Source: Actinomycetota bacterium (GTDB lineage Bacteria; Actinomycetota; Actinomycetes; Actinomycetales; Kineosporiaceae). Taken from it: a DNA stretch of 33,059 nucleotides. The translations under genes were made by a program, and so were the position numbers. Within the stretch, counting starts at the first letter, position 1; the number at the start of each line of letters is the position of its first letter. Below are positions 1 to 33,059 of the stretch, in pieces. Below the pieces are notes generated by a model. The model had not been told where the DNA came from. It saw only the letters and a program-made list of their open reading frames with translations, and did not search any database. The stretch is taken from positions 1 to 33,059 of the forward strand of contig JAUPKQ010000244.1 in the NCBI GenBank assembly GCA_030837345.1, read 5' to 3'.

Positions 1-1417
<1,417 letters not shown>

Positions 1418-1457
1418 TCAAGGCTTAAGGCGGGCCTTCGGCCCGGCTGTCCCGGCT

Positions 1458-1492
1458 GCCGGCAGGAAAGGCGTCTCGCTTTTCCTGCCGGC
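1458..1492 (-). terminator. 12-bp hairpin in the rpoB-rpoC spacer (attenuator or processing site)
   Basis: GCCGGCAGGAAA (1458-1469) and TTTCCTGCCGGC (1481-1492) are perfect complements around an 11-base loop. No U-run follows on the minus strand, so this is more likely a processing or pausing hairpin, or a weak terminator, than a full stop before rpoC. A second, smaller stem (CGGGCC/GGCCCG, 1431-1445) lies just downstream in the transcript. The whole spacer 1361-1547 has no other coding signal. Confidence 0.6.
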
Positions 1493-1547
1493 CCGCTGTC
1501 GCGGAGGGACGTGGTTCACGTGGTGGTCATCAGGCGAAGGCCGGTTC

Positions 1548-5042
<3,495 letters not shown>

Positions 5043-5375
5043 GAGGGGTCCTTCCACGGGCCTGGCGGGCGTTACGTGCGCACACTGCGCCACCCGGGAG
5101 CAAGTCCACGGGTATAAGCACAGGTAGGCGCAAAGCGCAAGGCTACCCGCCGCAGGCATGGAAGTCCAATGCAGACCAAGGCCGCCCGAGCCGACACCGC
5201 CACGCCGCGGTCTGCCGACCCAAACGTTCGGCCGGGAAGAGACCCGGCGGCCTTGCTTGGACACGTCGAGGATGACTGGCGGTGAGCTCTTCGTCAAGAC
5301 CACCCGGGCCTTCAACCCATCGAAGGGCACACAGTGGAGTCACCTGGCGGGCCCATTCACCTCAGTTCATTACGC

Positions 5376-5405
5376 AGCGTATCCAGTTCTTCAATTCCAT
5401 GACGA
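5376..5405 (-). promoter_or_regulatory. candidate rpoB promoter
   Basis: On the minus strand TCGTCA (5405-5400) and TACGCT (5381-5376) are spaced by 18 bases in the AT-richer part of the spacer. The match to the housekeeping -35 (TTGACA) is four of six, and the -10 fits TANNNT. It lies downstream of the terminator hairpin and about 335 bases before the rpoB start. This is a weak, sequence-only prediction. Confidence 0.25.
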
Positions 5406-5576
5406 CCTGCAACAGATCATGTAATCGTGTGGCGCATCTCACAGACTCCTTGTTCCGCCCGCTCGTGTCGCCGCATCCCGCTACTTAGCCGTCCACCCCA
5501 GTGCGTCCTGTCGTCCACCTCGGTGCGCCCTTCGGCGTCCGCTGTCTGTGGCGTCCGCTGCCAAGAACGGCAAAAA

Positions 5577-5614
5577 CCCGCCGGGCGGACCGGCGAACCG
5601 GTCCGCCCGGCGGG
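5577..5614 (-). terminator. strong intrinsic terminator downstream of rplL
   Basis: CCCGCCGGGCGGACCGG (5577-5593) and its exact complement (5598-5614) form a perfect 17-bp stem. The tetraloop is UUCG on the minus-strand RNA. The stem is followed at once by TTTTTG in the direction of transcription (plus-strand CAAAAA, 5571-5576). This is a textbook rho-independent terminator, oriented to stop transcripts from rplJ-rplL before rpoB. In many bacteria this site is a partial attenuator. Confidence 0.85.
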
Positions 5615-5624
5615 CGGGACAGCA

Positions 5625-5661
5625 GATCGGGTGGACCAGGTGTCACCCGGTCCACCCGATC
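5625..5661 (-). promoter_or_regulatory. second hairpin immediately after rplL, possible antiterminator partner
   Basis: GATCGGGTGGACC (5625-5637) and GGTCCACCCGATC (5649-5661) form a perfect 13-bp stem with an 11-base loop, only 7 bases past the rplL stop. No U-run follows. In the RNA, CGGGUGGACC from its 5' arm can also pair with GGUCCGCCCG in the 3' arm of the terminator just downstream, needing one U-G pair. A mutually exclusive terminator/antiterminator fold is therefore possible. Confidence 0.55.
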
Positions 5662-5667
5662 ATGAGG

Positions 5668-6057
5668 TCACTTGACCGAGACGGTGGCGCCAGCGCCCTC
5701 GAGGGCAGCCTTGGCCTTCTCTGCGGCCTCCTTGTTGACCTTCTCCAGGACGGGCTTGGGGGCGCCGTCCACCAGGTCCTTGGCCTCCTTCAGGCCGAGC
5801 GAGGTGAGCGAGCGCACCTCCTTGATGACCTGGATCTTCTTGTCGCCAGCGGCCTCGAGAATGACGTCGAACTCGTCCTTCTCCTCGGCGGCCGGTGCGG
5901 CCTCGCCGCCACCGGCGCCCGCGACAGCGGCGACAGCGACCGGCGCAGCGGCGGTGACCTCGAAGACCTCTTCGAACTTCTTCACGAACTCCGACAGCTC
6001 AATGAGAGTCATGTCCTTGAACGCGTCGAGCAGCTCGTCGGTGCTGAGCTTCGCCAT
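5668..6057 (-). CDS. rplL: 50S ribosomal protein L7/L12
   Basis: Stalk protein of the large ribosomal subunit that recruits and stimulates translation GTPases; it binds L10 as dimers. The 129-residue length is normal. The N-terminal dimerisation domain ([20 protein letters not shown]) is followed by an Ala/Gly/Pro-rich hinge (about residues 35-58) and the C-terminal domain with the conserved factor-binding stretch [20 protein letters not shown]. The ATG has GGAAGGA 11 bases upstream. It lies 88 bases after rplJ on the same strand, the standard pairing that makes L10 and L12 together. It ends just before the double hairpin. Confidence 0.97.
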
Positions 6058-6145
6058 GGTGGCGTCAATCCTTCCGTGTCGTTCACGCGGATCGCTCGGG
6101 CAGATCGATCGTCCGGCCCGACCGCATGGTGATGGGGCGGGCGGT

Positions 6146-6739
6146 TCAGCCCTGCGGAGCCAGGGCTGCGGCGTCCTGCTCGGGTGCCTCGGCCTCGGCC
6201 TCGGACGGGGAGCCTTCCCCGGACGAGTCCTCGACCTTCTGCCGCAGGGCGTCGATCGTGCGCGCCGCCTGCGACAGCGGAGCGACGAACAGGTAGGCGG
6301 CCTTCGTCAGGTTCGCCTTCATAGCGCCGGCCAGCTTGGCCAGCAGCACCTCACGCGACTCAAGGTCGGCGAGCTTCTTCACCTCGTCCGCGGACAGCGT
6401 CCTCCCGTCGAGGACACCGCCCTTGATGACGAGTGCGGGATTCACGCGGGAGAAGTCACGCAGGCCCTTGGCGGCCTCCACCGGGTCCCCGGTGATGAAG
6501 GCGATCGCCGTCGGACCGGAGAGGTCCTCCTCGAAGGCGCCGACTCCGGCTTCCTTCGCAGCGATCGACGTCAGCGTGTTCTTCACCACGGCGTAGGTGG
6601 CGTTGGCGGCGATGCTCCTGCGAAGCGTCGTCAGCTGCGCCACGGTGAGCCCGCGGTACTCGGTCAGCACAGCGGCGTTGGATGCACGGAAACGGTCCGC
6701 GATCTCGGCAACCGCAGCTGCCTTGTCCGGCCTCGCCAT
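6146..6739 (-). CDS. rplJ: 50S ribosomal protein L10
   Basis: Stalk base protein that anchors L7/L12 dimers on 23S rRNA and, with them, usually represses its own mRNA through the leader. It has 197 residues. The N-terminal rRNA-binding domain carries the typical [16 protein letters not shown] and VVKNTL motifs, and the helix that binds L12 lies around residues 140-170. The C-terminus continues into an acidic Ala/Glu-rich tail ([17 protein letters not shown]), common in actinobacterial L10. A dense purine stretch AGGAAGGAGGG precedes the ATG closely. It is preceded by a 364-base structured leader and followed by rplL. Confidence 0.97.
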
Positions 6740-6754
6740 GGCCCTCCTTCCTGT

Positions 6755-7000
6755 GGTGCCGGTTCAACGACGGCCCGCAAAACACGAACGCCCCGGCGCA
6801 GGGGCACGGGGCGTGGCCGACGGCCGGAAAGCAGTGGCCGTACCGGTACGCACGGGAATCGAAGAATAATCCCGTTCCGTTCTCACCTGCGCGGGCCGCC
6901 CGCGGGAGCGGGACCTTCGCCCGCTGGAGAGCGGGGACCGGCGGTCTTCGGCGAGGTCAGCGTACGGGAGGGGCAGGTCCGGATCCAAATCGTGTCCACG
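6755..7000 (-). promoter_or_regulatory. probable L10 leader (ribosomal protein autoregulatory RNA)
   Basis: The rplA-rplJ gap (6740-7103) is 364 bases with no gene and several stems. These are ACGCCCCG/CGGGGCGT (6788-6795 with 6807-6814), a palindrome GTACCGGTAC near 6839, and ACGGGA/TCCCGT (6852-6857 with 6870-6875) closing an AU-rich loop. In most bacteria the rplJ leader binds the L10-L12 complex to repress translation, and the position and foldedness fit that role. I did not verify the kink-turn of the described L10 leader family, so the boundaries are approximate. Confidence 0.5.
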
Positions 7001-7029
7001 GCGACCCTCTCGGAGGAAGGACGAGAAGA

Positions 7030-7057
7030 GCCCCTCACCGACGGATCGGTGAGGGGC
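7030..7057 (-). terminator. terminator-like hairpin after rplA
   Basis: GCCCCTCACCGA (7030-7041) and TCGGTGAGGGGC (7046-7057) form a perfect 12-bp stem with a four-base loop, 47 bases past the rplA stop. On the minus strand it is followed by a pyrimidine-rich stretch (CTCTTCTCGTCCTTCC) rather than a pure U-run. It probably terminates or attenuates the rplK-rplA transcript before rplJ. Confidence 0.65.
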
Positions 7058-7103
7058 CCGGAGGCATTGCCCGAAGCCCCGTGGAGTCCCCGGAGAACCT
7101 CTG

Positions 7104-7820
7104 TCAGGCCTCGGTGTCCTCGGTCTCGAGGTCGCGCGTGCGGTTGACGTCGAGCGGGATGCCGGGGCCCATCGTCGTCGCGATGCTGCCCTTCATCAGG
7201 TACCGGCCCTTCGCCGCGGACGGCTTGAGGCGCAGGACCTCATCGAGCGCGACGGCGTAGTTCTGGACCAGCGCGGTCTCGGAGAACGACGTCTTGCCGA
7301 TGATGAAGTGCAGGTTCGCGTGCTTGTCGACGCGGAACTCGATCTTGCCGCCCTTGATCTCCTCGACGGCCTTGGCGACGTCCATCGTCACCGTGCCCGT
7401 CTTGGGGTTCGGCATGAGGCCACGCGGGCCCAGGATCTTGCCCAGGCGCCCGACCTTGCCCATGAGGTCCGGAGTGGCGACGACGGCGTCGAAGTCGAGC
7501 CAGCCCTTCTGGATCTTCTCGATCATGTCGTCGGAGCCGACGAAGTCGGCACCGGCGGCCTCGGCCTGTGCGGCACGGTCACCGGTCGCGAAGACCAGGA
7601 CCCGGGCGGTCTTACCGGTACCGTGCGGCAGGATGACGGTGCCACGCACCATCTGGTCCGCCTTGCGGGGGTCGACCCCGAGGCGGAAGGCGACCTCGAC
7701 GGTCGCGTCGTACTTGGTCGCCGACGTCTCCTTGGCCAGGCGGACGGCGACGAGCGGGTGGTAGAGCTTCCCGGGGTCCACCTTCGCGGCGGAGGCGCGG
7801 TAGGCCTTGCTGCGCTTCAC
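7104..7820 (-). CDS. rplA: 50S ribosomal protein L1
   Basis: Large-subunit protein of the L1 stalk, which handles E-site tRNA; in many bacteria it also represses the rplK-rplA mRNA. The 238 residues include the family signature [19 protein letters not shown] and the downstream GKTSF and GPGIPLDV segments. The start is a GTG (GTGAAGCGC) with TAGGAGAG six bases upstream. It lies 122 bases after rplK on the same strand, the standard L11-L1 operon. It ends with an acidic tail (LETEDTEA). Confidence 0.97.
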
Positions 7821-7942
7821 AGTGCTCTCCTAGATCAGAGTTGTGGTCGTCGGGCCGCGCCGGGCCCTGCCACGGATTCGGTCGGGGCATCCTGCCCCGG
7901 GGCCGTCTGTTCGACCGGCCCACGAGAATGACCAGACAGGGC

Positions 7943-8377
7943 CTAGCCCTCGACGGTGATGCCCATCGAGCGGGCGGTCCCTGCGATGATCTTCGAGGCC
8001 TGGTCGAGGTCGTTCGCGTTGAGGTCCTCAAGCTTCGTCTGGGCGATCTCGCGGACCTGGGCGGCGGTCAGACGGCCGACCTTGGTCTTGTGGGGCTCGC
8101 CGCTGCCCTTGGGGACGCCAGCGGCCTTCTTGATGAGTTCCGCGGCGGGCGGGGTCTTCGTGACGAAGGTGAAGGAGCGGTCCTCGTAGACCGTGATCTC
8201 CACCGGGACCACGTTGCCGCGCTGCCCCTCGGTCTGGGCGTTGTACGCCTTGCAGAACTCCATGATGTTGACGCCGTGCTGGCCCAACGCGGGACCGATC
8301 GGCGGCGCCGGCGTCGCGGCACCGGCGTTGATCTGCAGCTTGATCAGAGCTGCGACCTTCTTCTTCTTGGGGGGCAT
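7943..8377 (-). CDS. rplK: 50S ribosomal protein L11
   Basis: L11 binds the GTPase-associated centre of 23S rRNA and is the thiopeptide target and stringent-response sensor region. The protein is 144 residues from [14 protein letters not shown]. The frame extends 10 codons upstream, but this ATG has AAGGA seven bases before it and gives the normal N-terminus. The proline-rich helix region [19 protein letters not shown] and the C-terminal [21 protein letters not shown] are typical. It heads rplK-rplA and lies 122 bases downstream of nusG, so it is probably in the secE-nusG transcript. Confidence 0.97.
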
Positions 8378-8499
8378 GTCCGGGTCCTTCTGGTTGCGTA
8401 GGTTCACCGTGTCGCTGTCACGGCGCTGGCCTCAGGCCGCCACGGGCGACACGAAGCCGTCCCGCGGAGTCTAGGTGATGACAAAGACCGCCGGAGTCG

Positions 8500-9405
8500 T
8501 CAGAGCTTGGCGACGTCGCTGAACGACAACTCGACCGGGGTCTCACGGCCAAAGATCGAGACCAGCACCTTGAGCTTCTGGGCGTCGGGGTTGATCTCGG
8601 AGATGGTGGCCGGGAGGGTCTCGAAGGGGCCTTCCATGACGGTGACGGTCTCGCCGATCTCGAAGTCGACGAGCTTGACCTCGGCCTTCGACGGCTTCGA
8701 CGAACCCTCGGCCGGCTGGAGAGACGGGGCGAGCATCGAGAAGACCTCGTCGGCGCTGAGCGGCACCGGCTGGTGGGTGTGGCCGACGAACCCGGTCACC
8801 CCGGGGGTGTGCCGGACGGCGCCCCAGGACTCATCGCTGAGATCCATGCGGACCAGCACGTACCCCGGGATCCGCACCCGGCGTACCTGCTTGCGCTGGC
8901 CGTTCTTGATCTCGGTGACCTCTTCCATCGGAACCTCGACCTGGAAGATGTAATCCTCCATGTTGAGGCTCGTGATGCGGTTCTCGAGGTTGGCCTTGAC
9001 CCGGTTCTCGTACCCGGCGTAGGAGTGGATCACGTACCAGTCGCCGGGCATCCGCCGAAGCTGGGACTTGAACTCGGCGACCGGGTCCACAGAAGCGTCC
9101 GTCGCCGGGTCCTGGGGGGAGGACTCGTCGCCGTCCTCGTCGGACTCGGCGGCTTCGTCGTCGTCGGACTCGTCGGACTCGACGTCGGCGGCTTCGTCGG
9201 ACTCGACGTCGGCGGCTTCGTCGGACTCAGCGAATCCCTGGAGCGACGCCAGAGCGGGCTCTTCTTCGTCGTCGTCCTCCTCGACACCCCAGGCCGAGGC
9301 GACGACCTGGTCGGCGTCATCCGCCCAGGGCGCGGCGTCACCGTCGCGGGCGGCGGCCTCGTCGAGGTCGGGGTCCGCGGACGGGTGGGGGGTCTGCTCG
9401 GACAC
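8500..9405 (-). CDS. nusG: transcription termination/antitermination factor NusG with long acidic N-terminal extension
   Basis: NusG binds the RNA polymerase clamp and couples it to Rho or the ribosome. The core begins near residue 118 ([16 protein letters not shown], then [24 protein letters not shown] and TPGVTGFVG) and ends in a KOW domain ([28 protein letters not shown]). About 115 residues precede it, almost all Asp, Glu, Ser and Ala, and include two exact copies of SDEAADVE. Acidic extensions are known in actinobacterial NusG proteins, so this is expected in kind though long. The start is a GTG with AGTAGGG seven bases upstream. It follows secE by 60 bases. Confidence 0.96.
9175..9222 (-). 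repeat. two tandem 24-bp repeats inside nusG
   Basis: Two identical adjacent copies of a 24-base unit (9175-9198 and 9199-9222) encode SDEAADVE twice in the acidic extension of NusG. Being in frame and a multiple of three, the repeat can expand or contract without breaking the gene. Confidence 0.9.
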
Positions 9406-9465
9406 GCTCTAGCCCTACTTCCTGTGGAATGCTCGGTTCGGTCTGGACGGCGGTACGCCGATCGA

Positions 9466-9687
9466 TCAGGAGCCGCCGCCGAACACCCACAGCACGAGCT
9501 TGCCGAACCCGAAATCGAGAAGCGAGACGTAGGTCATCACGGCGAGCACGAAGACGAGCACCACGGACGTGTACGTGATCAGCTCTGACCGGGTGGGCCG
9601 GACGACCTTCTTGAGCTCTGCAACGATCTGACGGAGGAAGAGGCGCACGCCCCCGGGACGGCGCTTCGTCGCGGACGTTGTGGTCAC
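9466..9687 (-). CDS. secE: preprotein translocase subunit SecE
   Basis: Small essential subunit of the SecYEG channel. It has 73 residues from the chosen start. It shows the family layout of an amphipathic helix (LFLRQIVAELKKVVRPTRSE) followed by a single membrane span (about residues 38-60, TYTSVVLVFVLAVMTYVSLL). The open frame reaches back to a TTG at 9726 without a ribosome binding site. The GTG at 9687 has AGGTGAGG directly upstream and matches typical actinobacterial SecE length, so I use it. It lies between tRNA-Trp and nusG, the usual actinobacterial arrangement. Confidence 0.95.
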   Translation of the reverse strand: MTTTSATKRRPGGVRLFLRQIVAELKKVVRPTRSELITYTSVVLVFVLAVMTYVSLLDFGFGKLVLWVFGGGS

Positions 9688-9824
9688 GTGCCTCACCTGG
9701 TCGGTAGCTCGATGGTGGGTTGTCAACGCCGGGCTTCGACCCGGCCCTCGCGGGACGGACCGGCACCCGGCCGGCAGTGCTCGTGGCGCCTGGAACGAGG
9801 CGGATTCCCCCGGGTCTCACCCGA

Positions 9825-9849
9825 CCGGCGGGCCTTTCGGGCCCGCCGG
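9825..9849 (-). terminator. 10-bp hairpin just after tRNA-Trp
   Basis: CCGGCGGGCC (9825-9834) and GGCCCGCCGG (9840-9849) pair perfectly around a five-base loop, 12 bases past the 3' end of tRNA-Trp. There is no U-run, so it is likely a 3'-processing boundary or partial terminator that still lets secE-nusG be transcribed. Confidence 0.5.
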
Positions 9850-9861
9850 GAGGATGAACCG

Positions 9862-9934
9862 CAGGGCAGGAGGGACTCGAACCCCCAACCACCGGTTTTG
9901 GAGACCGGAGCGCTGCCAGTTGCGCCACTGCCCT
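9862..9934 (-). tRNA. tRNA-Trp (anticodon CCA)
   Basis: A 73-base cloverleaf on the minus strand. The acceptor AGGGCAG pairs with CTGCCCT, the anticodon stem CCGGT/ACCGG closes the loop CTCCAAA, the T-loop reads GTTCGAGTC, and the discriminator is G. CCA is not encoded. It sits directly upstream of secE, a common actinobacterial linkage. Confidence 0.96.
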
Positions 9935-10025
9935 TCAAGTGACCCGCCAAACCTACCCTCTCAACGGGCCGATCGGCTCTGCTTGCGGCCCAGGACGGTG
10001 TCAGTTGGCAAACCACCTGGTCGGG

Positions 10026-10055
10026 AGTCTACGCATTCGACGAGCCTGGGTCGAA
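10026..10055 (-). promoter_or_regulatory. candidate promoter for tRNA-Trp/secE/nusG with overlapping inverted repeat
   Basis: On the minus strand TTCGAC (10055-10050) and TAGACT (10031-10026) are 18 bases apart, about 90 bases before tRNA-Trp. The 8-bp inverted repeat CATTCGAC/GTCGAATG (10034-10041 and 10050-10057) covers the -35 and spacer, so an operator or overlapping regulator site is possible. The prediction is from sequence only. Confidence 0.35.
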
Positions 10056-10130
10056 TGAGCTCCTGGGTTCGTCCACAACCCGCCGTTCGTCCGCGGCCGG
10101 AGCCGAGATCGCGATGCCAAGATGGGCACC

Positions 10131-11372
10131 ATGTCCGAGCAGCTCAGCAGCCCAGTCCCGCGCGCCGTACCGCGGGCCCGCGTCTCCCGCCGGATCGGTG
10201 GCATCGCCGAATCGGCGACCCTCGCCGTGGATGCCAAGGCCAAGGCTCTCAAGGCCTCCGGACGGCCGGTCATCGGGTTCGGTGCCGGTGAGCCGGACTT
10301 CCCGACGCCCGAGTACATCGTGGCCGCCGCGGCAGCGGCCTGTGCCATCCCGGCGAACCACCGGTACACCCCCGCCGCAGGCCTTCCCGAGCTGCGCTCG
10401 GCCGTCGCCGCGAAGACCCAGCGCGACACCGGCCTGGTCGTCCCCCCCGATCAGGTCTTGATCACCAACGGGGGCAAGCAGGCCGTCTTCCAGGCCTTCG
10501 CGACGCTGGTCGACCCAGGTGACGAGGTACTCCTGCCCACCCCCTACTGGACGACCTACCCGGAGGCGATCGTCCTCGCCGGGGGTGTCCCCGTGGAGGT
10601 CTTCGCTGGCGAGGACCAGAACTACCTGGTCACGGTCGAGCAGCTGGAGGCCGCTCGCACGCCGCGGACGAAGGCGCTGCTGTTCTGCTCGCCGTCCAAC
10701 CCCACCGGGTCGGTCTACCCGGCGGAGACGGTCGAAGCCATCGGCCGCTGGGCCGTCGAGAACGGCGTCTGGGTCATCACCGACGAGATCTACGAGCACC
10801 TCGTGTACGACGGCGCCCGCGCGGTGTCGATGCCGGTCGCCGTTCCGGAACTCGCCGGCACCTGCGTCGTCCTCAACGGCGTCGCCAAGACCTACGCGAT
10901 GACGGGATGGCGCGTGGGCTGGCTCATCGGGCCCAAGGACGTCGTGAAAGCGGCGACGAACCTTCAGTCACACCTGACGTCGAACGTTGCAAATGTTTCC
11001 CAACGGGCCGCTCTGACCGCCGTCTCGGGCGATCTGGCGGCCGTCGAGGAGATGCGGAACGCCTTCGACCGGCGGCGGAACACCATGGTCAAGATGCTCA
11101 ACGAGATCCCAGGGGTCGAGTGCCCGACCCCGCAGGGCGCGTTCTACGCCTATCCCTCGGTCAAGAACCTCCTGGGCAAGACCCTGCGCGGGCAGACTCC
11201 CACGACCTCGGCCGAACTGGCGACGCTGATCCTCGACGAGGCCGAGGTCGCCGTCGTCCCCGGGGAGGCCTTCGGGCCCAGCGGTTATCTGCGGCTGTCC
11301 TACGCCTTGGGCGACGAGGACCTCGTCACCGGTGTGAGCCGGCTCGCGTCCCTGCTCGCCGAGGCCCGCTGA
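10131..11372 (+). CDS. PLP-dependent aminotransferase (aspartate aminotransferase type)
   Basis: Class I/II fold-type I aminotransferase of about 413 residues, close to bacterial aspartate aminotransferases of the AspB branch. Substrate specificity cannot be read with certainty. The N-terminal signature [20 protein letters not shown] is typical of that branch. Substrate/cofactor regions are visible: [10 protein letters not shown], then [41 protein letters not shown], and [13 protein letters not shown]. The Schiff-base lysine lies in [16 protein letters not shown] (about residue 245), and the C-terminal arginine in [10 protein letters not shown]. An ATG three codons earlier (10122) is an alternative start; neither has a clear ribosome binding site, so the mRNA may be leaderless. 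It diverges from tRNA-Trp/secE, and a 40-bp palindrome follows 15 bases after the stop. Confidence 0.93.
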
Positions 11373-11386
11373 CCCTCGTCTCTCCC

Positions 11387-11426
11387 GTCTGCTGGAACCG
11401 ACGCGATCGCGTCGGTTCCAGCAGAC
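11387..11426. terminator. perfect 40-bp palindrome between convergent genes
   Basis: The 20-base half-site GTCTGCTGGAACCGACGCGA is followed by its exact reverse complement, with GCGATCGC at the centre. It lies 15 bases after the aminotransferase stop and 26 bases before the end of the oppositely oriented proline-rich gene, so it can act as a bidirectional terminator. No U-run follows on either strand, which is common for actinobacterial hairpin terminators. Confidence 0.75.
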
Positions 11427-11451
11427 AGCCGACGGCGCGTCGGCGAAGTCA

Positions 11452-12615
11452 TCAGGTCCGGCGAAGACCGCACCGATGGCAGCGGCCGCGTTCGGTCGGT
11501 TCGCGGCAAGGGTCGTTCCCGAGCGGACACCGGTCGTCGCTGCGCACTTCATCCGCCGCGTAGTGCTCGGACGCCGTGCGGAACAGCCCCGACAGGCTCG
11601 CCGCCAAAGGGTTCGGTCCGGTCGGCAGAGGGTTCGGAACGGTGGCCGATGGGTTCAGGCCGTTCCCGGGCGGCGGCGACAGTGTTCCGGTCTCGCCGTC
11701 CGGCGATTTCTCAACCCCCATGGCCCGGACGACGGTCTCGGTGTGGAGCGGCGACCGGGACACGGGTTCCATGGCGGGGTCTGCGGGAGCAGCAGCATCG
11801 GCGGGAGCGGCGTCCACGGGAGTCGCTCCGGGCTCCGCCGCCGGAACGCTCTCGGGGGCTGCGGCCGGATCGCTCCCGGCAAGCGGCTCCGGTAGGTGTC
11901 CGGGAGGCTCGACGACCCCGGATCGACCGGGAGCCGTGGCGTGAGGTTGATCAAGATCTGGTCGCGTAGGTCCGTTCTGTGCGGGCACATCGCCCGGGGG
12001 CACGGCACCACCCGGGGGCACCTCGCCATTCGGAGGCACCGCACCATCTGGGGGCACCTCACCACCTGGGGGCACCTCACCACCCGGGGGCAGCGGACTC
12101 TGTGGTGCCGCGACGACGGCGCGCCCGTGTCGCACGATCCGGGCAAGACGCAGAAAGGCGTCGAATCCGCCGTCCTCCTCGCACCCGGCCCGGAGGGGCG
12201 TCTCCGGCGCCTTCCCCGGCTCCTGTTCGCCATCCCTGGTCCCGTCGTGCGCAGATCCGCCCGACGGCCGATCCTCGGCACCACCGTCACGGGGGTCGAC
12301 AACAAGGAGAGGAGCCGGCGGGGCCGACTGCTCGGCAGGTCCCGCGAGGAGAAGGGGCGACGCCGGACTCATCCCCTCGGGATCGCCGGGAACCGCACCC
12401 GGAAGAGTGGCCGGCACTGGATGCGGTGCGGATGCCGATGCGGGTGCCGGTGCAGGAACCGGAACCGAAGCAGGAACCATAGCCGGAGTGGGAACCGGAG
12501 CCGAAGCGGGAACCGGACCTGTTCCCGGGTGATGTCCCGGCGTTCTGGCTGTGGTGAGCCAGAGGCGCCATAGCGGACCATTCCGGACGCCGCCCGGCAG
12601 TCCTCCCAGGTGCAT
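11452..12615 (-). CDS. proline/alanine-rich repeat protein of unknown function with a four-cysteine C-terminus
   Basis: I do not recognise a family. The 387-residue frame starts at an ATG with AAGGAGG four bases upstream, a strong sign that it is translated. The N-terminal third is alternating Pro/Ala/Val/Ser (PVPAPAPASASAPHPVPA). A short non-repetitive helix-like patch FDAFLRLARIVRHGRAVV follows at about residues 150-167. Next comes a tandem run of six-residue repeats of the form PPGGEV (about residues 177-210), then more Pro/Ala-rich sequence. The last 25 residues hold four cysteines spaced C-x6-C-x8-C-x2-C in a basic context, possibly a small zinc-binding site. There is no signal peptide or membrane span. 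Codon third positions are less GC-biased than in neighbouring genes. It is divergent from the NTF2-like gene. Confidence 0.6.
   Translation of the reverse strand: MHLGGLPGGVRNGPLWRLWLTTARTPGHHPGTGPVPASAPVPTPAMVPASVPVPAPAPASASAPHPVPATLPGAVPGDPEGMSPASPLLLAGPAEQSAPPAPLLVVDPRDGGAEDRPSGGSAHDGTRDGEQEPGKAPETPLRAGCEEDGGFDAFLRLARIVRHGRAVVAAPQSPLPPGGEVPPGGEVPPDGAVPPNGEVPPGGAVPPGDVPAQNGPTRPDLDQPHATAPGRSGVVEPPGHLPEPLAGSDPAAAPESVPAAEPGATPVDAAPADAAAPADPAMEPVSRSPLHTETVVRAMGVEKSPDGETGTLSPPPGNGLNPSATVPNPLPTGPNPLAASLSGLFRTASEHYAADEVRSDDRCPLGNDPCREPTERGRCHRCGLRRT
11996..12085 (-). repeat. five tandem 18-bp repeats inside the proline-rich gene
   Basis: Units at 11996, 12014, 12032, 12050 and 12068, plus a partial sixth, each begin with GGGGGCAC or a close variant on the plus strand. 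They encode PPxGxV-type hexapeptides on the minus strand. Copies differ mostly by single changes, which suggests recent slippage expansion under frame constraint. Confidence 0.85.
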
Positions 12616-12723
12616 CGGGCCTCCTTCGCTCCTGTGGGAGCCATCGGCGGGAACCCGGCCGATGTGAGAGGACCTGGGCTACGTTCCTTCTGTCGGCCGC
12701 TGGTCTCTCGGAAGGATCATCTG

Positions 12724-13146
12724 ATGGACGATCTCGCGAACAAGGCCTTGCTCACCGAACTCCTCGCGCTGGAGTCCCGTGCGATGGACCAGTGGGGCGC
12801 GGGTGATCCCGCAGGGTTTCTCGAGCTCAGCGACGACGACGTCAGCTATTTCGACCCCTGGCAGCAGCACCGGTTGAACTCGCATGAGGAACTGACGGAG
12901 CTCTATGAAGGCCTGCGCGGACAGGTCCACCTCGACAGCTTCGAGTTCCGCAACCCCGCGGTCGTCGCCGTCTCGGATCTCGCCGTCCTGTCGTTCGTGT
13001 TCACCTCGACGAGTGCCGGGACGACGCAGTCGTGGAACGCCACTGAGGTCTTCCGCCGCAACGACGAGGGGCAGTGGCACCTCGTCCACACCCACTGGTC
13101 GATCACCGAGGCCGGTCAGAAACTCGACAAGCTCGCGAGCAGCTAG
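12724..13146 (+). CDS. NTF2-like / SnoaL-type small protein
   Basis: A 140-residue protein with the NTF2-like (cystatin-cone) fold pattern. The N-terminal helix (LLTELLALESRAMDQWGAGD) precedes FLELSDDDVSYFDPW, then HEELTELYEGLRGQV and the strands VVAVSDLAVLSFVFTS and WNATEVFRRNDEGQWHLVHTHWS. This resembles DUF4440 and related proteins, whose roles range from small-molecule isomerases to binding domains. No specific substrate can be inferred. The ATG has GGAAGGA seven bases upstream and is preferred over upstream alternatives. It is divergent from the proline-rich gene across a 108-base gap. Its last 30 coding bases are echoed imperfectly at 13603-13632. Confidence 0.85.
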   Translation: MDDLANKALLTELLALESRAMDQWGAGDPAGFLELSDDDVSYFDPWQQHRLNSHEELTELYEGLRGQVHLDSFEFRNPAVVAVSDLAVLSFVFTSTSAGTTQSWNATEVFRRNDEGQWHLVHTHWSITEAGQKLDKLASS

Positions 13147-13246
13147 TTCGAGTGATCCCGATCTTCAGTGACGTGTCCGCTTGACGAGAGATGAGTGAGG
13201 GGCACTGGCCGCACCCGTCCGACGATGTGTGCGGGAGTACTTGCCA

Positions 13247-13344
13247 TGATCACCCGGAACGAAATAGTTGATCAACAATGGACTTTTCCCCGGTTTTCCG
13301 GTGATTTCGTTCCGAGTGATCAAGCACTTCGTTCCGGGTGATCA
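13247..13344. repeat. three copies of an 18-bp motif, one inverted and two direct
   Basis: The core TTTCGTTCCGGGTGATCA occurs inverted at 13247-13264. It occurs directly at 13305-13322 with one change (GAG for GGG). It occurs again at 13327-13344, where 17 bases match exactly. The first two copies form an inverted-repeat pair 76 bp across, with a TTGATCAA palindrome inside (13269-13276). No transposase is nearby. Possible readings are multiple operator sites for an unknown regulator, or leftover ends of a mobile element. Confidence 0.8.
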
Positions 13345-13397
13345 GGTTCGTTACGCCAAACAGGAATGCTGAACGTCGACTCGGGCCAGGCAGTCAG

Positions 13398-13583
13398 CCG
13401 TACTTCTGGGCCGACCGTCATGAGGCGGTGCTCCTGATGGAGACCGACAGTCCAGAGGCGGCACGGACGGCTCTGCGGAGACTACCGCTGGTCAGGGCGG
13501 GACTGATCGACTTCGAGATCATTCCGCTTCGCGCCTACCCGGGATTCGCCCGCCTGTTCGAGGATGCCCACTCTGAGCCGTGA
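13398..13583 (+). pseudogene. C-terminal remnant of a YCII/muconolactone-isomerase-like small protein
   Basis: The reading frame from about 13398 encodes PYFWADRHEAVLLMETDS, then RLPLVRAGLIDFEIIPLRAY, PGFARLF and a stop. This is the C-terminal half of a roughly 100-residue ferredoxin-like-fold family seen in many actinobacteria. The expected N-terminal half is absent. In its place the frame runs back into the third 18-bp repeat, where a GTG at 13338 could act as a start. The gene thus appears truncated at its 5' end by whatever placed the repeats there. It could still make an 81-residue fusion product, but I consider it a relic. Confidence 0.6.
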
Positions 13584-13602
13584 ACGCGTCGTCCAGGGAC
13601 TC

Positions 13603-13632
13603 GGTCAGAAGCTCGACCAGATTGCGAGCAAC
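13603..13632 (+). pseudogene. echo of the 3' end of the upstream NTF2-like gene
   Basis: Thirty bases here match 13114-13143, the end of the NTF2-like CDS, at 25 positions. In one frame they encode GQKLDQIASN against GQKLDKLASS in the intact gene. This looks like the last piece of a decayed second copy. It is short, so chance similarity is not excluded. Confidence 0.4.
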
Positions 13633-13676
13633 CAGGGCAGCTCGGTGTCGGTGGTGCGACCTGGCGTCTGCTCTGC

Positions 13677-13716
13677 GCGTGCGTTCACTGTCGCGATCGC
13701 AACAGTGAACGCACGC
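13677..13716. terminator. 40-bp near-perfect palindrome upstream of the ABC genes
   Basis: GCGTGCGTTCACTGT (13677-13691) and ACAGTGAACGCACGC (13702-13716) pair exactly, and the ten-base centre CGCGATCGCA pairs further apart from one mismatch. It lies 72 bases before the ABC ATPase start. It may terminate transcription through the scar region or serve as a binding site. Size and GCGATCGC centre resemble the palindrome at 11387-11426. Confidence 0.6.
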
Positions 13717-13787
13717 GATCCCGTGGGGTGCCGTGTCACCCTTTGTCGTCCGCCGGTCGGTGGACGACGCATCGGATAGTCGGACGG

Positions 13788-14720
13788 ATGTGCAGCGGCC
13801 TGTTCACCGGGCAGGCTGACCGGGTGAGGACCAGAGCGGGCCGAGGCACGGGGACGCGGGACGGGGAGAGCGGCGGGAACGCGGATACCGCCGTCCGGGT
13901 ACGGGGCCTCGTGAAGCGCTACGGCGAGCGTCTCGCGGTGGACGGTCTGGACCTCGACATCTTTCCGGGCGAGGTGTTCGCGCTGCTCGGTCCGAACGGG
14001 GCGGGAAAGACCACGACCGTCGAGATCCTTGAAGGCTACCGGCGCCGGGACGAGGGTGAGGTGTCGGTGATCGGTGCCGACCCCGCCCACGGGGACCTGG
14101 CCTGGCGTGCGCGGATCGGGATCGTGCTCCAGAGCACCGCTGAGACCGCCGAGTTGACCGTGGCGGAGCTGATCCATCACTTCGCCGGGTACTACCCCGA
14201 TCCGCGCGATCCCGACGACGTGATCGTCTCGGTCGGTCTGGAGGACAAGAGGGACGCCCGCACCCGTTCGCTCTCGGGTGGGCAGCGACGCCGTCTCGAC
14301 GTCGCCCTCGGCATCGTCGGGAATCCCCGGCTGTTGTTCCTCGACGAGCCGACGACGGGGTTCGACCCGCAGGCGCGCCGGTCCTTCTGGGATCTCGTGC
14401 GTGCTCTGCGGGGTGACGGGACGACGATCCTCCTGACGACGCACTACCTGGACGAGGCGCAGGCCCTCGCCGACCGGGTCGGTGTCATCGACAAGGGCCG
14501 GCTTCTCGCCGTCGACACGCCCGACCGGCTCGGGGGACGGCTGGCGCACCGGGCGCGCGTCCGCTGGCACGACGACGACGGGGACCACGAGGAGATCACG
14601 GACACTCCGACCCGGCTCGTCACCGAGTTGGGCGACCGGTACGGAGGCGAGGTACCTCAATTGCAGGTGATCAGGCCGAGTCTCGAAGATGTCTATCTCG
14701 GCATGCTGGAGGAGAGCTGA
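13788..14720 (+). CDS. ABC transporter ATP-binding protein, drug-export type (DrrA-like)
   Basis: ATPase subunit of an ABC-2 exporter, 310 residues from the chosen start. Walker A is GPNGAGKTT, the signature is LSGGQRRRLD, Walker B is LLFLDEPTTGFD, and the switch His is in LLTTHYLDEA. The C-terminal extension after about residue 235 is typical of DrrA/CcmA-type ATPases. The start is uncertain: the ATG at 13788 has only weak purine support, and a GTG at 13824 is possible. The stop overlaps the permease start by one base (TGATG), which indicates translational coupling. The substrate is unknown; family members export drugs, lipids or polysaccharides. Confidence 0.92.
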   Translation: MCSGLFTGQADRVRTRAGRGTGTRDGESGGNADTAVRVRGLVKRYGERLAVDGLDLDIFPGEVFALLGPNGAGKTTTVEILEGYRRRDEGEVSVIGADPAHGDLAWRARIGIVLQSTAETAELTVAELIHHFAGYYPDPRDPDDVIVSVGLEDKRDARTRSLSGGQRRRLDVALGIVGNPRLLFLDEPTTGFDPQARRSFWDLVRALRGDGTTILLTTHYLDEAQALADRVGVIDKGRLLAVDTPDRLGGRLAHRARVRWHDDDGDHEEITDTPTRLVTELGDRYGGEVPQLQVIRPSLEDVYLGMLEES

Positions 14721-15511
14721 TGGCGCTGCGGATCGGCCTGTCCCGGACGGTCCTGGAGCTCAAGCAGTTCTTCCGCGAGCGCGACAGCATGGTGTTCACC
14801 TTCCTGTTCCCAGTGATCATGCTGTTCATCTTCGGTTCGGTCTTCAAGGATCAGGAGCTGCCCGGAGGGGTGTCGTTCACCCAGTACTTCACGGCCGGGA
14901 TGATCGCCACCGGTGTGATGCTCTCCAGTTTCCAGCAGCTGGCGATCAGCATCGCGGTGGAGAGGGACGACGGGACCCTCAAGCGGCTTCGGGGGACGCC
15001 GATGCCCCCGGCCGCGTACTTCCTCGGGAAGGTCGGCATGGTCGTGCTGACGAGTCTCGTCCAGGTGGTCATCATGCTCGTCTGCGGTGGGCTCCTCTTC
15101 GGTCTCGACGTGCCCTCGGACGCCGGTTCGTGGCTGACGTTCACCTGGGTCTTCCTGCTCGGGACGGCGTCGGGCACGGTCGTGGGAATCGCGTTCTCCT
15201 CCGTCCCCCGGTCGGCGAAGAGCGCGGGCGCGGTGGTCACCCCGGCGATGATCGTGTTGCAGTTCATCTCGGGCGTGTACTTCGTCTACAGCGAGCTTCC
15301 GGGCTGGATGCAGGACGTCGGGGCGGTCTTCCCGCTCAAGTGGCTCACGCAGGGAATGCGGTCGGTGTTCCTTCCCGGCTCGTTCGCGGCCCAGGAGATC
15401 ACCGGATCGTGGGAGCCGGGGCGGACGGCGCTCGTCCTCACGGCGTGGGCGGCGGGTGGGCTCGTCCTCTGCCTGCGGACCTTCCGCTGGCAGCGCCGCG
15501 GCGACCGTTGA
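14720..15511 (+). CDS. ABC-2 type transporter permease
   Basis: Membrane partner of the preceding ATPase, 263 residues. Six hydrophobic spans are visible: FTFLFPVIMLFIFGSVF; FTAGMIATGVMLSSFQQLAI; VVLTSLVQVVIMLVCGGLLF; WLTFTWVFLLGTASGTVVGIAF; a span around VVTPAMIVLQFISGVYFVY; and a C-terminal span LVLTAWAAGGLVL. The cytoplasmic ERDDGTLKRLRGTPMP segment after span two is the characteristic ABC-2 motif that contacts the ATPase. It ends 16 bases from the convergent XRE regulator, without an evident hairpin between them. Confidence 0.92.
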   Translation: MALRIGLSRTVLELKQFFRERDSMVFTFLFPVIMLFIFGSVFKDQELPGGVSFTQYFTAGMIATGVMLSSFQQLAISIAVERDDGTLKRLRGTPMPPAAYFLGKVGMVVLTSLVQVVIMLVCGGLLFGLDVPSDAGSWLTFTWVFLLGTASGTVVGIAFSSVPRSAKSAGAVVTPAMIVLQFISGVYFVYSELPGWMQDVGAVFPLKWLTQGMRSVFLPGSFAAQEITGSWEPGRTALVLTAWAAGGLVLCLRTFRWQRRGDR

Positions 15512-15527
15512 CGGAGCCCCGGCGACG

Positions 15528-16697
15528 TCAGCTGGAGAGCCTCAGGCGGTGGAACGGGCGCCTGAGGTCCGGGGTGAACGTCTCCAGGGCGGCCAGTTCC
15601 TCGTCGCCGGGGTCACGCATGCCGGCCACCGGCACGTGCAGGAGGATCCAGAAATTGTCGAAGCTCCCGAAGTGCTCCATCAGGAACGCCTCGTTCGAGG
15701 TGCGGAGGTGGGCGTCGGTGAGGGTCCGGACCGCTCCGTAGGTGCCCCGGCTGAAGACGCCGGTACAAATGGTGACGGTCTTCGAGAGGTTCATCGGGTT
15801 CGGCATTCGGGCCAGCAACGCCACATCGTCCTCAAGGATCGGCATGTCTCCGATGAAGAACGTCTTTCCGGACTGGTCCTGGATGAACCGGGGCCGGTGC
15901 ACCTCGATCCGAGGAGGCGAAACGTCCCGCGGGAACCAGGTGGGAGTGCCGGAGGCGTCGGTGGTGACGATGAATTCGGCGGCGTACTCGCGATCGACGC
16001 CCTCCGGGAAGCGGACGGTGACGGGTAGACCGAGTCTGCTCCCGAAGTACTTGAGCGGCCCCCAGACGAGATCGCCCTGCCCGAGTATCACCACGTGGCC
16101 GGTGAGGTCATCCTGCTTGACCTGCCCGCCGGTGAGAAAGCGGACGTCGGCGGTCGGGTTCTCGGCCCGGAGATGTCCGAAGAGCTCGATCGTCGCGTCG
16201 CGGTCGGCGTCGTACAGGGACTCGATGAAATTGGGGTGGCGCCGGTCGGCGTACGGGATGGAATCGAGCACGTCCGCCCACATCTGGGTTGTGATGATGC
16301 GGATCCGCGCACCGTCCGGGAAGTGCCAGAACCGGCCGCCGAGCCCGCCGGTCCCCCGCGCCGGGGACCCGGAGGAACTCGCCTCGTTCCGGAGGGTGAG
16401 GAGCTCGTCGACGAGGCGCCGTTCGACCACACGCTCCTCGTCGGAGAGGCTGGCCTCGTCCACGACGTGGGGGTGGTCGTTGTCGAACGTCGACGGCGTG
16501 GCGAAGGCCCGCGCGTAGGCGCGGAGCCTGGCCTCGGGAGGAACCGCGTTGCCGTTCTCCCAGGAGGAGACGAGTGCGACGCTGGCCTTGAGGGAGGCCG
16601 CGACCTGGCTCTGGGTCAGCGGCGCGGCGCTCCCCTCGGAGCGCAGCTCCCGAAGGCGCTCGGCAAGCCGACGCTGAGCCGGGCCAAGGGCGCTCAT
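15528..16697 (-). CDS. XRE-family DNA-binding protein with an unassigned C-terminal domain
   Basis: A 389-residue protein. The helix-turn-helix occupies about residues 8-65 (LRELRSEGSAAPLTQSQVAA, SLKASVALVSSWENGNAVPP). After a linker, a large domain of about 270 residues begins at GRFWHFPDGARIRIITTQMW. It contains DSIPYADRRHPNFIESLYDA, a putative Rossmann-like alternation (ADVRFLTGGQV, GHVVILGQGDLVWGPLKYFG), VTICTGVFSRGTYGAVRTLT and NFWILLHVPV. I do not recognise this domain. The TGHVVILGQGD stretch suggests a nucleotide- or ligand-binding fold, which would make the protein a one-component sensor. The ATG has GGAGGTG a few bases upstream. It faces the ABC exporter and is divergent from a small membrane protein. 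Confidence 0.85.
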   Translation of the reverse strand: MSALGPAQRRLAERLRELRSEGSAAPLTQSQVAASLKASVALVSSWENGNAVPPEARLRAYARAFATPSTFDNDHPHVVDEASLSDEERVVERRLVDELLTLRNEASSSGSPARGTGGLGGRFWHFPDGARIRIITTQMWADVLDSIPYADRRHPNFIESLYDADRDATIELFGHLRAENPTADVRFLTGGQVKQDDLTGHVVILGQGDLVWGPLKYFGSRLGLPVTVRFPEGVDREYAAEFIVTTDASGTPTWFPRDVSPPRIEVHRPRFIQDQSGKTFFIGDMPILEDDVALLARMPNPMNLSKTVTICTGVFSRGTYGAVRTLTDAHLRTSNEAFLMEHFGSFDNFWILLHVPVAGMRDPGDEELAALETFTPDLRRPFHRLRLSS

Positions 16698-17065
16698 GGT
16701 GCACCTCCGGAACGAGAGAAGGCAGCTTCAGCGAATCGCAACAGCTCAAACTGAACCATAACCCGTTCTGCTGAACGCAAGCGCCCATCTTGCTCCTATT
16801 ACTTTTTGTGATCGAAGCGTCTATGATGAGTGCCCAGAGTGATGAAACTCGAGGATCAGTCACCGAAATGAACCGGCACGGTCAAGCCCGGAACGAACCG
16901 CTTGCCGCCGAGTTCACCATCAATTAGAGTTGGACTCAAGGTTCAGCTGACTTCAACTGTAGTTACTGTCTACCGTTCGAGTCCTGGCCGAACCGCCCGG
17001 AAGCCGTCTCGACGGCGGACCGATCCCTTCCAAGGAGGCCGCACAACCATCCCCATGGAGTGACC
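16698..17065. other. AT-richer divergent spacer between the XRE regulator and the small membrane protein
   Basis: No gene is seen in these 368 bases. The half nearest the regulator is markedly AT-richer than the window average (16740-16830, including TTACTTTTTG), as expected for promoters. CGTTC-TGCT-GAACG (16764-16777) is a short inverted repeat, and TGAAC recurs at about 16752 and 16772, so an autoregulatory operator for the XRE protein is possible. AAGGAGG at 17033 is followed by a three-codon ATG-GAG-stop unit that ends just before the next gene's start. Confidence 0.5.
16764..16777. promoter_or_regulatory. candidate operator upstream of the XRE gene
   Basis: CGTTCTGCTGAACG is a 5-4-5 inverted repeat about 70 bases upstream of the XRE start codon, in an AT-rich promoter-like stretch. 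XRE proteins commonly repress their own promoter at such repeats. The assignment is by position only. Confidence 0.3.
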
Positions 17066-17320
17066 ATGGCCCGCACGACATTCTTGATCGTGGCAGCCTT
17101 TCTCGCCGGCACGCCCCTGGCCGACGGCGCTGCACGAGGCGTTCTCACCTTCTCCGCCGCGCTCGTCGCCCTGGGCGTGCTCCTCACAGCCGCCCGGAAG
17201 GTCACCCAGCTCGTGGCCGCCCTGGCAGCGGCAGCGGCAGCGGTCGGCGGTGTCCTCCTTCTCCTCCTCGTCATGTTCGGGCTGTTCCTGACGGCCTGGT
17301 TGCTGGGCTCCTCGTTCTGA
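17066..17320 (+). CDS. small two-span membrane protein of unknown function
   Basis: An 84-residue protein with two hydrophobic regions (FLIVAAFLAGTPLADGAARG running into LTFSAALVALGVLLTAA, and VAALAAAAAAVGGVLLLLLV continuing to WLLGSSF). A basic turn AARKVTQ lies between them. GGAG five bases before the ATG supports this start over the GTG at 17060. No family is recognised. A 16-bp hairpin follows 15 bases after the stop, which supports a real transcription unit. Confidence 0.6.
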   Translation: MARTTFLIVAAFLAGTPLADGAARGVLTFSAALVALGVLLTAARKVTQLVAALAAAAAAVGGVLLLLLVMFGLFLTAWLLGSSF

Positions 17321-17335
17321 CGGCCGGGGCGGGGA

Positions 17336-17376
17336 CCTGGTGCCGGGACACCGACGGGGTGTGTCCCGGCACCAGG
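17336..17376 (+). terminator. 16-bp hairpin terminator after the small membrane protein
   Basis: CCTGGTGCCGGGACAC (17336-17351) and GTGTCCCGGCACCAGG (17361-17376) pair perfectly around a nine-base loop. No U-run follows. It separates the small membrane protein from the deaminase gene. Confidence 0.7.
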
Positions 17377-17446
17377 ATCCGGCCCATGTCCGGAGATTCC
17401 TTCGCGATCATCCGCCTCCTGGCAGAATCGCTGGATGGAGAGGGAT

Positions 17447-18478
17447 GTGACACGGCTACCCAAGGCCCACCTTCACCTTCACTTCACCGGCAGCATGCGG
17501 CCATCGACCCTCAAGGAACTCGCCGAGAAGCACCGGATGCGGTTGCCCGAGATCCTCCGTGAACACAACCTCCTCCGTCTCACCCCCGACGAGCGCGGCT
17601 GGTTCCGCTTCCAGCGTCTCTACGACGCGGCCCGCGCCTGTGTACGGGACGCCCAGGACATGCGCCGCATCGTGGTCGAAGCGGCGGAGGACGACGCCGC
17701 CGAAGGCTCGGGATGGCTCGAGCTCCAGGTCGACCCGACGAGTTACGCCCCCCACGTCGGGGGTCTCACCTCCGCCCTTGAGATCGTCCTGGACGCCGCC
17801 GCCGAGGCGAGCCGGACGACGTCCTGCCAGGTCGCGATCGTCGTCGCGGCCAGCCGGATCCGGCATCCCCTGGACGCCCGGACCCTCGCCCGGCTGGCGG
17901 CCAAGTACGCCGGGAGCGGCCCGGGCCGTGTCGTCGGTTTCGGCCTGAGCAATGACGAGCGGCGCGGCGTGACGGAGGAGTTCGCCGGGGCCTTCCGGAT
18001 CGCGGCGGAGGCGGGTCTCGCCGCCCTGCCCCACAGCGGTGAGCTTCTCGGCCCTGACCACATCACGAAGACCATCGACGTCCTGCACCCGGCGCGGCTC
18101 GGCCACGGGGTCCGGGCCTCGGAGGACCGGCGGGTCCTCAGAAGGATCGTCGACGCCGGCATCGCCCTGGAGGTCTGTCCGGCGTCCAACGTCGCTCTCG
18201 GCGTCTACCCGACGCTCGACCTGGTACCCCTGCGAACGCTGGTGGACGCGGGCGCCCGTCTCGCCCTCGGCGCGGATGATCCCCTGCTGTTCGGGCCGCG
18301 TCTCGCGTCCCAGTACCAGGCCGCCAGGGAGAGGCACGGTTTCGACGACACGGGTCTCGCGAACCTGGCGCGCTCGTCCGTCGAGGCGTCACTCGCCCCG
18401 GACGACGTCAAGCGCCGCCTGGCCGCCGCGATCGGCGACTGGCAGCGAGGCACACCGAGGCGGACGCGGACGCCCTGA
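17447..18478 (+). CDS. adenosine deaminase family protein
   Basis: Metal-dependent purine deaminase of the adenosine/adenine deaminase superfamily, 343 residues. Metal and catalytic motifs are in order: HLHLHFTGS (the HxH zinc pair, about residues 8-16), PHSGELLG (zinc His and catalytic Glu, about 190), RLGHGV (about 213) and LGADDPLLFG (metal Asp, about 272). The wording differs from classical adenosine deaminase (HVHLDGA, HAGE, TDDP), so adenine or aminodeoxyfutalosine-type substrates are possible; I leave the symbol empty. The frame also has an ATG at 17435 without a ribosome binding site. The GTG at 17447 has GGAG six bases upstream and is preferred. It is convergent with murB. Confidence 0.88.
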   Translation: MTRLPKAHLHLHFTGSMRPSTLKELAEKHRMRLPEILREHNLLRLTPDERGWFRFQRLYDAARACVRDAQDMRRIVVEAAEDDAAEGSGWLELQVDPTSYAPHVGGLTSALEIVLDAAAEASRTTSCQVAIVVAASRIRHPLDARTLARLAAKYAGSGPGRVVGFGLSNDERRGVTEEFAGAFRIAAEAGLAALPHSGELLGPDHITKTIDVLHPARLGHGVRASEDRRVLRRIVDAGIALEVCPASNVALGVYPTLDLVPLRTLVDAGARLALGADDPLLFGPRLASQYQAARERHGFDDTGLANLARSSVEASLAPDDVKRRLAAAIGDWQRGTPRRTRTP

Positions 18479-18491
18479 GCACCGCTCCCCG

Positions 18492-18543
18492 GACCCCGGC
18501 GTCCCGCACCGGGGTCACGGCGATGCCGGCCAGGGCCGGCGTC
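18492..18543. terminator. paired hairpins between convergent deaminase and murB genes
   Basis: GACCCCGG/CCGGGGTC (18492-18499 with 18509-18516) and GATGCCGGCC/GGCCGGCGTC (18522-18531 with 18534-18543, one wobble pair) lie in the 63-base gap between two converging genes. They can stop transcription from either side. The second stem overlaps the murB stop codon. Confidence 0.6.
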
Positions 18544-19627
18544 ACAGGGTGACGCCGACCAGCACCGGCTCCGGCGTCAGCTCGACCCCGAACGCCGCGC
18601 TCACGCCGTCCCGGATCACCCGGGCGAGGTCGAGGAGGTCCTTCGCACTCGCCGACCCGCGGTTGGTCAGGGCGAGGGTGTGCCGTGTGGAGAGCGCGGC
18701 CGGGCCGGGAAGCCCGTAACCACGGCCGAACCCGGCGTGCTCGATCAGCCAGGCCGCGCTCGTCTTCACCCGGCCGTCCGGCAGGGGCCACCGCGGAGCC
18801 TCCTTCGGCAGGGCGGCCGCGAGCACCGGCGTCAGGATCGGGTTGGTGAAGAAGGACCCGGCGCTCCAGGTGTCGTGGTCGGCGGGATCGACGACCATCC
18901 CCTTGGACCGGCGCAGCGACAGCACCGCGGACCGGACCTCGGCCAGCGGCGCCCTCCCCCCCGGCTCGACGCCGAGGAGGCGGGCGAGCTCCGGGTAACG
19001 GACGGGCACGGAGAGATCCGCGAGCGTCAGCTGGAACGTCACCTCCAGGATGACGAAGCGGGGCCCGCCCCGGAACCGTTCGTCCTTGAAGCGCGAGTGA
19101 CGGTAGGTGAATTCGCAGTCGACCGCGGCGAGGGTGCGGACCCTGCCTTCTTGACGGTCCCACGCGCGGACGGAGGCGACTGTGTCCGCGACCTCCTGCC
19201 CGTACGCCCCGACGTTCTGCACGGGGGTCGCCCCCGCCGAACCGGGGATGCCGGAGAGCGCCTCGACCCCGGACCAGCCGTGTCCGACGGCCACGGACAC
19301 CACGTCGTCCCAGACCTCACCCGCCGCGACCCTGACCAGGGCCCCACCGCCGCGGTGGGCGCTCTCGACCGTGAGACCGCGGTTGGCGATACGGACGACC
19401 GTGCCGTCGAAGCCCTCGTCGGCGACGAGGAGGTTCGATCCCCCGCCGAGCACGAGTAACGGCTCGCCACGGGCGTCACACTCCGACACGGCGTCAATGA
19501 TGCGGTCCGTCGTGGTCGCGACGACGAACCTCGTGGCGGGTCCGCCGACCCTCAACGTCGTGAACGCGGCAAGCTCCGGCGCGTCCCCCGCGCCGAAGAT
19601 GCCCGCCCCCGGCTGCTTCTCGGTCAC
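18542..19627 (-). CDS. murB: UDP-N-acetylmuramate dehydrogenase (UDP-N-acetylenolpyruvoylglucosamine reductase)
   Basis: Cytosolic FAD enzyme that reduces UDP-GlcNAc-enolpyruvate with NADPH to UDP-MurNAc, the second committed step of peptidoglycan synthesis. It has 361 residues. The FAD domain shows TTLRVGGPATRFV, LLVLGGGSNLLVADEGF and GVEALSGIPGSAGATPVQNV. YRHSRFKDERF carries the conserved YRxSxF. The catalytic Ser is in SAGSFFTNP (about residue 243), and the acidic residue near the C-terminus is in TPEPVLVG. The start is a GTG without a ribosome binding site but with TAGCGT seven bases before it, so leaderless transcription is plausible. It lies 93 bases downstream of the MFS gene. Confidence 0.95.
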   Translation of the reverse strand: MTEKQPGAGIFGAGDAPELAAFTTLRVGGPATRFVVATTTDRIIDAVSECDARGEPLLVLGGGSNLLVADEGFDGTVVRIANRGLTVESAHRGGGALVRVAAGEVWDDVVSVAVGHGWSGVEALSGIPGSAGATPVQNVGAYGQEVADTVASVRAWDRQEGRVRTLAAVDCEFTYRHSRFKDERFRGGPRFVILEVTFQLTLADLSVPVRYPELARLLGVEPGGRAPLAEVRSAVLSLRRSKGMVVDPADHDTWSAGSFFTNPILTPVLAAALPKEAPRWPLPDGRVKTSAAWLIEHAGFGRGYGLPGPAALSTRHTLALTNRGSASAKDLLDLARVIRDGVSAAFGVELTPEPVLVGVTL

Positions 19628-19720
19628 GCCGACACGCTAACCGGGCGAACCCCGCCACGCCGAAACGAACATGCCGCAGTGTCCATGTTCATGTCGATCG
19701 CCGGTGGTCAGACCGATTGT

Positions 19721-21064
19721 TCACCCCGCCCGCCCGGCCGGGACGAGTTCCCTCGCGTCCGGCACGGGAGCGGGCGGCCGGACGGCGCCCGCGGCGACGA
19801 GGCTGAGGAGGACGGCGATCCCGGCACCCGTCGTCGCCCGGAGCACACCGATCGAGTCCCCCAGCAGCCCGAGGAGCGGCGGGCCCGCGATGAAGGCGAG
19901 GTAACCGATGGTCGAGACGACACTCACCCGGACGGCGGCGTGCCGCGGATCGTCGGACGCCGCGCTCATCGCCAGGGGGAACCCCAACGACGCGCCGAGT
20001 CCCCAGGCCAGAATCCCCACGACCGCCGGGACGAGGGCGGCGGCGGGGCCGGCCACGGCGAGGAGGGTGGGCCCGAGCTGGAGCGTGAGGACCCCGACGG
20101 TGACGAGGACGGCGCAGAGCCGTACCGCGGTGACCCGCCCCACCCGGTCCAGGACGGCGGGAGCCGCCATCCGCGCGAGGGTCATCGCGCCGACGAGTCC
20201 CGCGAACCCGAGGGCCGCGACCGCGTGTCCGACCCCGTAGCCGTCGACCAGGCCGAGGGCCAGCCAGTCGTTCGCCGTCCCCTCGGCGAAGGCCGCTCCG
20301 AGCGCCACGAAACCGATGAGGAGGGTCCGGGGCTCGCGCCAGGCGGCGAGGATGCCCCTGGGCCCGTTTCCGGCCGAGGGACCAGCGGCCGGGGAGGCCT
20401 GGTCGCCGTCCGGGTGCCAGTTCCAGACCTCCGCCCCGACGAAGTGGGGCACGGCGAGCGCCACGGCGACGAAGCTGATCGCGGCGACCACCCCGAGGTG
20501 CCGTACCAGGGACAGTTCACCCGCGGCGGCCACGGCTCCGGCGCTGGCGCCGGCGACCGTCCCCAGGCTGTACCCGGCGTGGAAACGAGGCATGACCGAG
20601 CGTCCGAGGAGACGTTCGACGCCCGCGCCCTCGACGTTCATCGCGACGTCGCACAGTCCGGTCCCCGCCCCGACGACGGCCAGGGCCACGGCCATCACCG
20701 GTACGGCCGGGGTCGTGGAGGCGAAGGCGAGACAGGAGGCCATCACCAGGACCCCGGTGAGGCAGGCGCGGCGTGATCCCAGGCGCTCGATGAGCCACCC
20801 GGCGAGGAACATCGCCGGCAGGGAGCCCAGGGCCACCGCGAGCAGCAGCGTCCCGAGGGCGCTCGGCGTCATGCCGAGGACGTCCCTGACGGCGGGCAGG
20901 CGGGACACCCATGAGGCGAAGGCGAACCCGCTGACGGCGAACACGACGGCGACGGCCCGTTTGGCGGCCTCGAGGCGGGCGGTCGTCACCCCGGGTGGAA
21001 GCGGTGGCGGGGTCTTCGTCCTGGTCTGTGTCGAGGTGGGGTCCTGGGTGCGGGACGTGGACAA
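19721..21064 (-). CDS. MFS transporter
   Basis: Major facilitator of 447 residues with about twelve hydrophobic segments. WVSRLPAVRDVLGMTPSALG at the first loop and LAGWLIERLGSRRACLTG (the motif A region) resemble the sugar-efflux/YbjJ-type branch. CDVAMNVEGAGVERLLGR and MPRFHAGYSLGTVAG in helix 4-5 strengthen that placement, since such proteins share DVAMN and FHxxxSLG motifs. The substrate is not predictable. The start is a TTG with GGGAGAAG seven bases upstream; no better in-frame start exists nearby. The N-terminal 27 residues are Thr/Pro-rich and cytosolic. It is divergent from a LacI regulator over a palindrome, which suggests that regulator controls it. Confidence 0.88.
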   Translation of the reverse strand: MSTSRTQDPTSTQTRTKTPPPLPPGVTTARLEAAKRAVAVVFAVSGFAFASWVSRLPAVRDVLGMTPSALGTLLLAVALGSLPAMFLAGWLIERLGSRRACLTGVLVMASCLAFASTTPAVPVMAVALAVVGAGTGLCDVAMNVEGAGVERLLGRSVMPRFHAGYSLGTVAGASAGAVAAAGELSLVRHLGVVAAISFVAVALAVPHFVGAEVWNWHPDGDQASPAAGPSAGNGPRGILAAWREPRTLLIGFVALGAAFAEGTANDWLALGLVDGYGVGHAVAALGFAGLVGAMTLARMAAPAVLDRVGRVTAVRLCAVLVTVGVLTLQLGPTLLAVAGPAAALVPAVVGILAWGLGASLGFPLAMSAASDDPRHAAVRVSVVSTIGYLAFIAGPPLLGLLGDSIGVLRATTGAGIAVLLSLVAAGAVRPPAPVPDARELVPAGRAG

Positions 21065-21128
21065 CGGCTTCTCCCAGCAACGTGTGAACGGCCGGACGGT
21101 GGGCCCCGCCCGGGGACTGCGACCCTCA

Positions 21129-21190
21129 TCGTATCGATTCGATCGAATCGTTTCGACCGCAGTCTACGATGGGTCGGTCACCCGATACGA
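21129..21190. promoter_or_regulatory. divergent promoter/operator region between the MFS and LacI genes
   Basis: CGATTCGATCGAATCG (21135-21150) is a perfect 16-bp palindrome. It is bracketed by TCGTATCG (21129-21136) and its inverted copy CGATACGA (21183-21190). TACGAT (21165-21170) could be a -10 for the LacI gene. The position between a transporter and a divergent LacI regulator is typical of an autoregulated operator. Confidence 0.6.
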
Positions 21191-21234
21191 AACGGACACG
21201 TGCGCACGGCTACTTCTGGGAAGGAACGCGGATC

Positions 21235-22398
21235 ATGGCAACCGAGGCACCGGCGACGGGCGGCACCCGTCGTGACCGCACACGCCGGGTCACCCTCGCC
21301 GACGTGGCGAGGGCGGCGGGGGTGTCGGCCTCGACGGCGTCCCTGGCCGTCAACGGGGCCGGGCCTGTAGCCCCCGCCACCCGGGAGAGGGTGCTCTCCG
21401 CGGCCAGGTCCCTCGGCTACTCGGGCCCCAATCCGCTCGCCCGGTCGCTCCGGCGCGGCCGGTGCGGGGTCGTCGCCGTCGTCCTCGGGGAACGTCTCGC
21501 CTACGCCTTCAGCGACCCGATGATGGTGGGGATGCTCGACGGGCTCGCCGACGAGGTCGGGACGGCGGGAAGCAGCCTCCTGCTCGTGCCGTTGTCAGGC
21601 CCGACCGGCGCCGCCGAACGGCTCGCCGCCCTGCCGATGGACGCGGCGGTCGTCGACGACTGCGACGCCGCGACCGTGGACCTGATCCCGGCGCTGCACG
21701 CCCGAGGCGTGGTCGTCGTCGGGGTGGACGGCCCGCAGGGCAGCGGGATCCCCGTCGTCGACCTCGACGACGAAGCCGCCACGACCGCGCTCTTCGCCCA
21801 CCTGGCCGATCTGGGACACACCCGGTTCGGCGTCATCACCCTGCCCCTCGCCCTGGACACCGTGGGAGGACCGCTCGTCCCCGCCGACCCGGCGACCCGG
21901 GAACGGCTGGCGAAGGGAGCCGGGGTCCAGCGACGCCGGACCCTGGCGGCGGAGGAGGCCGCGGCCAGGCACGGGGTGTCCGTCCGGTTCGTCGAAGCCG
22001 CCCGCAACCTCGTCGACGAGGGTGAGCGGGCCGCCGCGACCCTCCTCGACGGTCCCCTCCCGGAGAGTCCTCTCCCGGGCTGTCCTCGCCCCGCCGGCGA
22101 CGCGCGACCGACCGCGATCATCGCCCAGAGCGACGTCCTCGCCCTCGGTTGCCTGCGCGCGGCGGGGACCCGGGGTCTGCGGGTACCCGAGGACCTGAGC
22201 GTCGCCGGGTTCGACGGGGTCGACCTCCACCTGTTCGACGGCACGACCCTGACGACGATCGAACAGCCCGCCTCCGAGAAGGGCCGGACGGCGGCCCGGC
22301 TCGTGGCGGCGGCCCTTTCCGGACAGCAACCGGACGACGTCCGGCTGACCACCCGGCTGCGGGTGGGGACCACGACAGGGCCCGCTCCCGGCCGGTGA
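21235..22398 (+). CDS. LacI-family transcriptional regulator
   Basis: A 387-residue one-component repressor. The N-terminal helix-turn-helix and hinge are VTLADVARAAGVSASTASLA, then the NGAGPVAPATRERV stretch and GYSGPNPLARSLRRGRCGVV (about residues 20-80). The rest is a periplasmic-binding-protein-like ligand domain with DPMMVGMLDGLADEVG, the effector/dimer motif LGHTRFGVITLP and VPEDLSVAGFDGVDLH near the end. An insertion of about 20 Pro-rich residues (PLPESPLPGCPRPAGDARP) precedes the last strand. The ATG at 21235 has GGAAGGA nine bases upstream and removes a non-homologous 22-residue extension. The likely target is the divergent MFS exporter plus itself. It is convergent with hadB. Confidence 0.92.
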   Translation: MATEAPATGGTRRDRTRRVTLADVARAAGVSASTASLAVNGAGPVAPATRERVLSAARSLGYSGPNPLARSLRRGRCGVVAVVLGERLAYAFSDPMMVGMLDGLADEVGTAGSSLLLVPLSGPTGAAERLAALPMDAAVVDDCDAATVDLIPALHARGVVVVGVDGPQGSGIPVVDLDDEAATTALFAHLADLGHTRFGVITLPLALDTVGGPLVPADPATRERLAKGAGVQRRRTLAAEEAAARHGVSVRFVEAARNLVDEGERAAATLLDGPLPESPLPGCPRPAGDARPTAIIAQSDVLALGCLRAAGTRGLRVPEDLSVAGFDGVDLHLFDGTTLTTIEQPASEKGRTAARLVAAALSGQQPDDVRLTTRLRVGTTTGPAPGR

Positions 22399-22443
22399 AG
22401 CGCACGGACCAGGCGAGGCGAACCAAGACAGGCACGGCGGACC

Positions 22444-22458
22444 GGCCTGGATCAGGCC
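22444..22458. terminator. short hairpin at the 3' end of hadB
   Basis: GGCCTG (22444-22449) and CAGGCC (22453-22458) flank GAT and overlap the hadB stop codon. It lies in the 53-base gap between converging LacI and hadB genes. The stem is only six pairs with a three-base loop and no U-run, so its terminator function is doubtful. Confidence 0.35.
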
Positions 22459-22883
22459 AGCCGGACCTTCGCCTGGGCCTTCCCCAGCACCTTGTCGCCG
22501 GCGCTGGTCGCCGTGATGCTCACCCGAGCGGTCCGGGTCGCGGTGTCGAGGGCCGAGACGACGGCGGTCACCTCGACGACGGCACCGATCTCGTCGTCCG
22601 GGACGACGACGGGCTTGGGGAACTTCGTCCCGTACTCGACGACGGCGGCCGGGTCGCCCGCCCAGTCGGTGACGATCCGCCCGGCGACGGCCATGGTGAG
22701 CATGCCGTGGGCGATCACGTCCGGGAGGCCGACGGCCCGTGCCGCCCGCTCGTTCCAGTGGATGACGTTGAAGTCACCGCTCGCTCCGGCGTAGCGGACG
22801 AGGTCCCTGCGACGGAGCGGGACCGTGAGGGGCGGCAGAACGTCCCCGGCGACGACGTCGTCGAAGCGGCGTGGCGCGGTCAT
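22452..22883 (-). CDS. hadB: MaoC-family hot-dog dehydratase (HadB-like)
   Basis: Second subunit of a (3R)-hydroxyacyl dehydratase heterodimer, 143 residues. The hydratase-2 motif YAGASGDFNVIHWNERAARA carries the catalytic Asp and His, followed by GLPDVIAHGMLTMAV. In mycobacteria the HadA-HadB pair acts in fatty acid/mycolate elongation. Outside mycolate producers the pair is still conserved beside rpmG, and its exact substrate is uncertain. The ATG overlaps the hadA stop (ATGA), with GAGAGG just upstream, so the two are translationally coupled. No hadC-like gene follows. Confidence 0.9.
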   Translation of the reverse strand: MTAPRRFDDVVAGDVLPPLTVPLRRRDLVRYAGASGDFNVIHWNERAARAVGLPDVIAHGMLTMAVAGRIVTDWAGDPAAVVEYGTKFPKPVVVPDDEIGAVVEVTAVVSALDTATRTARVSITATSAGDKVLGKAQAKVRLA

Positions 22884-23329
22884 TGGTCCTCTCCACGGAT
22901 GACGACGGTCGACCGGACGGTGGCGACCTGCTCGCCGTCCTCGGTCGCGATCTCGACCCGGGTGGTGAGGATGCCGTTCCCACCCACCTCGCGGGCGGTC
23001 TCGACGTGCAGGGTCGAGATCAGGCGGTCCCCCGCGACGACGGGCCGGTGGTGGGTGAAGCGCTCCTCGCCGTGCACGAGACGGGAGAAGTCGACACCTG
23101 CGGCCGGGTCGTCGAAAACCTGGGCCTCGGCACGCTGAGCGACGATCACGGTGAAGGTCGGGGGCGCGACGACGTCCGGATGGCCGAGAGCCCTGGCGGC
23201 ATCCGGGTCGGTGTGGGCCGGATCGGCGCTGCCGATCGCCGTCGCGAACTCCGCGATCTTCTCGCGGCCGACCTCGTAGACCGGGGAGGGCGGGAAGACC
23301 TGCCCCGCCAGGGCCGAATTGATGCCCAT
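22880..23329 (-). CDS. hadA: MaoC-like N-terminal domain dehydratase subunit (HadA-like)
   Basis: First subunit of the hydroxyacyl dehydratase pair, 149 residues. The N-terminal segment MGINSALAGQVFPPSPVYEV and the hot-dog strand/helix pattern (REKIAEFATAIGSADPAHTD, VDFSRLVHGEERFTHHRPVV, GNGILTTRVEIA) match the FAS1-like dehydratase N-terminal domain. It lacks the full D-x4-H catalytic motif that is seen in hadB, as expected for the structural partner. GAGGA six bases before the ATG supports the start. It is separated from rpmG by a hairpin-containing 97-base gap. Confidence 0.9.
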   Translation of the reverse strand: MGINSALAGQVFPPSPVYEVGREKIAEFATAIGSADPAHTDPDAARALGHPDVVAPPTFTVIVAQRAEAQVFDDPAAGVDFSRLVHGEERFTHHRPVVAGDRLISTLHVETAREVGGNGILTTRVEIATEDGEQVATVRSTVVIRGEDQ

Positions 23330-23365
23330 TCTCGTTCCTCACTGGGGATCGTCTACCGGGAACCA

Positions 23366-23400
23366 GGAAGGCCACCTCTCGGACGAGAGATGGCCTTTCC
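23366..23400 (-). terminator. hairpin between rpmG and hadA
   Basis: GGAAGGCCA (23366-23374) pairs with TGGCCTTTCC (23391-23400) with one small bulge, and the inner CTCTC/GAGAG extends the stem. It lies 26 bases after the rpmG stop on the minus strand and may partially terminate the ribosomal transcript ahead of the hadAB pair. Confidence 0.5.
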
Positions 23401-23426
23401 GCGGAGAACTCGGGCGCCGACCCGCG

Positions 23427-23597
23427 TCAGCGGGTCTCGCGGTGCGCGGTGTGCTTGCGGCAGCGCGGGCAGTGCTTCTTCAGGTCGAGCCGGTCGGGAT
23501 CGTTCCGCCGGTTCTTCTTGGTGATGTAGTTGCGCTCCTTGCACTCCGTGCACGCCAGGGTGATCTTGGGGCGAACGTCCTGCGACTTGCTGGCCAC
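23427..23597 (-). CDS. rpmG: 50S ribosomal protein L33, zinc-binding form
   Basis: A 56-residue large-subunit protein. Two CxxC pairs (CTEC and CPRC) mark it as the zinc-binding paralogue rather than the cysteine-free one that Zur usually controls. The start is a GTG ([19 protein letters not shown]) with GAGAGG upstream; the frame continues further upstream but without L33 similarity. The order tRNA-Thr, tRNA-Met, rpmG, hadA, hadB is widely conserved in actinobacteria. Confidence 0.96.
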
Positions 23598-23745
23598 GGC
23601 AGTGCCTCTCTCGGTCGAAGCGTCGGTCTCGGATCGCCGGCTGGGGCGAACCGCCTGGCGCCGGTGCACACCTCGCGAACGAGGGGTGCGGGGGTCGAGG
23701 ATACGCGAGGTGCAACCGCTCGGTCGAACCGCGCCTCCCGGCCCG

Positions 23746-23822
23746 TGGTAGCGGAGGCCGGACTTGAACCGGCGACACAGCGATTATGAGCCGCTTGCTC
23801 TACCTGACTGAGCTACTCCGCC
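23746..23822 (-). tRNA. tRNA-Met (anticodon CAT, elongator type)
   Basis: A 77-base cloverleaf with encoded CCA. The acceptor GGCGGAG pairs with CTCCGCT (the first pair is G-U), the anticodon stem AGCGG/TCGCT closes loop CTCATAA, and the T-loop reads GGTTCAAGTCC. The location beside rpmG and the first G-U pair fit the elongator tRNA-Met of actinobacteria. A CAT anticodon could in principle be a lysidine-modified tRNA-Ile, but context argues for Met. Confidence 0.93.
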
Positions 23823-23830
23823 GTGAGGGA

Positions 23831-23849
23831 GATCATCCGCCGGATGATC
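23831..23849. repeat. 19-bp palindrome in the tRNA-Thr/tRNA-Met spacer
   Basis: GATCATCCG and CGGATGATC flank a single base. It lies in the 48-base spacer between the two tRNAs on their common transcript, where it may guide processing. No other role is evident. Confidence 0.5.
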
Positions 23850-23870
23850 CGGCAGGATGGCCCCCGTCAG

Positions 23871-23943
23871 AGCCCCAATAGGGAATCGAACCCTAGACCT
23901 TCTCCTTACCATGGAGACGCTCTGCCGACTGAGCTATTGGGGC
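23871..23943 (-). tRNA. tRNA-Thr (anticodon GGT)
   Basis: A 73-base cloverleaf. The acceptor GCCCCAA pairs with TTGGGGC, anticodon stem TCTCC/GGAGA closes loop ATGGTAA, the T-arm has GGTTCGATTCC and the discriminator is T. CCA is not encoded. Confidence 0.96.
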
Positions 23944-23999
23944 GGCATCGCCACCTGACGCCGACCGGCGAGCGACCGGTGAATCAAGCAGCGACCATG

Positions 24000-24029
24000 A
24001 GGGTACACGCCCGAGGGCGGCCCGGTGAA
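24000..24029 (-). promoter_or_regulatory. candidate promoter for tRNA-Thr/tRNA-Met/rpmG
   Basis: On the minus strand TTCACC (24029-24024) and TACCCT (24005-24000) are 18 bases apart, about 57 bases before tRNA-Thr. It lies in the 99-base gap after the conservon GTPase stop. This is a plausible housekeeping promoter by sequence only. Confidence 0.4.
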
Positions 24030-24042
24030 ATCGAATCGCCTC

Positions 24043-24666
24043 TCAGCGCCCCGCGAGCGCGGCACCGGCCCGCGCCCGGTTCAGGACGACGTTGAGCAGG
24101 CACAGGACGACCTGCTTCACGGACTCCCGGACACGCGCGTCGACGGCGACGACAGGCACGTGGAGGTCGACGTCGGTGGCGTCCCGCACCTCCTGGAGGG
24201 AGAGGCTCGGTCTGCCCTCGAACTGGTTGACGGCGACGACGAACGGCAACCCGATCTTCTCGAAGTAGTCCAGGGCGACGAAGCAGTCGGCCAGCATGCT
24301 CGTGTCGACGAGGACGACGCCTCCCAGCGCGCCGTTGGCCAGGTCGTTCCACATGAACCCGAACCGGTCCTGACCAGGCGTTCCGAACAGGTAGAGGATG
24401 ATGCTCTCGTCGATCGTGATGCGCCCGAAGTCCATCGCCACCGTCGTGGTGGTCTTGGATTCGCCCGCGGCTCCGGGGGTGTCGATCCCGGCGCCGACCG
24501 TGGTCATCGCGGCTTCCGTCGTCAAAGGCTCGATCTCGGAGAGAGCGCCGATCATGGTGGTCTTCCCCACCCCGAAGCCACCCGAGACAAGGATCTTCAC
24601 CGGGATGGGGGGCCGGCGTCTCGCCGGAGGAACCGGACCCGCGGTTCCGGTGACCGTGAGATCCAT
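24043..24666 (-). CDS. conservon GTP-binding protein (CvnD-like)
   Basis: Small Ras/Arf-like GTPase of the actinobacterial conservon family, 207 residues from the chosen start. The P-loop is GGFGVGKTT (residues 29-37); switch regions include VAMDFGRI and LFGTPGQDRF (the DxxG-equivalent, with a Thr-Pro-Gly), and the guanine motif is NQFEG instead of NKxD, typical for this family. It is the last of four conservon genes, 10 bases after the DUF742 stop. A GTG at 24693 overlapping that gene by 17 bases is an alternative start; neither has a strong ribosome binding site. In Streptomyces such proteins cycle on a membrane sensor complex with the kinase-like and roadblock partners. Confidence 0.92.
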   Translation of the reverse strand: MDLTVTGTAGPVPPARRRPPIPVKILVSGGFGVGKTTMIGALSEIEPLTTEAAMTTVGAGIDTPGAAGESKTTTTVAMDFGRITIDESIILYLFGTPGQDRFGFMWNDLANGALGGVVLVDTSMLADCFVALDYFEKIGLPFVVAVNQFEGRPSLSLQEVRDATDVDLHVPVVAVDARVRESVKQVVLCLLNVVLNRARAGAALAGR

Positions 24667-24676
24667 CCCGGAGGTC

Positions 24677-25219
24677 TCAGAGCGCAGCGACACCGGCGAT
24701 CAGCCTTTCGAGGAAGTGCACGTCTTCGGACTGGCGGACCGTGGCACGGCTCGCGTCCAGGAACCCCTCGTCGATCAGGTCGCCCACCAGCACGAGAGCG
24801 ACCTGGAGAGGTAGGTGGAGCCAGGCCGCGACCTCCGCGGTGGAACACGGGTCCGAGGCCAGCTGCACGATGCGGAGCCGTTCTTGACCCGCGGTGCTGG
24901 ACACCCGTACCGGGTGGATCCCCGTGGCCACGACGATCGTCTCCATCGCCACGTCGGCGGTCCTGGCCCGGGTCCGGCCTCCGGTGAGGAGGTACGGGCG
25001 CACCTCGCCGCGGATGCTCCCGGGATCGACGGACCCGGCATCGGCCGGTTCCCCCCCGGTGCCGGGTCCCCGTCCGCCGTCCGGCCGGACGTGCGCCCCG
25101 GTCCTGGTGGAGAAGGGCGGAGGCCAGACCGGACGGGCCCGGGCGGGTCCGTGGCCGGTCAGGAAGGGGCGGGCCAGGGGCTCATCGTCGTCCAGGGGGC
25201 CGTCCGCATCCCAGCTCAT
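24677..25219 (-). CDS. DUF742 conservon protein (CvnC-like)
   Basis: A 180-residue protein. The first 70 residues are a Pro/Gly/Arg-rich linker. The DUF742 domain starts at VRPYLLTGGRTRARTADVAM (about residue 74), continues with LRIVQLASDPCSTAEVAAWL (a winged-helix-like recognition segment) and ends with the LHLPLQVALVLVGDLIDEGF stretch. The partner in conservons is the roadblock protein and GTPase. The ATG has GGAGG six bases upstream. It lies 49 bases after the roadblock gene. Confidence 0.93.
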   Translation of the reverse strand: MSWDADGPLDDDEPLARPFLTGHGPARARPVWPPPFSTRTGAHVRPDGGRGPGTGGEPADAGSVDPGSIRGEVRPYLLTGGRTRARTADVAMETIVVATGIHPVRVSSTAGQERLRIVQLASDPCSTAEVAAWLHLPLQVALVLVGDLIDEGFLDASRATVRQSEDVHFLERLIAGVAAL

Positions 25220-25268
25220 TCTCTCCTCCGTCCGTTCACCGCCCGGTCAGGGCACACGGCGGCGCCGA

Positions 25269-25703
25269 TCACAGGACCAGGCTGGCCTTGAGCTCGATGA
25301 CGAGCTCGGGCGTCAGCAAGGCCCCGATCCGCTGCACGAGCATGGTCGCCTCGTAACCGACGAGACCGAGATCGCAGTCGGACGGCGTGATCACCCCGAG
25401 GCAGGATCCGCCGCTGATCTGTGACACCAGGAGATAGCCACTGTTGAACTCCGTGATCACCTGACGCAGCGACCCCTTGGACAACAGCCGTGAGGCGCTG
25501 AAGGCAAGGCTGGTCAGCCCTGAGATCATCGCGGCGAGCTTGTCGGCGTCCGACCGCTGCAACTGGGTGGAGGCCGCCATGAGCAGGCCGTCCGAGGACA
25601 CCGCCACGGCCTGCTCGACGCCCACCGTGCGCTGGACGAAGTTGTCCAGCAACCAGTTGACGTCCCGGACACCGCTGCTCACTTCCTGGGACTCGATACT
25701 CAT
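25269..25703 (-). CDS. roadblock/LC7 domain protein (CvnB-like)
   Basis: A 144-residue roadblock/LC7 fold protein, the class that acts as GTPase regulator or scaffold. Typical features are DVNWLLDNFVQRTVGVEQAV, VSSDGLLMAAS, DKLAAMISGLTSLAFSASRL and the C-terminal DLGLVGYEATMLVQRIGALL. It follows the sensor gene with no gap: the kinase stop at 25704 abuts this ATG at 25703, and GGAGGG lies within the end of the kinase gene. Translational coupling is therefore likely. Confidence 0.94.
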   Translation of the reverse strand: MSIESQEVSSGVRDVNWLLDNFVQRTVGVEQAVAVSSDGLLMAASTQLQRSDADKLAAMISGLTSLAFSASRLLSKGSLRQVITEFNSGYLLVSQISGGSCLGVITPSDCDLGLVGYEATMLVQRIGALLTPELVIELKASLVL

Positions 25704-28193
25704 TCACTCACCCTCCGGATACTGGCCGTTCATCGGATCGGACCGGTCGTCCGGCCCTGACTCGCTGATCGCCCGCCTCGCGGCCTGGACGTCCAACTGG
25801 AAACTGCGCAGCTGCCAGCGCAAGGACTCCGCCGCCCCCGGACTGTCGTCCGGCCGGGCGAGCACCGGATCGTCCGCGGGACCGAGGTCGGGGAGCTGGG
25901 CCCCTCGGACCCTGCGCGGAATCACCGGAGCGGACGACTCCGTCAGATCGATCACCCGGGAGGAGTCCTCCGGGCCGTCCCCGCCCATGGTTCGCCTCGA
26001 TCCGCCGAAGGCCGTCGTGACGGACGACGGCAGGGTCGGTGCCGGACCGGAGGGAACCGGCATCGGCATCGGCGCCGAAGGAACCTGGGCCGACGGCACG
26101 GGGGTGGGCCTGGTCGGTGTCTCCACGGACACCGGGCCCCCTGGGGGGAAGTCCCCAGGACCCACCGGGGGCCGCGGCGCGGCGGAGGGTGCGGAGGCCG
26201 ACCTCAGCGGCGGCACCGCCTGCGCCGACGGCCCGGGGTGCGGCAGTCCGGGGTGCGGCAGTCCGGGGTGCGGCGGCACGGCGTGCGGCGAGCCGTCCGA
26301 GGAGGACTGCGCGAGGCCGAGCACGGATTCGGGAAGCAGGATGGAGGCGGTGATACCCCGCCCGGCCGACGGTTCGAGGGTCGCCTCGATGCTCCGTCTC
26401 CGGGCGAGACGGCCGACGACGTGGAGCCCGAGCAGTTTGGCGTTGGTCCGGACACCGTCGGACCGGCGGATGCGCTGGTTGGCGTCCTCCAGCTCACGCT
26501 GGGTCATCCCGACACCCTGATCGATCACCCGGAGCCGGTACCCCTCGCGCACCCGCTGCCCGATCACCGTGACCTGCGTCGTCGGCGGTGAGAAGTGGGT
26601 GGCGTTCTCGACGAGTTCGGCGATGAGGTGGACGACGTCCGCGACGGCGGATCCGTTCACCAGGGCGTCCTCGATGTGGTGCAGGTCGACGCGGATGTAC
26701 TCCTCGATCTCCGACAGGGCGGCACGCACGACGTCGATCACCGATACCGGCCGCGACCAGGTCCGGGTCTGGTGCGCCCCGGCGAGCACGAGCATGCTCT
26801 CGGCGTTACGGCGGATGCGGGTCGTGGCGTGGTCGAGCCGGAACAGCTGCGACAGCACCTCGGGGTCCTGCTCCTTGCGTTCCAGTTCGGTGACGTAGGA
26901 GAGCATCCGGCCGAGCAGGTTCTGGTTGCGGCGGCCGAGGTTGACAAGCATCTCCGAGGTCTCGCGGTCGGCCCGGTGCTGCTCGATGGCCTGTCCGAGG
27001 GCGCTGTCCTGGAGCGTCGTCAGGGCCTCACCGAGATCGTGGAGCTCGTCACGGGTGCGGACGACGAGGGGAGGAAGAACGGGAGGCTCGTCCTCGGCGT
27101 CCATCGCCTTGATCTTCGCCAGGGCGTTGGGCAGGTGATCGGTCGCCGCGCGTTCGGCCTGGCGGATCAGGTGACGGATCGGCCGGACGATCCGGTGGAG
27201 AGCGAACACCATGAATCCGGCGAGGAGGAACAGCAGGGCGGCGGCGGCGGTCATCGTGATCCGCTGACGCTCCTCGGCCAGGCGCTCCTGGGTCCGGACA
27301 CGCTCGGCGATCCGCTTCTCCAGTTCGGCGACGATGTTGTCGATCCGATCGACCCCCGGCCTGTCGACGCCGCGGACGGCGCGGTCGGCCTCGGCGTAGT
27401 CGCGGCCGGAGGAGGCGAGGAATTTGTCGAGTGCCTGTTCGTAGGCGACGTCCGCGACGCGCTCCGCTTCCTCGAACAACTTGAGCTGCCTCTTGACCTC
27501 CGGATCGGGATCGGAGATGAGGAGCTGCGCGCAGAGGGAGTCGGTGATGCGGTCCTGCTCCTCCAGCCTCTCGACGAACTCGGCCCGGTCCCGGGGGTTG
27601 GCGCCGCGCAGGAGGAGGTTCTTCCACTCCTGGACCCGCTGGGTGAACTCGACCTGCATCTGGCGGGCGAGCAGCCCCTGGCGGACCTCACGCTGGAGGA
27701 TGCTGTCGAACCCTCCGGCGGTGGCCCTGGTCTCGGCGATGAGGACCCCCGACGCCACGACCAGGACGGCGAGGATGGCCGCGAGCAGCACCCCGAGCTT
27801 GACGCCGATGGTCACACGGAAGCGGACGCGCCGGCGGGTGGACCGGGCGGACGCCGGCGGGACGGACGGCAGAGGCAGGCCCGACGACGTCGCGGTCTCC
27901 TCCGCCGGGAGCGATCCGAGGAGGTCCCCGGGCATGCCCGGCGAGACGGGCGGGAGGCCGAACGGGCTGCCGGTACCGCTGCCGGGACGCCCCACCGACG
28001 TGACGGAGAGCCCCGGGACCAAGGTGCTGCCCGTGTCGGACGGCGTCCTGCCCTCGATCGCGCCGAAGAGACCGGCGGACCCGGGCGTCGCGTCGCCGAT
28101 GAGCGGGCCGGGGTCTCCCCCGAGCAGCGAGTGCTGGGCAGACGCCGCGGCGTCCTTGGCCCTGCGGGAACGAGACGATCGGACGAAGGTCAT
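25704..28193 (-). CDS. conservon sensor histidine-kinase-like protein (CvnA-like, nitrate/nitrite-sensor type)
   Basis: An 829-residue membrane protein. About 125 Pro/Ser/Gly-rich cytosolic residues lead to span 1 (about 127-152). An extracytoplasmic helical sensor region follows (QMQVEFTQRVQEWKNLLLRG, the NIT-type pattern), then span 2 (about 313-335) and a HAMP region (RIVRPIRHLIRQAERAA). LDHATTRIRRNAESMLVLAG replaces a classical H-box. The ATPase domain shows LIAELVENATHFSPP (N box), DQGVGM (G1), LGLHVVGRLARRR and GRGITASILLP. The last 200 residues are disordered and include the HPGLP repeats. The ATG overlaps the upstream stop (ATGA), with GGTGAG six bases before it. Such proteins may be pseudo-kinases that signal through roadblock/GTPase partners. 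Confidence 0.93.
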   Translation of the reverse strand: MTFVRSSRSRRAKDAAASAQHSLLGGDPGPLIGDATPGSAGLFGAIEGRTPSDTGSTLVPGLSVTSVGRPGSGTGSPFGLPPVSPGMPGDLLGSLPAEETATSSGLPLPSVPPASARSTRRRVRFRVTIGVKLGVLLAAILAVLVVASGVLIAETRATAGGFDSILQREVRQGLLARQMQVEFTQRVQEWKNLLLRGANPRDRAEFVERLEEQDRITDSLCAQLLISDPDPEVKRQLKLFEEAERVADVAYEQALDKFLASSGRDYAEADRAVRGVDRPGVDRIDNIVAELEKRIAERVRTQERLAEERQRITMTAAAALLFLLAGFMVFALHRIVRPIRHLIRQAERAATDHLPNALAKIKAMDAEDEPPVLPPLVVRTRDELHDLGEALTTLQDSALGQAIEQHRADRETSEMLVNLGRRNQNLLGRMLSYVTELERKEQDPEVLSQLFRLDHATTRIRRNAESMLVLAGAHQTRTWSRPVSVIDVVRAALSEIEEYIRVDLHHIEDALVNGSAVADVVHLIAELVENATHFSPPTTQVTVIGQRVREGYRLRVIDQGVGMTQRELEDANQRIRRSDGVRTNAKLLGLHVVGRLARRRSIEATLEPSAGRGITASILLPESVLGLAQSSSDGSPHAVPPHPGLPHPGLPHPGPSAQAVPPLRSASAPSAAPRPPVGPGDFPPGGPVSVETPTRPTPVPSAQVPSAPMPMPVPSGPAPTLPSSVTTAFGGSRRTMGGDGPEDSSRVIDLTESSAPVIPRRVRGAQLPDLGPADDPVLARPDDSPGAAESLRWQLRSFQLDVQAARRAISESGPDDRSDPMNGQYPEGE
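26235..26279 (-). repeat. three tandem 15-bp repeats in the conservon sensor tail
   Basis: Units of GGGGTGCGGCAGTCC at 26235 and 26250 and a diverged copy at 26265 encode repeats of the five residues HPGLP on the minus strand, within the disordered C-terminal tail. Confidence 0.85.
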
Positions 28194-28651
28194 CGCGCGC
28201 TCACCGTCCCCGACCACAAGAGTGCCGCCAGTTCCGCGGCGACCTCGGACGCGGATCCGGTGTCCTCGTCCGTGTCGACCGGATGGTCGGCGGCCCGCAC
28301 CAGCCCGGCGGTCACGCCGTCCGCGCCGTGCTCGATCCGCGCGGCCCAGCGGTGGTCCGGCCCCAGGGAGATCACGACGTCGAACCCCGGACGCCGGCAG
28401 GCGAGGGGCAGCAGCGCCCGGACCGAGGCCCGCAACACACCGTCAGGGTCGACGGGATGAGGATCATCCGCGGTCCTCGGCGACGGGCCCTCGAAAGGCA
28501 CGTTCACCGCGGCGTCCAGTCGTTGGGCGATGTCCGCGGTCCGTGAGAGCCGCTCGGCGACGGCACGCCGACGATCGGCGTACGTCCCCCGCCCGGGAAT
28601 GATGGTTGAACCTGCTGCCGTCGACAACCCGATCGGCCGATACCCAGCCAA
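28190..28651 (-). CDS. uncharacterised protein coupled to the conservon sensor gene
   Basis: A 153-residue protein of no family I recognise. The start is a TTG (LAGYRPIGLSTAAG) with TAAGGAG four bases upstream; the open frame upstream has no ribosome binding site. A helical segment YADRRRAVAERLSRTADIAQ is followed by a linker and a C-terminal alpha/beta part with FDVVISLGPDHRWAARIEHG and TGSASEVAAELAALLWSG. There is no membrane span or signal. Its stop overlaps the kinase ATG (ATGA), so it is the first gene of a five-gene operon and probably works with the conservon. A conservon usually begins with the sensor, so this extra lead gene is notable. Confidence 0.75.
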   Translation of the reverse strand: MAGYRPIGLSTAAGSTIIPGRGTYADRRRAVAERLSRTADIAQRLDAAVNVPFEGPSPRTADDPHPVDPDGVLRASVRALLPLACRRPGFDVVISLGPDHRWAARIEHGADGVTAGLVRAADHPVDTDEDTGSASEVAAELAALLWSGTVSAR

Positions 28652-28738
28652 GACGCTCCTTACAGCATGCTTTTGAGGCCACTCGCGGACGCCTGGGGTT
28701 CGTCCTACGCCAGTGAGAACGGGCGGATCCTTGCCGTA

Positions 28739-28755
28739 CGTCACGTATCGTGACG
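28739..28755. promoter_or_regulatory. 17-bp inverted repeat, candidate conservon operator
   Basis: CGTCACG and CGTGACG flank TAT exactly. It lies about 90 bases upstream of the first conservon-operon gene and just downstream of a candidate promoter, where a bound repressor would block transcription. Confidence 0.45.
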
Positions 28756-28770
28756 CTCCGGTGCGCCCTC

Positions 28771-28799
28771 ACCTTTCAGGCATCATCGCAAAGTGTCAA
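28771..28799 (-). promoter_or_regulatory. candidate conservon operon promoter
   Basis: On the minus strand a perfect TTGACA (28799-28794) is followed after 17 bases by AAAGGT (28776-28771). The -10 match is modest. The predicted start site would leave a leader of about 110 bases containing the 17-bp inverted repeat. Confidence 0.4.
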
Positions 28800-29009
28800 G
28801 GCACTTACGCAACGTGCTGGCGAATTGGGAGAGACTTAACTTTTACGACAGAAACAGTATGATGCATCACTTGCAGTACACGAATCGTGGCGAACAAGAC
28901 CACCTCGCCCGAGAGACCCTCACTCAGCGTCACCACATTCCGGTCCTCACGGTCACGCCCCACGACGTCACCCACTTGGCGTATCGAACATCAGTTCGAA
29001 CACTGAAAG

Positions 29010-29041
29010 GGTGGGGACATGCTCGTCGGCACGTCCCCACC
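29010..29041 (+). promoter_or_regulatory. hairpin around the start codon of the small plus-strand gene
   Basis: GGTGGGGAC (29010-29018) pairs perfectly with GTCCCCACC (29033-29041). The ATG at 29019-29021 is the first codon of the 14-base loop, and the G-rich ribosome binding site lies inside the stem. Translation initiation would require the stem to open. Confidence 0.5.
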
Positions 29042-29384
29042 CCGCCGTCCGGGACGTGTCCCCCTCGCCGCGCGTCCCGTCGTCCCGCCCCGGCCGGGCG
29101 AGGCGCCCCGAGCGCCCCGAGCGCCCGGGGCCCCCGGAGCCAGCACCGGGGCCAGCACCGGCACCGGGAGCATCCGCACGGAACGGGCGGGAGTCCCCCG
29201 GCACTGTTGGGTGATCGACGAGGAGCTGACTCCGGGCCGCTGTCCCGGCCTCCTCCTGGAGTGGGACCGGACGCCGCACGGCTGGCGCGGCAGGGTCGTC
29301 TTCACACTCCCGGGGGACGGCGGACCGGTACTGATGGAGGCCTGGTTGCCCTCCGGGCTGCTGCGCCCCGCCGATCCGGTCTGA
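29019..29384 (+). CDS. small conserved actinobacterial protein of unknown function
   Basis: A 121-residue protein. The N-terminal 60 residues are low-complexity Pro/Arg/Ala with short repeats (RAPRAPGAPGASTGASTG). The C-terminal half RHCWVIDEELTPGRCPGLLL, EWDRTPHGWRGRVVFTLPGD and LMEAWLPSGLLRPA resembles a widespread small beta-rich protein family of actinobacteria with no assigned function. The ATG is the only start candidate before the conserved part and is preceded by AGGGTGGGG. It is tail-to-tail with the next gene, only 6 bases apart. Confidence 0.7.
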   Translation: MLVGTSPPRRPGRVPLAARPVVPPRPGEAPRAPRAPGAPGASTGASTGTGSIRTERAGVPRHCWVIDEELTPGRCPGLLLEWDRTPHGWRGRVVFTLPGDGGPVLMEAWLPSGLLRPADPV

Positions 29385-29390
29385 GGAGGA

Positions 29391-30446
29391 TCAGGCCCTC
29401 AGATGGGAGACCCGCTCCCAGGCCGGGTCACGGTGGCTCGAGATCACGACCGGCCCCTGCTCCCACCCGGCGACCGCCGCCTTGAGCTGCTCGACCGCCG
29501 GGGTGGCGCCGTCCACGTAGGCGTGCAGGACGCGCCGCCCACCGTGCGTCTCGTGGGCCACGACCCGCCCGCTGCCGCCGAGACGATCCTCCAGATGCGC
29601 CCCGAGGTCACGGAGCGCCTGGCGGGATCCGGGCCCGGGCAGACCGTGGTCGTCGAGGTCGGAGAACGGGACGTCGACGGCGACGTGCGTGTCGAGGTGA
29701 GGAGCAGCCGTCGCCTTCAGCGGGACCTGGGTCCCGGCCAGGACGGGACGGCCGTCGGGGCCGCTGCCCTCCAGCAGGATCCAGGCGGGGCGACCGTCCT
29801 CGGTCGTGAACATCTCCCGCAGATCGGCGACGACGGCCGGAAGCCCGGTCAGGGGCACCGGGTCGAGAGGCAGCACCGTCGAGACGCCGACCTCCCCCAC
29901 CCAGGTCTCGACGGCGTCCTCCCCGAGCACCTGGTCGAGAAGAATGAAGGACGCCATGGACCGTGTCCGTTCCGGGAGTTTCGCGAAGTCCGGATGATAA
30001 ACATTCACATCCAGGACGGAACCGTTCACCCGCGCGGCCACCCGGACCGATGCCACATCGATGGGGACGTCGTCGAACGACAACACGAGCACGGCGGCGT
30101 CGGGGACGGGAACCCGTGCGTCCGAGTACTCCCATATGGCGTCCGGAGGCGGAGCCGCCTGGCGCCAGCGCCGGGCCACCGCCCGCAGTTCGGCGTCCCC
30201 CTCGGAGCTGACCACGAGCACATGTTCGCTGGTCCGGCCAGCACCGAGTTCCCACCCCAGGCCACAGTGGATCGCACCGATCCGGCGACTGATCTCGTCG
30301 ACGACCCGGTGAGGATCACGGGACCTGATCGCGACGACCGTCTCCGAGGCGCCGGCATCCCGCCACCACGCCCAGAACTCCTCGATCGCGCCCTGCTGGC
30401 GCCCGGAGGCGTCCGTCGTGGAACGCCACCGTGAGAAGAGGCCCAC
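29391..30446 (-). CDS. uncharacterised protein, possibly DUF695-like at the C-terminus
   Basis: A 351-residue cytosolic protein with no signal or membrane span. MGLFSRWRSTTDASG, then IEEFWAWWRDAGASETVVAI at the N-terminus, is a pattern seen in actinobacterial hypothetical proteins. The central part has VLVLSFDDVPIDVASVRVAA and HPDFAKLPERTRSMASFILL. The last 110 residues (HLDTHVAVDVPFSDLDDHGL, ALRDLGAHLEDRLGGSGRVV, GGRRVLHAYVDG) resemble DUF695-type domains; this is a tentative reading. The start is GTG with AAGGTT five bases upstream. It is divergent from the PP2C gene over 114 bases. Confidence 0.75.
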   Translation of the reverse strand: MGLFSRWRSTTDASGRQQGAIEEFWAWWRDAGASETVVAIRSRDPHRVVDEISRRIGAIHCGLGWELGAGRTSEHVLVVSSEGDAELRAVARRWRQAAPPPDAIWEYSDARVPVPDAAVLVLSFDDVPIDVASVRVAARVNGSVLDVNVYHPDFAKLPERTRSMASFILLDQVLGEDAVETWVGEVGVSTVLPLDPVPLTGLPAVVADLREMFTTEDGRPAWILLEGSGPDGRPVLAGTQVPLKATAAPHLDTHVAVDVPFSDLDDHGLPGPGSRQALRDLGAHLEDRLGGSGRVVAHETHGGRRVLHAYVDGATPAVEQLKAAVAGWEQGPVVISSHRDPAWERVSHLRA

Positions 30447-30560
30447 GGGCGAACCTTACTCATGAGCAGCACTTTCGGGAACGAGCACGGAACACGGGAT
30501 GGCCCGGACATGGAATGCTCTCAATCAAGAAGCTTCCGGACCGAAGAAAGCTGACAGACA

Positions 30561-31307
30561 GTGTTCTCCTTGGCCACCGATGCCGCGCCCGGACGATCCA
30601 ATGAGGACTTCGTCCTGGCAACCACCGATCTCGCCGTCGTCGTGGACGGCGCGGGCCCGGGCGACGACTGCGCCCACGGAGTGTCCTGGTACGCCCGGCA
30701 ACTCGCGGCCCAGACGATGTCCGCACTGATCGCCGAGCCCGATCTGTCCCTCGCGGACGGCCTGGCCCGGGGCATCCACGCGGTCGCCCGCCTGCACATC
30801 TACAGCTGCAACCTGTCGTCGGCCGAGACCCCCCGGGCCTCCGTCGGGATCTTGCGGATCGGGACCGAGTCCGTCGACACCCTGACCCTGGGCGGATGCA
30901 CGGTCGTCGTCGACACCGACGCCGGCCCCCAGATCACCTCCGACCACCGGGCCGGCGCCCCGGCCGCGGCCTCCGACCCGAAGATCGTCGCAAGCGGCGC
31001 CCTGTGCAACAGCTACCCGTACACCTGGGTCAGGCGCGCGGCGGTCCTGTCGGACGGCGCGAGCTGGCTCGTCGACCAGGCCTCCGGCTACGACTGGCCG
31101 CTCTACCTCGACCTGCTCGACCAGCACGGACCCGCGGGGCTCATCCAGCACGTGCGGTCCGTCGAGGACTCCGATCCCACGGGTACCCAGTACCACCGGG
31201 CGGAACTCCAGGACGACGCCTCCATCGCCCACGCCGTCCTCACCGGGCGGTCCCACCGCTCCACCGGCCCCGACTCCCCGCTGGATCTCTCCCGCACGGA
31301 GTCGTGA
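30561..31307 (+). CDS. PP2C-family protein phosphatase
   Basis: Metal-dependent Ser/Thr phosphatase domain of 248 residues with nothing else attached. The metal ligands appear in order: RSNEDFVLA (NED), VVVDGAGPGD (DG), VLSDGAS (SDG) and QDDASIAHAVL (the DD/DN pair near the C-terminus). The spacing fits the PPM fold. There is no membrane span, sensor domain or neighbouring kinase, so the substrate is unknown; it may act on a Ser/Thr-kinase target or an anti-sigma antagonist. The start is a GTG; purines upstream (GAAGAAAGC) give only weak support. It is convergent with the GH26 gene. Confidence 0.85.
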   Translation: MFSLATDAAPGRSNEDFVLATTDLAVVVDGAGPGDDCAHGVSWYARQLAAQTMSALIAEPDLSLADGLARGIHAVARLHIYSCNLSSAETPRASVGILRIGTESVDTLTLGGCTVVVDTDAGPQITSDHRAGAPAAASDPKIVASGALCNSYPYTWVRRAAVLSDGASWLVDQASGYDWPLYLDLLDQHGPAGLIQHVRSVEDSDPTGTQYHRAELQDDASIAHAVLTGRSHRSTGPDSPLDLSRTES

Positions 31308-31324
31308 CGACGGACAGGACCGTG

Positions 31325-31358
31325 CGGCCTGGCCAGACCGTGCGGTCCGGCCAGGCCG
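31325..31358. terminator. bidirectional hairpin between the phosphatase and GH26 genes
   Basis: CGGCCTGGCC (31325-31334) and GGCCAGGCCG (31349-31358) pair perfectly. Inside the loop GACCG and CGGTC (31336-31347) extend the stem after a one-base gap on each side. It sits in the 60-base gap between convergent genes. Confidence 0.7.
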
Positions 31359-31367
31359 ACGGCGAGG

Positions 31368-33059
31368 TCAGCCCTTGCGGTTACCCCACTTCAGACCGGG
31401 GTAGACCTCGGCGGACTTCGGGTTGGCACCCTTGCCGTAGATCGTGAACCCCTCGTTGCCGCCGTGGACGACGTTGAAGTACACCGAGTAGATCACCTTG
31501 CCCGAGGCGGCGCTGGGGATCTTCTCGCCGAGGCGCCAGGTCGCGCTGTTCGCGTGCTTGTTCATCCAGCCGTTGAAAGCCTTGATCCACTCAGGGTGGT
31601 CCTGGCCGGCCCCTTCGGGCTTGAGACCCCATTCGGGGAACGACAACGGCTTGCCGTGCTGCTTGGCGAACTGCCGCCACGACTCCGGCCCGAAGGGGTT
31701 ACCCAGGTCGTCACGGTCGTCCGACTCGGTGTTCCAGGCGGAGATACTCACCCGGGCGTCGCTGGAGCCGTCGTCGTAGTAGTCGGGGCCGATGACGTCG
31801 ACGACATTGTCGCCGGGGTACCAGTAACTGACCGGCAGGCCGGTGTGGTCACCGAAGTTGGGGGAGAACACCGCGTAGGACGTCGGCATCGCCTCGCGGT
31901 AGATCTTCACCATGCGGGCGAAGGCCTTCTTGTAGTCGGCCGAGTTCTCCTTGGTGACCATCCAGTTCTTGTACCAGTTGCCGTTCATCTCGTGGAACGG
32001 CCGGTAGAACGTCGGGCCCGTCGCGTTCTTGCGCGTCTCGGCGAGCACCTTGGCCGCGGCGCGCCAGCGGTCGTCGTACTCACCCCGCGCGGCGGCGGCG
32101 TAGTTCTCGTCGCTGTCGAGGACGGTCCCGCCGACCGCGATGTCCAGGGCGCCCTTCCAGCTCTCGTACTCGGACAGCCCGGAGAGCGTGCGCTGAACCT
32201 CGTCGCTGGTGTCCGCCCAGGTCGCGGCCACCGTGACGGGCTGCCCGACCCAGTCCTGGAACTTGCCGTCCGTCACACCGACCCCGGAAGCCCCCGCGTA
32301 CCAGCCGCCCGCGGCCTTCCCCCCGATCGCCGCCGGAGGCTGGGTCTTCGACGAGGTCGTCGACTTCGTGCTCGACGTCGTCGTGGTCGTCGTTGTGGTG
32401 CCCGACGGCGACCCGCTGGGCGAGCCGGACGGCGAGGGCGTCCCGGAGCCGGTCGGCGACTGCGTGGGGGTGTCCGTGGGTGACGGCGCCGGCTCGCTCG
32501 ACGACGACGTCGGGGAGGGGTCCCCGGTCGCCGACGTCAGGGAGGCCTCATCCTGCTTGATCTTGATCATGTCACCGAGCGGCAGGAGCCCGGTGATCGA
32601 GGCGACGACACCGATCGCGACGACAGAGGCCGCGAGCGCCGTCCCGTTCCGCACCCGCTGGTTGCGGCGGCGACCCGCGCGCTGCTCCCGGACGGCGGAC
32701 CGCGACGAGCGTGCGACATCGATTTCCAGGACGCCGTCGGACGTGGCCTCGGTCGCCCCCCTGGGCCGGATTCCCAGGTCCAGTTCGTCGGTGTACGGGC
32801 TACGGGCCAGCACGGCAGGGGGCGTGACAGGCGATGCGGCGGAGGCTGCGGAGGGGCCAGCGTCGGCGTACGGGCTACGGGCACCCCCGTCCACGGCCTG
32901 ACCCGCACCGTAGGGGCTGAGAGGAAGAGATCCGGTTCCCTGAGGGGCAACCGCATACGAACCGGTGGGGTAGGCGGTCGCGTAGGGACCGGTCGCGTAG
33001 GGACCGGTCGCGTAGGGACCGGTCGCGTACTGGGGCTCTGAGTAGGGGGCACCCGCGTA
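31368..33059 (-). CDS. membrane-anchored GH26 glycoside hydrolase (N-terminus off the right edge)
   Basis: At least 563 residues; the frame is open to the right edge, so the true start lies outside. A GTG at 32894 could be read as a start, but the 55 codons before it have the same Tyr/Pro/Gly-rich character, including three YATGP repeats, and no stop. The visible order is: a disordered cytosolic part with SPYxD motifs, a basic stretch (RRRNQRVR), one membrane span (about 138-162), a Ser/Thr/Pro linker of about 75 residues, and a GH26 domain. The acid/base Glu is in PFHEMNGNWYKNW (visible residue 357) and the nucleophile Glu in SFPEWGL (476). GH26 enzymes cut beta-mannan or mixed-linked beta-glucans; the substrate here is unknown. 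Type II topology places the domain outside. Confidence 0.88.
   Translation of the reverse strand, partial: YAGAPYSEPQYATGPYATGPYATGPYATAYPTGSYAVAPQGTGSLPLSPYGAGQAVDGGARSPYADAGPSAASAASPVTPPAVLARSPYTDELDLGIRPRGATEATSDGVLEIDVARSSRSAVREQRAGRRRNQRVRNGTALAASVVAIGVVASITGLLPLGDMIKIKQDEASLTSATGDPSPTSSSSEPAPSPTDTPTQSPTGSGTPSPSGSPSGSPSGTTTTTTTTSSTKSTTSSKTQPPAAIGGKAAGGWYAGASGVGVTDGKFQDWVGQPVTVAATWADTSDEVQRTLSGLSEYESWKGALDIAVGGTVLDSDENYAAAARGEYDDRWRAAAKVLAETRKNATGPTFYRPFHEMNGNWYKNWMVTKENSADYKKAFARMVKIYREAMPTSYAVFSPNFGDHTGLPVSYWYPGDNVVDVIGPDYYDDGSSDARVSISAWNTESDDRDDLGNPFGPESWRQFAKQHGKPLSFPEWGLKPEGAGQDHPEWIKAFNGWMNKHANSATWRLGEKIPSAASGKVIYSVYFNVVHGGNEGFTIYGKGANPKSAEVYPGLKWGNRKG
32982..33026 (-). repeat. three perfect 15-bp tandem repeats in the GH26 gene
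   Basis: GTAGGGACCGGTCGC occurs at 32982, 32997 and 33012 without change and encodes the five residues YATGP in the GH26 reading frame. The repeats are in frame with the downstream gene, which argues that the coding region extends beyond the window. Confidence 0.9.

Follow-up and report, generated by a model that had tools for sequence, protein, structure and literature searches.

The window, by which we mean the whole analysed stretch of 33,059 bp, encodes at one of its ends a predicted type II membrane protein of glycoside hydrolase family 26 (GH26), in which a long disordered tail precedes a single membrane span. Relatives with longer tails are located in exopolysaccharide clusters, and the tail may connect the enzyme to machinery inside the cell. 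The family-wide occurrence of long tails is a stronger and more interesting result than the single gene of the window. With a cytosolic tail of up to ~850 residues, a membrane-spanning glycosidase would form a direct link between the cutting of a polymer outside and the machinery inside, as has already been proposed for KORRIGAN and plant cellulose. If true, a tail-based link would also offer a reason why the genomes of one genus keep 11–13 GH26-like genes.

The window equals an entire contig (G000:C82) of a Kineosporiaceae genome of 4.35 Mb in 269 contigs. At its far end this contig carries rpoB, the start of rpoC and nusG, and it is therefore chromosomal. The GH26 gene lies on the minus strand, in a frame that stays open up to position 33059, the contig end, with no start codon before this edge, and the original prediction that the frame runs past the window is thus confirmed; sequence past 33059 is absent, so that the true start is not covered. 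A plasmid or phage origin was considered and rejected: nine plasmid records matched, the best with 29% identity over 62% of the query, and the phage records gave zero matches. From the N-terminus, the polypeptide consists of a Tyr/Pro-rich tail, the span, a Ser/Thr/Pro-rich linker and the GH26 domain (Table 1); this order and the catalytic residues are read directly from the sequence.

Table 1. Features of the GH26 gene and its predicted product (window coordinates; residues counted from the contig edge).
Feature	Position	Strand	Remarks
Open frame, 563 aa, 5'-open at contig end	31368..33059	-	stop codon 31368-31370
Tail predicted to be cytosolic and disordered (residues 1-137, up to the contig edge)	32649..33059	-	80% disorder-promoting, 11 Tyr, 16 Pro
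YATGP array, 15-bp unit, 3.7 copies, 100% matches	32975..33029	-	
SPY copy 1 (SPYGA)	32910..32918	-	
SPY copy 2 (SPYAD)	32868..32876	-	
SPY copy 3 (SPYTD)	32793..32801	-	
Most upstream in-frame start codon within contig, GTG, residue 56	32892..32894	-	further candidates: residues 83, 136
Single predicted transmembrane signal-anchor, ~residues 138-159	32583..32648	-	hydropathy
Predicted extracytoplasmic Ser/Thr/Pro-rich linker, ~residues 160-250	32310..32582	-	41 S/T + 13 P in residues 163-250
GH26 catalytic domain, ~residues 251-563	31371..32309	-	Pfam, fold model
Predicted acid/base Glu357 (HEMNG)	31989..31991	-	E in 48/48 alignment rows
Predicted nucleophile Glu476 (PEWG)	31632..31634	-	E in 47/48 alignment rows

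The catalytic domain matches Pfam family PF02156 with 41.1 bits against a curated cut-off of 20.2, and GH26 is the only Pfam family found in the window protein. The model of the domain, obtained with a 48-row alignment, has a mean pLDDT of 90.8 and shows the barrel fold of the solved GH26 structures. The best solved fold is the lichenase CtLic26A (2cip_A; Z 24.3, rmsd 2.9 over 258 residues), followed by the mixed-linkage xylanase AlXyn26A (Z 21.9) and then by a β-1,3-xylanase and GH26 mannanases (Z ~18–21). The alignment profile also matches the sequence of CtLic26A (PDB entries 2cip and 2bv9), whose solved chains comprise 273–284 residues of catalytic domain and which is 22% identical to the window domain over the structural alignment. 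Glu357 and Glu476, which we take to be the acid/base and the nucleophile as in other members of the family, are conserved in the alignment (Table 1). Sequence and predicted fold together point to a GH26-family member with both catalytic glutamates, for which retaining glycanase activity is predicted. The GH26 mannanases (BsMan26, 2qha/2whk; CjMan26C, 2vx4) have the positions of the acid/base and nucleophile glutamates, the HEMNG..W motif and a tyrosine in common with the window domain, but their His segment corresponds to a gap in the window row, in a loosely aligned column that holds His in 25 of 48 rows and a gap in 22. This column presumably represents the mannanase active-site histidine, His143 of CjMan26A, and because of the gap a preference for mannan should not be assumed.

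Kyte-Doolittle hydropathy, on which the span assignment rests, reveals a single strongly hydrophobic segment (residues 141–159 form the best 19-mer, mean 2.27), preceded by the basic flank RRRNQRVR, and a full-length model from a six-row alignment contains a single helix at residues 121–157. The single span, the basic flank and a juxtamembrane likeness to the related protein G003:C78 support a type II topology, in which the tail would be inside and the GH26 domain outside. The architecture that had been proposed from the first inspection, i.e. a type II membrane GH26 enzyme with a Tyr/Pro-rich repeat tail and a single span, is borne out in its order of parts, and its type II topology is supported by span and flank. 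A lipoprotein or a cleaved signal peptide was rejected for the window protein, which has no lipobox and no AxA motif after the span. Such an AxA motif is present after the span in the paralogs C213, C169 and C264; the test is crude, since many long-tailed frames show AxA in the 22 residues examined, so that cleavage is possible for those.

Within the tail, the YATGP repeats that had been noted form a perfect 15-bp tandem array, the units of which are identical at the DNA level, as recent slippage would give. Shuffling the first 60 residues 100,000 times never gave as many as three copies of ATGPY, and 100,000 shuffles of residues 1–137 gave three copies of SPY 17 times. The pattern TAYGCNACNGGNCCNTAYGC has its sole match among 13 family genomes in this array. 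The SPYxD repeats are only partly as described: the second and third SPY copies conform, whereas the first reads SPYGA. That the full array would be longer is unsupported, because the last 10 residues before the contig edge (YAGAPYSEPQ) already fall outside the YATGP unit. In the full-length model residues 1–123 and 157–276 have pLDDT values below 50, which is weak support for disorder of the tail, as the catalytic domain in this model, built on the shallow six-row alignment, also has low-pLDDT parts.

The window protein belongs to a large set of related proteins. Its own genome contains 11 matches to the domain including the window protein, of which C216 (68% identity) and C237 (66%) are the closest, and three close relatives in genome G003 are 64, 58 and 58% identical. 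Among the best 80 of 267 matches (79 loci) in a wider contig search, three are from Kineosporiaceae bacterium MAG-70 and all others are distant, the next one being 30% identical. Within the clade of the window protein the number of residues before the span ranges from ~26 in C216 and ~59 in G003:C11 to ~145 in G003:C53, which has a TRRSEG tandem, and up to 223 in G003:C78. The tail of C237 (L014) is ambiguous, with 27 to 140 residues depending on the choice of start and a GC3 of 0.72–0.81 along the stretch.

A survey of 72 of the 79 Kineosporiaceae GH26 frames, in which each open frame was taken to begin at its first start codon, so that tail lengths are upper estimates, shows that 33 have at least 100 residues before the strongest span. 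GC3 is at least 0.70 in 26 of these 33, at least two of which are doubtful. The other seven, with GC3 below 0.70, are probably over-long, and L133, which reads like an antisense frame, and C237 are doubtful too. By a simple test without shuffled control, 13 of the 33 contain at least three tandem copies of a unit of 4–30 residues. The longest tails, of 739–848 residues, are found in L130, L131, L132 and L138, and, judged by length and tree, in L175. The first four, from four species, have a start region MP[HR]P...PRSRRE[LM]RELER in common, ~740–850 residues before the span, and the tails of L131 and L138 differ by 98, 98 and 183 substitutions at codon positions 1, 2 and 3, respectively (668 codons, 74% identical residues). 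The shared start region and the excess at third positions show that these tails are translated and constrained as coding sequence; the excess is weaker in three more distant pairs (310/314/402, 224/201/323 and 221/228/350).

GH26 proteins were compared under equal criteria with single-span proteins of other kinds encoded in the same 54 loci, a control set that represents GH26 neighbourhoods and not a random sample. At least 100 residues that are at least 80% disorder-promoting precede the single span in 15 of 45 GH26 proteins versus 0 of 29 controls (Fisher p 2.3e-4); a less even version, with sets picked by unequal rules, gave 17 of 47 versus 0 of 29. For length alone there is no clear difference at a threshold of at least 100 residues (18 of 45 versus 6 of 29, p 0.13), whereas at least 200 residues occur in 14 of 45 GH26 proteins and in none of the 29 controls (p 4.9e-4). 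Mapped on a tree of 71 rows, the long/short label requires 17 changes, compared to a mean of 23.7 for shuffled labels, with 1 of 500 shuffles as low. Tail length is thus labile, yet clustered on the tree. A single origin of the long tails was rejected, at least 15 of the 17 changes being forced by starred branches. In the outgroup family f25 the proteins L211, L214, L216 and L223 have 617, 533, 407 and 364 residues before the span (GC3 0.77–0.86), and the long-tail layout is therefore probably not confined to the Kineosporiaceae; the 20 outgroup frames were picked for length (one for score) and indicate presence only. Several other outgroup frames carry N-terminal signal-like stretches.

The eight neighbours of the window gene that were scanned with Pfam comprise a gene without match (30561–31304), a sub-cut-off DUF695 match, a histidine kinase, ATP_bind_1, rpoB, the start of rpoC, nusG and an aminotransferase. 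The neighbouring glycosyltransferases that were looked for are absent from these eight, as are Wzx, Wzy and Wzz; the upstream side lies beyond the contig. The adjoining gene at 30561–31304 has relatives in 4 of the 13 family genomes, including its own, and was set aside as uninformative for the synteny of the GH26 locus. In the same genome, a fragmented assembly, the contigs with Wzz (C267, C5) and with Bac_transf (C267, C241, C234) carry no GH26. Beside the five nearest relatives, 18 chosen frames gave no match to Wzz, Wzx, Wzy or a glycosyltransferase, and six further frames include one GT4 glycosyltransferase near C237 (L014 2857–3960) and one CDP-alcohol phosphatidyltransferase; most of these 24 frames are unrelated to glycans, with three exceptions. 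A GH48 cellulase fragment is located ~200 bp downstream of C216 on the same strand, and C237 has the GT4 glycosyltransferase at ~4 kb and a GH3-CBM2 protein at ~6 kb. A further GH26 frame of this genome (C185) begins ~57 bp behind a UDP-GlcNAc 2-epimerase.

Clusters for exopolysaccharide synthesis are evident, again from sequence, in the sister genus g3. In G002:C59 Wzz and a polyprenyl glycosylphosphotransferase (TIGR03025, 387.8 bits versus a cut-off of 295.6) flank two GH26 genes, of which one has up to 399 residues before the span; the block also holds two GT2 glycosyltransferases, an epimerase and a nucleotidyl transferase, and parts of it recur in G006, G008 and G011. All five surveyed g3 genomes (G002, G006, G008, G010 and G011) have a GH26 gene with 271–407 residues before the span near Wzz, the long-tailed GH26 being, by coordinates, 3.5–4.5 kb from Wzz and 4.7–5.0 kb from Bac_transf. 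Wzz is 12 kb and Bac_transf 8 kb away from the GH26 gene of G003:C88, which has a lipobox-like motif and 46 residues before the span. The clade of the window protein forms a branch separate from the cluster-borne proteins, its domain being 28–33% identical to theirs. The exopolysaccharide evidence thus lies at other loci, so that coupling to glycan synthesis may be proposed for the window protein only by analogy. The earlier suggestion that the protein connects a polysaccharide process at the cell surface with a partner inside the cell accordingly finds no glycan-synthesis neighbour among those scanned at its own locus, and gains support by analogy from the clusters of the sister genus.

The nearest working model for the window protein is KORRIGAN1 from plants, a member of family GH9; a GH9 domain is not present in the window protein, and the likeness is one of architecture only. 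KORRIGAN1 is a single-span membrane β-glucanase with a cytosolic N-terminus and an extracellular catalytic domain, like the layout seen here, and differs from the window protein in GH family, in kingdom and in its 69-residue tail (PMC4226561). It binds cellulose synthases, and its span was required for the contact, whereas tail-less constructs still bound (PMC4226561). Among actinomycetes, WpsE of Actinoplanes missouriensis is a GH26 protein encoded in a Wzx/Wzy cluster, and the authors of this 2026 paper state that no characterised Wzx/Wzy cluster containing a GH26 was known to them; in the available part of the text TMHMM spans are given for WpsG, WpsJ and WpsK but not for WpsE, and no WpsE tail is described (PMC13390465). 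The Streptomyces GH6 protein CslZ is a membrane-associated glucanase encoded beside the glycan synthase CslA/GlxA, but it is a lipoprotein of another GH family, for which the excerpt at hand mentions no cytosolic tail (PMC9040799). GimA and GimB have a GH5 domain and therefore fall outside GH26 (PMC12691653). In the open-access library that was searched, no paper was found that joins GH26 with both transmembrane and intrinsically disordered, or GH26 with Kineosporia.

For the topology, activity, substrate and tail function of the window protein we infer, tentatively, a type II membrane-held retaining β-glycanase that cuts a cell-surface β-glycan, with the tail as a cytosolic tether that docks or clusters the enzyme. 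The signal-anchor would hold the enzyme at the outer face of the cytoplasmic membrane and keep the tail in the cytosol, while the Ser/Thr/Pro linker would carry the catalytic barrel into the cell wall. There the barrel would cut a β-linked surface glycan, more likely the cell's own exopolysaccharide or a spore or hyphal matrix than a foreign mannan. A glycan of the cell's own making is supported for the sister-genus clusters and, for the window protein, suggested by analogy. The disordered tail would act as a flexible tether, either clustering the enzyme or docking it to a polar scaffold or to the machinery for glycan export; the repeats, which change fast, may preserve length and stickiness rather than an exact sequence. 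Such a docking or clustering segment would fit the long, fast-evolving and repeat-rich tails of many family members; a passive tail would fit their lability too. Against this explanation stands the finding that not all members of the window protein's clade have a long tail, as C216 and G003:C11 demonstrate. The location of all exopolysaccharide evidence at other loci and on another branch, the missing clear difference in length alone at 100 residues, the slippage-like identity of the YATGP units, the 17 label changes on the tree and the GH48 and GH3-CBM2 genes near C216 and C237 also weigh against it.

A serious rival, which has a considerable though smaller claim to be true, is a surface-anchored nutrient hydrolase that would cut mixed-linkage glucan, xylan or mannan of plants or fungi near the cell, so that the products are retained, with the tail as a passive, drifting appendage. 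The best-matching folds, a lichenase and a mixed-linkage xylanase, agree well with such a role, as do the GH48 fragment beside the nearest paralog, the GH3 protein with CBM2 near C237, and the lability of tail length. In addition, most neighbours scanned around the window gene and its five closest relatives have no relation to the synthesis of glycans. However, a nutrient hydrolase gives no reason why disordered tails recur in GH26 proteins above neighbouring single-span proteins and leaves the Wzz-Bac_transf clusters unexplained, and the scanned neighbours include no recognisable sugar transporter operon.

A more far-reaching extension of the tether, which we consider improbable, is that the actinomycete transmembrane GH26 proteins form a class whose long, disordered, Tyr/Pro/Arg-rich cytosolic tails would serve as a platform for condensation and tyrosine phosphorylation, on which synthesis, export and outside trimming of a glycan would be co-assembled into one machine, with the window protein as a dispersed member of such a system. 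In the cluster at L231 a Wzz/tyrosine-kinase-like protein, with kinase matches below the cut-offs, ends in a tail that is of similar make-up by eye, and a seven-span protein, read as flippase-like although without family match, also ends in a similar-looking tail by eye.

Whether the tail of the window protein is coding was examined with codon log-odds (natural log), trained on 14 other called genes of the window and compared in six frames. The tail frame ranks first of six in all five tail and span blocks tested, with +0.154 per codon at 33059–32895 versus −0.23 to −0.67 for the five alternatives, and +0.088 at 32894–32700 versus −0.12 to −0.52. The test fails in the linker block 32549–32340, where two frames outscore the coding frame (−0.052 versus +0.484 for the best other frame); the linker lies between span and domain, and its low complexity marks a limit of the codon test. 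GC3 does not discriminate at 33059–32895 (0.71 in the tail frame, 0.67 and 0.72 in the other two minus frames). Taken together, the coding signal favours the tail frame and is positive but weak.

Translation from an inner start at residue 56, 83 or 136, at each of which an in-frame start codon exists, would give a shorter tail, or none in the case of residue 136. The decrease of GC3 along the frame (linker, 0.97; 32894–32700, 0.80; 32954–32895, 0.55), the lack of preference for the tail frame in GC3 at 33059–32895 and the short tail of C216 would be in line with such a start, which nevertheless seems unlikely in view of the codon scores of the tail and span blocks, even though that test fails in the linker. 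The juxtamembrane stretch, approximately residues 115–137, can be aligned with that of G003:C78 (VARSSRSAVREQRAGRRRNQRVR versus VAPRSTARAQRAGKRRVARAR, in an alignment of the six closest proteins), and because this stretch is common to both proteins a start at residue 136 is unlikely. Moreover, the first SPY repeat is located upstream of residue 56, and translation from residue 56 would still give a tail of ~82 residues. That the contig end is a repeat-driven assembly error, with the Tyr/Pro segment derived from another gene, is very improbable: the contig does terminate 30 bp beyond the repeat array, but neither the repeat (at most 2 mismatches) nor the last 30 bp (at most 3 mismatches) is found elsewhere in the genome, and the SPY copies run on past the array to residue 89.

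Several of the GH26 tails carry, at their start or inside them, a basic SRR.[LM]RE-like stretch, which is found in the loci of the four-species group with long tails (L130, L131, L132 and L138) and in L034 and L038. This stretch is a candidate for a short linear motif recognised by a partner in the cytosol. A second stretch, the juxtamembrane LP[HN]R[VI]TDWIIEHWGA[KR], lies directly ahead of the span and is common to the long-tailed GH26 proteins of L214 and L223 (outgroup family f25). Tails are also present on other proteins of the exopolysaccharide cluster L231, where the seven-span protein, which we read as flippase-like, and the Wzz/tyrosine-kinase-like protein both have ends rich in Tyr, Gly, Pro and Arg. 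Judged by eye, these two tails are similar to the GH26 tail.

Among the GH26 paralogs of the window's own genome (G000), the one on contig C13 (L006 1090-2097) has Arg, in the motif VSRWG, at the position of the nucleophile Glu, which is Glu in 47 of the 48 aligned GH26 rows. From its sequence, the C13 paralog is probably not catalytic. On C185 the GH26 frame begins approximately 57 bp after the UDP-GlcNAc 2-epimerase gene, with an amidase on the strand opposite to this pair, and is incomplete, as the contig end falls inside it. The nearest paralog, on C216, is separated by approximately 200 bp from the downstream GH48 cellulase fragment, and the GT4 and CDP-alcohol phosphatidyltransferase genes near the C237 paralog possibly form a glycolipid locus.

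Neighbouring features of the GH26 genes
Feature	Location	Strand	Remark
HATPase_c-bearing histidine kinase, two small frames, ATP_bind_1 protein	window 24046-28217	(-)	consecutive
Seven-span protein	L231:3354-5147		without family match
Wzz/tyrosine-kinase-like protein, 640 aa	L231:7898-9817		exopolysaccharide cluster
GH26 frame and UDP-GlcNAc 2-epimerase	L037 (G000:C185) 1741-3414	same as each other	
GH48 cellulase fragment carrying a Big_7 domain	L011 (G000:C216) 2-1165		truncated at contig end
GT4 glycosyltransferase and CDP-alcohol phosphatidyltransferase	L014 (G000:C237) 2857-6568		few kb from C237 GH26

Elsewhere in the window, the gene row that includes the histidine kinase resembles an actinobacterial conservon. 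The relative in G001 (L123/L126, G001:C63:834-1679) of the window gene next to GH26 (30561-31304) is matched in two pieces, one of which contains an in-frame TGA.
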